Below, piece after piece: positions 1-64,000 of a DNA stretch of 64,000 nt. The DNA comes from Gammaproteobacteria bacterium. GTDB taxonomy: Bacteria; Pseudomonadota; Gammaproteobacteria; GRL18. Each line of letters opens with the position of its first letter. Within the stretch, counting starts at the first letter, position 1. The translations under genes were made by a program, and so were the position numbers. Under the pieces are notes generated by a model that had not been told where the DNA came from, ran no database searches, and worked only from the letters and a program-made list of their open reading frames with translations. Location: assembly GCA_027012135.1 (NCBI GenBank), contig JALUZF010000162.1:1-64000 (forward strand), in the 5' to 3' direction.

Positions 1-17
1 ATCCATCCATGGAGGTT

Positions 18-43
18 TTTCGGCAGCATCCCTGCTGCCGAAA
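18..43. terminator. Perfect 11-bp hairpin, terminator-like
   Basis: An 11-bp inverted repeat (TTTCGGCAGCA against TGCTGCCGAAA) encloses a TCCC loop. The A/T ends on both arms would let it act in either direction. It lies just before the cassette region and may close an upstream gene outside the window. Confidence 0.55.
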
Positions 44-128
44 CTTCATCAAGAAGCACGGTCAATGGATACTCAGAGGTTATAAATTTCAAATTGAATA
101 TATTTTAACCAAAGTATAATCTGGCGCT
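44..128 (+). repeat. Dispersed ~85-bp repeat, copy 1
   Basis: This stretch matches 41006-41090 almost base for base, including the shared core AACTCAGAGGTTATAAATTT at the second site, with about ten scattered differences. Neither copy has a convincing ORF. Both lie between genes and run in the same orientation. It may be a small mobile or regulatory repeat; the function is unknown. Confidence 0.8.
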
Positions 129-151
129 TTATTTATATTTTATATAAGTAC

Positions 152-180
152 TTGTATAAACCTTGTTGCATTAATATTAT
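152..180 (+). promoter_or_regulatory. Candidate sigma-70 promoter for the antitoxin genes
   Basis: A TTGTAT (-35) and TATTAT (-10) pair is separated by exactly 17 bp, about 65 bp before the first ORF. The surrounding DNA is very AT-rich, so a chance match is possible. Confidence 0.35.
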
Positions 181-246
181 AAACTAATGAAGAAATTAGT
201 ATTTGTAGGACGCAGTCTGGAAAATTATCATAAAGGAGCGAAATAA

Positions 247-525
247 ATGAGTAACTTACAAAGTTTTGACAACGTTTGGGATGCTCTGGAAGATGATCCA
301 GTTATGGCTGAAAATATGAAGCTCCGTTCTACCCTTTTAATGGCAATTACCAGAAATATTAAAAGCAGGAACATCAATCAAACAGAAGCAGCCAGGCTAC
401 TGGAAATTACCCAGCCTCGTGTTAGTGCTCTTTTAAAAGGCAAAATTGAAGATTTTCGTCTGGATACACTGGTAAACTTTGCCCATAGACTGGGGTTGCA
501 TATTGATTTGAAGATTGCGGCCTGA
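247..525 (+). CDS. XRE-family antitoxin-like HTH protein
   Basis: A 92-residue helix-turn-helix protein of the short XRE type (COG5606-like) that usually represses its own operon and neutralises a RelE/HigB-fold toxin. The HTH lies around residues 40-75 (NQTEAARLLEITQPRVSALL). An AAAGGAGCG ribosome site precedes the ATG. The stop overlaps the next start by one base (TGATG), so the two antitoxin-like genes are translationally coupled. No toxin ORF is present in the 246 bases upstream or immediately downstream. It may be an orphan antitoxin that traps foreign toxins, or a regulator; its partner is unknown. Confidence 0.8.
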   Translation: MSNLQSFDNVWDALEDDPVMAENMKLRSTLLMAITRNIKSRNINQTEAARLLEITQPRVSALLKGKIEDFRLDTLVNFAHRLGLHIDLKIAA

Positions 526-842
526 TGCTGACGAAAATGCGATCATTTGTTCCGCCTCACACAGGAGCATTTATTAAAGAAGTCTATTTAATGCCCTTTA
601 ATATAAGTGCCCGTACAGTTGCAGAAAAACTAAAAGTCTCTCCTTCCACATTTAATCGTCTGGTAAATAAGGAAAGTAATATTTCCCCTGAAATGGCATT
701 ACGTTTATCAAAAACACTGGGGCGCACACCAGAGAGCTGGCTTGCAATGCAGGATTTATATAACTTGTGGCATACAAAAAATAAGGTTGATTTAAAACAG
801 GTTGAAAAGTTAAATATTGATGCAGCGAGAAGGCTCAATTAG
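525..842 (+). CDS. higA: HigA-type antitoxin, solo
   Basis: A 105-residue protein with the HigA/VapI pattern: an N-terminal PPHTGAFIKE variant of the usual HPGE segment, an HTH with VSPSTFNRLVNKESNISPEM around residues 38-57, then the tail TPESWLAMQDLYNLW. HigA binds HigB toxin and its own promoter. Here the partner slot is filled by another antitoxin-like HTH gene instead of higB, which is unusual. The gene ends nine bases before an attC-like site, as expected for the last gene of an integron cassette. The family is clear; the symbol is by similarity only. Confidence 0.8.
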   Translation: MLTKMRSFVPPHTGAFIKEVYLMPFNISARTVAEKLKVSPSTFNRLVNKESNISPEMALRLSKTLGRTPESWLAMQDLYNLWHTKNKVDLKQVEKLNIDAARRLN

Positions 843-850
843 TATCAAGT

Positions 851-927
851 GCATTAACACGGACTGCCTAAAGCCGCATAGCAAAGCAGCGCGGCTTTGG
901 GCATCCGATTATGCAGTGGTTATGTGC
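851..927 (+). repeat. attC-like recombination site
   Basis: The site starts with GCATTAACAC and ends with GTTATGTGC. Between them an imperfect hairpin pairs GCCTAAAGCCGC with GCGCGGCTTTGGGC. Placement directly after a stop codon and before the next ORF fits an integron attC. The terminal core GTTATGT departs from the GTTRRRY consensus, so this is a moderate call. Confidence 0.5.
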
Positions 928-948
928 GATAAAGAGGGAGAAGGGCGA

Positions 949-1188
949 ATGATAAAACGGGTTCTCATGAGAGTTGTACTCGTGTTTCTTGTATTCACAC
1001 TTTTTGGTCCGCTAATCGGGGCTCCAGATATAGTGATAGCAGCAGAGGAGGTGCCGCCAGTAAAAAAGAGCAAAAGCGGAATTTGCCATCCAAAGGGTGG
1101 CACCTATTACAAACGCACAAAAAACTATAGGCCTTATTCAAGCATGGAGGCATGTCTGAAGAGTGGAGGACGAAAACCGAAACGGTAG
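949..1188 (+). CDS. Small exported protein with C-terminal CLKSGGRKPK motif
   Basis: A 79-residue protein with a signal peptide (hydrophobic residues about 7-24, likely cleaved after AIVIAA-type sequence near residue 29). The mature part has two cysteines and a C-terminal block, CHPKGGTYYKRTKNYRPYSS followed by MEACLKSGGR, that recurs in small gammaproteobacterial exported proteins. No function is known to me. The longer reading from 817 is rejected because it would start inside the previous gene and read through the attC-like site; the ATG at 949 has a purine-rich GAGGGAGAAGGG before it. Confidence 0.65.
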   Translation: MIKRVLMRVVLVFLVFTLFGPLIGAPDIVIAAEEVPPVKKSKSGICHPKGGTYYKRTKNYRPYSSMEACLKSGGRKPKR

Positions 1189-1223
1189 GAGGAAGGTTTC
1201 AATACACATGGTAAACGCCACCG

Positions 1224-1291
1224 TAAATAATATGGCTGTCCCGTAATACGTTCCCTCTAAATAATATGGCTGTTCCGTAATACGTTTCATG
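1224..1291 (+). repeat. Two-copy 34-bp tandem repeat
   Basis: Units 1224-1257 and 1258-1291 begin with TAAATAATATGGCTGT and differ at only a few bases. Their core GGCTGTCCCGTAATAC resembles GGCTGTCCTGTAATAC inside the attC site at 63331-63402, so they may be duplicated attC debris. No ORF covers them. Confidence 0.7.
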
Positions 1292-1352
1292 TCCTAAAAA
1301 GTGGACATCAAGTCCTTGAAGATATAAGGTTAAAAAAATAGCCAGAACGGGC

Positions 1353-1420
1353 CAATAACACAATAGGCTGCGACAGTAGTATTGGTAATAATGTGTAAGC
1401 GGTTGAATATACTGTTATGC
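1353..1420 (+). repeat. attC-like site, degenerate
   Basis: The site starts CAATAACACAATAGG and ends ACTGTTATGC. The outer arms pair partly (ATAACA...ATA against the reverse complement of TATACTGTTAT). Placement between two cassette-type ORFs supports it; the weak inner hairpin does not. Confidence 0.4.
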
Positions 1421-1447
1421 GTAATAATAAAAACTGAGGGTTCAATA

Positions 1448-2335
1448 ATGGAAGCTGCTATATCATTTACATTGAAGTATGATGGATGCGAAGCAGAAGA
1501 CCACCACATTGATTTGTATGACGTTTCTCAAGCCTTAATTGGTTTCCAGCGTTCCTTGGCACTAACAGCGCATCTTGTTGTTAATGGTGAAATTATTACT
1601 CAAGCACCGTCCCTAAAAGGTGCAAGAATACTATCTACTCCACCAGAAGATGGTAGTTGGAAGGTGGTGGCAGTCGTTTTAGCTGGCGTATATGCAGCCA
1701 CAACAGCACCAAAAGACACCCCCCTTGGTCATATTATCCATTCAACCTATGACTATGTTGTTTCAGAGAGTCTCGGATTTCATGTCGACTATGATAAATC
1801 TCTTGGTGAGCTATATGAAAAACACAAAGAAAAAGAACAAGAATTACCAAAAATTGAACAACATCAAGTTGATTCCCTTATAGAAAAATGCTCAACAGCA
1901 CTAACAGAAATCCATCGTCCAATTTTTAAAACACAAACAGCATCAAAAGCAATAATACAATCAAGCATGGGGGGTGAATATCAGAATATAGGCTGTGTCC
2001 TTGATCTTGAAACATATCAATATATTCACGAAATCTTTGTAAGTGAAGAACCTGAAATAATATCCGGCAGAATATCAAGCTATAATAGCAATACATACAA
2101 AGGACGAATTTATGTTGCATCTGAAGGAAGGTCTGTCGCTTTCGAACTATCTGATAATTGTCGCTCTAATCATGAAGTACAACTTGTTGTGGCAAGCTTA
2201 AGTGTAAATGCCATTAAAGATTACAATAGCGAGTGGAGTATTGTGAATTGTAAAGTATTCAAAAATACCAGTCGAAGTGGCACACTAAAAAGCTACACAA
2301 TTATTAAAATATCTCATGATAACATTGCTGAATAA
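1448..2335 (+). CDS. DUF7946-like protein of unknown function
   Basis: A 295-residue soluble protein from the ATG at 1448, which has GAGG upstream; an earlier ATG at 1382 would start inside the attC-like site. The N-terminus (FTLKYDGCEAEDHHIDLYDV) and the segment LSTPPEDGSWKVV match my memory of a domain family called DUF7946; I cannot check this. A short helical region near residues 95-115 is followed by a charged coiled stretch (about 120-150) and a beta-rich C-terminus. It fills one whole cassette between two attC-like sites. Defence genes are common in cassettes, but nothing in the sequence shows that role here. Confidence 0.6.
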   Translation: MEAAISFTLKYDGCEAEDHHIDLYDVSQALIGFQRSLALTAHLVVNGEIITQAPSLKGARILSTPPEDGSWKVVAVVLAGVYAATTAPKDTPLGHIIHSTYDYVVSESLGFHVDYDKSLGELYEKHKEKEQELPKIEQHQVDSLIEKCSTALTEIHRPIFKTQTASKAIIQSSMGGEYQNIGCVLDLETYQYIHEIFVSEEPEIISGRISSYNSNTYKGRIYVASEGRSVAFELSDNCRSNHEVQLVVASLSVNAIKDYNSEWSIVNCKVFKNTSRSGTLKSYTIIKISHDNIAE

Positions 2336-2338
2336 ATC

Positions 2339-2410
2339 GCATAACAATACGCTCGTTCGGACGCAAACTACGCTGCGCTTCATTTGCGCCGCACAGCTTG
2401 GTCGTTAGGC
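2339..2410 (+). repeat. attC site (well formed)
   Basis: The left core GCATAAC and right core GTTAGGC fit the integron RYYYAAC/GTTRRRY pattern, the right one perfectly. The inner arms pair GGACGCAAA with TTTGCGCC around an ACTACGCTGCGCTTCA loop. It starts four bases after a stop codon, the standard position for a cassette attC. Confidence 0.85.
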
Positions 2411-2426
2411 ATACAAAGGAAAGGGC

Positions 2427-2771
2427 ATGTATCTTTTAGAAATCCAAATAAAGCCAGATCTATGGATGTACTTCTTTCTAGCAGTTGTTGGCTCCCTGGC
2501 AGTACGGTTCGTGATCACTCTGTTTACAACACTCGAGATAGAGCTCGAAGAATCTGGGCGTGGATTCTTCGATACATTTATATCATTCTTTAAAGGCAAA
2601 GGCATCGATGGAAATCGCTCATTTGATCATTTTCAGACATTTGTCCTTGGTGTTATGGAGCTTTCTATTTTTCCCATCTTATTAATTGCAAACAAACCCG
2701 AATACATAGGAGGCTGGCTGGTATTAAATCATTACCTCAATGGAATAGGTGGACTCAAAAGCGTTGGATAG
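2427..2771 (+). CDS. Small membrane protein, probably truncated at its 3' end
   Basis: A 114-residue protein with two hydrophobic segments (about residues 13-35 and 70-92) and an acidic loop between them, beginning 16 bases after the attC right core. The stop at 2769-2771 falls right where the sequence changes to a xerC-like 3' end; in another frame the reading continues as [12 protein letters not shown], a plausible original continuation. The gene may therefore be cut or frameshifted. The product is unknown and could be a cassette-borne membrane protein. Confidence 0.5.
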   Translation: MYLLEIQIKPDLWMYFFLAVVGSLAVRFVITLFTTLEIELEESGRGFFDTFISFFKGKGIDGNRSFDHFQTFVLGVMELSIFPILLIANKPEYIGGWLVLNHYLNGIGGLKSVG

Positions 2772-2781
2772 GTGAATTTGA

Positions 2782-2886
2782 GACAGCCACAATTATCCCA
2801 CTTATACCCACCTGGATTTCCAGCATCTGGCGGAAGTGTATGACAAGGCCCATCCCAGAGCCAGGAAAAAGAAGTCAGGGAATTAA
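2782..2886 (+). pseudogene. xerC: 3' fragment of a xerC tyrosine recombinase gene
   Basis: From 2803 to the TAA at 2884-2886 the plus strand reads [20 protein letters not shown] and a basic tail KKKSGN. This is the very end of XerC, including the catalytic tyrosine segment YTHLDF. Everything upstream of it (the rest of the catalytic domain) is missing, and an in-frame stop lies at 2779-2781. It is a relic. In Pseudomonas xerC lies downstream of lysA-dapF, and here lysA is 37 kb away without these neighbours, so the tail marks a rearrangement or transferred end. Confidence 0.75.
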
Positions 2887-2931
2887 AAAATTGCAACTAT
2901 CTGTTTGATAATAAAATTATGGATTTAAAAC

Positions 2932-2959
2932 TTGACTATGCGTACGTTTCTGCGTACGC
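2932..2959 (+). promoter_or_regulatory. Promoter with two GTAC-centred operators for yefM-yoeB
   Basis: A TTGACT (-35) at 2932-2937 is followed by two copies of a palindrome, GCGTACGT (2940-2947) and GCGTACGC (2952-2959), that overlap the -10 region. YefM/Phd antitoxins bind short palindromic pairs centred on GTAC in their own promoters. A strong GGAGG (2968-2972) lies just before yefM. Confidence 0.6.
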
Positions 2960-2978
2960 TATGCTCTGGAGGTAAATC

Positions 2979-3221
2979 ATGACTATTTTGAATGCAACAG
3001 AAGCCAGGTCAAAACTTTATAACTTAATTGATGAAACAAAAGAAACTCATCAACCCATTGTTATAACAGGAAAAAGGGGTAATGCAGTTCTGATATCAGA
3101 AGAAGACTGGAATGCCATATCTGAAACTCTTCATTTGCTGTCAATTCCTGGTATGAGAGAATCTATAAAAGAAGGTATGGAACAGGATATATCAGAATGT
3201 TCTAAGGAAATTGACTGGTGA
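2979..3221 (+). CDS. yefM: Phd/YefM-family antitoxin
   Basis: An 80-residue antitoxin. The N-terminal half (LNATEARSKLYNLIDETKET) is the Phd/YefM DNA-binding fold, and the segment GNAVLISEEDWNAISETLHL is typical of YefM. The acidic C-terminus (about 55-80) would wrap the toxin. A strong ribosome site, GGAGG, lies six bases before the ATG. The TGA overlaps the GTG start of the toxin gene by four bases, so the pair is coupled. It likely represses the promoter at 2932-2959. Both genes look intact. Confidence 0.92.
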   Translation: MTILNATEARSKLYNLIDETKETHQPIVITGKRGNAVLISEEDWNAISETLHLLSIPGMRESIKEGMEQDISECSKEIDW

Positions 3222-3481
3222 GCTGGGAGTTGGTCTATACAAAACAGGCACAAAAAGATGCAAAAAAACTAACAGCATCAGGATTAAAAAATAAAGCGAA
3301 GGATTTGCTTGAAATAATTAAAGAAAACCCCTATCAGAATCCCCCACCGTATGAAAAATTAGTAGGCGATTTATCAGGTGCCTATTCCCGAAGAATAAAC
3401 ATACAACACAGACTGGTATATCAGATTTACGAAAAAGAGCATGTTATAAAAATTATCAGACTGTGGACGCACTATGCATAA
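3218..3481 (+). CDS. yoeB: YoeB/Txe-family toxin (ribosome-dependent mRNA interferase)
   Basis: An 87-residue RelE-fold toxin starting at GTG. YoeB cuts mRNA in the ribosomal A site and is held inactive by YefM. Seen here are the N-terminal KQAQKDAKKL helix, the basic core YSRRINIQHRLVYQI with the R/H residues expected at the active site, and the C-terminal WTHYA, a variant of the family's WSHY end. Length is normal (84-90). It overlaps yefM by four bases and appears functional. Confidence 0.92.
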   Translation: MSWELVYTKQAQKDAKKLTASGLKNKAKDLLEIIKENPYQNPPPYEKLVGDLSGAYSRRINIQHRLVYQIYEKEHVIKIIRLWTHYA

Positions 3482-3527
3482 AATGATAGCTTTAATTGTG
3501 CTGTTTTTCCCTTAAAGTTTCCAGCTT

Positions 3528-3713
3528 ATGGATAACTTTCTCAAAGTATTACAGGACAGCCATAATTTATTTTTGTTAAAAAACATTAAAGATTACGTCT
3601 TTAATTTTAATGATGTTGATTGTACTGTTATTCCTCGTAGAGATGCAGAAGGTTCTGTCGTTTTGTCTCTTGACTGTAATTGCAATGTAGTTATACTTTG
3701 TTTGTATGAATGA
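3528..3713 (+). CDS. Short ORF of unknown function
   Basis: A 61-residue ORF between yoeB and the BrnT relic. No signal peptide or recognised motif is visible; it has two neighbouring cysteines (CNCNVV). The ribosome site is weak. It may be a broken piece of a longer gene, as its surroundings are full of gene fragments. Kept only because nothing else explains the stretch. Confidence 0.25.
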   Translation: MDNFLKVLQDSHNLFLLKNIKDYVFNFNDVDCTVIPRRDAEGSVVLSLDCNCNVVILCLYE

Positions 3714-3714
3714 G

Positions 3715-3812
3715 TTGAAATTTACTTGGGATGAAATTAAAGCCTTAAAAAATCAAAAAAACATGGAATTACCTTTGAAGAGGCAAAGAGAATAATTGAA
3801 GACACCCACTAA
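3715..3812 (+). pseudogene. brnT: Frameshifted 5' fragment of a BrnT-type toxin gene
   Basis: Starting at a TTG, the reading is KFTWDEIKALKNQK; after a shift in the A-run near 3755-3761 it continues HGITFEEAKRIIEDTH and stops at 3810-3812. The combined sequence is the first third of BrnT, a RelE-like toxin of the BrnT/BrnA system. The rest of the toxin is missing, so the relic is certainly inactive. A CopG/BrnA-like antitoxin, also frameshifted, lies 1.4 kb downstream. Confidence 0.75.
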
Positions 3813-3823
3813 AGGACAGTTGT

Positions 3824-3870
3824 GGACATCCATTAAATGAAAATTACAACTCATCAATAGATGGGTGTCC
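3824..3870. repeat. Short inverted repeat
   Basis: GGACATCCAT (3824-3833) pairs with ATGGGTGTCC (3861-3870), one mismatch, 27-base loop. GATGGGTGTCC recurs at 5127-5137. It may be an end of a small element; nothing firm. Confidence 0.4.
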
Positions 3871-3922
3871 TGGTTCACCTTCTTCCATAAATAAGGTAAG
3901 CTGATACAAGTTACGCGGCAAT

Positions 3923-3983
3923 GTCCAACAGACATATATACGTAATGCTGCGCACAACGCATAAATGCTGAGATGTTATATGC
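3923..3983 (+). repeat. attC-like site, degenerate
   Basis: The left core GTCCAAC fits RYYYAAC exactly and the right end GTTATATGC equals the right end of the attC at 63331-63402. The inner arms (ATGCTGCG against CGCAT) pair poorly. Located directly before a cassette-type ORF. Confidence 0.4.
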
Positions 3984-4297
3984 AAATAAAGAAGGCGCCT
4001 GTGTACGCTGTAATATTTAAGGCAAAAATTAACAAGCTGGATCAAGCTTATTCCGAAACCGCTACAAGAATGCGCGAATTGGCGATAAATGAATATGGCT
4101 GTACAGAATTTGTTTCTGTAACAGAGGGAGAGCAGGAAATATCTATATCTTACTGGAACAATAAGAAAGATATTGCAGCATGGAAACAGAACGCTGAACA
4201 CTTGGTGGTGCAGGAGTTAGGAAAATCAGAATGGTACAAATCTTATCAAGTACAGGTTGTTGAGGTAATTCGAGAATACGAGAAGAAACAAAAATAA
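3980..4297 (+). CDS. ABM-domain (antibiotic biosynthesis monooxygenase-like) protein
   Basis: A 105-residue single-domain protein of the dimeric alpha-beta barrel type. The pattern PVYAVIFKAKIN, then a helix ending in MRELAINEYGC, then SISYWNNKKDIAAWKQNAEH fits the ABM fold; members can be monooxygenases or simply ligand-binding proteins. The ATG at 3980 lies inside the right core of the attC-like site, as is common when a cassette's first gene begins at the recombination point; an ATG five codons earlier is possible. Its stop overlaps the methyltransferase start, so the two likely form one cassette. The substrate is unknown. Confidence 0.7.
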   Translation: MQIKKAPVYAVIFKAKINKLDQAYSETATRMRELAINEYGCTEFVSVTEGEQEISISYWNNKKDIAAWKQNAEHLVVQELGKSEWYKSYQVQVVEVIREYEKKQK

Positions 4298-4974
4298 TGG
4301 AACTGAAGAGCATAGTCCCATGGGGCAGGTCATTTTCCGAATATCAAAAAATGTTCTTATTATCGGAAATAGATTTGCAAAAAAATATTCTTGGTTGTGG
4401 TGATGGCCCAGCTTCTTTCAATGCAGAGTCCACGGCAATCGGTAGCCAGGTAGTTTCCATTGATCCAGTCTATCAATTTAGTGGCGAGCAGATTCTATCC
4501 CGTATTAATGAAGTTTACCCTCAAGTGATGGAACAAATGTTACAAAATAAGGATGCTTATGTATGGGACAGCATAAACTCTGTCGAGGAATTGGGTAAGG
4601 TTAGAATGAAGGCTATGAATGCTTTTCTTGATGACTATGAGGTGGGTAAAATTTCAGGCCGTTATATCTTTGGTTCATTGCCATCACTACCATTTTCTAA
4701 TAAAGAATTTGAGTTAGCACTCTGCTCACATTATCTGTTTCTGTATAGTGACCATGTAAGCCAAGAGCAGCATATTTCTTCCATAAGGGAATTATGCCGT
4801 GTAGCAAGTGAGGTACGGATTTATCCTGTTTTGTCTCTTGACGGTAATCAGTCAATGCATCTCAAACCGGTAATCTCGGCATTGGCTGATGATGGAATTG
4901 AATCTTCATTGGAGCATGTTAATTATGAATTTCAAAAAGGTGCTACAGAAATGTTTGTGGCAAAAAGCGTATAA
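4297..4974 (+). CDS. SAM-dependent methyltransferase-like protein
   Basis: A 225-residue protein with the class I methyltransferase motif I variant ILGCGDGPASF (residues 31-41), followed by the acidic end of strand 2 (SIDPVYQF, 54-61). A later segment, FELALCSHYLFLYSDH, matches the post-motif region where the substrate domain begins. It overlaps the ABM gene by one base. Related proteins with GCGDGPA-F and IDP-YQF are common, but their substrate is not known to me. The stop is followed by TATAACAAGACCGC, the left half of an attC. Confidence 0.7.
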   Translation: MELKSIVPWGRSFSEYQKMFLLSEIDLQKNILGCGDGPASFNAESTAIGSQVVSIDPVYQFSGEQILSRINEVYPQVMEQMLQNKDAYVWDSINSVEELGKVRMKAMNAFLDDYEVGKISGRYIFGSLPSLPFSNKEFELALCSHYLFLYSDHVSQEQHISSIRELCRVASEVRIYPVLSLDGNQSMHLKPVISALADDGIESSLEHVNYEFQKGATEMFVAKSV

Positions 4975-5091
4975 CAAGACCGCTCAACCGACCAGTCCAG
5001 TCAGCTAATTCCAGATAGTCAGCAAGTATAAAGGCAATACCATTTTCTTTAAGTGAACTGCTGATAAAGGCTGAGAATTTAATGGTTAGGG
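4970..5091 (+). repeat. Possible damaged attC after the methyltransferase gene
   Basis: GTATAACAAGACCGCTCAAC at 4970-4989 is a normal attC left half. The only right-core candidate, GTTAGGG at 5085-5091, misses the final pyrimidine, and the inner arms do not pair. The right half may have been lost. Confidence 0.3.
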
Positions 5092-5189
5092 TTGTATGTG
5101 ATGAGGATAGGGGTGATTAGTTATTTGATGGGTGTCCGCAACTCCGCGATAAATTAGTGCAGGTTATTAGCGTAAAGGTAAAAAGCTCT

Positions 5190-5463
5190 ATGAGCAAACC
5201 AATTCAATATCATGATGAACCTTTGGGTGATCTAAAAGTAGTTCCTGACTTTTTACCTTCACCCGAAGAGTTAGCGCTTAAGCAAAAAAACACAAAAGTC
5301 ACGTTCTCTCTTAGTTCTGAGAGCATAGCCTACTTCAAAGAAACTGAAAAAACATCATATGCAGTATCAAAAAATGATCCGTCAGTTACTTGATGAGTAT
5401 GTTGCTCACCAAAAATCGCTAACAAATAGCTCCAGCGGACACGCCAAAGGCGCGCGCCGCTGA
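5190..5463 (+). pseudogene. Frameshifted CopG/BrnA-type antitoxin gene
   Basis: The ATG at 5190 opens SKPIQYHDEPLGDLKVVPDF, then KVTFSLSSESIAYFKET. The current frame soon stops at 5393. Removing one A from the A-run at about 5347-5352 restores KHHMQYQKMIRQLLDEYVAH, the standard C-terminus of CopG-type antitoxins found with BrnT-like toxins. The sequence therefore holds a one-base insertion in A6. In the restored frame the stop is at 5461-5463, inside the attC. It could be a sequencing slip, a pseudogene, or slippage-prone expression. Confidence 0.75.
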
Positions 5464-5478
5464 GCATTGGCGTTATGC
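5417..5478 (+). repeat. attC site (well formed), end of left array
   Basis: Left core CGCTAAC and right core GTTATGC flank a hairpin, AGCGGACACGCC against GGCGCGCGCCGCT, with an AAA loop. Size (62 bp) and design are those of a classic integron attC. No cassette ORF follows on the plus strand, so this is the right-hand border of the array. Confidence 0.85.
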
Positions 5479-5582
5479 AAAATCACATAATATGGTAATG
5501 GTGGGTATCCTGATATTTTTCAGTACACTTTTAATCAATTCATATTATAAAAAAATTATACTTATTACGATGCTAAGAAAAA

Positions 5583-6221
5583 TTAATCAGGTACAGCATC
5601 TTTCAGTGATTTAAAGAAATTTTCAGGCGGGAAGGAGTCCAGAATTACTTCCACAGCCTTATTGATTAATTTACGGTTTTCATCTTCGCTCTTGTCCCGT
5701 TCAATACTGGTTGGTACTGAACCGCGCCAGATCAGACGGTTACCCTCAGAGGATACCAGATCAATAATAAATGTACCGGCAGAAAATTTATGGTCAGTAT
5801 TGGCAATACCTTTGCCGCTGCCGTATTCGTCATCCCAGGCCAGCCCCAGGTTATAGCTGTACAGTTCATTAAGCTGACCGACCTTGATACCTTCATCGCC
5901 GACAAAATAATAATTAACCCAGAAATCGGGCAGGATATGGCGTTCCTTGCGGATTTTTTTGGCAGCCATGGTATTTTCAATGGCCAGTGTGGCGCCGACA
6001 CTTTGAATAAAACGGTAATCAGGATTATTTTTAACGGTATCCGGAGCGGGGTTAAAATTGTATTTTTGCATCGCCTCAAAATTCTGGGCATAATCATACT
6101 TGATACGGGCACCTAACAGGCTGCTGACCGTTGTTACAGAGGAAGAGCAGGCAGTAAGCAATAGGCTCAGCAGCAGGCCAGTAATAAGTTTGTTTTTTTT
6201 GTATAAAGTATGAAAAAGCAT
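5583..6221 (-). CDS. DUF4136-like outer-membrane lipoprotein
   Basis: A 212-residue lipoprotein: basic N-terminus (YKKNKL), hydrophobic stretch, then the lipobox LLTAC with the lipidated cysteine at about residue 25. The mature part has the DUF4136 outline: YDYAQNFEAMQKYNF near the start, then a beta-rich domain ending with GTFIIDLVSSEGNRLIWRG. It would sit in the periplasm attached to a membrane. No enzyme activity is known for the family. It is a single gene on the minus strand facing away from the YpfJ gene; its 3' end faces the cassette array. Confidence 0.8.
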   Translation of the reverse strand: MLFHTLYKKNKLITGLLLSLLLTACSSSVTTVSSLLGARIKYDYAQNFEAMQKYNFNPAPDTVKNNPDYRFIQSVGATLAIENTMAAKKIRKERHILPDFWVNYYFVGDEGIKVGQLNELYSYNLGLAWDDEYGSGKGIANTDHKFSAGTFIIDLVSSEGNRLIWRGSVPTSIERDKSEDENRKLINKAVEVILDSFPPENFFKSLKDAVPD

Positions 6222-6383
6222 GGTAAAGTTCCTAAAAGTCCTGAACCTGAAAAATCGCCTGAATGGTTCGTATTTTGTTTTAACTTATTATATGTAAAAA
6301 CCACTATGAAAAATACCAGTGCTTCAATTTGTGTTTTTTATCATGGTTTGGAAAAATAGCTAATAAAATAAAAGGTAATCTCT

Positions 6384-7298
6384 GTGCGCTGGAAAAATAA
6401 TCGACGCAGTCATAATGTAGAAGATCGACGTAGTCAAAGAGTCTCAGGAATGGGCGGCGGCAGAGGGGGTGGTCTGCTCAGATTACTGCCCATGGTTTAC
6501 CGCCTGCTGGGGTTTAAAGGTACCGCCATTGCGGTTGTCGGTGTGGTAGCCTATGGTTTGTTCAGTGGTAACCTGGGGCAGATCCTTGGTGGTGGTTCGT
6601 TTCAGGAAAATCAGCCTCAGGTAAGTAATCAGCCTGTTAAGCAAAGTGCCCAGGAAAAAGAAATGGTGGACTTTATTGCTGTTATTCTGGCAGATACTGA
6701 GGATACCTGGAAGGCCATCTTTAAGCAGCAGGGTAAAAACTATCAGGAACCCCGGCTGGTATTGTATCGTAACCGGGTTAAATCGGGTTGTGGCTTTGGT
6801 ACGGCACAAATGGGGCCTTTTTACTGCCCAACGGATAAAAAAGTTTATCTGGATCTGAGTTTCTATGATGAATTAAAAAACCGATATAAAGCGCCAGGTG
6901 ATTTTGCTCAGGCCTATGTAGTGGCTCATGAAATAGGTCATCATGTGCAGAACCTGTTAGGGACTTCCACTAAAGTTCATCAGGCCAAACAGAAATTAAG
7001 TAAGCTAAAAGCTAACCAGCTCTCTGTAAAACTTGAACTGCAGGCTGACTGTTATGCCGGTATCTGGGCCAATCATGCCGATAGAAGCCGACAGATTCTT
7101 GAAACGGGCGACATAGAGGAAGGTCTTAAAGCCGCCAGTGCCATTGGTGATGACCAGCTGCAAAAGCAGGCTCAGGGTTATGTTAATCCGGATTCCTTTA
7201 CACATGGCAGTTCCAGACAAAGAGTTCGCTGGTTTAAAACGGGTTTGCAAAAAGGCACTTTGGCTGCCTGCAATACCTTTAACGCCAGACAGCTCTAG
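6384..7298 (+). CDS. ypfJ: YpfJ-family neutral zinc metallopeptidase
   Basis: A 304-residue protein with a GTG start (AAAGGTAATCT upstream). The N-terminal 45 residues are basic and glycine-rich, then one membrane segment (about 46-65) anchors a periplasmic domain. The zinc motif HEIGHH lies at about residue 182, followed by ELQADCYAGIWA, which carries the third ligand. These are the hallmarks of the YpfJ/KPN_00210 family. Physiological substrates are not known. A rho-independent terminator follows at 7381. Confidence 0.88.
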   Translation: MRWKNNRRSHNVEDRRSQRVSGMGGGRGGGLLRLLPMVYRLLGFKGTAIAVVGVVAYGLFSGNLGQILGGGSFQENQPQVSNQPVKQSAQEKEMVDFIAVILADTEDTWKAIFKQQGKNYQEPRLVLYRNRVKSGCGFGTAQMGPFYCPTDKKVYLDLSFYDELKNRYKAPGDFAQAYVVAHEIGHHVQNLLGTSTKVHQAKQKLSKLKANQLSVKLELQADCYAGIWANHADRSRQILETGDIEEGLKAASAIGDDQLQKQAQGYVNPDSFTHGSSRQRVRWFKTGLQKGTLAACNTFNARQL

Positions 7299-7380
7299 GG
7301 GCTGTCGATCTTTCATCTATTGCCCCGGTTTAAATTATATGTTTTTTGCTTAAATTCGTGGCTTAGTAATATTATTTAAA

Positions 7381-7413
7381 GCCGACAATGAGCCATTCAT
7401 TGCCGGCTTTTTT
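7381..7413 (+). terminator. Rho-independent terminator after ypfJ
   Basis: GCCGACAATGA pairs with TCATTGCCGGC (one mismatch) around GCCAT and is followed by six T. Strong for plus-strand transcription. Confidence 0.8.
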
Positions 7414-7458
7414 ATATGTTATTATGCAGGGAGCTACTTTCTAAAAATAAGGTTTACT

Positions 7459-9393
7459 ATGGACTATATGTCTGAGGCTCTGTTTATTTATGATGAGCAT
7501 TCTGAACACCTGATAGAAGCCGTCTCCGGTAATCCATTTGACACTCAGATCAGGGCCGTTGAAAAACAGCAGTTTCTCTCCGATCCTCAGGACTATCTGT
7601 TATTTTCAAGCCATCTTCTGGTTTCGGGCAGTATGGAATTTATTGACCAGATGCTGGCTTTTGCCTATGAGCAATCGCTTCAAAGCACAGATAAGCCGTG
7701 CAGCCTGGCCTTTTTACCTCTGCCGGAACAGCGAATTCTGCGCCATGCCTATCAACTGCCCAGCTCTGATGAAGAAAATATCGAGATTGCTTTACGGGAT
7801 GATATTAAACCCGTAAACCTGCAGCAGTGTAATGGTCAGCTGTTTCAGTTTAAGGCGGTTATCGGTGAGATCCCCTTACTGGAAGCCTGGCATTCAGATG
7901 CGTCAGCCGGAGCCTTTTTTAAAAACATTGTATTGGGTTTAAAGCAGTTTTTTCGCCTGTCAAAAAATAAAATCAGTATTGAAACCAGAAACGGCAAAGC
8001 CATAACCACAGTCGCTAATGGTATCTTTATAGTGAATCAGAACCGCGGCAGCCGTCTGACCCGGGCAATACAGCAGCAAAGCTCCATGCGCTCGGATATG
8101 CTGTCCATGATGATAGTATCACCTTTTTCCGTGGTGGAATATTTTCTGTTCCTGATATCACTGATATTTCATCTTAACAGAGACAACAGCCTGCCCCGCG
8201 CGGTGGCTAATATCCAGAGCAATGAAATTAAGCTGAAATGTGAGAGTTTTAATCAGGCTCCACCGGCAGTTAAACTGGATGATCTGAAAACAACAGAATG
8301 TCCACTGCATTTTAAAATAATAAAAAATGCCATCAGTATCAATGCCTCGGACAGGTTCTGGGAGCTTAATCCCGTTATCAATGCAGACAAGGAAACCATT
8401 CGTACAGACAATCTGCCGGATGAAAAAGAACTGAACAAGTATATTGATAAAAAACTGCCGTTTTTTTCTGTCGCTTCTGAAGAGCGTTTCAAGGAGCTGT
8501 TTTTACAGTTACGTGAAGATGCCCGAATTAATTCACTGTATATTACTTTAATGCTGTTAAGTACATTGCTGGCCAGTCTGGGACTTTATGCAGACAGTTC
8601 GGCTGTGGTTATCGGTGCCATGCTGCTGGCGCCCCTTATGTCGCCCATTATATCCAGTTCAATGGGCTTGTTAAGGGGTGAAGACCTGCTGTTTTATCAG
8701 TCATTAAAAAAACTCGGTCTGGGCATTGCACTGGCCTTGCTGGCATCCTTTATATTGACCTTATTTATGCCCCAGGTGGATTTAAGCGGGGAAATCAGGG
8801 CACGGATTAACCCAAACCTGATCGATCTGGCCATTGCTATTTTTTCCGGTATTGCGGCGGCCTATACCAAGGCACATAAAGAACTTTTAAATAATCTTGC
8901 CGGGGTGGCTATTGCGGTTGCCCTGGTGCCGCCGCTGGCCAGTGCCGGTATTGGACTGGGGCGCGGTGAATCCTATGTATTTGAAGGTGCACTGTTATTA
9001 TTTGTGACTAACCTGGTAGGGATTATGGTAGCAGCAACCATGACCTTCCAGTTTCTGGGTTTTTCCAATACCGTTAAACGAAAGAAAAGCCTGACCCTTA
9101 TTGTTCTGGTATTAGTGGTATTATCGTATCCGCTTTATAGAACTTATAGTGCCAGTCTGCAGAGTTATTACCTGACTCGAGTGCTGGCTAATGAACAGTT
9201 AACGATAAATAATAAAAAAGTACTTATTGAAAAAGCGGTTATTGATTATCAGAACAGGCAGCGCATTATTAATATAACGCTGGTAGTAAAACAGGCTCTG
9301 AATGAGCATGAAATGAAGTTGCTTCGACAGGTGATTAAACAGCGTTTTACCAGTAAGGGGCAGATCAGAATCAGTATAAAGTATATTCTATAG
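7459..9393 (+). CDS. DUF389 membrane protein with lipid-kinase-like N-terminal region
   Basis: A 644-residue protein. Residues about 1-270 are soluble and end with a segment that resembles the DAG-kinase-type domain sometimes fused to DUF389 (NRGSRLTRAIQQQSSMRSD). From about 340 the DUF389 core follows, with ADSSAVVIGAMLLAPLMSPI and AVALVPPLASAGIGLG, spread over five or six membrane helices to about residue 560. Cargo and reaction are unknown. The next gene starts 16 bases later and encodes another transporter-like protein, so the two are probably cotranscribed. Confidence 0.82.
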   Translation: MDYMSEALFIYDEHSEHLIEAVSGNPFDTQIRAVEKQQFLSDPQDYLLFSSHLLVSGSMEFIDQMLAFAYEQSLQSTDKPCSLAFLPLPEQRILRHAYQLPSSDEENIEIALRDDIKPVNLQQCNGQLFQFKAVIGEIPLLEAWHSDASAGAFFKNIVLGLKQFFRLSKNKISIETRNGKAITTVANGIFIVNQNRGSRLTRAIQQQSSMRSDMLSMMIVSPFSVVEYFLFLISLIFHLNRDNSLPRAVANIQSNEIKLKCESFNQAPPAVKLDDLKTTECPLHFKIIKNAISINASDRFWELNPVINADKETIRTDNLPDEKELNKYIDKKLPFFSVASEERFKELFLQLREDARINSLYITLMLLSTLLASLGLYADSSAVVIGAMLLAPLMSPIISSSMGLLRGEDLLFYQSLKKLGLGIALALLASFILTLFMPQVDLSGEIRARINPNLIDLAIAIFSGIAAAYTKAHKELLNNLAGVAIAVALVPPLASAGIGLGRGESYVFEGALLLFVTNLVGIMVAATMTFQFLGFSNTVKRKKSLTLIVLVLVVLSYPLYRTYSASLQSYYLTRVLANEQLTINNKKVLIEKAVIDYQNRQRIINITLVVKQALNEHEMKLLRQVIKQRFTSKGQIRISIKYIL

Positions 9394-9409
9394 CCGTCAG
9401 GAAATTGAT

Positions 9410-10480
9410 TTGAACGTTCAAAATGCTTTAATTGAGTTTATTCTCAGGCAGTGGCTGTTGGTTATTTCTGTTGTGAGCCTGCTGGTAACCTCTGTTTATA
9501 CTGGGAATATTCCCGACTATTCACGTAATGAACTGGAAGTGTTGTTTCTTTTGCTGGCATTATTTGTCGCAGTTAATGGACTGCAGCGTCACGGCCTGAT
9601 ACTGAAAATCTCCAGAAGTATTGAACAGGGATCATTAATCTCTTTAAAGCTGATTTTAGCTTCTTATTTCCTGTCTATGGTGATCACCAATGACATTGCC
9701 TTAATGGTTATTGTGCCGTTAACCCTGTCTCTTAATACCACCCGCAAGGATCTGCTGGTGATATTTGAAGCGCTGGCGGTTAATGCGGGTTCAGCCCTGT
9801 CACCTTTTGGCAATCCGCAAAACCTGTTTATTTACTGGTATTACGATTTACAGCCTCTGGAATTTATAGCTGCTATAGCGCCCTTTGCCCTATTCTTTCT
9901 GGTTATTTTAATTATGGCTTCATGGTTTATTAAAACCAGCCATGAGGCGGTAATAGAGCATAGCAATATTAAGCTGAACCGATCCGCTTATATTTATGTG
10001 CTCCTGTTGTTTATAGTGTTACTGGTGGTATTACATATATTGCCCATAATCTCGGCCCTGATAGTGATCATTTATGCCTTAATATTTGATCGAAAAACTC
10101 TGCGTATTGATTATGCCCTTTTATTCACGTTCTTTTTCTTTTTTGGTCTGGCAGAAAATTTAAAGCTGCTGTTTGAGTCACAGATACAGGGTTCTGAACA
10201 TGTGTTTTTATTTTCTGCTTTAAGCAGTCAGCTAATGAGTAATGTGCCGGCCACCTTATTATTTGCCAACTTTACCGAGAACTGGAAAGCGCTGTTATGG
10301 GGTACAAATGCAGGCGGATTCGGCAGCCTGTTTGGATCATTTGCAAATCTTATTGCCTATAAGCTGTATATTGATCATAAGACAACTAATAACCCCATGG
10401 CCTTTACTACTAAATTTCTAATTACTGGATATATGGCTTTTTTTATTTCTATAGGGCTTTATTACGCAGTGTATTATTGA
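9410..10480 (+). CDS. ArsB/NhaD-like ion transporter (SLC13/IT superfamily)
   Basis: A 356-residue membrane protein with about ten hydrophobic helices. Two family motifs of the citrate-transporter/ArsB superfamily are present: FLSMVITNDIALMVIVPLTL in the first half and SSQLMSNVPATLLFANF in the second, plus GNPQNLFIYWYY. The start is TTG at 9410; GTCAGGA upstream may serve as ribosome site. Substrate is not predictable (Na+, arsenite or dicarboxylate are all possible). Its 3' end overlaps the convergent yhcC gene by 32 bases. Confidence 0.8.
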   Translation: MNVQNALIEFILRQWLLVISVVSLLVTSVYTGNIPDYSRNELEVLFLLLALFVAVNGLQRHGLILKISRSIEQGSLISLKLILASYFLSMVITNDIALMVIVPLTLSLNTTRKDLLVIFEALAVNAGSALSPFGNPQNLFIYWYYDLQPLEFIAAIAPFALFFLVILIMASWFIKTSHEAVIEHSNIKLNRSAYIYVLLLFIVLLVVLHILPIISALIVIIYALIFDRKTLRIDYALLFTFFFFFGLAENLKLLFESQIQGSEHVFLFSALSSQLMSNVPATLLFANFTENWKALLWGTNAGGFGSLFGSFANLIAYKLYIDHKTTNNPMAFTTKFLITGYMAFFISIGLYYAVYY

Positions 10481-11405
10481 GGACAATGGCTTTCCCCTGC
10501 CATGTGTTCTGTTCCTGTAAATGATCTTCAATGGCCTGGGTTGGCCGCATTTTCTCTTTTGTCCAGGCGGGGGCGATTAGTTCATCCCAGCGGCTGGCCA
10601 CAGCAGCCAATCTCTGTACAGCAATATCCGGCGACAGATATTCCAGAAACAGAGTGACTTTATGAATATACTCATCCAGTTCAATGGGCTGAAATTTCCC
10701 CAGCTGGTACTGTAAGGCCAGAGGTGTATTGCTTAGTACATGCAGATTATGTAATTTGACATTATTAACAGGCAGTTCATTTAAAATCTGTGCCGTTTCA
10801 ATCAGTTCCTGATCGGTTTCTCCGGGCAGACCAAACATAAGATGGATACCGATATCCACGCCGGTATGCTGATGCAGTTTTTCAATGGCTTCATAACCGC
10901 GCTGAACATTATGACCACGCTGCAGAAAGTCCAGGTGATGATCAAAAAAACTCTGCAGGCCCAGTTCAACCATAACGTAATGCGTCTCATGAGTCTGTTT
11001 CAGCAGGGGCAGAATACGTTTGGGCAGACAGTCCGGCCGGGTGCCTAAAACCACACCTTTAATATTATCCTGAGCCAGGGCAATATCAAAACGTTGTTCC
11101 AGTTCTGATACCCGATCAAAGGTATTGGTATAGGACTGAAAATAAACCAGAAAAGATTTAGCCCGATAGCGTCGGGCAATTTTATCCCGGTTAATGATTA
11201 TCTGATCCTGCAGTGATTTATCCCGTTCCAGATGATAAGCGGCAGAGCCCCATTCATCACAGAAAATACACAGGGGCATTCTGGAACCGGGCTGACGGTT
11301 GGGACAGGTTTCAGCAATACTGACCGATACCTTATAAACTTTTTCTCCAAAACGCTGTTTATAAAACTGGCTGACCGGATAGTAACGCTTGCCTTCCCAT
11401 CTCAT
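10449..11405 (-). CDS. yhcC: YhcC-family radical SAM protein
   Basis: A 318-residue TIGR01212-type radical SAM protein. The cluster ligands appear as CPNRQPGSRMPLCIFC (residues about 34-49), in the family's spaced arrangement where the last two cysteines are two residues apart. It continues with the expected GTRPDCLP and DIGIHLMFGLPGET segments. The reaction is not established. The start ATG overlaps the stop of the TetR gene (ATGA), so they form an operon. Confidence 0.88.
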   Translation of the reverse strand: MRWEGKRYYPVSQFYKQRFGEKVYKVSVSIAETCPNRQPGSRMPLCIFCDEWGSAAYHLERDKSLQDQIIINRDKIARRYRAKSFLVYFQSYTNTFDRVSELEQRFDIALAQDNIKGVVLGTRPDCLPKRILPLLKQTHETHYVMVELGLQSFFDHHLDFLQRGHNVQRGYEAIEKLHQHTGVDIGIHLMFGLPGETDQELIETAQILNELPVNNVKLHNLHVLSNTPLALQYQLGKFQPIELDEYIHKVTLFLEYLSPDIAVQRLAAVASRWDELIAPAWTKEKMRPTQAIEDHLQEQNTWQGKAIVLNNTLRNKAL

Positions 11406-12004
11406 TGATGCGTCCAGCCCTTAAGAAAATTGCTGACCAGTGAAGCAATCAGTTCTTCTGTACTGCCGGCAGAGGTAACAAACAGGTTGTCATTAATTGA
11501 AAGTGTGCAGATCCCATGTACACTGCTCCACAGCACCCGGCTGGTACGGGTTATTTCCTGTTCGGAACAGTCCGGCTTAATGCGTTTAAGCTCAGCTTCA
11601 ACCAGAGAAAACAGACTATTTACCTGAACCAGATACCAGTCGGGTAAAGGCTCATCCCCCAGCACATCAGAATCAAAAATCAGTGTCCAGAGTCCCTGAT
11701 GTTTGTGGGCAAATTCAAGGTAAAGGCCGGCATAGGCTAAAATATTTTGTTCAGCGCTGTGCTGATCAGTATCCAGCTTCAGGCAGTCATCATAAAGCCG
11801 TTTAAGGGTGCGGGCATTAACATGCAGCAGCAGATCAGGCAGATTTTTAAAAATCTGGTAGAGGGTACCAACGGTATAACCCATTTTGGTTGCAATCTGA
11901 CGGGTACTGAGTGCACTGGCCGGTTTTCTGTTTAATAATTCCTCAGCAGAACTTAAAGCCAGTTCAGTTAATTCTTCACGGGTGTGATCACTGCGTCGGG
12001 CCAT
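11402..12004 (-). CDS. TetR-family transcriptional regulator
   Basis: A 200-residue repressor: HTH at about residues 30-60 (STRQIATKMGYTVGTLYQIF), followed by a helical ligand-binding half of the WHG type (residues LWSSVHGICTL near 160). It is the first gene of a two-gene operon with yhcC, and so may regulate it. The 197 bases upstream towards fccB hold no clear operator. The ligand is unknown. Confidence 0.88.
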   Translation of the reverse strand: MARRSDHTREELTELALSSAEELLNRKPASALSTRQIATKMGYTVGTLYQIFKNLPDLLLHVNARTLKRLYDDCLKLDTDQHSAEQNILAYAGLYLEFAHKHQGLWTLIFDSDVLGDEPLPDWYLVQVNSLFSLVEAELKRIKPDCSEQEITRTSRVLWSSVHGICTLSINDNLFVTSAGSTEELIASLVSNFLKGWTHQ

Positions 12005-12122
12005 AGTAATTTACCTGATATAAAACAGAAAAGATTAATTTAACAATGCTTAATAGTGACGCTAAAGGTGGGTGTTGTCAATAATAGTCAGTAAATGGTG
12101 AGTAAACAGTTCGTAATAAATG

Positions 12123-12154
12123 AAAGCCTGCCCTGAGTGATCAGAACAGGCTTT
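12123..12154 (-). terminator. Terminator-like hairpin downstream of fccB
   Basis: AAAGCCTG (12123-12130) pairs with CAGGCTTT (12147-12154). Read on the minus strand the hairpin ends with a T-containing run (CTTTCATTTATT). It sits 48 bases past the fccB stop. Confidence 0.5.
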
Positions 12155-12201
12155 AGTCAGTGAAATGATGGTTCTTTTAAAAGAGAGCCTAAGCTCTGAT
12201 A

Positions 12202-13503
12202 TTAACCACCAAAGGTATCGTGGGTAATATTATTAAACCAGCTATGAGCATAGCTGGCTTCGCGTTTTCTCATTTCAGGTGATGAATCCATGGGTGTCAG
12301 GCCGCCTGAGCCTTTGACTTTCTGGATTTTCTTGCCGTCGAAGTTATACACCATGGCGACGGAAATGCCGTCTTCTGGTGTGATCAGGCTGTAGCAGGTA
12401 TTAACCAGAGTTGGAATACCCGCTGGTTTGCCGTGTAGACTGGCTACTACAGCAGCGGCACAGACCTTGGCTTCTGAGTTAGCGGAATAGCCGGATTTAG
12501 GTAGCGGTGAAGCCACTGAGGAGTCACCAATAATATAAACGTCCTTATGAATGGTGGATTCAAAGGTTTTCTGATCAACCGGACACCAGCCCTTGTCATT
12601 AACCAGGCCGGCGGTAAAGGCAATTTTACCGGCTTTCTGAGCCGGGATAATATTAATCACATCACCCTTGTATTCACCCACGCTGCCGATAACGGTATTG
12701 GTGGCTGGATTAACGCCCTCAATAATACCGCCTTCAGCACCCTTGACCCATTCAATCAGGCTATTGTCTGTGCCGTAGCCGTAATGCTTCTTCCAGCCCT
12801 GCATAAACAGACCGAACTTGGAGAATTTGTCCTTGGCATCCAGGATTAATACCTTGGATTTGGGTTTGTTATGCTTCAGATACCAGGCAATCTGACTGGC
12901 GCGCTCATAAGGCCCGGGTGGGCAACGGAATGGGTTAGGTGGTGGAGCAATAATAACGGTACCGCCGTCTTTCATGGCTTCGAGCTGTTTGCGCAGCATG
13001 ACAGTCTGAGGACCGGCTTTCCAGGCATGGGGGATTTTTTCTGCGGCAACTTTTGCATCGTAGCCTTCAATCATTTCCCATTTAAAGTCCACACCGGGGG
13101 ATACTATGCAACGGTCATAGGCAATATTGCCATTACCTTTGGTTGCGACCTGTTTTTTGCCGGCATCGATATTGGTGGCATAATCCCGGACAATTTTAAC
13201 GCCCATGGATTCCAGGTTCTGGTAACCGAACTTGATGGAGTCAATAGAGCGTTCACCGCTGATGACTTCATTGCTCATAAAACAGGTGTAATAATTGGCG
13301 TTAGGCTCGATAATGGTGACATCAACGGCCGGATCGGCACGTTTAATATAGCGTGCCGCAGTGGCCCCACCGATACCGCCGCCGATAATAACCACATGAC
13401 CGGCACTTTTGCCTGCCAGCAGGATATTGCTGAAACCTAAAGTACTGACTGCGGCTGCACCGCCTGTTATCTGGATAAAATGTCTACGTGAAATTCCTGA
13501 CAT
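12202..13503 (-). CDS. fccB: Sulfide dehydrogenase flavoprotein subunit (flavocytochrome c)
   Basis: A 433-residue FAD protein that oxidises sulfide in the periplasm and hands electrons to the FccA cytochrome. A Tat-type leader (SRRHFIQ, residues 5-11) ends near residue 31. The Rossmann motif IIGGGIGGATA lies at 39-49. Cys74 in YYTCFMSNEV matches the cysteine that covalently holds FAD in Allochromatium FccB; Cys194 (FRCPPGPYER) and Cys370 (NTCYSL) fit the redox disulfide by constant offset. It lies 15 bases behind fccA. SoxF is a close relative and cannot be excluded, but the adjacent diheme subunit favours FccB. Confidence 0.93.
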   Translation of the reverse strand: MSGISRRHFIQITGGAAAVSTLGFSNILLAGKSAGHVVIIGGGIGGATAARYIKRADPAVDVTIIEPNANYYTCFMSNEVISGERSIDSIKFGYQNLESMGVKIVRDYATNIDAGKKQVATKGNGNIAYDRCIVSPGVDFKWEMIEGYDAKVAAEKIPHAWKAGPQTVMLRKQLEAMKDGGTVIIAPPPNPFRCPPGPYERASQIAWYLKHNKPKSKVLILDAKDKFSKFGLFMQGWKKHYGYGTDNSLIEWVKGAEGGIIEGVNPATNTVIGSVGEYKGDVINIIPAQKAGKIAFTAGLVNDKGWCPVDQKTFESTIHKDVYIIGDSSVASPLPKSGYSANSEAKVCAAAVVASLHGKPAGIPTLVNTCYSLITPEDGISVAMVYNFDGKKIQKVKGSGGLTPMDSSPEMRKREASYAHSWFNNITHDTFGG

Positions 13504-13518
13504 GTGAATGACCTCCCC

Positions 13519-14115
13519 TTATTTTTGGCTGCCGTAGTAGTTAATAAGTGCCTCAAGTGCTTCTGGACCTTTGTCTTTTTCCAGCTTGCTGACTTTCTTT
13601 TTCATCTTCTTGGGCATATCTCGGCGACCGTTTTTAAAGTCGTCCATGGTGTAGTGGAGGTAATCCATCCACTGACCGGCCAGAATACCGGCATCGTCTT
13701 CAGAAGAGCGACCGCCGTCTTCATGACATTTTTCACAGTACTTTCTGTGCAGTTTGCCGCCCTGTTTGGCCAGTTTGGGATCAAACTTCTGTTCTTTGCG
13801 AACAAATGTCTGTTTGGAAAAGTAATCAGCCATCAGGGCAATTTCTTCCTCACTATAGCCTTTGGCTATACGGCCCATAATGGTGGAAAAACGACCGTCT
13901 TTGGCCTTATAGTCGGCCATGGCATCCTTGAAATAATCAACTGACATGCCAGCCAGAGATGGGGTGGCCGGTCCGTTACTGCTGCCGTCAGTACCGTGGC
14001 AGCCGGCACAGGTGTTAGCCAGTGCCTGAGCAGTGGCGGTTTCAGCCAGGCTGTTGGCTGATACTGACATTCCCCCTATAATTAACAATGCCAGTAGTTT
14101 TTTACTTGCTTTCAT
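13519..14115 (-). CDS. fccA: Diheme cytochrome c subunit of flavocytochrome c
   Basis: A 198-residue periplasmic cytochrome with a signal peptide ending near residue 24 (SLAETA). It has two heme sites: CAGCH at 36-40 with GTDGSS, and CEKCH at 127-131. The two-domain layout with MGRIAKGYSEEEIALMADYF is that of class I diheme cytochromes (c4/FccA). AAGGAGG lies just before the ATG. Directly upstream of fccB, so it most likely is the electron-accepting subunit of sulfide dehydrogenase. Confidence 0.9.
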   Translation of the reverse strand: MKASKKLLALLIIGGMSVSANSLAETATAQALANTCAGCHGTDGSSNGPATPSLAGMSVDYFKDAMADYKAKDGRFSTIMGRIAKGYSEEEIALMADYFSKQTFVRKEQKFDPKLAKQGGKLHRKYCEKCHEDGGRSSEDDAGILAGQWMDYLHYTMDDFKNGRRDMPKKMKKKVSKLEKDKGPEALEALINYYGSQK

Positions 14116-14187
14116 AGATCCTCCTTAGGTGATCATGGTGTTTTATAGCCTGTCGCTATTTTGTTATTGTCCGTCCAGTTTATAGCT

Positions 14188-15168
14188 TTAATTTTTATTA
14201 TGTGTTTTGTCGTATTGATGAACCTGCCGGGCGTAATCAAGGCCGGACAGGCCGTCTTTATCCTTAATGTGCGGATCGGCACCGTACTGGTATAACAGGG
14301 TGGCGGCATCAAAATTTCTTTGCAGATAAGCCTCCATAACGGCGGTACTGCCGTCTTTATCCTGATGATTTGGATTGGCACCCATCTTTAATAGTAATTC
14401 CATTGCCTTAAGCTGATTGGCTTCACTGGCCCAGAACAATGCTGTAGAGCCGTCTGAACTTTGTGAATCAATATTACAGCCGTATTTCAGCAGAGCTTTT
14501 ATCACTTCAAGCTGACCGTTGGCAGCGGCCACCATTAAGGCATTACCACCGTCTTTATTGCGTAATTCTGTATGAGCGCCGGCCTTAAGCAGCATTTCAA
14601 TAATATGCACATGGCCGTTTCTGGCCGCCAGCATTAATGGGCTGTTGCCGTCCTTGTCCTGAGTATCCACATTAGCACCGGCATTAATCAGTTCCTGAAG
14701 TACTTTAGGGTGGTTATAGATAACAGCCATCATCAGTGCATTCCAGCCGGCTCGGGTTTTTGCCTGAGTTTTGGCTCCTTTTTTAAGCAGGGTGGCAACA
14801 ATATCGTCATATCCACCTTCAGAAGCAATGGTCAGGGCGGTACAGCCCGGTGTTGTGACTGCATTAACATTGGCTCCCCGGGCAATTAACAGATCGGCGA
14901 CATCCTTATTGCCTTCTTCAACGGCAAACATCAGGGCGGTTTTACCATAGCGGCCATGAGCATCAGGACTGACACCCTGATCCAGGAGTTGTCTGACAGT
15001 GTCAATATCCCCTACAATGGCAGCCTGCATAAGCTCTTTTTCCTGCGGAGTGGGATCTTTAAATTTTTCCAGGCCGGGGTTACTGGCTGCAGGACTATTG
15101 ATACTCATAAACAGCAGGCCGACAGAAACCAGTAACAGCAGATAGTTGTACAGGATCATTCTGTTCAT
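14188..15168 (-). CDS. Exported ankyrin-repeat protein of the sulfide-oxidation cluster
   Basis: A 326-residue protein with a signal peptide or anchor (residues 4-27) and then about eight ankyrin repeats of 33 residues (repeated G-TALM-A---G and LL--GA--). Ankyrin repeats bind proteins; here they would work in the periplasm. The start overlaps the stop of the tetraheme cytochrome gene by four bases and fccA follows 72 bases later, so it may scaffold or assemble the cytochrome and FccAB. That role is inferred from position only. Confidence 0.85.
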   Translation of the reverse strand: MNRMILYNYLLLLVSVGLLFMSINSPAASNPGLEKFKDPTPQEKELMQAAIVGDIDTVRQLLDQGVSPDAHGRYGKTALMFAVEEGNKDVADLLIARGANVNAVTTPGCTALTIASEGGYDDIVATLLKKGAKTQAKTRAGWNALMMAVIYNHPKVLQELINAGANVDTQDKDGNSPLMLAARNGHVHIIEMLLKAGAHTELRNKDGGNALMVAAANGQLEVIKALLKYGCNIDSQSSDGSTALFWASEANQLKAMELLLKMGANPNHQDKDGSTAVMEAYLQRNFDAATLLYQYGADPHIKDKDGLSGLDYARQVHQYDKTHNKN

Positions 15169-15746
15169 GAGTCAGCGCCATCCTCTTCATCAGGTTCATC
15201 CGGTTCCTCATGGGCAATACCCTTATGGCAGTCTATGCAGGTCTGGCCTTTTAACTGAGCTCTGGGGTGCTTTTTACGGGCGCTGCGATCCTGTTCACTA
15301 AAGGCCATATTGTCAAAGTCATGACAACTGCGGCATTCTCTGGAATCGGTGGCTTTCATTCTGGCCCAGACTCTGGAGGCCATTTCCCAGCGATGTGCTT
15401 CGTATTTTTCTTTAGTATCAATGGTACCGAGTATTTCGTGCAGTACATCCTTATAAGCCAGGATCTTGGCCTTCATTTTGGGCAGAAAGGCTTTGGGCAC
15501 ATGACAGTCTGAACAGGTCGCCTGGACACCGGAGGCATTTTTATAATGCACCGTTTCCTTATATTCCTCCAGGTTGACCTTCATGCTGTGGCAGGAGGTA
15601 CAAAATTCCATTTCATTGGTATAGGCCAGTATGGAATTAAAGCCGGCAAAAGCTAGTACACCAGAAAAGAAAACCAGCAGGATCGGAATAAGAAATTTAC
15701 GGGAAAAAAAACGCGGACTCTGGTTTGAAGATTGGTCACCAGCCAT
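15165..15746 (-). CDS. NapC/NirT-family membrane-anchored tetraheme cytochrome c
   Basis: A 193-residue protein with one N-terminal membrane anchor (residues 18-40) and four CXXCH sites (49-53, 78-82, 138-142, 170-174), the NapC/NirT layout. Such proteins pass electrons between the quinone pool and periplasmic enzymes. A very acidic C-terminus (EEPDEPDEEDGADS) is unusual. As first gene of the run tetraheme cytochrome, ankyrin, fccA, fccB, it probably links sulfide oxidation to the quinone pool; direction of flow is inferred. No reductase gene of the nitrate or nitrite type is nearby. Confidence 0.88.
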   Translation of the reverse strand: MAGDQSSNQSPRFFSRKFLIPILLVFFSGVLAFAGFNSILAYTNEMEFCTSCHSMKVNLEEYKETVHYKNASGVQATCSDCHVPKAFLPKMKAKILAYKDVLHEILGTIDTKEKYEAHRWEMASRVWARMKATDSRECRSCHDFDNMAFSEQDRSARKKHPRAQLKGQTCIDCHKGIAHEEPDEPDEEDGADS

Positions 15747-15855
15747 GCTATTTACCTGTTGTTATTTTGAATGGGCACAAATTATTATGAGAATATTATG
15801 TTTGTGCATTTAAACTAATAACGGTCATCTTACATTATTAATTTAATTAATCATC

Positions 15856-15942
15856 CAGATGAAATGGATTGTCCAGCCGGCTTTTGAACTGCAGGGGGGG
15901 ACACAGTATTCATAAACCGAAAAGATTAATCTATTTCATCTG
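15856..15942. repeat. Inverted repeat with 15-bp arms
   Basis: CAGATGAAATGGATT (15856-15870) and AATCTATTTCATCTG (15928-15942) are reverse complements except for one base, 57 bases apart. It lies in the 315-base divergent intergenic region and could be a small transposon relic or a regulator site. Confidence 0.55.
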
Positions 15943-16058
15943 AATAAGTAATTATTCTTAGCATGTGTCGTGCCAACTTGCTTAAAAGCAGCATGTACGG
16001 CATTTCTAAAAATGCAGGTGTTTCAAAAAGCAACGGCAAGTCTATATTGTCATACTTT

Positions 16059-16142
16059 ATGTCATGACAAACTGTTTTGTCATGACATTTTTATCCAGGT
16101 TTCTGTTTTTGAAAAAAAGTGTAACTACACAAAGTAGTTACA
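16059..16142 (+). promoter_or_regulatory. Two strong palindromes upstream of the 16.3-kb membrane-protein gene
   Basis: The decamer TGTCATGACA, itself a palindrome, occurs at 16060-16069 and 16078-16087, so that 16059-16071 and 16076-16088 form a perfect 13-bp inverted repeat with a CTGT loop. About 30 bases on, TGTAACTAC (16120-16128) and GTAGTTACA (16134-16142) form a second perfect inverted repeat around ACAAA, in the style of a TetR operator. The gap of 515 bases between the neighbouring start codons leaves ample room for a control region. The binding proteins are unknown. Confidence 0.6.
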
Positions 16143-16261
16143 TAAAGAGCAAGGTGTTAAATACTGCAATATATTTATTAATAAAAGCAACTATACTCAG
16201 TGGGTGTCAGAATTATCGTACAGGAATAAGAGTTACAGAGACCAAAATCGGGGAAAAAAGT

Positions 16262-19200
16262 ATGCCGGCCGGTAATGATAAAAATAACCAGACAGCTGAT
16301 CCAGAACAGCTGTCTGAAAATAAATCGGTAAAACGTAAAAAGTCCAGAAAAAATCGGGGAATGTATAAGGTTATATTCAAGGGGCGATTACGTGAAGGTT
16401 TTTCCAGAGAAACAGTCATTGACAATATTGTTCTTCTGACCAAAATCCCCGAGCAAAAAATACAGCAGAAATTTTTCTCCGGCAAAGCGGTTATTATTCG
16501 CAGGGCACATGATCTGGCTCATGCTCAGAAATTACAGCAGTTATTCAGCCAGGCCGGTCTGGAAGTGATTATCCTGAAAGACGAAACAGTAAAAATAGCT
16601 CAACAGAAACTGGCAGAACAGCAGCAGACCGAAAAGCACTCAAAAAAGAAATACAGAAAAGGTGCAAAAACACCGTTAATAGTGTCCGTAGTTGCCTTTG
16701 TTGTTCTTGCCATATCCGCTGCAGGGTATTATTTCTGGAACCAGTTCCAGTCTCAGATGGCAGTACCCGAAACCATTGTTCAGATTGAACAGTCCCTGGC
16801 CAGTGAACCACTGATTTTTCTTGCTTATGCTAATTATCAGCGTCTGAATACCATAAAAAGTTATTTTATTGATGATCCTCAGGCACTGCCGGCTCTGGAG
16901 GGTGATTTTTTTGAGCAGCTAAAAAAATCCGGTATTAACCCGGATAGCAGCCTGACTCATATATTAATGGCGGCTTACCCGGTGGACAATAAGCTGGTGA
17001 CACCGGTTTTTCTGTTTGGACAATTTTCAGTCCCGAATGTCAGGCAGTTTCTGCGTAAATACTATAAGGGTAAAGCGCTTAATGGTTCTGCCAGCCGGAT
17101 GCGTATTACTCTGATTAATCCCGTTAATTGCCGGAAAAAGGCCTATAAAGAAGTTTTTATTGAACCTGGTCGTATTATTGTTGCTCCGGATGGCCAGCTG
17201 GACAATGTTCTGGCATTAGTGAAGAACGATAATAGTGTACAGACAGAATCTAATACGGATCTGTCCGGCTGGGAAGGCTACCGCAGTGACAAACTGATGG
17301 CCATGGCTTTATTTAAACCACAGCAGGGCAGTCAGTTAGCCACGGGACTGGTATCGGTGATAAGTAAAGATATTGCCCGTGAAAATACTGCGCTTGACAG
17401 TATATATTCAGGACTGAGTGTTGAATTACTGCCGCCAATGGCGGATATGGATATTCGTTTGAACAGCCGGGATCAAAAATGGCTGAATGACAGTTACAGG
17501 GAATTTATAGAGCAGCTGAAAAAAATGCAGTTAAAAAGCAGTGGGCTGGCCAGTGTTCAGATTTTACTGGATAAAGTCAGTATTGAGCAAAATACTGGAC
17601 TGCTTGATATTCATTTGCAGCTGGATAAACAGCTAAAAGACTCACTGGCCGTATCAGTTAATGATTTTATTGATACATTTTTTTCCATGGATATCAAACC
17701 GGTCGATGGTAAAAAGAATGCAGTACAGGAAAAAATTGATACCAGTCCGCAAAAGTATAATGCTCAGATAGACAGCAATCAGCTGAAGCCCTTTAATAAA
17801 CAGTACGACAGCTTTTTTAATCCGGTCTGGCAGCAGGGGCCGTTCGCTTTAACCATAGAAGAAATTCTGCTGGATAAGGAGCAGATTGTTCTGCAGTTAA
17901 GGGGTAAGGGCCAGAATATCCCCAACAGCAGTAACAGGCAAGCCTGGATTCGAATTTTTGCAGTAGAAGACAGTCAGGGTAATAATGTGCTTGCTAATGC
18001 CGGCTGTAATAAAGATCCGGCAATTAACGACTATTTCAGCAGTTTTGGGCTGGCCAGAACCGCCTTTGTTCAAAATAAGCCGGTTCAATATACGGAACTG
18101 GAACTGCGCAAAAAAGTGCGTCTGAAAAAAGGGGTAGATTTTGCTGCGGTAAAAGCTCTGAAAGCTGAAATAAATTTGAATCTGGCTACCCGTACAGAGG
18201 CCGTCAGCTTTAAGAAAAATAATGAAAATAAAGTGCTGTCCCGATACGGCAGCCGTATTTTATTTAAACCCAGTGCTGATGATGTGCTTTCTTATAGCAT
18301 ATCCGGTAATGAACAGCGTATATTAAGCGTTAGAGCGCTGAATGATAAACATCAGTATCTGAGCGGTGCTTCCCGCTCATCCATGACCAACCTGGTTGGC
18401 ACAGGCCGTTCGGTAACACAGAATTTTCATGGCAAAATCGACACTATAGAAGTAATTTATGCCAGTGAAACCGAACACCTGGTTTACCCGGTAAACATTA
18501 CTCAATTCCCTCCATACCCAACAAAAGACCAATGGCAGTATCCCATTGAATCCATCAAACTGTCATCACTGGAAAGCTGGAATAAGCTATATCAGGATTA
18601 CCCGCCACTGGAATTGGAGCAGAACAGTGGCTGGTATGGCCAGTTGCTGGCTGACTGGCATAACGGGCCATTTAACCTGGGCCTGTATTCACTTAAAACC
18701 AGCCGCCACTGGGGTACCTCCGGGCGATTGCTGATTAAAACCCCGATAATTGAAGAACTGCAGCATAATTTATCGGCTCTGGAGGTGAAGCTGAACTACC
18801 CTGAAGAGAATCCAGGAAATAATATAGAAAAACAGGTTGAGGGCCAGACAGGACAGTCGAATTTTTTCCTGCTTAAGGCTAAGGGTTACTATATGAATGG
18901 TGAGTTTGTGCCGGATAAAAATCAGCCCTGGATGGATACCACTATTGATTTTAAACTGCCCTGGAAAGATGAGCAGCAACCACTTAAATCCATAGAGGGA
19001 GAAATTATTGTGCACCTGCCGCTTTCCAAACACAGCAGCAGTTTTACGGATTTAAATATCGGCGCGGTCTGGGAAGATGTCGGACTTAAACTGAAAATGG
19101 TCCGTTTGGGCAATACGGTAATGGGTTTTGAAGTTTCAGGCAGCAGGGACAGATTGCTGAATATTGTCCTGCTGGATAAAGATAATAACCGGATTTCCAC

Positions 19201-19360
19201 AGCAGCCATTGATTATGGTTTTACTACCCAGGCTAACAGGGATTCTGATAACAGCCATTATAAAATTCTACTCAATTACCAGGGGACGCCGGTAAAAGCC
19301 CTGTTAACGGTATCAGAAGGCCAGCAGTTAAGGCATTATCCGTTTAAACTGAATCTTTAA
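16262..19360 (+). CDS. Large single-span membrane protein with cytoplasmic N-terminal domain
   Basis: A protein of 1,032 residues from the ATG at 16262 (CGGGGAAAAAAG upstream). The frame is open from 16064, but that earlier start would put the palindromes inside the gene. Residues about 33-105 form a small domain with YKVIFKGRLREGFSRETVID and FSGKAVIIRRAHDLAHAQKL, a fold I recall at the N-terminus of other gammaproteobacterial membrane proteins. A lysine-rich linker and one membrane helix (about 137-158) follow. The remaining 870 residues are periplasmic and beta-rich with no motif I know. Function unknown; a role in the cell envelope is possible. Confidence 0.7.
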   Translation: MPAGNDKNNQTADPEQLSENKSVKRKKSRKNRGMYKVIFKGRLREGFSRETVIDNIVLLTKIPEQKIQQKFFSGKAVIIRRAHDLAHAQKLQQLFSQAGLEVIILKDETVKIAQQKLAEQQQTEKHSKKKYRKGAKTPLIVSVVAFVVLAISAAGYYFWNQFQSQMAVPETIVQIEQSLASEPLIFLAYANYQRLNTIKSYFIDDPQALPALEGDFFEQLKKSGINPDSSLTHILMAAYPVDNKLVTPVFLFGQFSVPNVRQFLRKYYKGKALNGSASRMRITLINPVNCRKKAYKEVFIEPGRIIVAPDGQLDNVLALVKNDNSVQTESNTDLSGWEGYRSDKLMAMALFKPQQGSQLATGLVSVISKDIARENTALDSIYSGLSVELLPPMADMDIRLNSRDQKWLNDSYREFIEQLKKMQLKSSGLASVQILLDKVSIEQNTGLLDIHLQLDKQLKDSLAVSVNDFIDTFFSMDIKPVDGKKNAVQEKIDTSPQKYNAQIDSNQLKPFNKQYDSFFNPVWQQGPFALTIEEILLDKEQIVLQLRGKGQNIPNSSNRQAWIRIFAVEDSQGNNVLANAGCNKDPAINDYFSSFGLARTAFVQNKPVQYTELELRKKVRLKKGVDFAAVKALKAEINLNLATRTEAVSFKKNNENKVLSRYGSRILFKPSADDVLSYSISGNEQRILSVRALNDKHQYLSGASRSSMTNLVGTGRSVTQNFHGKIDTIEVIYASETEHLVYPVNITQFPPYPTKDQWQYPIESIKLSSLESWNKLYQDYPPLELEQNSGWYGQLLADWHNGPFNLGLYSLKTSRHWGTSGRLLIKTPIIEELQHNLSALEVKLNYPEENPGNNIEKQVEGQTGQSNFFLLKAKGYYMNGEFVPDKNQPWMDTTIDFKLPWKDEQQPLKSIEGEIIVHLPLSKHSSSFTDLNIGAVWEDVGLKLKMVRLGNTVMGFEVSGSRDRLLNIVLLDKDNNRISTAAIDYGFTTQANRDSDNSHYKILLNYQGTPVKALLTVSEGQQLRHYPFKLNL

Positions 19361-19450
19361 GCCTCACCCGGCGGGAGAGGGAAAAAGGATACACTTTGAT
19401 TACACTGCGGTGTAAACTTTGGTAGTATTGTTCAAAACACAGGAAACCTT

Positions 19451-20104
19451 TTGAATAATACACTACCTTATCTCATTATAGTTGCGGTATTTATCAGTTA
19501 CTTTGCCTTTCATTCGCTGATGGCTTCTTTGATGATCAAGCAATGGGCGGCACGGCGCTGGCCGGGACTGATGCCTTATTACCGGCTGATGTTTAATGCC
19601 CTGGCCATTATATTGTCTATCCCTCTGGCGGTGCTGGTTCTGCTTTATCCAGGTGAGCCGTTATGGCAGTGGCAGGGACTGGGCTTTTACCTCACTACGG
19701 CTCTGGCCCTGCTGGCAGTAACAGGCTTTATTTATTCCTTAAAGCATTACGATCTGTCAGAGTTCTGGGGCACAAGGCAGCTTAAAGAAGGTAATCAAAG
19801 CGTCCACGATCAGGAGAAATTTCAGATTTCACCCTTTCACCGCTATGTTCGGCATCCCTGGTATTTCTTTGGCCTGGTGATTATCTGGACCCGGGATGTG
19901 TCCAGCGTACAGCTGGTGGTTTATTTACTGGTAACCGCTTACTTTATATACGGTTCCCGCCTGGAAGAAAAAAAACTGATCGCTTACCATGGTGAGGTTT
20001 ATAAAAAATACCAGCAGAAAGTTGCCGGTCTTTTCCCCCTGCCATGGAAAATTCTGTCCAGAGAGGAGGCTGACAATTTGCTCAGGGAGTATCAGCAGTT
20101 ATAA
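19451..20104 (+). CDS. Isoprenylcysteine carboxyl methyltransferase-like membrane protein
   Basis: A 217-residue membrane protein with about five helices, starting at TTG with CAGGAAACC upstream. The C-terminal block RYVRHPWYFFGLVIIW, then SRLEEKKLIAYHG and YKKYQQKVAGLFP, is the signature of the ICMT/PEMT family, whose bacterial members methylate unknown substrates or belong to the NnrU group. The RHP and E-residue positions expected for SAM binding are present. It probably forms a unit with the flanking membrane-protein genes, but spacing (90 bases) does not prove this. Confidence 0.75.
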   Translation: MNNTLPYLIIVAVFISYFAFHSLMASLMIKQWAARRWPGLMPYYRLMFNALAIILSIPLAVLVLLYPGEPLWQWQGLGFYLTTALALLAVTGFIYSLKHYDLSEFWGTRQLKEGNQSVHDQEKFQISPFHRYVRHPWYFFGLVIIWTRDVSSVQLVVYLLVTAYFIYGSRLEEKKLIAYHGEVYKKYQQKVAGLFPLPWKILSREEADNLLREYQQL

Positions 20105-20165
20105 TCCTAAAACAATCACTAAGCTTTTTTAAAAAACACAACATACTATTAAATACGGGTATTAA

Positions 20166-20729
20166 ATGACTATTGAAGCACAGGAACAAACGGAGAGTAT
20201 AAAAGAGAACATGGTTGAAAATATTCAGCTGCAGTTTATTGAGGCCATAAAATTTCAGGAGCAGCTTGGACGTAGCAATGCCCGGATCATTCGTTATGGT
20301 GTTCTGGTATTACTGGTGTTTTTTGCACTGATAGTTTTTCTGGTCTGGTCACAACAGCAGAATATTCAGAAAACTAATGCTTATATTGAAGATATGGCAA
20401 AGGGGGTATCGTCCATGACCCGTGCCATTGAACAAATGCAGTCAAATATAGGCTCAGTAGAAGCCGGGATCAAACAGGTGGCCCATCATACCCAGGCTAT
20501 CAGTCATTCGATTATTCAGCCGGATAATTCAGTTGCCGTACTGACCCATATTGCTCAAACCGTACAACTGATGCAGGAGGATGCGCATGGTTTCAGCAGC
20601 AGCATTAATAATATCAACTATAACCTGAAAAAAATTAACAAGCAGATGCAGAGCCTTAACAGAAAACTCGGTGTTATGGGGCAGGATGTTAACCGGATGC
20701 CGTCGCCAGTAAAAATGTTTCCGTTTTAG
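20166..20729 (+). CDS. Membrane-anchored coiled-coil protein of unknown function
   Basis: A 187-residue protein with one membrane helix (about 43-62) and a long helical region after it, rich in Q, N, I and M with heptad spacing (residues 70-175). The arrangement, short cytoplasmic head, one span and periplasmic coiled coil, recalls sensor stalks but lacks any signalling domain. The gene ends 24 bases before the convergent chemoreceptor gene. Not recognised. Confidence 0.65.
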   Translation: MTIEAQEQTESIKENMVENIQLQFIEAIKFQEQLGRSNARIIRYGVLVLLVFFALIVFLVWSQQQNIQKTNAYIEDMAKGVSSMTRAIEQMQSNIGSVEAGIKQVAHHTQAISHSIIQPDNSVAVLTHIAQTVQLMQEDAHGFSSSINNINYNLKKINKQMQSLNRKLGVMGQDVNRMPSPVKMFPF

Positions 20730-20752
20730 CCCTGTTCCTAACCTTTATCAGC

Positions 20753-22366
20753 TTAAACCTTAAACTTCTCTACCAGTTTTTCCAGCATCAGGGCCAGATC
20801 AGATAGCTGGCGACTGGACTGACTGGTTTCCTCAGCTTTTTCCCTGGAATATGTGGCATGATCATAGATCTGCTGAATATTTTCATAAATATTACGGGTG
20901 ATAATACTCTGCTCCTCAGCCACACTGACAATTTCATGGTTCTTGGTTTTAATGGTGGTGACAGACTCGTTTATTTTCTGCAGTGCCAGCTCTGCCTGTT
21001 CAGCCAGTTCTGAAGTTTTTCTGGAAACTTCCGTACTCTGGGTCATTTTATCCACAGCCAGCGATGAATTTTTCTGTAATTTTTCAATGATTTCCTGAAT
21101 AACCAGGGTGGATTCCTGGGTTTTCTGAGACAGCTGACGTACCTCATCGGCGACCACTGCAAAACCGCGGCCATGCTCACCGGCACGGGCCGCTTCAATG
21201 GCCGCATTAAGCGCCAGCAGATTGGTCTGTTCAGCAATTTCCTTAATGGTATGCAAAACTTTGGATATGTTCTGACTGTCTTCTGCCAGGGCCAGTGATA
21301 TCTGGCTGGCATCGGTGACACTGCCCGCCAGGCTGCTTAGCTGCTGGGCTACCTTGCGGGTCATCTGGTCTCCGAAATCGGCATCTTTCTGAGTTTCCAG
21401 AACCGCATTATCGGCATCCAGTGAACATTCGGAAACCCGATTGGAGCTTTCTGACAGGTTTTGCGTGACCTCGGTAATTATTTCAATTTTCTGGTACTGT
21501 TCATTAACACTATTGAGAGTGTTTTCAGTAATATGGTTTAACTGGCTGGATGAGCCGGCCAGATCCTTACTGGCTCTGGATACATTGCTTAATACGGTCT
21601 GAAATTCTTCCAGCAAACTGTTAATCACTTTGGCGGTTTTACCAAACTCATCCTTACTGTTAACCTGGATCCTTTGGGTCAGATCATTATCCTGTTCAAT
21701 AAGGTAAACGGTTTTACGAAATTCACTCAGTGGTGTCACGACGACCTTGCGGAAAATAAGAAAGGCAAAAATAATTGCAGCAATAAAAATAGACAGACTT
21801 ATTACAATACCTGTCCACAGTGCAGAATCAATTTCCTCCTGTTCTTTTTCCATAGAGTAGACAATACGCACGGCACCAATAAGGCTGCCTTCCTGGGTCT
21901 GGTGACATAACAGGCAGTTAACACCATTATAATTTTTAGTGGCTATCAGCGGTTTGAGATAAAACAGTACCGGTTTACCGTCCTGCTCACCCCACTCAAT
22001 CACTTCCTCGCCCTGCATGGCCCGTTCATCAAGTTGATCCTGAATTTTATTTTCAGCACTCTGCACAGTACCGGGTAAATGGCCTTCACCATGTAAAACC
22101 CGTAATTCCTTAATGGCCGGTATTTTCAGCACCTTGTCTTTCAGTATCTGTTTATTACTAATGGTACCAGTCAGCATCATGGTATTAAGGCTGTCAAAGA
22201 AGTTAGTGGCAGTACTTTGAGTCTGCTTAATAACATCTTCATGGATCTGTTCAGACAGGTGATTGCTGAAAAACCAGTTAGAAAGCCCCATGGCCAATAG
22301 AAAGATAATGGCCAGCGGTAAAATAACCTTAATGCCAACGGAGTAGCGGATGTCCTGTTTTTTCAT
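20753..22366 (-). CDS. Methyl-accepting chemotaxis protein with a c-type heme motif in its sensor domain
   Basis: A 537-residue chemoreceptor: helix 12-30, periplasmic domain 31-183, second helix 184-206, HAMP about 207-260, then the signalling domain with the hairpin tip [20 protein letters not shown]. The periplasmic part contains CLLCH (151-155), the c-type heme attachment motif, inside a segment resembling heme-PAS sensors known in Geobacter receptors. It may sense redox state, oxygen, NO or sulfide. No che genes are nearby, so it must work with a distant array. Confidence 0.88.
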
Positions 22367-22424
22367 AGCGTTTTTATTCGTCAGGGGGTCTTGATCAGAT
22401 TATGTTTTGCATAATTAGCGTGAA

Positions 22425-22503
22425 TCCAGAAATTGCTCTGCTCTTAAGTCCCCCTTTTTCAAAGGGGGAAATTAAAAGCTTAATAAACTGATGGAAACTA
22501 ATT
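22425..22503. repeat. Dispersed palindromic repeat, copy A
   Basis: This is about 80% identical to 55378-55460, sharing AAATTGCTCTGCT, a C5/G5-centred palindrome and the tail TAATAAACTGATGGAAACTA. In this copy the palindrome is imperfect. It fills the gap behind the chemoreceptor start. Confidence 0.75.
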
Positions 22504-22589
22504 AAAATGGTATCTGTTCAAAAATATTAATAATAAGATTAATTTTATTAGCGGCTCTATTAGCAAATACTTAAGTATTAGATGCAGGT

Positions 22590-22916
22590 TTATTTACGTA
22601 TAGAATTCAGGGGACAAACCTGTTGTCCGCCCTGTTCAGCATAGACACTGTTGATTTCAGGAGCCGCTCTTAACTTTTGTACAATGTCCGTATAACTTTC
22701 GGAACTGACGTTACGGTCAAAGCGGATAATTACTGAACCATCTTTATGAACATTATAGGAAGCGTGGTTATCCAGATTTTGCTCAAACAGCAGGCTGGAT
22801 ACCCGCTCATCAGCGGCATCCTGCAGTGCTATTTCCTCAGGACTGAGTTCATTGGACTGGCAGGCGGTTAAGAGCAGTAAGTTAATTATTGCGATAAAAA
22901 AATAGTGTCTATGCAT
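22590..22916 (-). CDS. Small lipoprotein
   Basis: A 108-residue lipoprotein starting at 22916, where ACAGGAGGACTTGCA gives a near-perfect ribosome site; the longer frame to 23288 runs into glk and is rejected. The leader MHRHYFFIAIINLLLLTAC has a clear lipobox with Cys19. The mature part is a small alpha-beta domain (YNVHKDGSVIIRFDRNVSSE) with one later cysteine. Divergent from glk by 66 bases. No function known. Confidence 0.75.
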   Translation of the reverse strand: MHRHYFFIAIINLLLLTACQSNELSPEEIALQDAADERVSSLLFEQNLDNHASYNVHKDGSVIIRFDRNVSSESYTDIVQKLRAAPEINSVYAEQGGQQVCPLNSIRK

Positions 22917-22982
22917 TGCAAGTCCTCCTGTAAAAGCATACATTGAAGCCAGTAAATTCAGTATAGAGGCAGCAGGGATAAT

Positions 22983-23996
22983 ATGAAAGTACTGGCCGGT
23001 GATATTGGCGGCACCAAAACCAACCTGGGTATTTTTGAAGTCACAGAGACTAACGGCAATAGCCAGGTTTATTCCCTTTATGAACAGACCTGGCAGAGCG
23101 GCAGCCATGCTTCCCTGGCCGCTATCCTGAACCTGTTTCTGGCTGAACCGCAAGTGCAGAAACAGGCTGCAGCCATACAATATACCTGCTTTGGTGTGGC
23201 CGGACCGGTGCAGGATAATCGCTGCCAGGTAACGAACCTGCCCTGGGCAATTGACGGGGCGCAGCTGGCTAAACAGTTCGGCTGGCAAAAAACAGCACTG
23301 CTCAATGATCTGGAAGCCAATGCCTGGGGTATAGCGGCATTAAAGCCGGATGATTTTGTTGAACTTAACCGGGGTAATAGTACACCGGGCAATGCCTCCA
23401 TCATTGCCGCCGGTACCGGCCTGGGTGAAGCCGGGCTGTTCTGGAACGGACAGCAGCATATCCCGTTTGCCTCTGAAGGCGGGCATAGCGACTTTAGTCC
23501 TGCCAGTAAAACTGAGTACCGGCTGTCTGAATTTTTACACAGAAAGTATCCTGAGCATGTCAGCTGGGAACGTATTGTTTCCGGTATGGGACTGGATAAT
23601 ATTTATCAGTTTTTATGCCATGATCAGAATGTTGAGCCGCCCAGGTGGCTGACAGAAGCCATGGACAAGGGTGATGCCGCAGCCGAAATATCTATGGCTG
23701 CACAGACAGGTAAAGATCCGCTCTGTGACCAGGCACTGAACTGGTTCTGTTATTTTTACGGGGTGGAAGCCGCTAATCAGGCCTTAAAAATCATGTCCCG
23801 CGGCGGCGTTTTTCTGGGCGGCGGTATTGCGCCAAAAATCATAAAACAGTTACAATCAGGCCGGTTTATGGAAGGTTTTACCCGTAAAGGCCGCATGAGT
23901 CATTTACTGGAAGCCATGCCGGTTAAAGTGATAATGAACGATAAAACCGCCCTGTACGGGCCAGCCCTCTATGCGGCAGGGCCATTAAGCTGTTAG
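22983..23996 (+). CDS. glk: Glucokinase
   Basis: A 337-residue ROK/hexokinase-type glucokinase that phosphorylates glucose with ATP in the cytoplasm. Phosphate-binding motif GDIGGTKTNLGI is at residues 7-18; the catalytic aspartate lies in NDLEANAWGI, followed by the sugar-binding segments AAGTGLGEAG and SEGGHSDFSP. It is followed 39 bases later by pgl, so the two enzymes feed glucose into the pentose phosphate/Entner-Doudoroff side; zwf is not in the window. Confidence 0.93.
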   Translation: MKVLAGDIGGTKTNLGIFEVTETNGNSQVYSLYEQTWQSGSHASLAAILNLFLAEPQVQKQAAAIQYTCFGVAGPVQDNRCQVTNLPWAIDGAQLAKQFGWQKTALLNDLEANAWGIAALKPDDFVELNRGNSTPGNASIIAAGTGLGEAGLFWNGQQHIPFASEGGHSDFSPASKTEYRLSEFLHRKYPEHVSWERIVSGMGLDNIYQFLCHDQNVEPPRWLTEAMDKGDAAAEISMAAQTGKDPLCDQALNWFCYFYGVEAANQALKIMSRGGVFLGGGIAPKIIKQLQSGRFMEGFTRKGRMSHLLEAMPVKVIMNDKTALYGPALYAAGPLSC

Positions 23997-24035
23997 GTTG
24001 CTATTGAATAATTAAAGAAAAAACCGGAAGCAAAA

Positions 24036-24716
<681 letters not shown>

Positions 24717-24720
24717 AATT

Positions 24721-24762
24721 TATAACCTATAACCTATAACCTATAACCTATAACCTATAACC
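24721..24762 (+). repeat. Six tandem TATAACC heptamers directly before uvrD
   Basis: Six perfect 7-bp copies run to within three bases of the uvrD ATG, so no normal Shine-Dalgarno sequence is present. Arrays of this kind change length by slippage. Because they are outside the reading frame, a change would alter promoter or ribosome-binding spacing rather than the protein. Confidence 0.95.
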
Positions 24763-24765
24763 TAT

Positions 24766-27021
24766 ATGGACATATCCCGCATAATCGACCCCCTGAACAA
24801 AGCCCAGCGTCAGGCGGTCTGCTCAGAAGCACAAAATACCCTGGTACTGGCTGGTGCCGGCAGCGGTAAAACCCGGGTGCTGGTGCATCGTATTGCCTGG
24901 CTGGTGCAGGTAGAAAATGTTTCCCCCTATAGTATTCTGGCGGTCACCTTTACCAATAAGGCCGCCGGAGAAATGCGTTTTCGGATAGAAAACCTGCTTA
25001 AAACACCGGTACGCAATATGTGGGTAGGTACCTTTCACGGTCTGGCTCACCGTTTGTTAAGAGCCCACTGGCAGGATGCCGAACTGGTGGAAAACTTCCA
25101 GATCATAGACAGTGATGATCAACTGCGTCTGATTAAGCGGATCATGAAAGAACTGGGTATTGATGACAAACAGAACCCGCCCAGGGAAGTGCAGTGGTTT
25201 ATTAACGAAAGCAAGGACAACGGTCTGCGCTGTGAGCACATCAATGTCCGGGAACTGCATAACCGTGAATACATGCTGGAAGTCTATCAGCAGTACGAAG
25301 CCCTGTGTCAGCGTACCGGTCTGGTAGACTTTGCCGAACTGCTGCTCAGAGCACACGAGTTATGGCTGAAACAGCCCCATTTATTAAAACATTATCAGCA
25401 GCGTTTCAGTCATATTCTGGTGGACGAATTTCAGGATACCAATACCATTCAGTACGCCTGGCTGAAAGTACTCAGCGGCAATAACCTGCCTGATACCCAT
25501 CTTAATACCTTTGTGGTGGGTGATGATGATCAGTCAATTTACGGATGGCGGGGGGCAAAAATAGAACATATCCGAGAATTTGAACAGGACTTTAAGGCCG
25601 GCAGCTGTGAAACCATTCGCCTGGAACAGAACTACCGTTCCACGGGTAATATTCTGGAAGCCGCCAATGCGGTTATTGCCAATAATACCGAGCGGCTGGG
25701 CAAGGAGCTATGGACAGAAGACGGGGAAGGCGAACTATTACAGGTTTATCAGGCCTTTAATGAAATTGACGAAGCAGCCTATGTGGCCGGCCAGATAGAA
25801 AAATGGGTGGAAAAAGGCGGTAAACGCAGTGAAATTGCCATTTTATACCGCTCAAATGCCCAGTCTCAGCCGCACGAATATGAACTGGTTAAACGTGCCA
25901 TACCGTATCGGGTTTACGGCGGTCTGCGCTTTTATGAACGGGCGGAAATCAAGGATGCCCTGGCTTATCTGCGTCTGGTGGCCAACCGCCAGGATGATGC
26001 CGCGCTGGAACGGATCATCAATGTACCTACCCGCGGGATTGGTCAGCGTACCATTGAGATGATACGTACCGAAGCCGGAGCCAGAGAGCAGCACTTATGG
26101 CAGACCGCAGCAGACATGATTGCAGACAGGCAGCTGACAGCCAGAGCCGCCGGCTCCGTGCAGAAATTCCTGGATTTAATTGATGAAATGTCCGCCGCAG
26201 TGAACGATGACAGTATGAGTCTGTCAGAACAGGTAGTACACATTGTTGAAGCCTCCCGGTTAAAAGAGTTTCACGGTAAGGAAAATTCCGAACGGGCACA
26301 GGCTAAAGTGGAAAACCTGGAAGAGCTGGTTAATGCCGCCAAACGCTTTGATGATGAAGGTGATCCGTTACTTGAAGCGGTTAAGGACAGTTTTGACTTA
26401 AGTCAGGCCGATGGACTGCTGCAAGAGTCTGGTTCAATGTCACCGCTGGCGGAATTTCTGGCTCATGCTGCCCTTGAAGCCGGAGAGGGACAGGCGGAAG
26501 AATGGGAAGACTGCGTACAGTTAATGAGTCTGCACAGCGCCAAGGGACTGGAATTTGAGCTGGTGTTTTTATGCGGTATGGAACAGGGTCTGTTCCCCCA
26601 TAAAAATGCCCTGCAGGATTTTACCGGCGGCCGCCTGGAAGAAGAGCGCAGGCTTTGCTATGTAGGCATTACCCGTGCCCGTCAGCAGCTGCATCTGACC
26701 CATGCTGAAAGCCGCACCATTTACGGCAGAAGTGAACTGGCCTACCCATCCCAGTTCCTGACTGAAATCCCGGCGTCATTAATCAGCCAGGTTAGAGCCG
26801 TAAACCAGAGCCAGTCTTTTACCGCTGCCCGGAATAACTACAGCAGCCGGAGTGAAGAAAATGAAGAGGGCATCAGTATAGGCCAAAGAGTCACCCATAA
26901 AAAATTTGGTGAAGGCACGGTTATAGAAATAGAAGGCACGGGTGCAAGAGCCAGAGTACAGGTCAATTTTGACTATGAAGGCACCCGCTGGCTAATGCTG
27001 AATATTGCAAAATTAGTATAA
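24766..27021 (+). CDS. uvrD: DNA helicase II (UvrD/Rep family)
   Basis: A 751-residue superfamily 1A helicase. Motif I AGAGSGKTRVLVHRI lies at residues 29-43, motif II DEFQDTN about 222, motif III GDDDQSIYGWRGA about 249, and motif IV EQNYRS about 288. The C-terminal Tudor-like end (RVTHKKFGEGTVIEIEG) is also present. UvrD acts in mismatch and excision repair. Length is slightly more than E. coli UvrD (720). The start at MDIS fits the family; the TATAACC array sits in the place of its ribosome site. Confidence 0.94.
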   Translation: MDISRIIDPLNKAQRQAVCSEAQNTLVLAGAGSGKTRVLVHRIAWLVQVENVSPYSILAVTFTNKAAGEMRFRIENLLKTPVRNMWVGTFHGLAHRLLRAHWQDAELVENFQIIDSDDQLRLIKRIMKELGIDDKQNPPREVQWFINESKDNGLRCEHINVRELHNREYMLEVYQQYEALCQRTGLVDFAELLLRAHELWLKQPHLLKHYQQRFSHILVDEFQDTNTIQYAWLKVLSGNNLPDTHLNTFVVGDDDQSIYGWRGAKIEHIREFEQDFKAGSCETIRLEQNYRSTGNILEAANAVIANNTERLGKELWTEDGEGELLQVYQAFNEIDEAAYVAGQIEKWVEKGGKRSEIAILYRSNAQSQPHEYELVKRAIPYRVYGGLRFYERAEIKDALAYLRLVANRQDDAALERIINVPTRGIGQRTIEMIRTEAGAREQHLWQTAADMIADRQLTARAAGSVQKFLDLIDEMSAAVNDDSMSLSEQVVHIVEASRLKEFHGKENSERAQAKVENLEELVNAAKRFDDEGDPLLEAVKDSFDLSQADGLLQESGSMSPLAEFLAHAALEAGEGQAEEWEDCVQLMSLHSAKGLEFELVFLCGMEQGLFPHKNALQDFTGGRLEEERRLCYVGITRARQQLHLTHAESRTIYGRSELAYPSQFLTEIPASLISQVRAVNQSQSFTAARNNYSSRSEENEEGISIGQRVTHKKFGEGTVIEIEGTGARARVQVNFDYEGTRWLMLNIAKLV

Positions 27022-27052
27022 ATCATAAAACCCAAAACCTCTGCCCACATAT

Positions 27053-27086
27053 CCCCTCTCCCTCCGGGAGAGGGCCAGGGTGAGGG
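27053..27086. repeat. REP-like palindrome
   Basis: CCCTCTCCC (27054-27062) pairs with GGGAGAGGG (27066-27074) and is followed by CCAGGGTGAGGG, a repeat sequence widespread in Proteobacteria. A related piece (CTCACCCGGCGGGAGAGGG) is near 19363. Confidence 0.75.
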
Positions 27087-27158
27087 CAAACCAGAATTAA
27101 AATAATAGAAAACATATAAAATGCAAAAAACAAGGAACAACCCCAGGAGCAATAAACA

Positions 27159-28244
27159 ATGAAAAGACGCGATTTTATTAAAGGCGCAGGTGCCGGTTCC
27201 GTAGCCGCCGCCGGCATGGTCAGCGGCATTAAAACAGCATCAGCGGCTAAAACCATTAAATGGAAAATGGTCACTTCCTGGCCAAAAAACTTCCCCGGCC
27301 TGGGCACCGGCGCCAATTTCCTGGCCAGAACCATTAATGAAATGAGCGGCGGCCGGCTTAAAGTTAAAGTGTATGGCGCCAATGAAATTGTTCCGGCTCT
27401 GGAAGTATTTGATGCGGTCTCCCGTGGTACCGCCCAGATGGGGCACAGCGGCGCCTATTACTGGAAGGGCAAGCATCCTGCCACCCAGTTTTTTACTTCC
27501 GTACCCTTCGGCCTGACCGCTCAGGAAATGAATGCCTGGCTGTATTACGGCGGCGGTATGCAGCTATGGGAAGAACTTTACGATCAGTTTAACCTGATCC
27601 CCAATGCGGCGGGCAATACCGGAGTGCAGATGGGCGGCTGGTTTAATAAGGAAATTAACAGTATAGCGGATCTGAACGGCCTGAAAATGCGTATCCCCGG
27701 TATGGGCGGTGAAGTTCTTAAACGTGCCGGCGGAACCCCGGTTACCCTGCCCGGCGGTGAAATATACACCTCTATGCAGTCCGGTGCCATTGATGCCACT
27801 GAATGGGTCGGCCCTTATAATGATATGGCTTTTGGCCTCTATAAGGTGGCTAAATTCTATTATTACCCAGGCTGGCATGAGCCGGGTTCCACCATGGAAG
27901 CTATGATTAACAAAGATGCTTTTAATAAACTGCCCAAAGACCTGCAGGTTATTGTCCGTGCCGCCTGTAAGGTGGCCAACCAGGATATGCTGGCCGACTA
28001 CACCGCCAGAAACAATCAGGCTCTGCAGACATTGATCAACAAGCACAAAGTGGAGATGCGCCAGTATCCTGATGATGTCATTAAAAAGCTTAATGACCTG
28101 TCACAGGCGGTCATTGCCGATGTCGGCAAACATGACAAACTGTCCGGTAAAATTTATAAATCTTTTACTGACTTCAGAAAAAATGTCATACAATGGAGCG
28201 CCGTTAGTGAGCAGGCTTATATGAAAGCCAGAGAAAACAGTTAA
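27159..28244 (+). CDS. TRAP transporter periplasmic binding protein (DctP family)
   Basis: A 361-residue binding protein with a Tat leader (KRRDFIKGAGAG, residues 2-13). The mature protein reads KWKMVTSWPKNFPG, then YGANEIVPALEVFDAVSRGT and MRIPGMGGEVLKRAGG, typical of the TakP/DctP branch that binds 2-oxo acids or related carboxylates. Genes for the DctQ and DctM membrane parts are not nearby, since a tRNA gene follows, so it may serve a distant transporter. Confidence 0.88.
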   Translation: MKRRDFIKGAGAGSVAAAGMVSGIKTASAAKTIKWKMVTSWPKNFPGLGTGANFLARTINEMSGGRLKVKVYGANEIVPALEVFDAVSRGTAQMGHSGAYYWKGKHPATQFFTSVPFGLTAQEMNAWLYYGGGMQLWEELYDQFNLIPNAAGNTGVQMGGWFNKEINSIADLNGLKMRIPGMGGEVLKRAGGTPVTLPGGEIYTSMQSGAIDATEWVGPYNDMAFGLYKVAKFYYYPGWHEPGSTMEAMINKDAFNKLPKDLQVIVRAACKVANQDMLADYTARNNQALQTLINKHKVEMRQYPDDVIKKLNDLSQAVIADVGKHDKLSGKIYKSFTDFRKNVIQWSAVSEQAYMKARENS

Positions 28245-28377
28245 AACAGAACAGCATCAGGGCATACAGGGAGTTATGTCCTGTTGTATTCAGCAAAAAA
28301 ACAGAAATTTTTTCTAAAAAAGCAGTATTTTTTAAAAAAAATATGTATAATCTGCACTCCCATCTATACACAGATAT

Positions 28378-28464
28378 GCCCAGGTGGTGAAATTGGTAGA
28401 CACGCTAGCTTCAGGTGCTAGTGATCGCAAGGTCGTGGAGGTTCAAGTCCTCTCCTGGGCACCA
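28378..28464 (+). tRNA. tRNA-Leu (anticodon CAG)
   Basis: An 87-base tRNA with acceptor arms GCCCAGG/CCTGGGC, anticodon stem CTAGC/GCTAG and loop TTCAGGT giving anticodon CAG, a long variable arm, T loop GTTCAAGTC and an encoded CCA. A TATAAT box at 28346-28351 lies 27 bases upstream and may be its promoter. Confidence 0.97.
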
Positions 28465-28696
28465 TACACAGCAAGGGTTTCATGGATCGAGGCTCAGGCA
28501 ATATCACCCATAATAGTTATCTGCTAGCCAATACGCTAACCGATTTGATTGATTTCGGTAGTTTTAGCTCTGGCTTTTAATTATATACAAAGAAACATAA
28601 ATGTATGTTTACGGTAATTTTGTTTTTTCTGTTAAATAATCCTGCATTGTCTATACTTTAAAAGTGCAAACAATATAGATACTGTATTAATTACCA

Positions 28697-29155
28697 ATGA
28701 CGTTACCACAAACCTCCCCCACTTCACTTACCATAAAATACATGCTGTTTATCTCTGGTATTGTTTTTCTGGTGTCCTATTTATCTTTTGTAGTGCTTAA
28801 AAATTATATGCAGGAACAATATGTCTCTATGCAGATAAATAATATTCAGGTTAAGGCCGATCGCTTTAAACAGTTTTTAAGAAATAATGAGTTAATAGCG
28901 AGGCTGAGCGGTGATGAATTCTGCCTGCTGATATATGGGAATATTGATGAATTTGAAATAAACAACCTGACAAAGCGTTTGAAAAATGAGTGTATACAGG
29001 AAATTGTTCTTGACGGGAAAACTTTCAATCTGGACATGACTCTGGGTATAGCAATGTTTCCAGATAATGGTACCAGCTATGGTGAGTTAATTAGCTGTGC
29101 TGATCAGAAAATGTATGCGGAAAAAAACTTAAAAAAAAATGAGAATTTAATATGA
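28697..29155 (+). pseudogene. Diguanylate cyclase remnant with an internal deletion
   Basis: A 152-residue ORF that joins an N-terminal membrane segment (residues 12-35) to the second half of a GGDEF domain: RLSGDEFCLLI (about 69-79), then TLGIAMFPDNG and ADQKMYAEK at the end. The sensor region, the second anchor and the whole first half of GGDEF (magnesium and guanine ligands) are missing. The reading frame stays open across the join, so it was an in-frame deletion. It cannot make c-di-GMP. The stop overlaps cysC by four bases, so it may still serve as a translational leader. Confidence 0.75.
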
Positions 29156-29817
29156 ATAATGATACCAATGTAACCTGGCATGAGCACAGAGTCTCACGTG
29201 ATATGCATGAACAGAAAAACAACCATAAAGGTTGTGTTATCTGGTTTACCGGTTTAAGCGGTTCGGGTAAAAGTACCATTGCCAATACCCTGGATCACAA
29301 ACTGTTTCAGTCCGGTATTAGTACCGTAGTACTGGATGGTGATAATGTCCGCCATGGACTGAATGCCGGTCCTGGTATGCTCAGGGATACGCATGGTGAT
29401 GAATTTGCGCAGCGTTTCGGTCTGGGTTTTTCTGCCATTGACCGGGAAGAAAATATTCGCCGTATTGGTTCGGTAGCGGGAATTTTTGCCCAGACGGGTA
29501 TTATGGCCCTGACAGCATTTATCAGTCCTTACCGGCTGGATCGTGATCGAGTACGCAATAGTTTAAACGAGGGTGAGTTTATAGAGATTTTTGTCGATAC
29601 GCCTATTGAAGTTTGTGAACAGCGGGATCCCAAGGGGCTTTATAAAAAAGCCCGCGCAGGAGAAATCAAAGGTTTTACCGGTATTGATGATCCTTATGAA
29701 GCACCTGAGAATCCGGAACTGGTTCTTTTAGCTGCAGAGAAAACCCCTGATGAACTGGCTGATGAAGTCATTGAATTTTTAAAAAGTAATAATTTTATCA
29801 CTAACTCTGAAAGCTGA
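29152..29817 (+). CDS. cysC: Adenylylsulfate kinase
   Basis: A 221-residue APS kinase that converts APS to PAPS. The P-loop GLSGSGKST lies at about residues 35-43, [10 protein letters not shown] about 63-72, and [13 protein letters not shown] and [19 protein letters not shown] follow as expected. The ATG overlaps the preceding GGDEF remnant and the stop abuts the DUF1810 gene. No cysDN is nearby. In a sulfur oxidiser the enzyme belongs to sulfate assimilation or sulfonucleotide use rather than energy metabolism. Confidence 0.92.
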
Positions 29818-30234
29818 ATGCAAAAATTTATTGAGGCACAGGAAGTTGTCTATCAGCAGGTATTATCAGAATTAGAAGCAGGACGGAAAGTGTCCCACTG
29901 GATGTGGTTTATTTTTCCTCAGATACAGGGATTGGGGCGTAGCAGCACCGCACAGTATTATGCGATTAAGGATACTGAACAGGCGCAGGCTTACCTTAAG
30001 CATCCAGTATTAGGTGCCCGGTTAAGAGAGTGTGCTGAAATATTACTACGCCTGAAAGGTAAAACGGCAATAGATATTTTTGGTGATATTGATGCTGTAA
30101 AACTAAGGTCGAGTATGACTCTGTTCAGCGTGGTTGCCGGGCAGGATTCTGTTTTTGCTAAGGTATTAAAAAAATACTTTAATGCTGAACCGGATGCCTT
30201 AACACTGCAAATACTCAATGAACAGCAGGGATGA
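29818..30234 (+). CDS. DUF1810 family protein
   Basis: A 138-residue protein starting on the base after the cysC stop codon. The segments KVSHWMWFIFPQIQGLGRS and YAIKDTEQAQAYLKHPVLG are hallmarks of DUF1810, a calpastatin-like family without known activity. Probably cotranscribed with cysC. Convergent with the DUF808 gene 22 bases later. Confidence 0.85.
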   Translation: MQKFIEAQEVVYQQVLSELEAGRKVSHWMWFIFPQIQGLGRSSTAQYYAIKDTEQAQAYLKHPVLGARLRECAEILLRLKGKTAIDIFGDIDAVKLRSSMTLFSVVAGQDSVFAKVLKKYFNAEPDALTLQILNEQQG

Positions 30235-30255
30235 ATGTTTATTTAAGGTGTTTAT

Positions 30256-31194
30256 TTATGCCTTCTGAGAAACGAGTTTCTGGTACAAATTCACCAGAGC
30301 TAAAACCAGTGCACCGGCAATTAAGCCCAGCACCATATTAAAAAACAGCCCGGTGACGGGAATAATAATAGTACCAATGGTGGGCAGGGTAGCCAGCCAT
30401 TGTTCCAGGTGATGTTCCTGGGTCAGCAGATAAGGCAGGCCATGGGCCAGGATACCGCCGCCCACCAGGAACATGGCGGCTGTTCCGACAATGGACAGGG
30501 TTTTCATTAACTGCGGGGCAAAGGCCAGAAGTGCACGGCCCAGCAGATGTTTTATGCGGTCTGTAAAGCTTTTGGCAGGGTCTTTGACCAGGTAAAATCC
30601 GGCATCATCCAGTTTTACAATACCGGCCACCAGGCCGTAAACACCGGCGGTCATTACAATGGCAATAGCTGTAACCACAGTGACCTGGGTAATGAAAACA
30701 GACTCCTTCACTGTCCCCAGGGCAATTACTACAATTTCTGCAGATAAAATAAAGTCGGTGCGTATGGCGCCTTTAATCTTATTTTTTTCATAGGCCATAA
30801 GATCTATGTCAGGATTGTGCAGGGCATTAATAACGGATTTCTTTTGTGCTCTGGCAGAGGGCAGTAAGCTGTGCAGGATTTTCTCGCTGCCTTCATAGCA
30901 CAGGTATAATCCGCCCAACATTAATAAGGGTGTGATGAGCCAGGGAATAAATGCGCTGATCAGCAGGGCAGCCGGTACCAGGATCAGTTTGTTTTTAAAC
31001 GAACCTTTGGCTACGGCCCAGACTACAGGCAGCTCACGTTCAGCCCGTATCCCGGAAACCTGCTGGGCATTCAGGGCCAGATCATCACCCAGCACCCCGG
31101 CGGTTTTCTTTGCCGCTATTTTGGACATCAGGGCAATATCATCCAGAACCGTGGCAATATCGTCTAACAGGGCTAAAAGACTGGAACCCGCCAT
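30256..31194 (-). CDS. DUF808 (YedI-like) membrane protein
   Basis: A 312-residue membrane protein with MAGSSLLALLDDIATVLDDI at its N-terminus, the exact opening of the DUF808/YedI family, and the conserved helices ALLISAFIPWLITPLLMLGG and TILSAEIVVIALGTV-like segments. About six membrane helices. Activity unknown. It lies last behind the signalling genes on the same strand, but 78 bases apart, so it may have its own transcript. Confidence 0.88.
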   Translation of the reverse strand: MAGSSLLALLDDIATVLDDIALMSKIAAKKTAGVLGDDLALNAQQVSGIRAERELPVVWAVAKGSFKNKLILVPAALLISAFIPWLITPLLMLGGLYLCYEGSEKILHSLLPSARAQKKSVINALHNPDIDLMAYEKNKIKGAIRTDFILSAEIVVIALGTVKESVFITQVTVVTAIAIVMTAGVYGLVAGIVKLDDAGFYLVKDPAKSFTDRIKHLLGRALLAFAPQLMKTLSIVGTAAMFLVGGGILAHGLPYLLTQEHHLEQWLATLPTIGTIIIPVTGLFFNMVLGLIAGALVLALVNLYQKLVSQKA

Positions 31195-31272
31195 GTTTCA
31201 CTCCTTAATTATAAGAGCTATATTTGATCACAGTCGCGGGCGAATTTCAATGGCCGCAGTTTGGATGCGGTA

Positions 31273-32019
31273 CTATTCAGGTGACAGGGTATCCATCAGG
31301 TCAATTAAAAATTCAGCTTCTTCCCTGTCCATGGCCTGCCATTTTTCAATTTCCAGACTCTGGAGGATTTTTTGGGTTTTGGGATCCTCATTCATGGATA
31401 ATAACACCTGTTGTAAGTTTTCCTGATTCGGGAAATCAGGGCCGGCCAGTAATGCATGGTGCAGCACATGGATTTTACTGGTGATCAGGCTGTGCAGCTG
31501 TTTTTTGACCAGATTGGAAAACTCATTATAGGCATCGGCCAGCAGAAAGCCGATATCGGCCTGACCGTTAATAACATTTTTAGCTACGGTAATAAAATTT
31601 TGACAGTGAATGGTTTCAATGTCTTTGGGGGTAATATCGGCTGGTTCCAGCATAATCATACCGATGGTATTAACATCCGGCACATCGGTCATAGCGACTT
31701 TAATGCCAGGTGACAGATCTTCAATGGTTTTTACCTGACTGTTGACACTGCTGACGATAATGGTTTCATCCTGGGTGCCGACGGGCTGTACCAGGGGGTT
31801 AAAATTTTTTTCCCGCACCAGCCGGGCAATGTCGCAGGGATTGGCGTAAATCAGGTCGATGCGGTTCTGGTCAATGGCGTCTGACAGCTCAATAAAATCG
31901 TTAACCAGATCAATATGAATCGGCGTATCGATTTTTTTCTGCAGCCAGGTATTAAAAATATACCAGCCGGATATCAGTTCGGGCTTAAAATCCGGGCTGA
32001 TCGTCATATTAAAGGGCAT
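31273..32019 (-). CDS. PhnD-like substrate-binding-fold protein without signal peptide
   Basis: A 248-residue protein of the periplasmic phosphonate-binding fold (PhnD, type II): it begins MTISPDFKPELISGWYIF, then has DLIYANPCDIARLV (PhnD family YANP/Y-hinge) and QADIGFLLADAYNEF. There is no export signal, so it acts in the cytoplasm. It is the last gene of the GTPase/roadblock cluster, 27 bases behind the PAS gene. It may sense a small anion for that module; the ligand is unknown. Confidence 0.75.
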   Translation of the reverse strand: MPFNMTISPDFKPELISGWYIFNTWLQKKIDTPIHIDLVNDFIELSDAIDQNRIDLIYANPCDIARLVREKNFNPLVQPVGTQDETIIVSSVNSQVKTIEDLSPGIKVAMTDVPDVNTIGMIMLEPADITPKDIETIHCQNFITVAKNVINGQADIGFLLADAYNEFSNLVKKQLHSLITSKIHVLHHALLAGPDFPNQENLQQVLLSMNEDPKTQKILQSLEIEKWQAMDREEAEFLIDLMDTLSPE

Positions 32020-32046
32020 GATGCGATCCTCAACAGGTGAAGCGGC

Positions 32047-32523
32047 TTAAAACAAAGTGGGGTACAGTTCCATACATTCTGCTACTTTTTTTACCGACGG
32101 TTTTCGGCGTACCGAGGTATAGCTGACAATTTCGCCATTGCGTCTATTCGGGATCACCGTGGCATAAACCCAGTAAAAACCACCGTCTTTTCTCAGATTT
32201 TTGACATAACCATGCCACTTTTCCTTTTTCTGTATGGTTTTCCACAGGCCGGCAAAGGCCGCCGGCGGCATAAAGGGGTGCCGGAGTATATAATGGGGTT
32301 GGCCAATCAGTTCCTGCTCTGTAAAACCGGACATTAATACAAAGGACTTGTTAACGTGGGTAATTACCCCGTCCAGATCAGTGCGTGAAACAATCAGACA
32401 ACCGTCGGGAAACTGAGTTTCAATGTCGGTATAAAGTACCTTGCGTGATGTTCCGTCAAAAAATGTCAGTTCAGTTTCCTGATAATTATCACTGGCCAGA
32501 TCTTCGGGTTTCATGTTTTGCAT
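32047..32523 (-). CDS. PAS-domain protein, Aer-like
   Basis: A 158-residue single PAS domain of the Aer type: PDGCLIVSRTDLDGVITHVN, FVLMSGFTEQELIGQPHYIL with RHPFMPPAAF, and GYVKNLRKDGGFYWVYATV, all features of the FAD-binding PAS of aerotaxis receptors. No output domain is attached, so it must signal through the neighbouring GTPase/roadblock proteins. The sensory meaning (redox or oxygen) is inferred from similarity. Confidence 0.85.
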   Translation of the reverse strand: MQNMKPEDLASDNYQETELTFFDGTSRKVLYTDIETQFPDGCLIVSRTDLDGVITHVNKSFVLMSGFTEQELIGQPHYILRHPFMPPAAFAGLWKTIQKKEKWHGYVKNLRKDGGFYWVYATVIPNRRNGEIVSYTSVRRKPSVKKVAECMELYPTLF

Positions 32524-32549
32524 AGCAGCTACCTTTTATCAGGCGGTCA

Positions 32550-32912
32550 TTAAAGTAATTTGGAAATGCTTTCCGCGGCACGTTTTACATCCAGAAAAAT
32601 CAGTCCGAGTTTGGCTTTAGGTGTGGCTAATACTGTGACCACCGCTTCTTCACCAGCGTGAGTCATTAATACAAAACCTTCCCGGCCCTTGATCAGCACC
32701 TGCTCCAGTTCACCGCGGGCCAGCTCCTGGGAGGTTCGATCGCCCAGGGACAGCATGGCGGCACTCATGGCGCCGACCCGGTCTTCGTCCATGGACTGGG
32801 GCAGTACGGCTGCAATCATCAGGCCGTCGGTAGAAATTACTGCCGAAGCTTCGATATCTGCAGAGGTTCCGTTTAACTCGTTCAAAATTGAAGAGAGCAT
32901 ATCTTCTCTCAT
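32550..32912 (-). CDS. Roadblock/LC7 domain protein (MglB-like)
   Basis: A 120-residue roadblock domain: SILNELNGTSADIEASAVIS at the start, then GLMIAAVLPQSMDEDRVGAM and FVLMTHAGEEAVVTVLATPK. Roadblock proteins act with small Ras-like GTPases, as GTPase activators (MglB) or adaptors. It lies between a divergent roadblock-like gene and the PAS gene, 42 and 26 bases apart. The natural partner is the GTPase two genes upstream. Confidence 0.9.
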   Translation of the reverse strand: MREDMLSSILNELNGTSADIEASAVISTDGLMIAAVLPQSMDEDRVGAMSAAMLSLGDRTSQELARGELEQVLIKGREGFVLMTHAGEEAVVTVLATPKAKLGLIFLDVKRAAESISKLL

Positions 32913-32953
32913 AGTCTTATCCTCATATTACGATGATGTGTCAGATTAAAAAT

Positions 32954-33607
32954 TCAGGCCGCATTAGCATCGGCTTTGTGCTTCTGGCGGTAATAGCGTT
33001 TATGTAGGATCCACACCAGATCCACAAAATTCTGCTGTTCAAAACGGGGTGCGCCGGAGATCACTAAATTAAACCTCAGCTCACCTATGTATAAGGGCCA
33101 GAAGCCAATGCGGCTGTATCCGGCCGCGTCTACCAGTGCAAATGCACTGCTGTTGATGTTTAAATTATTACTGACAATACCCTCATGGCGTGTATAAAGC
33201 GCAGAAAGGTCAGCACCCAGTGCTGCCAGTTCCTCCGATGCCTCATGGGTAAAGCCGGAACCTGCCAGGAAAAAGCCTTCATCATCGGCCAGCAGGGTCT
33301 TATACTCACTGGATAAGGCCGCCAGTAAATCCGGCAATGACTCGTCAAAATTACCCTGAGGTGCGCTTCTGGGGGCAGAGAAACCCTGCAGCCATTTGAG
33401 CTGCTGAATGTGGTACAGTAATGATTCCTGAATATTGCTGTCCGGCAGCAGACTGTTTATGGTATCGGCATCAAAATGTTGGCTTTCCTCAAAGGTCATT
33501 AACTGCTGCAGAAACTGCCGGGCAGGTTCCGGAGCGGTTGCTGAGATACAATGCCAGGCACCGGCAGGTGACGGCAGCAGGTATTTATCCTGATATTGAA
33601 TGGTCAT
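32954..33607 (-). CDS. Divergent roadblock-like partner protein
   Basis: A 217-residue protein whose start overlaps the GTPase stop by four bases. The first 100 residues are not recognised. The C-terminal half (DDEGFFLAGSGFTHEASEEL, then LAALGADLSALY and WPLYIGELRFNLVIS) follows the roadblock pattern of strand, helix and strands, so I infer a second roadblock fold. It would then pair with the GTPase as a regulator. Identity is uncertain, the coupling to the GTPase is clear. Confidence 0.6.
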   Translation of the reverse strand: MTIQYQDKYLLPSPAGAWHCISATAPEPARQFLQQLMTFEESQHFDADTINSLLPDSNIQESLLYHIQQLKWLQGFSAPRSAPQGNFDESLPDLLAALSSEYKTLLADDEGFFLAGSGFTHEASEELAALGADLSALYTRHEGIVSNNLNINSSAFALVDAAGYSRIGFWPLYIGELRFNLVISGAPRFEQQNFVDLVWILHKRYYRQKHKADANAA

Positions 33608-34146
33608 GCGCTATACTCCAGTCCGGGGTCAATGGTAAATAACAGGGCCTGTACCAGGTGGGACATATCATTAAAATCCCTGGCATCCACTTCAAAAATG
33701 GCGCTTTTAATACCCAGTTCCCGAAGCTTTCTGTGGTAATGATCCATCCTCAGCAGTGGGACAATATCTGTCTGAGTAATGCCGATGGCAACGGCAGTGT
33801 CCGCAATATAGTTTTTAAAGGCATTGAGAAAAAATGTCATGTCATTTAATGGATCCTTACGAGTGTTATCCAGCAGTAAAATCAGTCCCAGGCCATTGCG
33901 GGTGAGTACCTCCCACATAAAATCAAATCGTTCCTGTCCCGGTGTGCCGTACAAGTGAATTTTTTCTGCTCCATCCAGCACCATAGTGCCGTAATCCATG
34001 GCCACAGTGGTTTTGGACTTGCGCATCCGGGTCATATCAGAGGCGCTCTGGTTGGTACACACCGGAGCCTCATCACTTAAGGTGTCAATGGCCGTGGTTT
34101 TACCCGAACCCACCGGCCCGGCAAAGATTATTTTATAGTCATTCAT
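33604..34146 (-). CDS. Ras-like small GTPase of the COG2229 type
   Basis: A 180-residue GTPase. P-loop GPVGSGKTT at residues 10-18; TTVAMDYG (47-53) is the switch I threonine region; YGTPGQERF (66-74) replaces DxxGQ of Ras by GTPGQ; and TQTD (124-127) stands where Ras has NKxD. These departures suggest altered nucleotide handling. The family occurs in Streptomyces conservons with roadblock proteins and in MglA-type polarity systems. Stop and start overlap the next gene. Its output is not identified. Confidence 0.85.
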   Translation of the reverse strand: MNDYKIIFAGPVGSGKTTAIDTLSDEAPVCTNQSASDMTRMRKSKTTVAMDYGTMVLDGAEKIHLYGTPGQERFDFMWEVLTRNGLGLILLLDNTRKDPLNDMTFFLNAFKNYIADTAVAIGITQTDIVPLLRMDHYHRKLRELGIKSAIFEVDARDFNDMSHLVQALLFTIDPGLEYSA

Positions 34147-34167
34147 GTTTATGCTCGGTCTCTGATC

Positions 34168-35484
34168 CTATGCAATATCATTAATGGAGGATTTTTCTGA
34201 AAAACGTTTCAGCCTGCCCAGTAGTTTGGACAAAATAGATTTGTTTTCAGGCTCTGCGCCTGGTTCCGGTGCAAAGGTATGGTCAATTTGTCGACGTGAT
34301 ACATTGGCCAGGCCAATGGCCTTACAGGCACTGTAAAAGGCAAATACATAACGCTGTTCAATCCCCAGTAAACGGGCGGCATCGGCCAGTGGATAAGGAT
34401 GATCATAAAGCAGGGCGGCAATGCGCAGGGCATGGGGTACGGATGCCAGTCGGGTCAGGTTTGGCCATTCCATCAGAAAAACCGGTTTTAAAATTTCAGT
34501 GCCCACTGGAATCCGTCCCCGCGATGACCACAGACTGATCAGCCACATAAAAGACTCCATGCTCCAGTTTTGTTTCTCCAGAGACTTTTTCATGGTTTTA
34601 TTTTTATTGGACTGAATAATCTTGTGCAGTTCATTTCTGAAACTGTTTGGTCTGGAAGTAAAACGGGGTTTGTTATCCAGGCTGAGCAGGCACAGGGGGC
34701 GGATAATGCCTGGTCCTACCGTGCTGTACACGATCTGTTCTGCATAATCAAAATAAAATTCGTGGTTGTGTATATTCACCTGGATGATCTGTCCGCTCTG
34801 TCTGGACTGCTTGCTGGCCTGTTCAACAACCGCCTGCAGACAGTTAACCGGAGAATAAAAAACTGTTTTTAACTGCTGTGGATCATCTACATCAATGTCA
34901 GCCTGTTCGCCGACAAAATATTCTTCATTTTCTACTTTTAACAATTTACCGGCATTGGCTGCAGAAGCGGGCATATTTTCCTTAATGGGAATAACTTTGG
35001 CTTTTTTTACTTCCTTTGCGGCTGATTTTTTTTCGGAGGATGCTGCAGGTGTTTGAAGCTTTACTTCGGCAGTGGTTTTGCGGGTAACCACTTTATAGTC
35101 AGCGGGGACTGGATGAGGTTCAGGCTGTTCCTGCATAGAACTAAGTACCGGGATCTGGAAGAAACGGCTGAAGATCTGGTGCAGGGACTGTGCAAGCGAT
35201 GTTCGTTTAACAGGTTTACGGATAAAAAACTCAGTATCCAGCCGGCATTTATAGGTGCTCAGGGATAGTACCAGGATAATCATGGTCGGATGTTTTGACA
35301 GCAGAGTCTGGTATCTTTCCTCAATATTATACGCATCCATATCCACCAGGCAGATCTGTGCCTGGCTCAAGTCATCCGTCAGAACATAGTCCATGTTATG
35401 GATCTGTTTGAAAAATATCTCATACGCTGAACGTGATCGCTGGTCGATCCCCAGTAACGAGATGTAAATCGTTTTTGTTGTCAC
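34168..35484 (-). CDS. Receiver-like protein with a C-terminal helical domain, GTPase-cluster
   Basis: A 438-residue cytoplasmic protein. Residues 1-115 resemble a response-regulator receiver that lacks the usual acidic pair (the FFIRKPVKRTSL segment matches the receiver K-P turn). A linker rich in lysine and alanine (about 130-180) follows. The rest ends with WSMESFMWLISLWSSRGRIP and LASVPHALRIAALLYDHPYP, which I associate with proteins next to COG2229 GTPases. It is 21 bases ahead of the GTPase. It may be an effector or a scaffold. Confidence 0.65.
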   Translation of the reverse strand: MTTKTIYISLLGIDQRSRSAYEIFFKQIHNMDYVLTDDLSQAQICLVDMDAYNIEERYQTLLSKHPTMIILVLSLSTYKCRLDTEFFIRKPVKRTSLAQSLHQIFSRFFQIPVLSSMQEQPEPHPVPADYKVVTRKTTAEVKLQTPAASSEKKSAAKEVKKAKVIPIKENMPASAANAGKLLKVENEEYFVGEQADIDVDDPQQLKTVFYSPVNCLQAVVEQASKQSRQSGQIIQVNIHNHEFYFDYAEQIVYSTVGPGIIRPLCLLSLDNKPRFTSRPNSFRNELHKIIQSNKNKTMKKSLEKQNWSMESFMWLISLWSSRGRIPVGTEILKPVFLMEWPNLTRLASVPHALRIAALLYDHPYPLADAARLLGIEQRYVFAFYSACKAIGLANVSRRQIDHTFAPEPGAEPENKSILSKLLGRLKRFSEKSSINDIA

Positions 35485-35511
35485 AAGTCCCCACCCCTGA
35501 ATACTTTGTTA

Positions 35512-35691
35512 AACCTAAATAAATCAGTTGAACCTACTGCGAATGTCCATAGCACTGAATCTACAAGGCTTTCTAGAACATTTTGACTTCACCCGTAGGG
35601 TGACTACGAATAAAGCCAAAATAACCTGTAAATCCTTGTATCTCCAGCACTCTGATCATTCTCGCTACGGTTCAACTGATTTATTTAGGTT
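35512..35691. mobile_element. 180-bp MITE-like element with perfect 23-bp terminal inverted repeats
   Basis: The left end (35512-35534) starts AACCTAAATAAATCAGTTGA and ends ACC; the right end (35669-35691) is its exact reverse complement. A small inner palindrome, TCACCCGTAGGGTGA, lies near 35591-35605. No ORF fits inside. A target duplication is not clear (possibly TA). It separates the receiver-like gene from the FimV-like gene. Confidence 0.8.
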
Positions 35692-35710
35692 AAAAGTTTG
35701 TTAGAAATTG

Positions 35711-36433
35711 TTAATTGAATGTCTGTTTGGCTTTACTCCACAGTTCAGCAGTCGATAGTTGAGCAGTAAATGCCTGATCAGCAAATTGCTGATAGGCCTG
35801 ATTAAATTCATGCTCCATATTTAACACCTGGTAAAGCTCAATCAGCTTGCGTGTTAAGACTTTATTATCAGGCTGCTGTTTTAAATGTTCTGTCATGTAC
35901 TCCAGTGCCGCATCAAACTGACTGTTTTCAATATAGGAATCTGCAGTGGCTACAATATCCTCACTGTCGATGTTGCTGTCCATGTTCGTTACAAAGTCAG
36001 TCAGCAGGTCACCATAAGTATTTTTAAACAGGCAGTCCTGGGGTAAAAAGGTATCGGTGTTGCCGAGTTTCTTACTTAAAGCCTGTTCAAGAAAAGTGCT
36101 CTGACTGGTATTCAGAATGTTTTTAGTGTGCTCATATAAACGCTGGCGCAGAGCATGTCCGGAATCTTCCAGAACAATAAACAGGTCGCACAGGGCTGCA
36201 AATAATCGGGACAGGTGCTTGCGGTACAGAAAAAACTCTATGCGCTGCAGATGGCAGATTAAATCACTCGGCTGCTGCTTAAGCCGGTACTCAAAAAAAG
36301 AGGCCATGGACTCCGGCAGAAATTCTGCTTTCATGGAGATCCTGTGTTTTAATCCCCTGTTTACATGTGTAAAATAAAAAGCCGGCTCAAAATCCGGGGG
36401 GGTATTGTCTGGCTGGATAGTGGCTGGTTCCAT
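35711..36433 (-). CDS. FimV C-terminal/TPR-like protein
   Basis: A 240-residue soluble protein, helical throughout. The C-terminal part EDIVATADSYIENSQFDAAL followed by EYMTEHLKQQPDNKVLTRKL is the TPR-like pattern of the FimV C-terminal domain. FimV-type proteins activate the adenylate cyclase CyaB and twitching in Pseudomonas. It is the first gene of the cluster but now separated from it by the 180-bp element. A role in polar organisation or type IV pili is inferred. Confidence 0.6.
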   Translation of the reverse strand: MEPATIQPDNTPPDFEPAFYFTHVNRGLKHRISMKAEFLPESMASFFEYRLKQQPSDLICHLQRIEFFLYRKHLSRLFAALCDLFIVLEDSGHALRQRLYEHTKNILNTSQSTFLEQALSKKLGNTDTFLPQDCLFKNTYGDLLTDFVTNMDSNIDSEDIVATADSYIENSQFDAALEYMTEHLKQQPDNKVLTRKLIELYQVLNMEHEFNQAYQQFADQAFTAQLSTAELWSKAKQTFN

Positions 36434-36670
36434 GGCAGCAAGCTTCTCAATTTAATATCTCTAACTGTGAATAAAGTCTAAAATTTATAACCTGTCTGTA
36501 GGATTTAGGAAAAAAAGTGCAAAAATGTGAACCGGGTTTATAAATTATTTCCCTGCTCTTAAAATCTTTTATTCCTTCCTGAGAAGTAAAATTTCGACAA
36601 AGCACCAAAAAGCTTTATAATTCAAACAAATTATTTTTCCTGTAATTTTCCTGTAGAACTGAGGTTTCTC

Positions 36671-37690
36671 TTGTCAGCACTGGATCACTTTTATGTCCCT
36701 ACCCTGAATACGGTATGGAATGTTATGGTCAAATACGATATTGATCCCCAGCCTATATTTGAAAATTTTGGTCTGCAGGAAGCGGATCTTCAGGATAGCA
36801 ATAAACGCTGCCATGCTTATATAGAAATTGCCTTATGGCATCATGCTCAAAATATCATTAAGGAACCCTGTCTGGGCCTGAGTGCCGGTCGTGATACCTG
36901 GCATCCCTCGCAAATGGGTACACTGGGCTATGCCTGGCTGGCCAGTTCTTCCCTGGAGCGGGCTTTCCACCGCCTGACCCGTTTTCACCATATTGTGACT
37001 AATGCCTATGAAATAGAAACCAGAAAAACGGACTCGCTATATACTGTGTCGGTACTGTACTCCAGTCATAACCCGGCGTTTCAGGTGCGTTCCGAATCCA
37101 TTATGGCCACTCTGTTATGCATGAGCCGAATGAATTTTGGCCATTCTCTGTTGGTACAGTCTGTGAGCTTTGTTCATTCAGAACCCCAGCAGATGCAGAA
37201 ATACCTGGATGTGTTTGGCTGTAAGCCGGTATTTGATGCACCTGAAGACAGTATTTCCTTTGCTATTGAGGATGTTACCCGGCGGCTTCCGGCAGCCGAT
37301 CATCTGTTTGCAGAAATGATGGATCAGTCTATTATCCAGGCATTGAACAAGTTACAGCCAGACAATATTGTTTCCCAGGTTAAGGCGGTAATTATTGAGC
37401 AGCTATCCTGCGGCAAGGTGACTGAAGAAGACATTGCCGGGCAGTTGAATATGAGTAAGCGTAAATTGCAGTTAAAACTGGCCGAGGAGAATGTGCGTTT
37501 CAAGGGGCTGCTGGATGATATTCGTTCCGATATGGCCAAAGATTATTTGAGAGGCAATAATCACTGCCTGAGTGAGATTGCTTTCTTACTGGGTTTTTCA
37601 GAAGTCAGTTCATTTTCCAGGGCCTTTAAGCGCTGGTCAGGGGTATCACCCGGGCAGTATCAGAAAAGAGAGCTGGAAAAAAGGGCATAA
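36671..37690 (+). CDS. AraC-family regulator with N-terminal Arabinose_bd-type domain
   Basis: A 339-residue regulator starting at TTG with GAGG upstream. Residues about 20-200 match the OruR/ArgR-type N-terminal domain (GLSAGRDTWHPSQMGTLGYA), and the last 95 form the AraC DNA-binding pair of HTHs (NMSKRKLQLKLAEE, then EIAFLLGFSEVSSFSRAFKR). It has no obvious partner gene: upstream is the signalling cluster in opposite direction. The effector is unknown. Confidence 0.85.
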   Translation: MSALDHFYVPTLNTVWNVMVKYDIDPQPIFENFGLQEADLQDSNKRCHAYIEIALWHHAQNIIKEPCLGLSAGRDTWHPSQMGTLGYAWLASSSLERAFHRLTRFHHIVTNAYEIETRKTDSLYTVSVLYSSHNPAFQVRSESIMATLLCMSRMNFGHSLLVQSVSFVHSEPQQMQKYLDVFGCKPVFDAPEDSISFAIEDVTRRLPAADHLFAEMMDQSIIQALNKLQPDNIVSQVKAVIIEQLSCGKVTEEDIAGQLNMSKRKLQLKLAEENVRFKGLLDDIRSDMAKDYLRGNNHCLSEIAFLLGFSEVSSFSRAFKRWSGVSPGQYQKRELEKRA

Positions 37691-37693
37691 AAA

Positions 37694-37712
37694 AAAGCCT
37701 TTAACAGGCTTT
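37694..37712. terminator. Hairpin after the AraC-type gene
   Basis: AAAGCCT pairs with AGGCTTT around TTAAC. The run of A before it gives a T tract on the minus strand, so it works best for leftward transcripts. Confidence 0.5.
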
Positions 37713-37934
37713 AATAGAGTAAGGTGGGGTAAATAAACTACTCATATTGAAGACGCGGAATTTCAATATGTACAGGGAATCGTGCGTAATTTTTTAACCC
37801 CCCTAAAGTTGTGTGCTTGTGTCGTTCTTATTATTATTTTTTTCTTCTTCTTGTTGAGTACAAGTATAGATTCTTTTGCTAGAGAGTCATTGACGTTTTA
37901 CGCAAACCTGATGACATTTTGTGCAAAAATAAAA

Positions 37935-38333
37935 TTATTCGCCTGACACGGCTTCTTTGGTAGCTTCCCAGGCCTTTTCTGAACCTTCTTTAGTGGCTTC
38001 CCACACTTCGCCAGTGGTTTCTTTGGTTGCATGCCATGCTTTTGATGAACCGCTTCTGGTGGCATCCCAGGCTTTGGAAGACATTTCTGTTGTTGCTTCC
38101 CAGACTTCTTTAGAGGTATGTTTTGTGGCCTGCCAGGTTTTATCTGAAGTTTCCACAACACTGTCCTCTACCTTATCCCAGGTACTTTCTTCAGTCTGAT
38201 CGGCCTGTACCTTATTTTGTTCAGCCGCCTGTTCTGAAGAAGCAGGTACTGGCTGCTCCTGAACAGCAGAATCTGCGGCAGGTAAAAAAACCGGGCTTAA
38301 AAATAAAACAGCAAAAATAAATGTTTTTTTCAT
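37935..38333 (-). CDS. Exported protein with six 11-residue amphipathic repeats
   Basis: A 132-residue protein from the ATG at 38333, preferred over 38345 because AAAAAGGA is then better spaced. A signal peptide (residues 2-20) is followed by an acidic stretch and then six repeats of 11 residues, each starting W-x-A-T (WQATKHTSKEV, WEATTEMSSKA, WDATRSGSSKA, WHATKETTGEV, WEATKEGSEKA, WEATKEAVSGE). The period fits a long amphipathic helix like apolipoprotein or LEA proteins. It may bind membrane surfaces. No named family. Confidence 0.75.
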   Translation of the reverse strand: MKKTFIFAVLFLSPVFLPAADSAVQEQPVPASSEQAAEQNKVQADQTEESTWDKVEDSVVETSDKTWQATKHTSKEVWEATTEMSSKAWDATRSGSSKAWHATKETTGEVWEATKEGSEKAWEATKEAVSGE

Positions 38334-38425
38334 GATCCGATTCATCCTTTTTGTAGTAACAGCTGGAAAAGACCCCTTACATTATCTCAGAACCGGTTTT
38401 GAAAAAACGGAAATATCAGACAGTT

Positions 38426-38881
38426 TTATTTAATAACATGAATATCTTCAGCCTGTGGGCCCTTATCACCCTGGGTTACCAGAAAGTCTACACTCTGACC
38501 TTCATGCAGAGAGCGGTAACCGCTGCCCTTGATAGAGCGGAAATGGACAAAAATATCGCCGCCGGAAGAGCGGGTAATAAAACCATAGCCCTTATTGGTG
38601 TCAAACCATTTGACCGTGCCGGTTTCACGATCACCGGCCATTTTTGGAGCCGCAGCGGGACTGCTGGCTTTTATAGTGGGCTTTTGAGCAGAGCGGGTTT
38701 TACGTGGCGCATTCTGTGTGCTTAAAGACAGTGCCAGCAGGATAATAATACCGGCAATAAGTGCGACGATAAGATGATTAATAAATGCACCACCAATGGC
38801 CATTTGATCCAGGGCCAGTCCGGCCAGTGCTGCCAGCAGTGCTGAGATAATAATGAAGATTATATTTTTTATATTAAACAT
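38426..38881 (-). CDS. Membrane-anchored cold-shock-domain protein
   Basis: A 151-residue fusion of two membrane helices (residues about 6-25 and 33-53) with a C-terminal cold-shock domain ([20 protein letters not shown], then DIFVHFRSI). RNP1 (KGYGFI) and RNP2 (DIFVHF) nucleic-acid motifs are intact. A membrane-tethered CSD could act on RNA at the membrane. The fusion exists in other gammaproteobacteria; its role is unknown. Confidence 0.85.
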
Positions 38882-39049
38882 GGATAACTCTTGTCTATGG
38901 TTAGTAATGTAATATTTAGTAATGTAATTTAGTTGTGTAATAAAGCTGCTATCAGTAATGATATTGTAGGTATATTTTAGTGCCAGTATATGACTGACTA
39001 ACTCTTCATTATCCAGAGTTCAGCAGTATTTATCAAGTGGGGGAATTGC

Positions 39050-39478
39050 TTAAAGGATCTGGCCGGTAGTATAAAACCACTGCCCGGCCATTTTTTCAAA
39101 TTGCGAACGTTCTTCCAGGCGGGAGGCCTTGCCGTTTATCTTGTAACGGGCAATAAAATGCACTTCTCCGCTGTCATCCTGCATCAGCCCCTTATGAGTA
39201 TCTTTAATTATAAGACCAGTCCACTGCTGGCTGGAATCTGACAGGTCAATTGTTTGTGGACGGTATTGTGGGTGCCAGGTGTTTAACAGGTACTGGCTAT
39301 AACCCAGCACATAAGCGGTATAGCGTGAACGCATTAACTGTTCAGCGGTTTGAGGAACAGAAGGATTCTTATTATCTGCAGCTTCCAGAAAGCGGCCGCA
39401 GCATTGACCATAACTCAGGCCGGACTGGCAGGGACAGTCTGACCGGTCAGTAAAGGCCTGAGCAGACTTTTTTGCCAT
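39050..39478 (-). CDS. ychJ: YchJ-family protein with SEC-C motif
   Basis: A 142-residue UPF0225/YchJ protein. The N-terminal SEC-C zinc motif CPCQSGLSYGQCCG (residues 16-29) is followed by RSRYTAYVLGYSQYLLNTWH, as in E. coli YchJ. Function is unknown. It directly follows lysA on the minus strand (one-base overlap), so it is cotranscribed with it. Confidence 0.87.
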   Translation of the reverse strand: MAKKSAQAFTDRSDCPCQSGLSYGQCCGRFLEAADNKNPSVPQTAEQLMRSRYTAYVLGYSQYLLNTWHPQYRPQTIDLSDSSQQWTGLIIKDTHKGLMQDDSGEVHFIARYKINGKASRLEERSQFEKMAGQWFYTTGQIL

Positions 39479-40737
39479 CAGGGCAGAACGGATTCATTAT
39501 TAAACAGGGAATTAATAGTTTCCCGTTCCCTGACCAGGTAATGTTTGTCCTGATCCACCATCACTTCTGCCGCCCGGGGCCGGGAATTGTAATTGGAGCT
39601 CATGGTAAAACCATAGGCACCGGCTGAGCGGACAGCTAGTAAATCATTGGATTTAATGGCCAGCTCACGGTCTTTACCCAGAAAATCTCCGGTTTCACAG
39701 ACCGGACCGACAATATCATAAATCCGCTCTGGTACGCTGTCCTCAGGCTTAATAACCGGGATTATGGCCTGCCAGGACTGGTATAAAGCAGGACGCATTA
39801 AATCGTTCATAGCAGCATCGACAATGGCAAAGTTTTTACCTTCGGGATCATCAGCCAGTTTTAGAAATTCCACCCGTGTCAGCAGAATACCGGCATTACC
39901 GGCAATAGCCCGTCCGGGTTCCAGTATCAGCTTGAGTCTGCGTCCGGATAGTACCTTTTTAATCGCCTGGGCATACTCAGAGGGAGAAGGTGGGGTTTCA
40001 TCATTATAAGGAATGCCCAGGCCGCCGCCCAGATCCAGATGATGCAGCTTAATACCTTTTTTGCGCAGCTCATCCACCAGCAGCAGTACCCGGTTCAGAG
40101 CATCAATAAAGGGCTCAATTTCCAGCAGCTGGGAGCCGATATGACAGTCGACACCGACAATTTCCAGATGTTTATGCTGAGCAATATGCTGATAAACGCT
40201 CAGGGCTTTTTCAATAGGAATACCGAATTTGTTGGATTTCAGGCCGGTGGAAATATAGGGGTGAGTTCTGGCATCCACATCAGGGTTGACGCGCACGGAT
40301 ACCGGTGCCGTCACACCCATATCCTGTGCTACCTCATTAATACGTTCAATTTCAGCTTCAGATTCCAGGTTAAAACAGTAAATACCCACTTCCAGGGCAC
40401 GCTGAATTTCATCTGTGCGTTTACCAACACCGGAAAAGACTATTTTATCCGGGCTGCCACCGGCGGCCAGGACCCTTTCCAGTTCACCGACCGAGACAAT
40501 ATCAAAACCGCTGCCCATTCGTGCCAGCAGATTGAGCACACCCAGGTTGGAATTGGCTTTTACCGCATAGCATATCAGATGATCCCGATCGGACAGGGCA
40601 GTATCAAATGCCTGCCAGTGACGTTCCAGGGTGGCGCGGGAATAAATATAAAGCGGGGTGCCGTAACGCTGAGCCAGTGAGGCGACATCATTATCTTCGG
40701 CCATCAGGCGGCCTTTGTGGTAGTTAAAATAATCCAT
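39478..40737 (-). CDS. lysA: Diaminopimelate decarboxylase
   Basis: A 419-residue PLP enzyme for the last step of lysine synthesis. The PLP lysine lies in YAVKANSN (about residues 58-65), the phosphate loop in DLGGGLGI, and the C-terminal GPVCETGDFLGKDRE plus AGAYGFTMSSNYNSRP match LysA. It follows lptM by nine bases, the standard lptM-lysA order. dapF, DUF484 and xerC, which follow in Pseudomonas, are missing here. Confidence 0.95.
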   Translation of the reverse strand: MDYFNYHKGRLMAEDNDVASLAQRYGTPLYIYSRATLERHWQAFDTALSDRDHLICYAVKANSNLGVLNLLARMGSGFDIVSVGELERVLAAGGSPDKIVFSGVGKRTDEIQRALEVGIYCFNLESEAEIERINEVAQDMGVTAPVSVRVNPDVDARTHPYISTGLKSNKFGIPIEKALSVYQHIAQHKHLEIVGVDCHIGSQLLEIEPFIDALNRVLLLVDELRKKGIKLHHLDLGGGLGIPYNDETPPSPSEYAQAIKKVLSGRRLKLILEPGRAIAGNAGILLTRVEFLKLADDPEGKNFAIVDAAMNDLMRPALYQSWQAIIPVIKPEDSVPERIYDIVGPVCETGDFLGKDRELAIKSNDLLAVRSAGAYGFTMSSNYNSRPRAAEVMVDQDKHYLVRERETINSLFNNESVLP

Positions 40738-40746
40738 GCTGATTCT

Positions 40747-40899
40747 TTATTTAAGCGCGTGGTTGCCGGAAGTATATGAGGAGGATTTTTCATCCGGCAG
40801 GTATAAAGGGCCTTTCTGACCGCAGGCACTCAGCATACTGCCAATACCCAGAATAGCAATAACCAGATAAAGTACCAGCTCTGCACGACACCATTTCAT
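40747..40899 (-). CDS. lptM: LptM/YifL small lipoprotein
   Basis: A 50-residue lipoprotein. Its leader carries SMLSACGQKGPLYLP, the diagnostic LptM block, with the lipidated cysteine at residue 26. LptM helps the LPS transporter LptDE mature. It sits directly before lysA as in other gammaproteobacteria. Confidence 0.9.
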   Translation of the reverse strand: MKWCRAELVLYLVIAILGIGSMLSACGQKGPLYLPDEKSSSYTSGNHALK

Positions 40900-41005
40900 A
40901 AGAATACCTGTTATTAATGTTTGAAATTGCGCATTATACCGTAAATCGATTTAAGTGAATATGAGGTTTTAGGGATAATCAGGGTGGGAGCATACTTTTA
41001 ATGAT

Positions 41006-41090
41006 TCTCATCAAGAAGCAAGGTCAATGGAAACTCAGAGGTTATAAATTTCAAATTGAACATATTTTAACCAAAGTATGATCCGGCCCT
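41006..41090 (+). repeat. Dispersed ~85-bp repeat, copy 2
   Basis: The partner of 44-128, in the lptM-histidine kinase gap. It starts TCTCATCAAGAAGCAAGG and ends ATGATCCGGCCCT. Same orientation as copy 1. Confidence 0.8.
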
Positions 41091-41161
41091 GTAGGGATAA
41101 TAGAGTGGGTGATATATAATGACTGTCATTGAACGTTAAAAATATAATAAAAAAATAGACT

Positions 41162-43141
41162 GTGAAATTAAAATCCTATATTTTCCGCTGGGTGACTCTG
41201 GCGACACTGCTGCCGGCAACGGCTCTGGGACTGTTTGCCACTTATTATGTGCAGAATCTGTATCATGGAGATGCGGCCAGGGATATTCTGCGCTCTCTGG
41301 AAAATATTTCCTCAGAAATTACCCGCAGTCTGCAGACGGAGCAGAAACTGATTTTAAAGCTGACAGAATCCAGGCCGGTGCAGCAGTTTCTGCCGGTGCT
41401 TCAGGCTGCGGCCAGAGGCCAGCGCCATCCTCAGTATGCTGACAGACTTAAAATATTAAGTGAGTTTCTGCAGCAATATCAGTCGGTTATTTCTCTGTTT
41501 GATACCTTCAGGGTGCTGGATATCCGTGGTAATACGCTGTTAAAAGTCCGCTCCGGCCATGAAAGTATTACCCGCTATGAAGGTTTTGATCCCTATCCCA
41601 TTATGGACAGGGAAATTATTCTGCCTGAGCATATCAGGTACCTGGCAGAATTACCGGAAAACAATGTCAGCTTTATCGAACTGCCGCAGACTCGTGATGA
41701 AATGGGAACGGAAAATAATCTCGTTATCCCTGATGGTATTGTGCCCCTTATCTATAAAGGTGAGCGGGTGGGCTATCTGGCCGTGACGATCAGCGGCTCT
41801 AATATCGATCAACTGCTGGAACTGGCGGCCCGGCTGTATAACGGTAAGTTGCTGATTGCCGAAATTGATGAAGAAAATGGGGTGCGCAATGGTCAGATCC
41901 TGTATGACGATAAAACCCTGCTGCGCTTTGCCCATTTAAAGTCCACCATTGAAAATATCCAGATGATTGAAGATGGGCGGCTGTGGAATGCGTTTCTGGA
42001 ATCGCCCTTTGGCTCAGTGGCGTCTGGCAATGGTCGCTCTCATTACTATTATATCGAGTATTTTCCCTATCCGGATTCCCTGACCTCCTGGCTCATTGCC
42101 AGTGAGGTTAATGATGAAGCCTATACCAAACCCTTTGAACGCATTCGTGTCGGGATCTGGGTGCTGGCCAGTATAGCGGCTTTTAGTAGCCTGTTTCTGG
42201 CGCACTTTGCTTCCAGGGCGATTTCCACACCGATTATGCACCTGGCTAAAAACCTTAAACTTTATGCAGACGGCAGTCGGCCTGAACCGGTGAAAAGTGA
42301 TATTGATGAGATGCAGCAGTTGTCTGCATCCTTTATCTATATGGCAGAAAAACTGGAACAGGAGCAGCAGGAGCGGATCAGGGCGGAAAACATGATGGTG
42401 CAAAATGCCAAACTGGCCAGTCTGGGACAGATGGCCGCCGGTATTGGTCATGAAATCAATAATCCGCTGAACAATATCCGTTCTCTGTCCCGTTTAATCA
42501 AACGGGATCTGGAAAAATGCACCTGGGACGGCGATGAGCAGCGTCAGTCTGCACGATACCTGAAAAACATGCTGGAGGATATCAGCTCTCTGGATGAAGA
42601 AGTGGTTCGGGCTTCAGAAATTGTTCAGGGAGTACTGAGTTTTGCCCGGCAGATCCCGGATAAAGAATTTACCCGCATTAATATGACAGACCTGCTGAAA
42701 AATACGGAGGGGCTGATCCGCCAGGAAGCAAAACGTGCCCAGGTTGAATTACAGGGTATGGATACTGTTGAGCGTGGGGGATCTGTTATGATTATGGGCG
42801 ATCAGGGTAAATTACAGCAGGCTCTGGTGAATATTTTACTCAATGCTATTCAGGCCTGTGCAGATGCACAATGTACTCAACGCAGTATTGAACTGAGTCT
42901 GCAGCATGATGATGATGATGTGATGATAATAAGCATTCGGGACCATGGCCCCGGTATTGATGCAGAGGTTATGGATCAGATTTTTGATCCCTTCTTTACC
43001 ACCAAGAGTGTCGGTAAGGGTACTGGCCTGGGTCTGTCCATTGCACTGGGTATTATTCAGAACCATAAAGGTGAACTGAATATTGAAAATGCCGAAGACG
43101 GCGGTGCCCTGGTAAGAATAACATTACCGGTTATCCACTAA
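41162..43141 (+). CDS. NtrB-like sensor histidine kinase with periplasmic sensor domain
   Basis: A 659-residue kinase starting at GTG. One helix (9-29), a periplasmic domain of about 300 residues with DTFRVLDIRGNTLLKVRSGH (a CACHE-like part), a second helix near 332-350 and a HAMP-like linker. The H-box GHEINNPLNN puts the phosphorylated histidine at residue 430; DHGPGIDAEV and GTGLGLSIALGI are the N and G2 boxes. It is 45 bases ahead of the NtrC-type gene. The signal is unknown, perhaps a sulfur compound. Confidence 0.9.
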   Translation: MKLKSYIFRWVTLATLLPATALGLFATYYVQNLYHGDAARDILRSLENISSEITRSLQTEQKLILKLTESRPVQQFLPVLQAAARGQRHPQYADRLKILSEFLQQYQSVISLFDTFRVLDIRGNTLLKVRSGHESITRYEGFDPYPIMDREIILPEHIRYLAELPENNVSFIELPQTRDEMGTENNLVIPDGIVPLIYKGERVGYLAVTISGSNIDQLLELAARLYNGKLLIAEIDEENGVRNGQILYDDKTLLRFAHLKSTIENIQMIEDGRLWNAFLESPFGSVASGNGRSHYYYIEYFPYPDSLTSWLIASEVNDEAYTKPFERIRVGIWVLASIAAFSSLFLAHFASRAISTPIMHLAKNLKLYADGSRPEPVKSDIDEMQQLSASFIYMAEKLEQEQQERIRAENMMVQNAKLASLGQMAAGIGHEINNPLNNIRSLSRLIKRDLEKCTWDGDEQRQSARYLKNMLEDISSLDEEVVRASEIVQGVLSFARQIPDKEFTRINMTDLLKNTEGLIRQEAKRAQVELQGMDTVERGGSVMIMGDQGKLQQALVNILLNAIQACADAQCTQRSIELSLQHDDDDVMIISIRDHGPGIDAEVMDQIFDPFFTTKSVGKGTGLGLSIALGIIQNHKGELNIENAEDGGALVRITLPVIH

Positions 43142-43186
43142 ACCTGTAGCATTAAGTATGTACTATTGAGTATGTAAATAAAAAGT

Positions 43187-44539
43187 ATGAAACAGAAACT
43201 AATACTGATTGACGATGAGCCCAAGGCTGGCCGCCTGATGGAGCGTTACCTGGAAGACAGTTATGACTGCCGTATTTTCCAGGATCCGCTTGCAGCCATG
43301 GACTATTTTAATGCCCATGGGGCGGATCTGGTGATCACCGATATGCAGATGCCGAACCTGACCGGTTCTGAGGTGCTGGCACAGATCCGGGCTGTGGACA
43401 AACAGATCCCGGTGATTGTGATCACTGCTTATTCTACTGTGGATAATGCTATTGAAGTACTGCGTCTGGGCGCTACGGATTTTATTAAAAAGCCCTTTGA
43501 TATTGAAGAGCTGAAAATCACTATCGACAAGGCTCTGAATGTTTCCCGGATTAAGGCTGAAAACTACCGTCTGAAACAGCGCCTGAAAGCCCGTGAGGAT
43601 CAGGACGACCGCTACCGGATGATTGGTACCGGCGGTAATATGCAGAAAGTGTACGATATTATCGATAAAATTGCGGATATTCGCTGTAATGTCATTATTG
43701 AAGGGGAATCGGGTACCGGTAAGGAACTGGTGGCCCGTGCCATTCACTTTCAGAGCCAGTCGTCAGATAAACCGTTTATCGTTATTGACTGTGGTGCGCT
43801 GACCGACAGCTTACTGCAAAGTGAATTATTCGGTTATGAAAAAGGTGCCTTTACCGGTGCTAACAGGCAGAAAAAAGGTCTGCTGGAAACCGCCTCCGGA
43901 GGTACTTTGTTTCTGGATGAAATCTGCAATATTTCTGACAATATGCAGACCAAGCTGCTGCGGGTGGTGCAGGAGCAGCAGATCACCCGGGTGGGGGGTC
44001 TGGAAACCATAGATATTGACGTGCGCTTTGTGGTCGCCACTAACCAGCCCATGGATAAAATGGTGCAGGAAGGTAAATTTCGTCATGATCTGTATCATCG
44101 TCTGAACGTAATTAATATCCAGGTACCGCCGCTGCGTTCCCGTCTGGAGGATCTGCCCTTACTCACTGAAGCGCTGATTAAACGCTTTGCAAAAAAGTAT
44201 CACCGAAATATAAAAGGCTTTGATAAAGCTTCCACTAAGCTTTTAACGAGCTACCACTGGCCGGGAAATGTGCGGGAGCTGAGTAATATTATTGAGCGGG
44301 CCGTGGCATTATCTGATAATGAAATACTGCATCTGGAAGCCATTCCCAATGCCGTGGATGCACCGGGACAGACTACAGGGGAACAGATTGATGCTGATCA
44401 GCCCACCCTGGCAGAGCTGGAAAAACGCTATATTTTAAAAATACTGGCGGCGAATAATGATAACCGGGAACAGACTGCGGCCATTTTAGGTATTAATAAA
44501 TCAACCCTCTGGCGTAAGTTGAAAGAATACGATGAGTAA
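43187..44539 (+). CDS. NtrC-family sigma-54 response regulator
   Basis: A 450-residue regulator: receiver 1-120 with Asp52 (LVITDMQMPN), AAA+ domain 145-385 with GESGTGKEL Walker A and the sigma-54 contact loop GAFTGANRQ, and a C-terminal Fis-type HTH ending AAILGINKSTLWRKLKEYDE. It needs RNA polymerase with sigma-54. Next to it lie a second histidine kinase and then soxYZ, which has a GG-N10-GC element at 46172. I infer that it controls soxYZ. Confidence 0.92.
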   Translation: MKQKLILIDDEPKAGRLMERYLEDSYDCRIFQDPLAAMDYFNAHGADLVITDMQMPNLTGSEVLAQIRAVDKQIPVIVITAYSTVDNAIEVLRLGATDFIKKPFDIEELKITIDKALNVSRIKAENYRLKQRLKAREDQDDRYRMIGTGGNMQKVYDIIDKIADIRCNVIIEGESGTGKELVARAIHFQSQSSDKPFIVIDCGALTDSLLQSELFGYEKGAFTGANRQKKGLLETASGGTLFLDEICNISDNMQTKLLRVVQEQQITRVGGLETIDIDVRFVVATNQPMDKMVQEGKFRHDLYHRLNVINIQVPPLRSRLEDLPLLTEALIKRFAKKYHRNIKGFDKASTKLLTSYHWPGNVRELSNIIERAVALSDNEILHLEAIPNAVDAPGQTTGEQIDADQPTLAELEKRYILKILAANNDNREQTAAILGINKSTLWRKLKEYDE

Positions 44540-44573
44540 AAGTATTATGTTTGAAGAGGAATGCTAAATTATC

Positions 44574-46049
44574 GTGCAGCTTTCGCCGTTTTATATTGAT
44601 ACCTCAAGAGCTGGAGACCTGACCGCAAGGCAGTTTGAAATTGTTCGGCATCGTATTGCTCAGAGCTTTGGTGCCCGGGCCGAATATTCCCCACTGGTTT
44701 ATATTATACTTATGGGCAGTTTATATGTTGCTATCCCGGAAGCCCAGCGGTTTTTCAGGTCTTACTGGTTGCTGATTGCGCTGTTATTTCTGGTGAGTTT
44801 ACTGCGTGTCAGCATTGCCCAAAGGCTGTCTGCTGCAGGGGAAGATGAATATAAACCCTATTTAAATTTCTATTACGTGCTGACACTCCTGGGAGGCCTG
44901 TTGTGGGGTATCAGCATTGCCATGATGATCCATGTTAATCAACTGGGTGAGTTCAGTCATTTGCTGCTGGTTATCTGTGTTGCGACAACAGCGGGTGCCC
45001 AGGCCACCCTGGGTTCTTATTTCAGAGTGGTTGTGCAGTTTATTCTGCTGATATGGATACCCATAATGTCGGTTTATATTCTGCTGGGCGTGGAAGGAGT
45101 GTCAAATACTTATCTGTTCCTGTCTATGACGCTGTTTTTATTATCATTTGTGATCATGCAGTCACGGCGTATTTCTATGGATTTTCAAACCGGGGTGATC
45201 CAGCAGGTGCAGCTTGAACAACGCAGTGATGAGCTTTATCAGGCCATTCAGACCATTGAACAACAACAGAAAGAAGTCCGTCAGCACCGGGATCATCTGC
45301 AGGAACTTGTGGATGAAAAAACCGAAGATCTGAACCGTGCCAGGATCCGTGCTGAAGAAGCGGACAGGGCAAAAAGTGAATTTCTGGCTAATATGTCCCA
45401 TGAATTAAGAACGCCGCTGCATTCGATTTTAAGTTTCAGCCAGTTTGGAATAGAACGCCTGGGTAAGGTGAATAATAAAAAAATCCGCAGTTACCTGGAA
45501 AAAATACATTATTCCGGAGAAATTCAGTTAAACCTGGTTAATGATCTGCTGGATCTGGCGCGTCTGGAATCCAATAGTCAGGAGCTGTTTTTTAAGCAGT
45601 ATAACCTGTATCTCCTGATTAAAAGTGTGGTGTCAGAATTAAGCAGTCTGTATGAAAATAAAAATATCCGGGTTACTACTATTTCAGAGGAAAATGAACT
45701 GTATATTCAATGTGACAGTTCCAGAATCATGCAGTTGATCCGTAATTTACTGGGTAATGCTATTAAGTTCTCACCACAGGGATCGGAAATTACCATTATC
45801 TGTGAAAAAAACCATGACTCGATCAAAATGACCATTCAGGATCAGGGACCGGGTGTGCCCGATGGAGAAAAAGAACTGATTTTTGATAAGTTTAACCAGT
45901 CCAGCCGTACCCGTACCGGAGCAGGCGGTACCGGTCTGGGCCTGGCTATCTGTGCCCAGATTATAGAGGCTCACAAAGGCCGGATCTGGGTTGAAAATGC
46001 TGAGCCTCAGGGAGCTGCATTTAAGGTTTTACTGCCGCTAAAATCTTGA
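44574..46049 (+). CDS. Membrane-bound sensor histidine kinase
   Basis: A 491-residue kinase starting at GTG, 34 bases behind the NtrC-type gene. About five or six helices (residues 45-190) form an integral membrane sensor, followed by a coiled coil (210-262) and the kinase core with H276 in MSHELRTPLHSILSFSQFG and the N box QGPGVPDGEK. No receiver of its own is attached. It may be a second input into the NtrC-type regulator, or act on another one. A strong terminator closes the gene at 46053. Confidence 0.85.
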   Translation: MQLSPFYIDTSRAGDLTARQFEIVRHRIAQSFGARAEYSPLVYIILMGSLYVAIPEAQRFFRSYWLLIALLFLVSLLRVSIAQRLSAAGEDEYKPYLNFYYVLTLLGGLLWGISIAMMIHVNQLGEFSHLLLVICVATTAGAQATLGSYFRVVVQFILLIWIPIMSVYILLGVEGVSNTYLFLSMTLFLLSFVIMQSRRISMDFQTGVIQQVQLEQRSDELYQAIQTIEQQQKEVRQHRDHLQELVDEKTEDLNRARIRAEEADRAKSEFLANMSHELRTPLHSILSFSQFGIERLGKVNNKKIRSYLEKIHYSGEIQLNLVNDLLDLARLESNSQELFFKQYNLYLLIKSVVSELSSLYENKNIRVTTISEENELYIQCDSSRIMQLIRNLLGNAIKFSPQGSEITIICEKNHDSIKMTIQDQGPGVPDGEKELIFDKFNQSSRTRTGAGGTGLGLAICAQIIEAHKGRIWVENAEPQGAAFKVLLPLKS

Positions 46050-46052
46050 ATG

Positions 46053-46114
46053 GCTAAAATAAAAGGCAGATTGCAATTTGCACAGTCAATTTGCAATCTG
46101 CCTTTTATTTTAGC
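46053..46114. terminator. Perfect 24-bp bidirectional terminator
   Basis: GCTAAAATAAAAGGCAGATT with CAA pairs over 24 bases with its exact reverse complement (46091-46114), 14-base loop. The T/A-rich outer ends serve both directions. It insulates soxYZ from the sensor genes, so soxYZ needs its own promoter. Confidence 0.85.
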
Positions 46115-46170
46115 GCACCTGTTTTATCTAATCTTATGTATCTTTTTGATATCTAATGTTTTTTGTTAAT

Positions 46171-46186
46171 TGGCATAGTCGATGCA
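46171..46186 (+). promoter_or_regulatory. Candidate sigma-54 promoter of soxYZ
   Basis: TTGGCATAGTCGATGCA has GG at 46172-46173 and GC at 46184-46185, exactly ten bases apart, as required at -24/-12. The -24 part TTGGCA is good; the -12 part ATGCA misses one base of TTGCA. It lies 86 bases before soxY and downstream of a strong terminator. Confidence 0.55.
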
Positions 46187-46271
46187 TTATTAGTGCAATA
46201 TTAGTAAGTATAAATAACAATGTACGATAAAAAGTACAACAAAAAACAACCAACAAAGGAAGGAATAAAAG

Positions 46272-46736
46272 ATGCAACGTAGACATTTCCTGAAAAACAC
46301 TATGGCAACAGGTGCTATTGCTCTGGCCGCTTCAAGTGGTCTGTTAGTCCCTGGCAGTGTGTTAGCTGCATGGAACAAGAAAGCATTTGATGCTAAAGAC
46401 GTACAGTCTGCTTTAAAAGGGGCTATCGGTACTGAACTGACTGAAGCCAGTGACAAGATTAAGATTAAGGCACCTCAGATTGCAGAAAACGGTGCGGTTG
46501 TACCTATTACTATCAGCTCTACCTTAAGCAATGTTAAGTCTATTACCATTCTGTCTGAAAAGAACGGCACTCCACTGATTGCCAAGTTCAACCTGAAAGG
46601 TAAATCTGAAGCATTTATTTCCACTCGTATCAAGATGGGCAAAACTTCCAATATCATTGCAGTTTGCGAATCCGGCGGTAAATTCTACAGCGCCAGAAAA
46701 GAAGTTAAAGTCACAATTGGTGGTTGCGGCGGTTAA
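46272..46736 (+). CDS. soxY: Thiosulfate-oxidation carrier protein SoxY
   Basis: A 154-residue carrier for sulfur intermediates in the periplasmic Sox pathway. A Tat-type leader (QRRHFLKNTMATGAI, about 2-16) ends near residue 32 (VLAAW). The C-terminus is GGCGG, the swinging arm whose cysteine carries the sulfane sulfur. RBS AAAGGAAGG. soxZ follows after 108 bases. Other sox genes (soxA, X, B, CD) are not in the window. Confidence 0.95.
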   Translation: MQRRHFLKNTMATGAIALAASSGLLVPGSVLAAWNKKAFDAKDVQSALKGAIGTELTEASDKIKIKAPQIAENGAVVPITISSTLSNVKSITILSEKNGTPLIAKFNLKGKSEAFISTRIKMGKTSNIIAVCESGGKFYSARKEVKVTIGGCGG

Positions 46737-46844
46737 TCAATAACCTCTAACACGATTTGATAATTGATATAACAAATATGTTAAGAGCAGGCCGGGCAGT
46801 CAGTTAACCGGATACTCTAAACCAATACGAACAGGAAAAGAATA

Positions 46845-47162
46845 ATGGCTAAAAGCTCAATTAAAATTCGCGCAAAAGCGAAAAATGGCGTGGTTACAGT
46901 TAAAGCACTGATCAGTCATAAAATGGAAACCGGCTTACGTAAAGATAAAAAAACAGGTAAAGTAATTCCTGCTCATTTTATTGAAGAAGTCGTTTGTGAA
47001 CACAATGGCGCACCAGTACTGGAAGCAGAATGGGGTGTTGCTATCTCCAAAAACCCATACCTGTCTTTCAAATTTAAAGGTGGTAAAGCGGGTGATACCG
47101 TTAAACTGTCCTGGAAAGACAATACTGGTAAGAGCGATTCACTGGAAACTAAAGTTAAGTAA
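46845..47162 (+). CDS. soxZ: Thiosulfate-oxidation protein SoxZ
   Basis: A 105-residue partner of SoxY without signal peptide; it is exported in complex with SoxY. The sequence SIKIRAKAKNGVVTVKALIS followed by HKMETGL and HFIEEVV matches SoxZ along its entire length. A terminator follows at 47229. Confidence 0.95.
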   Translation: MAKSSIKIRAKAKNGVVTVKALISHKMETGLRKDKKTGKVIPAHFIEEVVCEHNGAPVLEAEWGVAISKNPYLSFKFKGGKAGDTVKLSWKDNTGKSDSLETKVK

Positions 47163-47228
47163 CTAAAGTTTCAGTAAAGAGATTTACCAACGAACGATAA
47201 TCCCCCCCCATCATGAGTTGGTAATGCC

Positions 47229-47263
47229 GGGCGCAACAGGATAAAACCTGCGGCGCCTTTTTT
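47229..47263 (+). terminator. Rho-independent terminator after soxZ
   Basis: GGCGCAACAGG pairs with CCTGCGGCGCC (two mismatches) around ATAAAA, followed by TTTTTT. It closes the soxYZ transcript. Confidence 0.8.
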
Positions 47264-47459
47264 ATAGCTTTTCCAGATTATGCCAGCGCTCTTCGGCTGC
47301 CTTTAATAATTCTGCTTTTTCTGTATCTCCATCCTGCGCCAGTTTTTCAGCTTCTTCCTTCCAGCTTAACGGGGTTTCGATATCCAGTACATGTTCTTCA
47401 ATCAGTTGAAACAGTTCTTCTTCGGTTTTTGCATTGTTAATCTGTTCAAGAATGGACAT
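47262..47459 (-). CDS. Small acidic protein of unknown function
   Basis: A 65-residue helical protein, AGGAGAACC-type ribosome site upstream (read on the minus strand), ending next to the soxZ terminator. Pattern KAEEEL-type repeats with SWKEEAEKLAQDGDTEKAEL. No known family. It could be a small cytoplasmic regulator or chaperone. Confidence 0.6.
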   Translation of the reverse strand: MSILEQINNAKTEEELFQLIEEHVLDIETPLSWKEEAEKLAQDGDTEKAELLKAAEERWHNLEKL

Positions 47460-47713
47460 AGGGTTCTCCTTAATCTTTTAGTTAATCATACCACTGTATT
47501 AGTGCATGAGGTATCTGAAAAAGCGGATAAATAAGCTATAAAACAAACAAATATCAATAAATTCTAATATTAATAGATATAAATCAAGATGCAAGGAGGA
47601 ATGCTATAGCCATAACTTAGCTCTCACGTTAAAATGATGGCTTAAAATTACAGCTAATGGCTTTAAATTATAGCTATATGTTTTTAACAGGTTTTTCAGA
47701 GAACAGGTGCGTT

Positions 47714-48037
47714 ATGACAGAATCAGAATTTACCCAGCAGATTGACGAACTTATTATGTCGATTGAGGATGCGCTGGATGAACTGGAGATGGATATTGAT
47801 TATGAAAGTTCAGCCGGTATTCTGACTATTATATTGCCCAATAAATCACAGGTCATTATCAGCCGCCAGATTGCCGCTATGCAGCTATGGCTGGCCGCTA
47901 AATCCGGTGGTTTTCACTTTAATTATGATCCTGAAAAAGGCTGGCTTGATGAGCGCAGCGGCGAAGCCTTTATAGATGCTCTGAATCGTTGTCTGACAGA
48001 ACAGGCAGGTGAGCCGGTAGCACTTGAACTGGAATAG
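47714..48037 (+). CDS. cyaY: Frataxin homologue CyaY
   Basis: A 107-residue CyaY; the ATG at 47714 fits the family, the earlier ATG at 47657 would add 19 residues not present in CyaY. N-terminal acidic helix SEFTQQIDELIMSIEDALDE, then the sheet ending IILPNKSQVIISRQ and QLWLAAKSGGFHF. It regulates iron-sulfur cluster assembly. The stop overlaps the region right before the cytochrome gene. Confidence 0.93.
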   Translation: MTESEFTQQIDELIMSIEDALDELEMDIDYESSAGILTIILPNKSQVIISRQIAAMQLWLAAKSGGFHFNYDPEKGWLDERSGEAFIDALNRCLTEQAGEPVALELE

Positions 48038-48042
48038 TGAAT

Positions 48043-49143
48043 ATGAAAACTAAGTTTAACTGGATATTTTGCGGGCTGAGTTTTTTACTGGGCAGCAGCC
48101 TGTTACTGACCGCTGGTAATGCTCAGGCTGCAACGGACAATAGTGACCAGGCCAGCCTGGCCATGGGCAGTGAACTGTTCCAGATAAAATGCTCGGTCTG
48201 TCACGGCAGTGAAGGTACCGGCGGTGTGGGTATACCGCTGAACCTGGATGATTTTTTAAAAACCACCTCTGATAAATATCTGCAGCAGACCATTCGCCTG
48301 GGACGTCCTGGCCGGATCATGCCGTCATTTAATGAACTCAGTGACGTACAGGTGCAGAGCCTGATTAAATATATTCGCAGCTGGAAACCGGAAATTAAGC
48401 CGCCGGTATATGATCAGGCCCATATTGTCGGTGATAAGGAAAAAGGTAAACAGATTTTTAATTCAATCTGTATTAATTGTCATCGTGAAGCCGGAATTGG
48501 CGGTAAAGGTACCGGCGTGACCTTCTCACGGCCCCGGGATGCAGAAATTATTGCACCGGCCATTGGTAATCCGGCTTTCCTGGCGGCGGCTTCGGATCAG
48601 ATGATTAAGCGGATTATTATGACCGGTCGGGAATCTACCCCCATGATGGCGGCCACTTCCATGGGGCTGACAGAAAAGGATGTGGACAATGTTGTCACTT
48701 ATTTACGGTCCCTGGGTAAAGATGTGAAGCTGGGGCATGATCATGATTATGAACCCGGTGCTGCGGTGCTGACTTATGAATCTTCCTATTCACTGGAAGA
48801 AACTATAGATAATATCAAGGCTGCGGCTATTGGCTACAATTTCCGTTATATTCGTGAACAGACTCTTAATCGAGGCTTTGTAGAAAAAGATCAGGAAAAC
48901 AAAAATCAGTACCTGGTGTATTTCTGTAACTTTAATTTTCTTAACCAGGTTTTATCCATTGATCCACGAATTGGCATGTTTCTGCCGTTTCGGGCAACGA
49001 TTATGAAAAAGGGTGATATGGTACTGGTAATGACAGTGAATCCTAATTACCTGTGTTCCCTGTTTAACAACGCAGAGCTAAGAGAAGGCTGCGAATTTAT
49101 GTCTGAGAAATACGAAGCCATGCTGGAAGAAAGTACGCTTTAA
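48043..49143 (+). CDS. Diheme cytochrome c fused to a DUF302 domain
   Basis: A 366-residue exported protein: signal peptide to about residue 30 (NAQA), heme one in CSVCHGSEGTGG (residues about 51-62), heme two in CINCHREAGIGG (about 143-154), then a C-terminal DUF302 domain (residues about 240-350) with SSYSLEETIDNIKAAA. A preceding in-frame GTG at 48037 is possible. A second DUF302 gene follows. Electron transfer linked to sulfur chemistry is likely; the reaction is unknown. Confidence 0.85.
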   Translation: MKTKFNWIFCGLSFLLGSSLLLTAGNAQAATDNSDQASLAMGSELFQIKCSVCHGSEGTGGVGIPLNLDDFLKTTSDKYLQQTIRLGRPGRIMPSFNELSDVQVQSLIKYIRSWKPEIKPPVYDQAHIVGDKEKGKQIFNSICINCHREAGIGGKGTGVTFSRPRDAEIIAPAIGNPAFLAAASDQMIKRIIMTGRESTPMMAATSMGLTEKDVDNVVTYLRSLGKDVKLGHDHDYEPGAAVLTYESSYSLEETIDNIKAAAIGYNFRYIREQTLNRGFVEKDQENKNQYLVYFCNFNFLNQVLSIDPRIGMFLPFRATIMKKGDMVLVMTVNPNYLCSLFNNAELREGCEFMSEKYEAMLEESTL

Positions 49144-49186
49144 GGTGTTCCTTTTTACCGAATCTAAATTAATCACTATTTGACTG

Positions 49187-49681
49187 ATGCTGATGGATAC
49201 CATGAACATGACTAACCGATTCAGGCAATTAAGCCTGTCTGTACTGTTATTACTGCTGTTTGTATACTCTGCTGCTTATGCAGAACACCAGAAACTCATT
49301 ATGGGACGTTCCGTGGATGCTTTTCCGGAAACCATGAGCGCCCTGCAGGAAGAAATAAAAAAAGCCGGCTATGTACTGAGTTTTGTTCAGCGTGTGGATA
49401 TTGGTCTGACTGGTATGGGCTTTAAAACCGACAAGTACCGGGTGGTTTTTTTTGGTAAGCCGGAAGAAATCAAGGAACTGCCGGAAAAATACCCTGAGCT
49501 GGTGCCTTACCTGCCCCTGGCCATTGCCATTTTTGCTGAAGAACAGGAAACCGTACTAACCGCCATGTCCCCCGACTTCCTGGGCCCTGCTTATTTAAAA
49601 GAGCACCCGGAACTTAAAGTCATTTTTGATCGCTGGAAAAAAGACATTGAAAGCATTATTGAGGGGGTCTGTTACCAGTAA
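49187..49681 (+). CDS. Periplasmic DUF302 protein
   Basis: A 164-residue protein with signal peptide (to about residue 32, YAEHQ). The mature part has the DUF302 pattern: FPETMSALQEEIKKAGY, FVQRVDIGLTGMGFKTDKYR and VPYLPLAIAIF. Starts at 49193 or 49202 are also possible. DUF302 proteins bind small ligands or cofactors of unknown nature; the gene pairs with the cytochrome fusion before it. Convergent with cyaA. Confidence 0.8.
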   Translation: MLMDTMNMTNRFRQLSLSVLLLLLFVYSAAYAEHQKLIMGRSVDAFPETMSALQEEIKKAGYVLSFVQRVDIGLTGMGFKTDKYRVVFFGKPEEIKELPEKYPELVPYLPLAIAIFAEEQETVLTAMSPDFLGPAYLKEHPELKVIFDRWKKDIESIIEGVCYQ

Positions 49682-49703
49682 AATTCAACTGATTAATTTA
49701 GGT

Positions 49704-52700
49704 TTACAGGTTCTTGATGGCCTGATTGAGCCGGCGTTCAATTTCCTGTTTGAACTTGAGCAGCTGGGTGACCTGCAGGCCATGGCTGCTTTCAGAATCC
49801 CGCAGTTCCTGGGACAGATCAATGTCGGTAATGTAAATGGGGTAGCGTTCATTGCCCCGGCGTGCCTGTACCACTTCTTGTGCCACTTTTTTATAAACAT
49901 CCCTGCCGTATTCAAAAGAACTGAACTCTTTATCATTGGCATAAATCAGGTAACGCCGACTGCCGTCATCATTAATATCGGCAATCACCTGGATGCGGAA
50001 AAAACGGGCCGGCATACTTTGCAGGCGGGAAAACTGTTCGCTGAGTTTAAGCTGGCCGCCCTGCTTTTCAATTTCAAAGACTTCCAGCTGTAACTCCTCA
50101 GCGAGATTATCCAGTGCTTCAAGATCATCCAGTGCCACGGTGCTGTCCAGCAGTAAATCGTCCGTTGAGGGATCATTATAGACATCTAACTTGCTGCTGA
50201 AGCTCAGCCGGCTGACCACCGAATCCAGGAACAGAATAAAGTGGTTCAGATGAGTATTGTTTTTTTCCATGGCCGTGGACTGATGATACAGACAGCCGCG
50301 TTCATCAATAATATAAATATCCGTGGTTTTCCGATGGTTCTGGTAAAACAGCTGAACATGATGCTCCCGGTTTTGAGCATAGATCAGTTTTAATACCTTA
50401 TGCTGATTAAATTCACTGTCTATAATCAGGCGATGATAGTGCGGCAGGGGGTAGGCCAGTTCTCTGAACAGTTCTCTGGTATCAGGGATTTTCTGGTAGC
50501 GGGGACCGTTTTTGTCCTGCCAGATAAGATAAAAACTTTTTTCAATGGTAAATAAAAAACGGGTTGAAAAGGCATTTTTACGGCCATGAAAACTGTCCAG
50601 GATCTCGTTAAACAACTGGCTGATGCGCCTGGAAATGGCTTCGCCACGCACCGAAGAAAAACAGCACACCCGGGTAGGCCGGGCCGGAACGCGGCTGTTA
50701 AGGGCAGGTTCGGTTTCATGATTCCATTTCAGATAATGGCTTATGCACTCCAGTAGACCGGTTTCATATTTAAATTTCTGGGTCATAATTTCCCGCCAGC
50801 TGGTCAGTAAGACCTGGTCAATGCTGAACAGCAGGTTTTCATGCAGAGCGCCGAAATTGAGGGCATCGGTCTGTCTGGAAGCAATCTGGGTACCGGAGGG
50901 ATGGTTAAATAAAAAGGGATCCAGGCCGATATTGAGAAACAGGACATTTAAATCCAGTTGTGCCGGTTTGACCAGTTCGTCGGTACCGGCGTAACCCGGT
51001 GAGGCCTTGGGCCAGGTCTGCTCCAGTGTCTCCACGATCTGTTTGATTTCCCGCACAGTTAAAATCTCAATGTCCTTATTGAGTACAAAATTAGTCCGGC
51101 TGTTTATAACACGGTTAAAATACCCCCAGCACAGCAGTTTAACCAGGCTGGTGGATTTTTTAACCGGTGACGGAGTTTTGTTGTCCACCTGGCTGAAGGC
51201 GCCAATATACATGGCCCAGCCGTCCACTTCGCTGATACTGTGCAGTCCTTCATCCTGAACAACAGGGTGCAGAGAAATATGACTTTCCAGCAGATTAATT
51301 TCACTGTCATGATGAATGAGCTCAATTTTTCCGGCTTTTTTCTCAAAAGCGGCATAGAGCTTTCGGCCAAGAATATGCAGATCCCGTTTACTGATGCGCA
51401 CCGTCTGATTCTGGTAACGGAAAAAGTCAGACAGTTTCCGGTAGCTGTAGGTCAGGGCATCAATAATATTTTTATGTTCACTTTTAACTTCATCAATCTT
51501 CCACTGGGCTCGGCGATCCAGAGACACAAGTTTGGTGCGTTTCCAGTGCCAGGAGCGGACCAGCTCAAGCATAATGTTCTGCCGCCACTGGTGAGCTGAT
51601 GAATGTTTTAAATGAGTCAGGGATTCATTAACTTTCAGATACAGACACTGGCGCGCCAGTTCCAGACGGTTCATACTATCTTCATGGCGCAGATGCTCGG
51701 TAATTTTTTCAAGCATCATAATATAGGGATCGATAGTATCGACATTCAGATCGGTATTATCAGCAACCGAATCATAAATAGCCCGTTTAAAACGCATGCT
51801 GAGCAGATCCATATGAGGATGTTCTCTGGCATAACATTCCATTAACAACAGCTTTAAAATGGATTTATAAGGGGAGTCAATGCCTTTATAGATATGCCAC
51901 AATGTGGCACCGTAAAATTCTTCTGCCGGTATATTATTAATGGTGCCGAAATCAAGGTTGTCCTGCTCATTAATCAGACGTTTGTGAGTAACTCTGCTAA
52001 CGTACTGCTCATACTGCTGTTCATACTCCGGCGGTACCAGCCACCAGACGGGATAGCGGCCGGCCAGTAAAATTGAGGTTCGGTAGAACTCTTCCAGTAA
52101 TAACAGGTGCTGGGTGGTGCCGCTGCTTTCAGTGGATAATTGATCAATCCTTCCCTGCCGGAACTGTGTGGTATTGATCAGAAAAAAATTCACTTCCAGT
52201 CTAAACTTATTACACCACTGAGTAATACGTTCAGTTTTAAGCTGCAGTTCTTTTAGTTCCAGAGCAGATAAATTCTCCCGGTGACAGACCCAGACATCAA
52301 AGTCACTTTTATCTGAATAAGCAATGGTGCCGGTGCTGCCCATAAAATACAGGGCGTAAATATCATACTGGCGGTAGGCCCGGCGTTTATACTCAAATGA
52401 TTTGGCCAGTCGTCGTGCCTGACGAATGGTGTCCTTGTCAGGGTTGTAACGCGGAATGCCGGTGGGGCACTGGCTGGAAACAAAACCGGGCAGCAGGGGA
52501 TGGTTTATATGAAACAATAAAGGCAGCAGCTCTAAAAAGTCCAGTTGCCGGGTGGTCAGTGAATCCTTGGTCCGATCCAGACGGATACTGTTCAGGTGCA
52601 GGAATTTACGCAGGATCTTTTTAAAATCATACTTTTCATAATGAAAGCCATCCTGTGGAAACTGATCCCGCCTGTCCTGGCTTGCTTTTGTACTGCTGTG

Positions 52701-52706
52701 CGGCAT
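49704..52706 (-). CDS. cyaA: Class I adenylate cyclase
   Basis: A protein of about 1,000 residues that makes cAMP. The catalytic nucleotidyltransferase motif GSTGTIAYSDKSDFDVWVCH lies at about residues 126-145, followed by LTALS and the long regulatory C-terminus (family size 850-950, so somewhat long). The ATG at 52706 is used; the frame is open to a TTG at 52823, but the added 39 residues do not look like CyaA. It is divergent from the PAS/GGDEF gene. Confidence 0.9.
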   Translation of the reverse strand: MPHSSTKASQDRRDQFPQDGFHYEKYDFKKILRKFLHLNSIRLDRTKDSLTTRQLDFLELLPLLFHINHPLLPGFVSSQCPTGIPRYNPDKDTIRQARRLAKSFEYKRRAYRQYDIYALYFMGSTGTIAYSDKSDFDVWVCHRENLSALELKELQLKTERITQWCNKFRLEVNFFLINTTQFRQGRIDQLSTESSGTTQHLLLLEEFYRTSILLAGRYPVWWLVPPEYEQQYEQYVSRVTHKRLINEQDNLDFGTINNIPAEEFYGATLWHIYKGIDSPYKSILKLLLMECYAREHPHMDLLSMRFKRAIYDSVADNTDLNVDTIDPYIMMLEKITEHLRHEDSMNRLELARQCLYLKVNESLTHLKHSSAHQWRQNIMLELVRSWHWKRTKLVSLDRRAQWKIDEVKSEHKNIIDALTYSYRKLSDFFRYQNQTVRISKRDLHILGRKLYAAFEKKAGKIELIHHDSEINLLESHISLHPVVQDEGLHSISEVDGWAMYIGAFSQVDNKTPSPVKKSTSLVKLLCWGYFNRVINSRTNFVLNKDIEILTVREIKQIVETLEQTWPKASPGYAGTDELVKPAQLDLNVLFLNIGLDPFLFNHPSGTQIASRQTDALNFGALHENLLFSIDQVLLTSWREIMTQKFKYETGLLECISHYLKWNHETEPALNSRVPARPTRVCCFSSVRGEAISRRISQLFNEILDSFHGRKNAFSTRFLFTIEKSFYLIWQDKNGPRYQKIPDTRELFRELAYPLPHYHRLIIDSEFNQHKVLKLIYAQNREHHVQLFYQNHRKTTDIYIIDERGCLYHQSTAMEKNNTHLNHFILFLDSVVSRLSFSSKLDVYNDPSTDDLLLDSTVALDDLEALDNLAEELQLEVFEIEKQGGQLKLSEQFSRLQSMPARFFRIQVIADINDDGSRRYLIYANDKEFSSFEYGRDVYKKVAQEVVQARRGNERYPIYITDIDLSQELRDSESSHGLQVTQLLKFKQEIERRLNQAIKNL

Positions 52707-52858
52707 ATTGAGCGGCTTATAAGGGTGCTGATTATATTTAGGTGGCAAAGATGCTGTTAATAATCTAAAATTATAGCAGTAATCCCCAAAATAAATAGAA
52801 ATGGCAGGATAGCCTGATAACAAATTTCACCTGAATCCGAGCTGTACAGGAGAAAGAG

Positions 52859-53689
52859 ATGTCTAATATGAATAAACCCCTGTGTTTAAAATTACTTGAA
52901 AATAGTCCGTCTTTTATAATTATTCTGGATCAAAATAAGTCGATCTACTGGATCAACCAGTCTTTTTGTGACTACCTGGGCCTTGAGCGGGAACAGTTAG
53001 TTGGTCTGTCACAGGAGCAGCTGAAAGAGCCCTGCCTGAAAGATATTGTGACAGAGGCCCATCGTGTGCAACTGTTTGCCGGTATTCTGGATAAATGGCT
53101 GGAGCTGCAGGATGTAATGAAGATTAAGGAACCGTTAAACGAAGACTCGACAGAAGAGCAGGAATTAACGGTCTGCTATTATAATGATGTCAGTGCCCTG
53201 ATTGAGACTGAAAAGCAGCTTCTGCAGCTGGAAAACACCCTGTCACACAAGATGTCTCATGATCCGGTGACCGGCATGCTCAGTCATCACAGTATGTTTC
53301 AGACCCTCAGTTCGGAAGTGTCCCGCAGCCGCCGTTATAACAATCCATTGTCACTAATCCTGATGAATATTCATTATCATGGCGAATCGGAGACTTCTCA
53401 GGAGCAGCAGGAACAGGTTCGCCTGATGATCAGCCAGCTACTAAAAGACCAGATGCGCTGGGCTGATATTGTCGGTCACCTGGATGGTTATGATTTTGTG
53501 CTGTTACTGCCTGAAACCGTTTATGAGTCTGCGGAAGTGCTGGTCAGGAAACTGAAAGAGCGTCTGCAAAGCCTGGCGGCCGATAAAATTGATATTTCCT
53601 ATGGTATCAGCCAGTGGCAGAAAGGCGATGATGTACGCCTGTTTATTACCCGTGCTGCTGATAATATCAGTCCTGAATCTGTCGATTAA
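52859..53689 (+). CDS. PAS protein with degenerate GGDEF domain
   Basis: A 276-residue protein. Residues 10-110 form a PAS domain (SPSFIIILDQNKSIYWINQS). From about 140 a GGDEF-like fold begins (DPVTGMLSHHSMFQTLSSEV), but the catalytic loop reads GHLDGYDFVLLL instead of GGDEF, so it should not make c-di-GMP. It may bind nucleotide or work as a sensor. AGGAGAAAGAG gives a good ribosome site. The gene is divergent from cyaA and might share control with it. Confidence 0.8.
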   Translation: MSNMNKPLCLKLLENSPSFIIILDQNKSIYWINQSFCDYLGLEREQLVGLSQEQLKEPCLKDIVTEAHRVQLFAGILDKWLELQDVMKIKEPLNEDSTEEQELTVCYYNDVSALIETEKQLLQLENTLSHKMSHDPVTGMLSHHSMFQTLSSEVSRSRRYNNPLSLILMNIHYHGESETSQEQQEQVRLMISQLLKDQMRWADIVGHLDGYDFVLLLPETVYESAEVLVRKLKERLQSLAADKIDISYGISQWQKGDDVRLFITRAADNISPESVD

Positions 53690-53767
53690 ACTCTAATCTG
53701 GAACTTCCCCTTCTCCGCCTCAGGCACCTGTATATGGCAGAAAGGGGATAAAGAGGGGATTGTGTGA

Positions 53768-55180
53768 TTAAGCAATCCTTTTCCTTGCCCGCTTAACCGC
53801 TGCACGTACCTGTTCCGGTGCTGTTCCGCCCAGATGATTTCTGGCTGAAACTGATCCTTCCAGTGTCAGCACTTCAAATACATCGACCTGTATCTGGTCC
53901 GAAAACTGCTGCAGTTCTTCAAGAGAGATTTCCGCCAGATCACGCCCACTATCCACTCCCAGACGTACCGCCTTGCCCACCACTTCATGGGCATCTCTAA
54001 ATGGTACTCCTGCCCGAACCAGGTAATCGGCCAGATCCGTTGCGGTAGAAAAACCTCGAATGGCCGCTTCGCGCATGGCTTCCTTATTAACACTGACATG
54101 CTGCATCATGTCGGCATAAACCTTTAAACTGCCCTTGAGTGTATCGATTGTGTCGAATAAAGGCTCCTTGTCTTCCTGGTTGTCCTTGTTGTAAGCCAGC
54201 GGCTGGCCTTTCATCAGGGTCAGCAGGCTGATCAGGTGGCCATTAACCCGGCCGGTTTTGCCCCGTACCAGCTCCGGTACATCAGGATTTTTCTTTTGCG
54301 GCATAATGGATGAGCCGGTACAGAAGCTGTCGCTCAGTTCCACAAAATTAAACTGAGCCGATGCCCACAATACCAGTTCTTCAGAAAAACGGGATAAATG
54401 GGTCATTAACAGGGCGGCATGGGCGGTCAGTTCAATGGCAAAGTCACGGTCACTGACGGCATCCAGAGAGTTCTGGCAGACCCCTTCAAAACCCAGCTCA
54501 CGGGCCGTAAATTCCCGGTCAATGGGATAGGTGGTGCCGGCCAGAGCCGCCGCGCCCAGGGGCATAACATTAACCCGCTTACGGCAATCTATAAAACGGC
54601 TGCGATCCCGTTCCAGGTTTTCAAACCAGGCCAGCATATGATGACCGAAAGTAACAGGCTGAGCTGTCTGTAAATGGGTAAAGCCAGGCATAATGGTGTC
54701 TGCTTCCCGTTCAGCCAGGTCGATCAGGGCCGTTTGTAAACGTTTCAGTTCAGCTATAATATGGTCAATTTCTTCGCGCAGGTACAGCCGGATATCGGTG
54801 GCCACCTGGTCGTTTCTGGAACGGCCGGTGTGCAGTTTTTTACCGGTAATACCAATCAGATCGGTTAGAGCTGCTTCGATATTCATATGCACATCTTCAA
54901 GCCTGATGGACCAGTTAAATTCACCGCTGCGAATTTTAGTGCGGATCTGTTCCAGCCCGTCAATAATACGATTGCGTTCCTCACCTGTGAGTACTCCCAC
55001 ATGAGCCAGCATTCTGGCATGGGCAATGGAACCGTCAATGTCCTGGTTGTACATACGCTGATCAAAAGTAACCGAAGCGGTAAAGGCTTCAACAAAGGCA
55101 TCGGTGGGTTCAGTAAAGCGGCCGTTCCAGGGTTTTTCAGCCTGTGGTGTGGTGCTGGTGTTATTGGCAGTATCAGACAT
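53768..55180 (-). CDS. argH: Argininosuccinate lyase
   Basis: A 470-residue lyase for the last step of arginine synthesis. The fumarase/ASL signature [12 protein letters not shown] lies at about residues 285-296; [18 protein letters not shown] and [13 protein letters not shown] are also present. ATG at 55180 starts [10 protein letters not shown]; an ATG eight codons earlier (55204) is possible. Divergent from algZ, with the palindromic repeat between them. Confidence 0.95.
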
Positions 55181-55377
55181 AATATGAATTTGTTTGCTTA
55201 TCATTAAAGTTTCGGGAATGAGGCGCTATTATAAACGTAAGTGAATAATTAATCAGCCTTCCTGCCTTTTATCAGTATTTATAGGCCATTCAGGTAGAAA
55301 ACATGCTAAAGCATGGCAAATTATGGCCTGGTACACTGAATTTATACATGCAATATACTAAGATGGGTTTAATGAGT

Positions 55378-55460
55378 TTCCATCCGAAAATTGCTCTGCT
55401 TTTAACTTCCCCCTTTTCAAAGGGGGAAGTTAAAAGCTAAATAAACGGATGGACACTAAT
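55378..55460. repeat. Dispersed palindromic repeat, copy B, with perfect 19-bp hairpin
   Basis: GCTTTTAACTTCCCCCTTT (55398-55416) and its exact reverse complement (55419-55437) form a hairpin with a TC loop. Outer ends CCATCCG (55381) and CGGATGG (55446) also pair. Copy A lies at 22425-22503. The right end provides the ATG at 55449 read as the start of algZ. Confidence 0.85.
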
Positions 55461-56597
55461 GAGCAGATAACAGTAGTAAAAAGTAAATCATTCAGATCAC
55501 TCATGCAGAAAATAAAAACGGATATCCCCAGGTTAAATCAGGATAACAGTGAACAGTCTTCATTGTTTCTGCCGAATTTCTGTTCCCTGAAAATGGTGTT
55601 TTCCGTAGTTATTATTGGTGAGCTGCTGGCCTTTATTCTTACCCTGGCACCCATGCGGCTGGAACATCAGCGCTGGAATGATCTAGGCCTGATCTCCCTG
55701 TTTATTCAATGGAACGGTATGGTGGGCAGTGCTTCCCTGTGCCTGCTGCGGCCTGCTTTAACACGCTATTCCAACCAGTTCGCTGCGGTAGTCAGTTATC
55801 TGGTGCTGCTATTATCCATTACTTTAATCAGTGAAACTACTTTTTTTGTCCTGCAGTACTATTCCATGGAAGAAATGATTGTTTCGGTGACCCACTGGGA
55901 GTTTCTCTTACATAATCTGCTTATAGGCGGTATTATCAGTGCCCTGGCCCTGCGCTATTTTTATATTCAGGATCAGTGGCGGGTCAAAATGGAAGCGGAG
56001 TCCTGTACCAGGCTGCAGCTGCTGCAGGCCAGGATACGCCCGCATTTCCTGTTTAATAGTATGAACACCATTGCCAGCCTGACCCGTACCCGGCCTGAAA
56101 CAGCGGAGCGAATTACTGAAGACCTGGCTGAATTATTCCGTATGTTATTTAAATCCGACCATGAAATGATCCCCTGGTCCAGAGAGCTGGACTTATGTCA
56201 GCGTTATATTGAAATTGAAAAACAGCGTCTGGGTGAGCGTCTGCATATCAGCTGGCAGGTTAAAAGTGTACCCGGAGATGCCATGGTGCCGGCCCTGTTA
56301 TTACAGCCTTTACTGGAAAATGCCATATTTCACGGGATTGAGCCGGAAATAAACGGCGGTGAGATAAAGGTAATTGGTCAGTTCAGAAACCGGCAGCTGG
56401 TACTGACGGTACAGAATACCAATAGTCAGAACCTGGTCCATCGCCAGGGGAATAAGATGGCACTGGATAATATCCGTGAGCGCCTGATCACCCATTATGA
56501 CGGCCAGGCGCGACTGGCCTGTCGTGAGGAAGATGATATTTATTATGTCAAGCTGACCATCCCCTATATTAAACATGACAATAAGGACGTCACATGA
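55449..56597 (+). CDS. algZ: LytS/AlgZ-type sensor histidine kinase
   Basis: A 382-residue kinase: four membrane helices (residues about 48-180), then a His_kinase domain with RIRPHFLFNSMNTIASLTRT (the invariant histidine in PHFLFN) and the ATPase end LLQPLLENAIFHGIEPE. The N-terminus (SSLFLPNFCSLKMVF) matches AlgZ of Pseudomonas. The ATG at 55449 lies in the palindromic repeat and lacks a ribosome site, so a later start (ATG at 55503) is possible. Overlaps algR by four bases. Confidence 0.88.
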   Translation: MDTNEQITVVKSKSFRSLMQKIKTDIPRLNQDNSEQSSLFLPNFCSLKMVFSVVIIGELLAFILTLAPMRLEHQRWNDLGLISLFIQWNGMVGSASLCLLRPALTRYSNQFAAVVSYLVLLLSITLISETTFFVLQYYSMEEMIVSVTHWEFLLHNLLIGGIISALALRYFYIQDQWRVKMEAESCTRLQLLQARIRPHFLFNSMNTIASLTRTRPETAERITEDLAELFRMLFKSDHEMIPWSRELDLCQRYIEIEKQRLGERLHISWQVKSVPGDAMVPALLLQPLLENAIFHGIEPEINGGEIKVIGQFRNRQLVLTVQNTNSQNLVHRQGNKMALDNIRERLITHYDGQARLACREEDDIYYVKLTIPYIKHDNKDVT

Positions 56598-57343
56598 AAG
56601 TTTTAATTGTGGATGATGAACCACTGGCCAGAGAACGTTTAAAAATGCTGTGTCAGGAAATTGAAAATAATTTTGAATTATTAGAGGCACAAAACGGCAT
56701 GCAGGCGGTAGAAACCGTAAACCAGTCCGAGCCGGATGTGGTGCTGATGGACATCCGCATGCCGGGTATGGGGGGGCTGGAAGCGGCACAGCATTTAATG
56801 ACCATGGATAATCCCCCGGCGATTATTTTTACCACCGCTTATGATGAATATGCTCTGCAGGCCTTTGAAGCCCAGGCTGTGGACTACCTGCTTAAGCCGA
56901 TTCGCAAGGACAAACTGCAGCAGGCTCTGGAAAAAGGTGCCCGTCTGAACAAACTGCAGCTGGAATATATTGGTCAGCAAAACCAGGAAGTGCCGCTGCG
57001 TACTCACATCAGCGCCCAGGTGGCCAGTTCCCTGTTGTTAATACCCATTGCGGATATCCTCTGCTTTCTGGCGGATCAAAAATACATCACTGTTAAATAT
57101 CTTAAAGACGGACAGGTGGTAGAAACCATTATTGAAGATACTCTTAAATCGCTGGAAGAGGAATTTGCCGATGACTTTATCCGCATTCACCGTAATGCCC
57201 TGATCCGTAAAAGCCGTATTGAAGGTCTGCACAAACAGCCCGATGGTCGTACCCTGTTAAAACTATTGCAGCTGGATGAGGGGCTGGAAGTCAGTCGCCG
57301 ACATCTGTCTGCTATCCGTAAACGTATTAAAGGTAAACTGTAA
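56594..57343 (+). CDS. algR: LytTR response regulator AlgR
   Basis: A 249-residue regulator: receiver 1-120 with Asp53 (VVLMDIRMPGMG), and a LytTR DNA-binding domain about 145-245 (FLADQKYITVKYL, then FADDFIRIHRNALI and VSRRHLSAIRKR). It partners with AlgZ (ATGA overlap). In Pseudomonas it controls alginate, type IV pili and other surface functions, and hemC follows; here hemC does not. Confidence 0.9.
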   Translation: MKVLIVDDEPLARERLKMLCQEIENNFELLEAQNGMQAVETVNQSEPDVVLMDIRMPGMGGLEAAQHLMTMDNPPAIIFTTAYDEYALQAFEAQAVDYLLKPIRKDKLQQALEKGARLNKLQLEYIGQQNQEVPLRTHISAQVASSLLLIPIADILCFLADQKYITVKYLKDGQVVETIIEDTLKSLEEEFADDFIRIHRNALIRKSRIEGLHKQPDGRTLLKLLQLDEGLEVSRRHLSAIRKRIKGKL

Positions 57344-57348
57344 AACAG

Positions 57349-57894
57349 CTACTGCGGTCTGGCCCCTCTAAGTACCGCCCGTGCCTCATCAATAGCATCA
57401 TCCAGTGTCCCGCCGAACAGGGAGGGTGTGGTTACTCCCACTATATTTTTTACCAGAGGCTGTCCCCTGTGATCCACCAGTACGGTGGTAGGAAACAGGC
57501 GTACCTTATACCTTTGAGCAAAGGCTTCGGCACTGATCTTCTGACCTGAAAAATCAATAATCTCCCTGTCGTCCGTAATATAGAGCTGACGCAGGATGAC
57601 CCTGTCAGTATAGTCACCTGAAATAATCATAGGGATTAGAAAGTCTTCTTTTAACAGGTGACAGAAGGGACAGCTTTCAGTACCGAACATGATTAAAATG
57701 GGCAGATGCTGTTGTTCAGATAGTTTTGCTTCCTGCCTGGCATCGCTGATGGAAAGTAGTTCTGGTCTGCTGTTGTCGGCCTGTACGGTATTATTGCCCA
57801 ACGCGCTATTAAAGCCCAGTGCAGGGACGAACAAAAATAGCAGGAAACATAGTGCCTGCATGGGCAGATAGTGTTTATTTTCAATTGATATCAT
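57349..57894 (-). CDS. Periplasmic thioredoxin-like protein (SoxW-like)
   Basis: A 181-residue protein from ATG 57894; ATG at 57861 is an alternative that leaves a shorter leader. A signal peptide (MQALCFLLFLFVPALG) is followed by a thioredoxin fold with the active site GTESCPFCHLLKEDF and the cis-proline VRLFPTTVLVD. The CPFC motif suits thiol-disulfide exchange; SoxW-type proteins reduce Sox carriers. It is inserted between algR and hemD on the minus strand, where hemC is expected. Confidence 0.75.
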   Translation of the reverse strand: MISIENKHYLPMQALCFLLFLFVPALGFNSALGNNTVQADNSRPELLSISDARQEAKLSEQQHLPILIMFGTESCPFCHLLKEDFLIPMIISGDYTDRVILRQLYITDDREIIDFSGQKISAEAFAQRYKVRLFPTTVLVDHRGQPLVKNIVGVTTPSLFGGTLDDAIDEARAVLRGARPQ

Positions 57895-58005
57895 GGTTAA
57901 AGTATAGTGGGAAAATGAGTAAAATAGCGAGAAATCATCAGCCATTTGCTACAATAAGTCTCTTAATGATATACAGGTATTTAAATTCTTCAGTCGGAAG
58001 AATTT

Positions 58006-58818
58006 ATGATAAAAAATATGGCAGATCATTCTTTAGCCGGGATTAAGGTTCTGGTCAGCAGACCGGCTCATCAGGCACAGACACTTTGTGATATGATAAC
58101 TCAACACGGCGGCCAGGCGCTCCGGCTGCCGGTGATTGATATTGTGCCGCTGAAGAATCAACTGCAGGCATTAATTAAAAACCTGGATAGCTATGATTTT
58201 GCCGTGTTTATCAGTCCCAATGCGGTACAGTTTGGTTTTCAGGCTATTCTTGCCCAGGGCAAAATACCTGATAAACTTAAACTGGTCACCATAGGTCAGG
58301 CCAGTGCCGGAAAATTACAGGCACTCAGCGGACGAAAAGCGGATATTGTGCCTCAGGGGCAGTATAATAGTGAAACCCTGCTGGCCCATAGCGAACTGCA
58401 GCAGGATAAGGTAAAACAGAAAAAAATTATTATATTTCGCGGTAATGGCGGCCGGGAACTGCTGGCCGATGAACTGCGGCATCGGGGTGCTGAGGTCACT
58501 TATGCTGAAGTTTACCAGCGTGTGCTGCCGGAATATTCAAACACTGAGTTTAACCGGATATGGACACAGCAGGCGGATATTATCACTCTAACCAGTAATG
58601 AAGCACTGAATAATTTGCTGACGCTGTGTCAGCAGCATCTGGATAAAGCGCAGTTACAGCACTTATGGCAGAAGCCGCTGGTGGTGGTAACAGAAAAAAT
58701 GTCCCGTGCCGCCAGTGATGCCGGCTTTAGGGACGATATATTAATAGCAGAAAAAGCATCAGATAAAGCACTGTTTGATGCAGTGCTCAAATGGCTTTCA
58801 AATGACAAATTAAGTTAG
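58006..58818 (+). CDS. hemD: Uroporphyrinogen-III synthase
   Basis: A 270-residue cytosolic enzyme that closes the tetrapyrrole ring. KVLVSRPAHQAQTLCDMITQ at the start, YDFAVFISPNAVQFGF and later LTSNEALNNL fit HemD, a poorly conserved family. ATG 58006 has GGAAGAATT before it; ATG 58018 is an alternative. hemX and hemY follow as in other gammaproteobacteria; hemC is not adjacent. Confidence 0.88.
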   Translation: MIKNMADHSLAGIKVLVSRPAHQAQTLCDMITQHGGQALRLPVIDIVPLKNQLQALIKNLDSYDFAVFISPNAVQFGFQAILAQGKIPDKLKLVTIGQASAGKLQALSGRKADIVPQGQYNSETLLAHSELQQDKVKQKKIIIFRGNGGRELLADELRHRGAEVTYAEVYQRVLPEYSNTEFNRIWTQQADIITLTSNEALNNLLTLCQQHLDKAQLQHLWQKPLVVVTEKMSRAASDAGFRDDILIAEKASDKALFDAVLKWLSNDKLS

Positions 58819-58910
58819 CCATACTACCTTCCCCCCTTCTTCAGAAGGAGGGATTGCAGAGGTTGCAAATAAGGTACCCCTAAAAAAACATAAAAACCAA
58901 GAGAACAGGT

Positions 58911-60071
58911 ATGGAAAAACAAATGGCCCAACAGGCAGCTAATAATCCGCAACAGGAGCAGGAAACCGGTGGAACAGAACAGGCAAAGTCAGGCTCAGGT
59001 GCAGCAACGGCTTTTATTTTTCTGGCCGTGGTGATTTCACTGGCCGCCGCCGGTATTACTTTTTTACTGTCTCAAAAGCTGGAACAGGTGCGTGCAGAAG
59101 TCAGTCAGCAGCAGGAAAATATCCGCAATAATCTGTCTCAAATCAGTACTAAAGTCAGTGGTGATATGCAGGCCCGCCTGATGAACCTGACGGATAAAAT
59201 GGCCAGGGTCAGCTCAGATCAACAGCAGTTTCAGGCACAGGTATCCCAGCAGCAGAAAGTAACAGAAGCCCTGTCTAAAAAACTGGAAGTCAGCAATCAG
59301 CAGATGCTGCAGTCCATTGAGGTACTGTTTAAACAGAAAGGCCGGGAACGCATTGGCTGGGTACTGGAAGAAGTCGAGTATTTATTACTGGTGGCCAACC
59401 ATAGCCTGAAACTGCAGCATGATGTCGCTACAGCTATAGCGGCGCTGGAAGCCGCCGATGCTCGTCTACTGGATACCGGCGATCCGGGTAGCATTGAAAC
59501 CAGAACTCAGATCCGTGATGAAATCCAGACCCTTAAAGCCCTGCAGCAGCCGGATATTGTCGGTATGTCGGCCAGTCTGGCCAGTATTATCAAAGCGGTA
59601 CCGCAACTGCCCATTAAATATGCTCAGATTGACAGTAAAAAGAAAGTGGCTGATCTGGTGGAGAAAAAAGCCGCTGAAGACAAAGTGACTGTGGAACAGG
59701 CCAGTAAGGCCTTTTTAAAAGAACTGCGCAGCCTGGTGGTATTTCGCAAGCTGGATGAAAAACCCAAACCCCTGATGACCCCTAAAGAACAGTTCTTTTT
59801 ACAGCAGAATCTGCAGCTAAAACTGGAAACGGCCCGCAGAGCCTTATTAATGGGACAGCAGAATCTGTTCAGTGACAGTTTGCAGGAAACGGTTCAATGG
59901 CTACAGGACTATTTTGATACGGAGGTGCCCAGAGTCAGTCAGACTATAAATGAGTTGAGCAAACTGCAGAAAATGCATATTACCAGTACCATGCCGGATA
60001 TATCGCGCTCGATCAAGCTGTTGCGCAGTTATCAGAAAGAACTTGAAAAACAGCAAGAGGGCAAATCATGA
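58911..60071 (+). CDS. hemX: HemX-like membrane protein
   Basis: A 386-residue protein: disordered Q-rich N-terminus (1-28), one membrane helix (32-52), a coiled coil (55-135) and a helical periplasmic domain (140-375) with GWVLEEVEYLLLVANHSLKL. This is the HemX arrangement; despite the name it is not a proven methyltransferase here. The stop overlaps the hemY start by four bases. Confidence 0.9.
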   Translation: MEKQMAQQAANNPQQEQETGGTEQAKSGSGAATAFIFLAVVISLAAAGITFLLSQKLEQVRAEVSQQQENIRNNLSQISTKVSGDMQARLMNLTDKMARVSSDQQQFQAQVSQQQKVTEALSKKLEVSNQQMLQSIEVLFKQKGRERIGWVLEEVEYLLLVANHSLKLQHDVATAIAALEAADARLLDTGDPGSIETRTQIRDEIQTLKALQQPDIVGMSASLASIIKAVPQLPIKYAQIDSKKKVADLVEKKAAEDKVTVEQASKAFLKELRSLVVFRKLDEKPKPLMTPKEQFFLQQNLQLKLETARRALLMGQQNLFSDSLQETVQWLQDYFDTEVPRVSQTINELSKLQKMHITSTMPDISRSIKLLRSYQKELEKQQEGKS

Positions 60072-61315
60072 TCAGACTGCTGTTTTATGCTTTGCTGTTT
60101 CTCATTGCGGCCGCCTATATTGCCTTACTGGCTAAAGAAGATCCGGGCTACGCCCTGCTGAGCCGGGGTGACTGGAGTGTGGAAGGCACCCTGGTCTTTT
60201 TAATCAGTGTTCTGACCGCAATTATTGCGGCCATTTTACTGCTGGTTTATCTGCTGGTTAAAACCATCAAGTTTCCCGGCAAGGTATCCAGCTGGGCGCA
60301 TAACCGTAATACTATAAAGGCTATCCAGAACTGCAACCGCGGCTATATAGAACTGGCCGAAGGCAACTGGCGGGAAGCAGAAAAGCACCTGCGTAAAAGC
60401 GCCAACCGCAGCGGTATGCCCATTTTAAATTACCTGGCCGCCGCCCGGGCAGCACAGGAAGAAGGTGAGCAGCGCCGGCGTGATAATTACCTGCTGCAGG
60501 CGCACAAAAGCGATCCCAGCGCTGATATTGCCATTGGCCTGACCCAGGCCGAACTGCAGATAAAAGACGGTCAGCCCGAACAGGCGCTGGCCACTTTAAT
60601 GCACCTGAGAACCGTGGTGCCAAAACATAAGCAGATGTTAAAAATGCTGTTTTCTGTTTACCAGCAGCTAAATAGCTGGAAGGATCTGGAAGAGCTCCTG
60701 CCGGAACTGAAAAAGAACCATATTTTTGAACCCCATCTGATCAACAAGTTTGAAAAATCCCTTATTCAGCAGCTGATGAAGCAGGCACTGCAGGAAAAAA
60801 ATCTGGGTGAACTAAAAGCACTATGGAAACGTCTGCCCAAACAGACCCAGAATGAACCGGACATGATTTATTTCTACTGCCAGTTATTGCTGTCCGTCGG
60901 CGAGGAAGAAGAAGCCATTGAGCTGATCAAGGAAGGCATCAAACATCACTGGTATGCACCGCTGATATTGCTTTATGGTCAGGCCAGAGAAAAAGACGTT
61001 GCCAAACAACTGGAAACCGCCGAATCCTGGCTCAGTGATAACGGCCGCAGTGCCGAACTGCTGCTGACCCTGGGCCGTTTAAGCATTTATAACCAGCTAT
61101 GGGGCAAGGCCAGAGACTACCTGCTCGAAAGCATTAAAGTATCCCCCAGCACAGAAGCCTACCAGGTACTGGGCGAACTCTATGAACAACAACTCGATGA
61201 TTCCGTCGAAGCCATGAACTGCTATCGAGAAGGCCTGCTGCTCAGTTCAAACTGTCGTGAAGTTTCCCGACTGAAAGATAATTCAGGCGTTAGAGAAGCA
61301 CTGCCGTATAATTAG
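60068..61315 (+). CDS. hemY: HemY-type TPR membrane protein
   Basis: A 415-residue protein with two membrane helices (residues 4-24 and 39-64) and a C-terminal TPR domain (about 90-400). The segment KEDPGYALLSRGDWSVEGTL is the HemY_N domain and NRGYIELAEGNWREAEKHL a TPR start. It acts with HemX near the membrane; the exact role is debated. Last backbone gene before the right-hand cassette array. Confidence 0.92.
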   Translation: MIRLLFYALLFLIAAAYIALLAKEDPGYALLSRGDWSVEGTLVFLISVLTAIIAAILLLVYLLVKTIKFPGKVSSWAHNRNTIKAIQNCNRGYIELAEGNWREAEKHLRKSANRSGMPILNYLAAARAAQEEGEQRRRDNYLLQAHKSDPSADIAIGLTQAELQIKDGQPEQALATLMHLRTVVPKHKQMLKMLFSVYQQLNSWKDLEELLPELKKNHIFEPHLINKFEKSLIQQLMKQALQEKNLGELKALWKRLPKQTQNEPDMIYFYCQLLLSVGEEEEAIELIKEGIKHHWYAPLILLYGQAREKDVAKQLETAESWLSDNGRSAELLLTLGRLSIYNQLWGKARDYLLESIKVSPSTEAYQVLGELYEQQLDDSVEAMNCYREGLLLSSNCREVSRLKDNSGVREALPYN

Positions 61316-61440
61316 TGTGTATCTATTTATTGATGCATGCATTACCATAAATTATGGCTGTTTTATTATAGAAATGGAGAAAGCCGGAATCGTTATATCT
61401 CAATATTTAAGATTCTGGATATTAAACCTGTTATGTTTAG

Positions 61441-61637
61441 TAAAACATGGAAATAGCAATACTAATAGAAACAGGGTTTTCAACTGCTGATACTGAATAT
61501 CCTGAAATATCAAATAGAAGGTGATGTAATACTTCGGTATATGAATTGGCAAGAAAAAGATATTGAGGTTTTCTATGCTGATCCTATCGCCTTTAAATGG
61601 CAAACATTGTCACTTAACTATACTGTCAAAACATAAC
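61441..61637 (+). pseudogene. Broken small ORF in the first right-hand cassette
   Basis: Two overlapping frames hold protein-like text: one from ATG 61446-type start reading MEIAILIETGFSTADTE, and a second reading NILKYQIEGDVILRYMNWQE followed by DIEVFYADPIAFKWQ, with its stop in the left core of the attC. A single shift near 61490 would join them. I do not recognise the product. Region 61316-61440 holds nothing I can name. Confidence 0.35.
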
Positions 61638-61705
61638 AAGCGGATCAACATGGACTGGCAATTCCGCTGGGCTTCATTGCCAGCCAGTTACCCTTGTCGT
61701 TGGGC
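61631..61705 (+). repeat. attC site (well formed), right array
   Basis: Left core ACATAAC, right core GTTGGGC (perfect GTTRRRY). Inner arms CTGGCAAT and ATTGCCAG pair perfectly around TCCGCTGGGCTTC. The next ORF begins eight bases later. Confidence 0.88.
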
Positions 61706-61713
61706 TATAGAAA

Positions 61714-62241
61714 ATGAACCGAAAAATTACTGAAATATTTCATTCTGGTGAACTTGAAGCCCAGACATTGTATAACAAGAAAACTGAATGGTCAGATCGT
61801 TCTGTTTCTGCAGTTAATCATTTGTACAGGGAAACCATTGATGAAGATAAGGCTTTTTTTATTGAGGGAAGAGATTTCTTTTTTATTTCAACATCTGACA
61901 ATGATGGAAATTGTGATTGTAGTTTTAAGGGAACAGAAGAAAATTTTGAGGGTAAGCAACAACCTGCGGTTATAGTAATAGATCATAAAACACTTATTTT
62001 TCCTGATTACAGCGGAAACAAAATGTATAATTCACTAGGAAACTTATTAATTAATCCAAAAATAGGAATGCTGTTTATTGATTTCCCTTCAGCATTACGT
62101 TTGCGAGTTAATGGTCATGCTGAGATTTTAAATGATCTTGATAGTTATAAAGAACAATGGTCAACAGCAAAAAGATTTGTAAAAATAACAGTAAATCAAG
62201 TTTTCTGGAACTGTAAAAAAAGAATACCAAAGTCCGTATGA
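61714..62241 (+). CDS. Pyridoxamine 5'-phosphate oxidase-like flavin-binding protein
   Basis: A 175-residue protein of the PNPOx-like split-barrel fold. FFFISTSDNDGNCDCSFKGT, then VIVIDHKTLIFPDYSGNKMY and SLGNLLINPKIGMLFIDFPS form the family's FMN pocket pattern. It is a cassette gene behind a good attC. The C-terminus KRIPKSV may be altered relative to the usual NCPKYI. The substrate is unknown. Confidence 0.82.
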   Translation: MNRKITEIFHSGELEAQTLYNKKTEWSDRSVSAVNHLYRETIDEDKAFFIEGRDFFFISTSDNDGNCDCSFKGTEENFEGKQQPAVIVIDHKTLIFPDYSGNKMYNSLGNLLINPKIGMLFIDFPSALRLRVNGHAEILNDLDSYKEQWSTAKRFVKITVNQVFWNCKKRIPKSV

Positions 62242-62259
62242 GGTTAACCTCAATAGTTA

Positions 62260-62382
62260 GCCCAACAAGAATTTGAATTGGATTAATTGGTCTATGCGAC
62301 TTTTTAAAAAGTATTGAGTGTTGGTCAAGGTCATCATATTTTAACAGCGTCTTTCCTTGACCAAGAGCTCAATTAAATGGGC
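62260..62382 (+). repeat. attC-like structure with an inner hairpin
   Basis: Left core GCCCAAC is the exact complement of the right core of the previous attC. The right end reads AATGGGC instead of GTTGGGC. An inner hairpin pairs TTGGTCAAGG (62321) with CCTTGACCAA (62355). Degenerate or recombined site. Confidence 0.4.
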
Positions 62383-62694
62383 ATTATGGATTTTCTTACA
62401 TTTAAAAGTTTTATTAGCACCGAGGCATTAATAGTTTTTTATTACCTTGGAGCACTTATACTGCCTATCTGTATCTGGCTTTTGCTTACCTGGCTTACAC
62501 AAAAATATGAATTGCTCAATAGTGCATATAAAGGTGGTAAGGAAATAATATGGAAATCATTAGATAGAAAGCAGAAAACAAAACTAATAATATTTTTTGT
62601 AATAGCGTTTCTGTTTATGGAGCTATTTTGGAGAATGTTATTTGAATTTTTAATTGCTTACATGCAAATGCGGGATGCATTATTGCAGATTTGA
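62377..62694 (+). CDS. Small two-helix membrane protein
   Basis: A 105-residue cassette protein with helices at about residues 19-41 and 68-88, basic loop KGGKEIIWKSLDRKQKTK between them. No family recognised. The ATG lies in the right end of the preceding attC-like structure; a second ATG three codons on is equally possible. Confidence 0.55.
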   Translation: MGIMDFLTFKSFISTEALIVFYYLGALILPICIWLLLTWLTQKYELLNSAYKGGKEIIWKSLDRKQKTKLIIFFVIAFLFMELFWRMLFEFLIAYMQMRDALLQI

Positions 62695-62703
62695 CTATGA
62701 ATG

Positions 62704-62768
62704 CACTAACCAATCATTCAACCAGATTGGCACAAAATCACAACTACTGGTTTACTCAAATGTTTAGA
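62704..62768 (+). repeat. attC-like site, degenerate
   Basis: Left core CACTAAC, right core GTTTAGA, inner arms AACCAG (62720) and CTGGTT (62747). Size 65 bp and placement between two small ORFs fit an attC; both cores depart from consensus. Confidence 0.4.
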
Positions 62769-62784
62769 ATAAAGAAAAATAGAG

Positions 62785-63198
62785 ATGCGAAAAATTATTT
62801 TAATTATCACCGTTCTTATGGTTGGATGGTACGGAAATTTACTTTATAAACAAAATGGTTTTTCGTTTATGCATAGTTCGGTAACTGTTTCTGATTTAGA
62901 AGAACAAGTAAAATGTATAACAAAAGATGGTAATGTTATATATGGAAGCATACCAAAAGGAACTGTATGTGAGAAATTTGAACCGATTAAAGGTTCACTA
63001 ACAGTAGTTCCAGGTACAACCTATAAAAATAATAAATCAAAAAATCATGTAACATCAAGATTTAAATGTGATGGAAGGCAATATTGTAGCCAAATGAGTT
63101 CCAGAGCAGAGGCTGTGTTTTTTATAAGGAATTGTCCAAATACAAAGATGGATGGTGATTTTGATGGGGTGCCATGTGAAAATGATTCTCGCTTTTAA
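62785..63198 (+). CDS. Excalibur-domain exported protein
   Basis: A 137-residue protein with an N-terminal helix or signal (residues 3-20). The C-terminus reads FKCDGRQYCSQMSSRAEAVF and NCPNTKMDGDFDGVPCEN, an excalibur calcium-binding motif DxDxDGxxCE with paired cysteines. Related proteins have CAEA where this one has RAEA, so one cysteine is lost. Cell-envelope or nuclease-type partners are possible; the role is unknown. Confidence 0.75.
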   Translation: MRKIILIITVLMVGWYGNLLYKQNGFSFMHSSVTVSDLEEQVKCITKDGNVIYGSIPKGTVCEKFEPIKGSLTVVPGTTYKNNKSKNHVTSRFKCDGRQYCSQMSSRAEAVFFIRNCPNTKMDGDFDGVPCENDSRF

Positions 63199-63330
63199 TC
63201 TAATAAAGGATTTAAGTTAGAGATTAAAAATTTAACCAACAACAAATTATCAAATTATTGGCCAGCCATAAAATAAAAGTCAGAATATAAATTATTATTA
63301 AAATAATTATCCTTATTTTGAAGTTCTGTT

Positions 63331-63402
63331 TATAACAAAAAGTAATAAATTGAGGCTGTCCTGTAATACTCTACTCGGACAACCAAAAGCAGTGTTATAT
63401 GC
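63331..63402 (+). repeat. attC site, right array
   Basis: Left core TATAACA, right end GTTATATGC. Inner arms GGCTGTCC and GGACAACC pair with one mismatch. The cassette with the Cass2-like gene begins 27 bases later. The 63199-63330 stretch before it is AT-rich without an ORF. Confidence 0.65.
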
Positions 63403-63428
63403 AAGACTGTTGATAACATGGAGAAACT

Positions 63429-63884
63429 ATGAGAATTGAAGATGTTGATGAAAAGCAGATATATGGAATATCGGTAAGAACAACTAATACAAACGAAATG
63501 AATCCTGAAACGGCTAAAATAGGAAAAACATGGCAAAAATTTTTCAGTGAAGTTTCTGTTAATTATCAAGGTGGTGAAAAGGTCTATGGTGTTTATTATA
63601 ACTATGAGTCTGATGCTAATGGTGAATTTAATGTACTGGCAGGAATAGAAAAAGCTAATAATTCTCTTGAGAAAGTTTTTATCCAGAAAGGAAGGTATTT
63701 AGTTTTTGAGGGAAAAGCAGCATCGCCTGATGATAAAGTGCGAGTGCAAGCAGTAATAGAAACTTGGGGGAAAGTATGGGATTACTTTAGTAACGAAAAA
63801 TCAGAGCATAAAAGAGCCTACAAAACAGATTTTGAGCACTACAAAAATCAAACTGAAATAGATATATATATTTCTATTTTATAA
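63429..63884 (+). CDS. Cass2/GyrI-like effector-binding protein
   Basis: A 151-residue protein of the GyrI/AraC-effector-binding fold. IGKTWQKFFSEVSV, then YGVYYNYESDANGEFNVLAG and FIQKGRYLVFEGKA follow the pattern of Cass2, a cationic-drug-binding protein first described from integron cassettes. It is the single gene of its cassette. Drug binding is by family resemblance only. GGAGAAACT gives its ribosome site. Confidence 0.75.
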   Translation: MRIEDVDEKQIYGISVRTTNTNEMNPETAKIGKTWQKFFSEVSVNYQGGEKVYGVYYNYESDANGEFNVLAGIEKANNSLEKVFIQKGRYLVFEGKAASPDDKVRVQAVIETWGKVWDYFSNEKSEHKRAYKTDFEHYKNQTEIDIYISIL

Positions 63885-64000
63885 ATTAAGCACATAAACA
63901 TGCTATTTCATGAAAGTGTGATAAATGAGGGAAGATGTGTGGACAGTCATCATTTAGTGTATTGAAAAATTTCAGAGGGTGTCAAATTGCACTTCAGTTA
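63885..64000 (+). other. Window end, possible start of another attC
   Basis: AT-rich tail without ORF after the Cass2-like gene. The last bases, CACTTCAGTTA, could be the beginning of an attC right core (GTTA...) cut by the window edge. Not testable here. Confidence 0.25.

Follow-up and report, generated by a model that had tools for sequence, protein, structure and literature searches.

A heptanucleotide repeat array in the Shine-Dalgarno-free leader of uvrD and its variation among related Gammaproteobacteria

Bacterial repeats with a period of seven have been described in several contexts. As presented in two later papers (PMC4679880, PMC4692102), Mrazek (2007) reported long simple sequence repeats with an excess of heptanucleotides, for which slippage was proposed. 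In marine Beggiatoaceae, MacGregor (2015; PMC4679880) described direct repeats of TAACTGA next to start codons that lack a Shine-Dalgarno (SD) sequence, and suggested translational roles for them. Heptameric GGGAATC repeats, which are G-rich and quadruplex-forming, are found in Xanthomonas and Nostoc as dispersed intergenic arrays of 2 to 26 units near gene ends and starts (PMC4692102). Finally, hmw1A and hmw2A of Haemophilus influenzae are preceded by 7-bp units whose number varies between strains (PMC2651432). The preference for repeats of seven bases and the role of arrays at start codons have been open questions since the papers of Mrazek and MacGregor.

Here we describe an array of TATAACC units abutting the start codon of uvrD in a gammaproteobacterial genome, and follow it through related species. 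Its nearest published relative is the TAACTGA repeat of the Beggiatoaceae. As far as the latter is described in PMC4679880, both systems consist of heptamers just before start codons devoid of an SD sequence, the uvrD array ending 3 nt from its ATG, and both are intergenic, present many times per genome and found in Gammaproteobacteria. They differ in that one unit dominates in the Beggiatoaceae and most sets face start codons, whereas here the unit varies with site and lineage (it is TATAACC, not TAACTGA, at uvrD), arrays at gene ends are as common, and single arrays reach 15 units. The repeats of Mrazek (2007) have the same dominant period; that work, as described in the later papers, dealt in genome statistics, while the comparison of orthologous sites made here brings out changes in length, births and replacement of the unit. 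The dispersal of the arrays is like that of GGGAATC (PMC4692102), but TATAACC has no G on the sense strand. The hmw repeats resemble ours in unit length, position upstream of a gene and variable copy number; they are placed in a promoter, at a distance of about 100 bp, and effects on expression are reported for them (PMC2651432), whereas uvrD is a housekeeping repair gene and carries its array in the leader. When the literature was searched by unit sequence, TATAACC, CTTAACA and TTACGAC appeared in none of the 12 papers listed out of 180 matches, and searches on heptamer and uvrD repeats returned no description of heptamer unit replacement at orthologous leaders.

The uvrD leader

The window (the whole 64,000-nucleotide stretch that was analysed) belongs to a 3.9-Mb genome called G000 below. 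On its forward strand, uvrD (24766-27021), encoding the 751-residue DNA helicase II, was identified by profile matches, with 1093 bits against NF008743 (above the cut-off of 965) and 1037 bits against TIGR01075 (under that profile's own cut-off of 1144). It is preceded on the same strand by pgl (24036-24716), encoding 6-phosphogluconolactonase, whose stop codon is separated from the uvrD ATG by 49 nt, and, further upstream, by the glucokinase gene glk (22983-23996); a glk-pgl-uvrD operon is possible. Most uvrD loci of the family have a pgl match upstream. In the relative G001 (L009:3659-3990), pgl seems to miss residues ~65-175 where two tblastn pieces meet, owing either to a deletion or to an assembly error.

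The 49-nt intergenic leader (24717-24765, forward strand) contains six perfect TATAACC units (24721-24762; CCTATAA when read in phase), then a partial unit, TAT (24763-24765), which closes the array up to the ATG at 24766. The original prediction had placed the six units exactly there, three bases before the ATG. TRF reports 24721-24766 with a period of 7, 6.6 copies, 100% matches and a score of 92, the highest among the 32 rows obtained for the window. With up to two mismatches allowed, TATAACCTATAACC occurs 6 times in the window against a chance mean of 0.43, a number reached in none of 100 shuffles; the array, at 6.6 copies, is thus a long simple sequence repeat of heptanucleotides, longer than chance allows. 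Genome-wide, the exact doublet TATAACCTATAACC is confined to the uvrD site (5 overlapping matches), and the reversed control has no match. Twenty-eight plasmid records match, mostly through ordinary uvrD at 60-80% identity, and none covers 80% of the query.

The absence of an SD sequence, also noted originally, was confirmed. The last 40 nt of the leader contain no G, and the duplex energy of its last 20 nt with the anti-SD is +3.6 kcal/mol, a pairing no stronger than that at any of the 269 ORF starts sampled in the genome, 99 of which carry an SD 4-mer. The accompanying claim that the array had replaced the ribosome site did not survive comparison with relatives. The gene is present in 22 of the 24 genomes of the family, with an aligned start codon (the protein begins MDIS...), and none of these 22 leaders, with or without repeats, carries an SD 4-mer at the usual positions (G022, whose uvrD start is inexactly placed, is counted among them). 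Outside the family, the aligned position holds a start codon in 45 of 62 uvrD loci, and the 4-mer is present in 4 of these 45 leaders. Since the SD is absent across the family and rare outside it, SD-free initiation of uvrD appears to be the background state.

A further property of the leader follows from the purity of the array: gain or loss of a unit leaves the final 25 bases before the ATG the same, and indeed they are identical at every copy number seen. A change in copy number shifts only the distance between the pgl stop and the uvrD ATG, in steps of 7 nt. In the four species that carry TATAACC (see below), the predicted unpaired probability of the leader is 0.56-0.62 across 4 to 9 units, compared to a median of 0.53 for 47 control ORFs. 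Predicted accessibility is thus near the control median and flat with copy number, and the idea that the leader folds into a hairpin or acts as a switch was rejected.

Heptamer arrays in the genome and at orthologous sites

Comparisons were made within the genus (6 genomes, including G000) and the family (24 genomes). All are draft assemblies, most relatives being labelled metagenome-assembled, and several long arrays stand at contig ends, so that long arrays are under-counted; in the four TATAACC species, though, the uvrD array is internal to its contig.

The uvrD array is not the singular feature that the original prediction implied, since heptamer arrays are spread over the intergenic regions of G000 and its relatives. 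An unbiased sample of G000, made up of 52 loci picked regardless of their repeat content and totalling 329,426 non-N bases, yielded 5 exact arrays with a period of 7 and 3 or more units, where shuffling gave a mean of 0.0; periods 5, 6 and 8-12 together yielded a single array, at period 6. Period 7 is thus over-represented. Arrays of 1-, 2- and 4-nt units show no excess, and those of period 3 a small one (6 vs 1.05). In G009, which belongs to another genus, 398 kb hold one exact period-7 array of at least 3 units. Doublets of CTTAACA occur in 13 of the 24 family genomes (61 overlapping matches in G000 and 179 in G005), and doublets of TTACGAC, by pattern search, in 4. Those of TATAACC also occur in 4 genomes, in three of which they are found at uvrD only; in the fourth, G005, they occupy four places, of which two are at the end of a contig.

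Loss of mismatch repair was rejected as the cause of this bias, mutS and mutL matches over the cut-off being present in 5 of the 6 genomes of the genus; the exception is G002, with an assembly completeness of 91%, where mutS is represented only by a fragment at a contig and mutL by short matches of low score. Loops of seven nucleotides are poor substrates for MutS, and the presence of mutS and mutL is fitting with the missing excess of 1-, 2- and 4-nt arrays.

Nearly all heptamer arrays in G000 and its relatives are intergenic. Counts of their position, made on fetched loci of several genomes with ORF starts called by a simple script and orthologues not collapsed, gave 46 start-side and 57 stop-side relations, with 23 arrays near neither. 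The idea that arrays lie mainly at start codons was thus rejected; they are as frequent by gene ends. With respect to the C-rich strand, the start-side relations split into 28 sense, 17 antisense and 1 undecided. A strict rule of one heptamer per lineage was likewise rejected, the clade of the window having CTTAACA, CTCAACG, CTGAACG, CCTATAA, CCTGTAA and others.

At uvrD itself, four sister species carry full TATAACC units in different numbers: 4 in G001, 5 in G002, 6 in G000 and 9 in G005; TAT-ATG follows the last full unit in all four. Counted by eye, pgl and uvrD are 42 nt apart in G001, 42 in G002, 49 in G000 and 77 in G005. Copy number is thus unstable between species, and the original prediction, for which an invariant length in relatives would have been fatal, came through on this point. 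In G003 the site is occupied by a different heptamer, TTACGAC (3.6 copies), which is degenerate in G004. In the sister genus g2, the unit is CTTAACA, with about 5 units in G020, at least 4 in G021 and 2 in G015, the remaining g2 leaders having no array. In a UvrD tree, G015 and G021 group with G007 and G020 falls in another group, so that either two or more gains of CTTAACA at uvrD or several losses of it have to be assumed. The family therefore offers a natural experiment, with orthologous leaders of 0, 4, 5, 6 and 9 units and three different heptamers before the same gene.

Two other leaders, those of ycgN and ruvA, were followed through the family because G003 and G004 (clade B) have TTACGAC there, as at uvrD. 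The ycgN gene is present in 18 of the 24 genomes. Its leader carries CCTGTAA in the clade of the window (5.3, 7.3, 7.3 and 8.3 units), TTACGAC in clade B (7.9 and 13.9 units) and CTTAACA in G007, from another genus (7.9 units); no array precedes it in the other 11. The ruvA gene is found in 20 genomes, with TTACGAC in clade B (6.4 and 5.4 units) and a CATTAAA-type heptamer in G009 (4.7 units), and no array in the other 17, including the clade of the window. All these arrays lie 4-14 nt from the ATG; the TTACGAC array stands 4 nt before ruvA in G003 (L286:3083-3127) and at the same place in G004 (L301). Beside uvrD, ruvA is a second recombination gene with a start-proximal array in this genus, numbers being too small for a claim of enrichment.

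Changes are not limited to these leaders. Between G003 and G004, copy numbers at orthologous sites differ (11.3/4.6, 7.9/13.9, 6.4/5.4, 3.7/5.4, 3.7/2.7 and 3.9/2.9), with one pair equal (5.6/5.6). Some arrays of one species correspond to a single copy of the unit in the other, and some have no counterpart. Thus, AGTCGGT is repeated 11.1 times in G004 (L304:1590-1667) and is present as a single copy in G003 (L279:1864-1873), an apparent case of birth from a single copy. CTTAACA, repeated 12.4 times in G002 (L324:2896-2982), faces CTTAATA, repeated 9.9 times, at the orthologous site of G000 (L171:72-140), where the last unit is still CTTAACA; we interpret this replacement as homogenisation of a variant unit. 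Such differences in length, births, absences and unit changes are what slippage with homogenisation would be expected to produce.

The persistence of sites beyond uvrD was sampled at six clade B arrays with an orthologous interval in G000 (ycgN, ruvA, L285/L170, L279-L304/L253, L294/L251 and the second array of L304/L253). Two of the six G000 intervals hold an array of at least 3 units, one holds 2.4 units and three hold none, compared to 4 of 227 background gaps with at least 3 units and 5 of 227 with at least 2.4. The corresponding binomial values, 0.004 and 0.0002, come from few sites and are generous because the L253 contig was fetched for another array and ycgN was picked after the G007 match. 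Across the uvrD, ycgN and ruvA leaders, the site thus recurs or persists more readily than the sequence of its unit.

Readings of the start-proximal arrays

These comparisons suggest that the uvrD array is a fast-changing repeat at a favoured site. We consider it rather probable that it is a slippage-driven heptanucleotide repeat which an SD-independent leader tolerates, in a place where arrays recur or persist. Replication slippage would have grown it in the untranslated leader, as one of many intergenic arrays in the genus. The uvrD message would be translated through an accessible, G-poor leader, probably by S1-type or leader-independent binding of the 30S subunit, and/or by ribosomes arriving from pgl directly upstream; the repeat would then serve as an adequate leader, and its growth would be tolerated. 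A unit more or less would move the pgl-uvrD distance by 7 nt, and since the initiation region is the same at all copy numbers seen, a change in UvrD, if there is one, should be slight and graded rather than on/off.

Tolerance alone poorly explains some of the observations. Arrays of different units recur at the same start-proximal spots of uvrD, ycgN and ruvA in several lineages; this recurrence, with changing units, is the interesting part of the data and the main fact that tolerance leaves over. In G020 and G021, which have only 2 and 4 array places, respectively, uvrD holds the longest CTTAACA array among those listed. In addition, the C-rich strand is somewhat oftener sense at starts (28 vs 17, orthologues not collapsed).

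It is possible, if rather unlikely, that leader length tunes uvrD in a graded manner by altering coupling with pgl, 30S loading or mRNA decay, so that the amount of UvrD would drift from one lineage or subpopulation to another. The array abuts the start codon and its length differs among all four TATAACC species, and there is a precedent for modulation of expression by heptanucleotide copy number in hmw1A/hmw2A (PMC2651432). The hmw repeats, however, are placed by that paper within a promoter, whereas no promoter is predicted beside the uvrD array; moreover, the initiation region is constant and the predicted accessibility flat over 4-9 units.

Another reading is that the arrays would be recognised by the ribosome or by a protein that binds RNA (S1, cold-shock proteins), and that selection would keep the sites at particular genes while the units change. 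Read in phase, the units at uvrD are CCTATAA (four species), CTTACGA (G003, degenerate in G004) and CTTAACA (three species of another genus); at ycgN, CCTGTAA (four species), CTTACGA (two) and CTTAACA (one); at ruvA, CTTACGA (two) and the CATTAAA-type unit (one). All are sense with respect to the C-rich strand and no more than about 15 nt from the ATG, and MacGregor proposed a like role for the TAACTGA repeats (PMC4679880). Nevertheless, the array is absent from 13 of 22 uvrD, 11 of 18 ycgN and 17 of 20 ruvA leaders, many arrays are antisense or at gene ends, and units are not strictly lineage-specific across sites in the clade of the window; we regard such maintenance as doubtful, yet keep it as a live rival to tolerance.

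We give little credence to a bolder version, in which a factor would count or bind the heptads of a maintained leader element in uvrD, ycgN and ruvA, site and 7-nt period being conserved in the family as lineages exchange the unit, and a feedback loop would link UvrD to its own repeat. This idea arises because mutation of uvrD in E. coli increases tandem-repeat contraction, by 3.3-fold as reported in PMC3477136. Were it true, the length of the uvrD array would set the level of UvrD and UvrD would limit tandem-repeat change, so that instability would be written in the repeat.

Each unit also contains TATAAC, which matches TATAAT at 5 of 6 positions, and the array could be seen as a multiplied promoter of tandem -10-like elements. 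In six g2 genomes, TATAAT occurs at 30-71 nt from the uvrD ATG and is preceded by TTGCAC/TGCACA; several of these sites stand in the context CCTATAAT, one base off CCTATAAC read across the repeats. The G020 array is downstream of the TATAAT site and upstream of the ATG, which puts it in the predicted 5' UTR. A promoter scan found no promoter at the uvrD array, the units lack the T at -7, those of other lineages are unlike -10 boxes, and the candidate -35 of the window (TTGACC) is not conserved in G001 and G002, all of which makes this reading very improbable. The original prediction was that slippage could tune UvrD levels and make mutation or recombination rates phase-variable. True on/off phase variation of uvrD, which would give reversible mutator or hyper-recombinant subpopulations, is unlikely to an extreme degree: the repeat does adjoin the start codon of a repair gene and differs in length between species, but it lies outside the coding frame, spaces neither an SD sequence nor promoter elements, and leaves the sequence from -25 to +10 independent of copy number.

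Other repeated elements

Some heptamers are part of a composite dispersed element, made of (CTTAACA)n, a conserved linker of 12-14 bp near CTCTAAGCTCTTT and (CTGAACG or CTCAACG)m. Ten copies were seen in the fetched stretches of G002, G005 and G000 (at L317, L320, L321, L323, L327, L329, L330, L331, L337 and L254). A long inverted repeat with a REP-like look, its arms being GCGCTGAGCGTTGAGAAAGAGC and GCTCTTTCTCAACGCTCAGCGC, lies between convergent genes of G000 (L255:9185-9270, contig C176), where it encloses TTGCTCT units; it has words in common with the composite element. In the window, an imperfect tandem repeat with a unit of 20-21 bp (AAAAAAGCAGAATTTTTTAA) is found at 28295-28341, directly after a dctP-like TRAP transporter gene.

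Follow-up and report, generated by a model that had tools for sequence, protein, structure and literature searches.

Array 2, the integron-type cassette array near the right end of the window (the whole 64,000-nucleotide stretch of DNA analysed here), is best explained as a cluster of attC sites lacking an integron integrase (CALIN; PMC9024848) and headed by a solitary attI-like site, which we call attI-A. We give a probability of roughly 0.7 to the reading in which attI-A is a docking site of the IntI-A family, its cassettes were joined at G^TT, and the genome has at least seven such pads, this one included. These pads are attI-A at hemY and on contig C74, and a second element, attI-2, in array 1 and on contigs C283, C90, C46 and C221. 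Since C283 and the left end of the window's contig probably belong to one array, the seven pads correspond to no more than six separate loci. Five things are observed directly: the insertion itself, attC sites, attI-like elements that recur, a G^TT boundary that these elements share, and remnants of intI next to two copies of attI-A. From sequence, we infer that attI-A and attI-2 would work as attI, recombining with attC under IntI.

Sample and methods

Contig C162 is 128,628 bases long, and the window covers its first 64 kb; the contig comes from a draft assembly of 3.9 Mb in 325 contigs, with an estimated contamination of 4.6%. Positions above 64,000 are contig C162 coordinates, just beyond the window. 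The named relatives (G001, G003, G004, G005, G009, G013, G014 and G057) are unclassified Gammaproteobacteria metagenome assemblies, and at least G001, G003 and G005 belong to the same genus as our genome. The attC scan covered the whole contig on both strands and took AAC...GTT pairs that can be closed as a single hairpin, using DNA energies and a threshold of -9 kcal/mol. This constrained fold was chosen because the loops of natural attC sites vary, which makes them unsuited to MAFFT alignment or a covariance model. Integron integrases were searched with TIGR02249 at the family cut-off of 265 bits, and cargo was identified by Pfam matches.

Both arrays are inserted between convergent genes

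Array 2 is a clean 6.8-kb insertion between the convergent hemY and flavoreductase genes.

60068 to 61315, plus strand: hemY-like backbone gene to the left of array 2; adjoins the reductase gene in L075, L084 and L076-L083
Contig C162 68136-69143, minus strand: flavoreductase gene, right flank of array 2, convergent with hemY

The two genes are convergent neighbours in G001, G005 and the same-family genomes whose contigs span both, and the gap between them in relatives is about 50-200 bp. In G003, the gap is filled by 1.7 kb of other cargo. The hemY-site contig of G004 continues into a toxin-antitoxin pair between two direct copies of a 23-bp repeat, and that of G057 (L087) continues into hamA and hamB, the genes of a Hachiman defence system. 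At 396-3555 of L087, both genes lie directly behind attI-A and are followed by an attC-like hairpin, so that a whole defence system apparently occupies the first-cassette position.

Array 1 lies between cls and a DUF4136 gene.

5583 to 6221, minus strand: DUF4136 gene (Pfam PF13590), right backbone flank of array 1; adjoins convergent cls in G001 C166 and G005 C445

These genes are convergent and adjacent in G001 and G005, and a 1.3-kb insert separates them in G004, within which pieces of cls are duplicated (L217 1554-2460, G004 C136). In our genome, cls lies on contig C283, next to 2.5 kb of array; this contig and the left end of C162 are probably parts of one cls-DUF4136 array.

The original prediction proposed that cassettes are inserted at several chromosomal places, and this is borne out: both arrays are inserted between genes that neighbour each other in relatives, and further attI or attC loci occur on contigs C46, C74, C90 and C221. 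Relatives carry the backbone pair either uninterrupted or with other cargo, and no integron-free relative with the same genes at this place was found. The prediction had also offered a large rearrangement that split one array in two. The two arrays do lie on one contig, 56 kb apart; however, neither is at a synteny break, each sits between genes that are directly neighbouring in relatives, and their attI-like sites belong to different families. Since insertion between convergent neighbours accounts for both arrays, no rearrangement is needed, and a split array is hardly credible.

attC sites and cargo

At the threshold, the scan gave six hits in the 12.3 kb of arrays versus one in the 116 kb of backbone in the 128.6-kb contig. 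The six array hits represent five distinct sites, as 61631-61705 scored on both strands. The attC sites and related hairpins are as follows.

852 to 925, plus strand: attC of array 1, the top scan hit of the contig (-14.5 kcal/mol)
2339 to 2410, plus strand: attC of array 1, from the attC scan
3923 to 3981, probably minus strand: attC of array 1, 93% identical to C18 14644-14702 of our genome and 88% to G001 C177
5417 to 5478, plus strand: attC of array 1, from the attC scan (fold z -2.0)
61631 to 61705, plus strand: attC of array 2, confirmed; R' box GTTGGGC, imperfect hairpin carrying extrahelical bases
About 62262 to 62392, plus strand: possible degenerate long attC, uncertain, with a GCCCAAC-like R'' and ATTATGG, not GTT, at R' (fold z -2.9)
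Contig C162 64482-64542, minus strand: attC of array 2, with a 90% identical copy on C221 of our genome behind an unrelated gene
Contig C162 66503-66567: strong hairpin in array 2, an attC scan hit absent from the original prediction

The attC sites of array 2 are 61631-61705 and contig C162 64482-64542, and array 1 has four or five. The earlier call at 61631-61705, made on its GTTGGGC core, is real: the site was recovered by the scan, and as single-stranded DNA it folds at -14.3 kcal/mol (z -2.6) into a hairpin with extrahelical bases. A second attC had been called at 63331-63402, and this one is unsupported. It fails the scan, its minimum-energy fold is not one hairpin closed by R'' and R', and its central hairpin includes a copy of the 23-bp repeat (63347-63369). 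The claim that the two arrays share one orientation holds in part: 61631-61705 matches most of array 1, but array 2 also contains a minus-strand cassette consisting of a PEP-CTERM gene and the attC at 64482-64542. This attC lies just outside the window and was missed by the original prediction, as was the possible long attC near 62262-62392. Array 2 has few attC sites, in mixed orientation. Related attC sites occur at separate loci, linking array 2 with C221 and array 1 with C18.

The cargo of array 2 within the window is as follows.

61431 to 61705, plus strand: first cassette, between attI-A and the first attC, with no clear gene
61714 to 62241, plus strand: PNPOx_N family gene (Pfam PF01243, 3.7e-13)
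62377 to 62694, plus strand: DUF4282 gene (Pfam PF14110, 6e-12)
62785 to 63198, plus strand: Excalibur-domain gene (Pfam PF05901, 1.2e-8)
63429 to 63884, plus strand: Cass2 / GyrI-like gene (Pfam PF14526, 1.5e-20)

Pfam agrees with the PNPOx-like, excalibur and Cass2-like genes named earlier and adds DUF4282. Array 2 also contains IS remnants. It also holds, at contig C162 64312-64364 (L003 4312-4364), a second copy of the sequence that follows hemY, in the form seen in G004; it looks as though two alleles of this locus had been joined in tandem.

The 23-bp repeat (AAATTATGGCTGTCCTGTAATAC) has nine copies in the two arrays, and the backbone has one weak copy with 6 mismatches. The repeat could be the terminus of an IS or MITE.

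Window 1227, 1261, 3546 (minus strand), 61349 and 63347; contig C162 64005, 64341, 65680 and 65815: copies of the 23-bp repeat
61349 to 61371, plus strand: diverged copy (5 mismatches) just left of attI-A
63347 to 63369, plus strand: copy within 63331-63402, with no attC-type fold
L072 11272 and 11863: direct copies at the G004 hemY site, flanking the toxin-antitoxin pair

attI-A, a 68-bp element at the head of array 2

The element at the left end of array 2 was missed by the original prediction.

61365 to 61432, plus strand: attI-A, a solitary site resembling attI; crossover presumed between G61430 and T61431

A blast search with the left end of array 2 showed a 67-bp segment common to the hemY sites of G003 and G057, to C74 of our genome, where the neighbours are cobD-like and cbiB-like genes, and to G001 C210, where the neighbour is hrpB-like. 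These five copies align over 68 columns with no gaps. A sequence model trained on these five recovers further copies, not used to build it, from other genera (G009 C10, 4.9e-9; G013 C228, 4e-8; G013 C217, 7e-7) and weaker ones in G009 C29 and G014 C131. When the copies are anchored on G^TT, the mean pairwise identity is 0.52 to the left and at most 0.30 to the right past the first two bases; TT follows the boundary in 8 of the 10 copies. The element is neither attC-like in its fold (z -1.0) nor palindromic from end to end.

The surroundings of two copies provide the link to an integrase. Divergent 5' remnants of intI-A adjoin attI-A at G001 C210 (62 residues, 85%) and at C74 of our genome (19 residues, 79%), which places the element beside a divergent intI at both. 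The order there, divergent intI, short spacer, element and cassettes, is the layout of an attI site. The hemY site of array 2 itself has neither an intI gene nor a remnant. The cargo directly behind the hemY attI-A differs between our genome, G003 and G057, though their hemY genes are 96-98% identical. The segments between hemY and attI-A vary in length and content among relatives, and the three hemY copies might therefore be independent events.

attI-2, a 124-bp family with the same boundary

1293 to 1416, plus strand: attI-2, the second solitary site resembling attI, within array 1; crossover presumed after G1414

Copies of attI-2 occur at four further places in our genome (C283, C90, C46 and C221) and in G001, G004 and G005, with a fragment in G013. 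G004 C136 has no more than the final 24 bases, joined to the cls end. The eight copies in the alignment all stop at G^TT, with TT in every one, and then differ: identity is 0.88 to the left of the boundary and falls to 0.36, 0.31 and 0.26 to the right. Sites of the attC type follow attI-2 in matching orientation on C162, C283 (156-213) and C46 (434-509). The first cargo behind the C283 copy, between attI-2 and attC, is a PDC-S15 candidate defence gene (L215 170-1099). No intI remnant was found beside any attI-2 copy, including the five in our genome; the attI identity is therefore drawn from the boundary and the cargo, and we call the element attI-like only. A long attC was considered and rejected, since attI-2 has no end-to-end dyad, folds unlike attC (z +0.1), and carries right-arm changes in G001 and G005 that are uncompensated on the left. 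Neither attI-A nor attI-2 has a match on 72,556 plasmids.

Integron integrases in our genome and its relatives

Array 2 is a CALIN in its own assembly, with no integron integrase gene nearby. No TIGR02249 match above the cut-off was found anywhere in this assembly, nor did a search with IntI-A return one, and no complete integron, with a functional intI next to attI, is present in it. Integron integrases are present in G001, G003, G005 and many genomes of the family. The intact intI-A is on G001 C349 (L088 64-1449), next to groEL; it scores 452 bits with TIGR02249 against the cut-off of 265 and has the IntI-type insert ALSKKYPNAPIEWKWQYVF. This protein also has about 145 extra N-terminal residues, with a weak match to a second SAM-like (core-binding) domain (E 0.023). 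Remnants of intI-A are found on G001 C127, G001 C210 and C74 of our genome. Contigs break at integrons in these assemblies: a mere 63 bp precede intI on G001 C349, and C161 of our genome begins at the end of groEL, beyond which an integron like the intact one of G001 may lie. A gene missing from the assembly is therefore not necessarily missing from the cell.

In different genomes, IntI-A genes are in different places, with the 3' end always facing the 3' end of a convergent gene.

L088 1449-1590, L172 619-743, L093 about 2772, L092 about 1897: IntI-A sites facing convergent genes

The genes faced are groEL, a HugZ-like gene, a cytochrome gene and a thioesterase gene. Separately, IntI-like tyrosine recombinases lie within a few hundred bases of attC at L238 3297-5585 (C221) and L105 13592-14702 (C18) in our genome and at L241 6208-6705 (G001 C177). 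The C18 and C221 genes were not taken as IntI because they score under the IntI cut-off; the C221 gene also lacks the insert typical of IntI, and its partner is an IS91 transposase.

Proposed mechanism and alternative explanations

In the mechanism that we propose, integron platforms would have been inserted repeatedly beside the 3' ends of genes, spreading attI-like elements. intI may then have been lost locally, as at C74 of our genome, G001 C127 and C210, leaving attI and the cassettes, whose integration would have come about by recombination of attC with attI at G^TT. An IntI from another source in the cell could act in trans and refill the remaining attI sites. We propose this last step because the cargo behind the hemY attI-A differs in three close relatives. 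Since our assembly has no integron integrase, trans activity is unproven. In its strongest form, a distributed integron, one trans integrase would maintain many solitary attI pads between convergent genes across the chromosome, each giving a first-cassette position, and defence and toxin-antitoxin cargo would be prominent (Hachiman, the PDC-S15 candidate defence gene and toxin-antitoxin pairs); this form is tentative and, on balance, unlikely. Plain decay would need no trans activity: several complete integrons, or one relocated repeatedly, would have lost intI by deletion and left dead remnants. The intI-A remnants at G001 C127, G001 C210 and C74 speak for it, as do the mixed orientation, IS remnants and weak attC sites of array 2. 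Against it, the cargo right behind the hemY attI-A is different in our genome, G003 and G057 despite nearly identical hemY genes, and five attI-2 copies in one genome show no trace of intI. We give plain decay slightly less than an even chance. The attC relatives shared between loci and the differing hemY cargo fit trans refilling without proving it, and decay explains most of the same facts.

Two further explanations do without attI. IntI could have put single cassettes into ordinary secondary sites (attG), a type of integration that is experimentally established (Loot et al. 2024, as cited in PMC12901181), and the short attI-2 remainder fused to cls in G004 would suit it. However, what precedes G^TT is one of the repeated elements, of 68 or 124 bp, and not unique local sequence; the left flank of the first cassette is a dispersed element. 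The conserved attI-like sites of two repeat families argue that the arrays are not random secondary-site insertions, and the explanation, improbable overall, is already contradicted for the attI-headed loci. Alternatively, the repeated elements could be the ends of a transposable element or MITE that abut the cassettes. The 23-bp array-only repeat and the IS3- and IS91-type sequences would agree with this, as would the left edge of attI-2 (TAAAAAGTGGACATCC), which we take to resemble an IS end. Yet TT follows the boundary in nearly all copies (8 of 8 for attI-2, 8 of 10 for attI-A), attC sites in matching orientation follow at C162, C283 and C46, and attI-A adjoins intI remnants; we see only a small chance that such ends explain the elements. 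We prefer a CALIN headed by a solitary attI-A.

Comparison with known systems

CALINs might be dead remnants, insertions at random secondary sites or outposts that still function. The attI-like sites of two families within the arrays make these readings testable, as sequence alone locates the pads and strains can then be compared for what the pads carry. Should refilling in trans occur, a genome would offer several first-cassette positions, not one. A limited and partial literature search returned no description of dispersed solitary attI families heading integrase-less arrays.

Like the CALINs of PMC9024848, the arrays here have attC sites and cassette-type cargo with no local integrase; CALINs are defined by attC only, whereas these arrays hold attI-like sites that recur at several loci and fall into two families. 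About half of Xanthomonas genomes have CALINs outside the main locus, with seven loci reported, according to the available part of PMC12444791. As here, these are integrase-less arrays at several conserved chromosomal loci off the main integron; that part of the report does not describe attI copies at the CALIN loci, and intI stays at ilvD there, whereas our assembly has no intI. Insertion at attG (Loot et al. 2024, cited in PMC12901181) likewise disperses cassettes over the chromosome outside a complete integron, but attG sites are non-classical and diverse, whereas the left flank here is one of two repeated elements. Compared with a sedentary chromosomal integron, our genome shares a chromosomal attI with cassettes, and a same-genus genome has a family IntI with the IntI-type insert; the differences are that no intI stands beside the site, that there are several sites per genome and that each has few cassettes. 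CALINs at multiple loci are already known, and the comparison suggests that the new part is the dispersed solitary attI-like sites heading array 2 and other loci. These sites suggest one integron system for which the genome has held several docking points instead of a single one.
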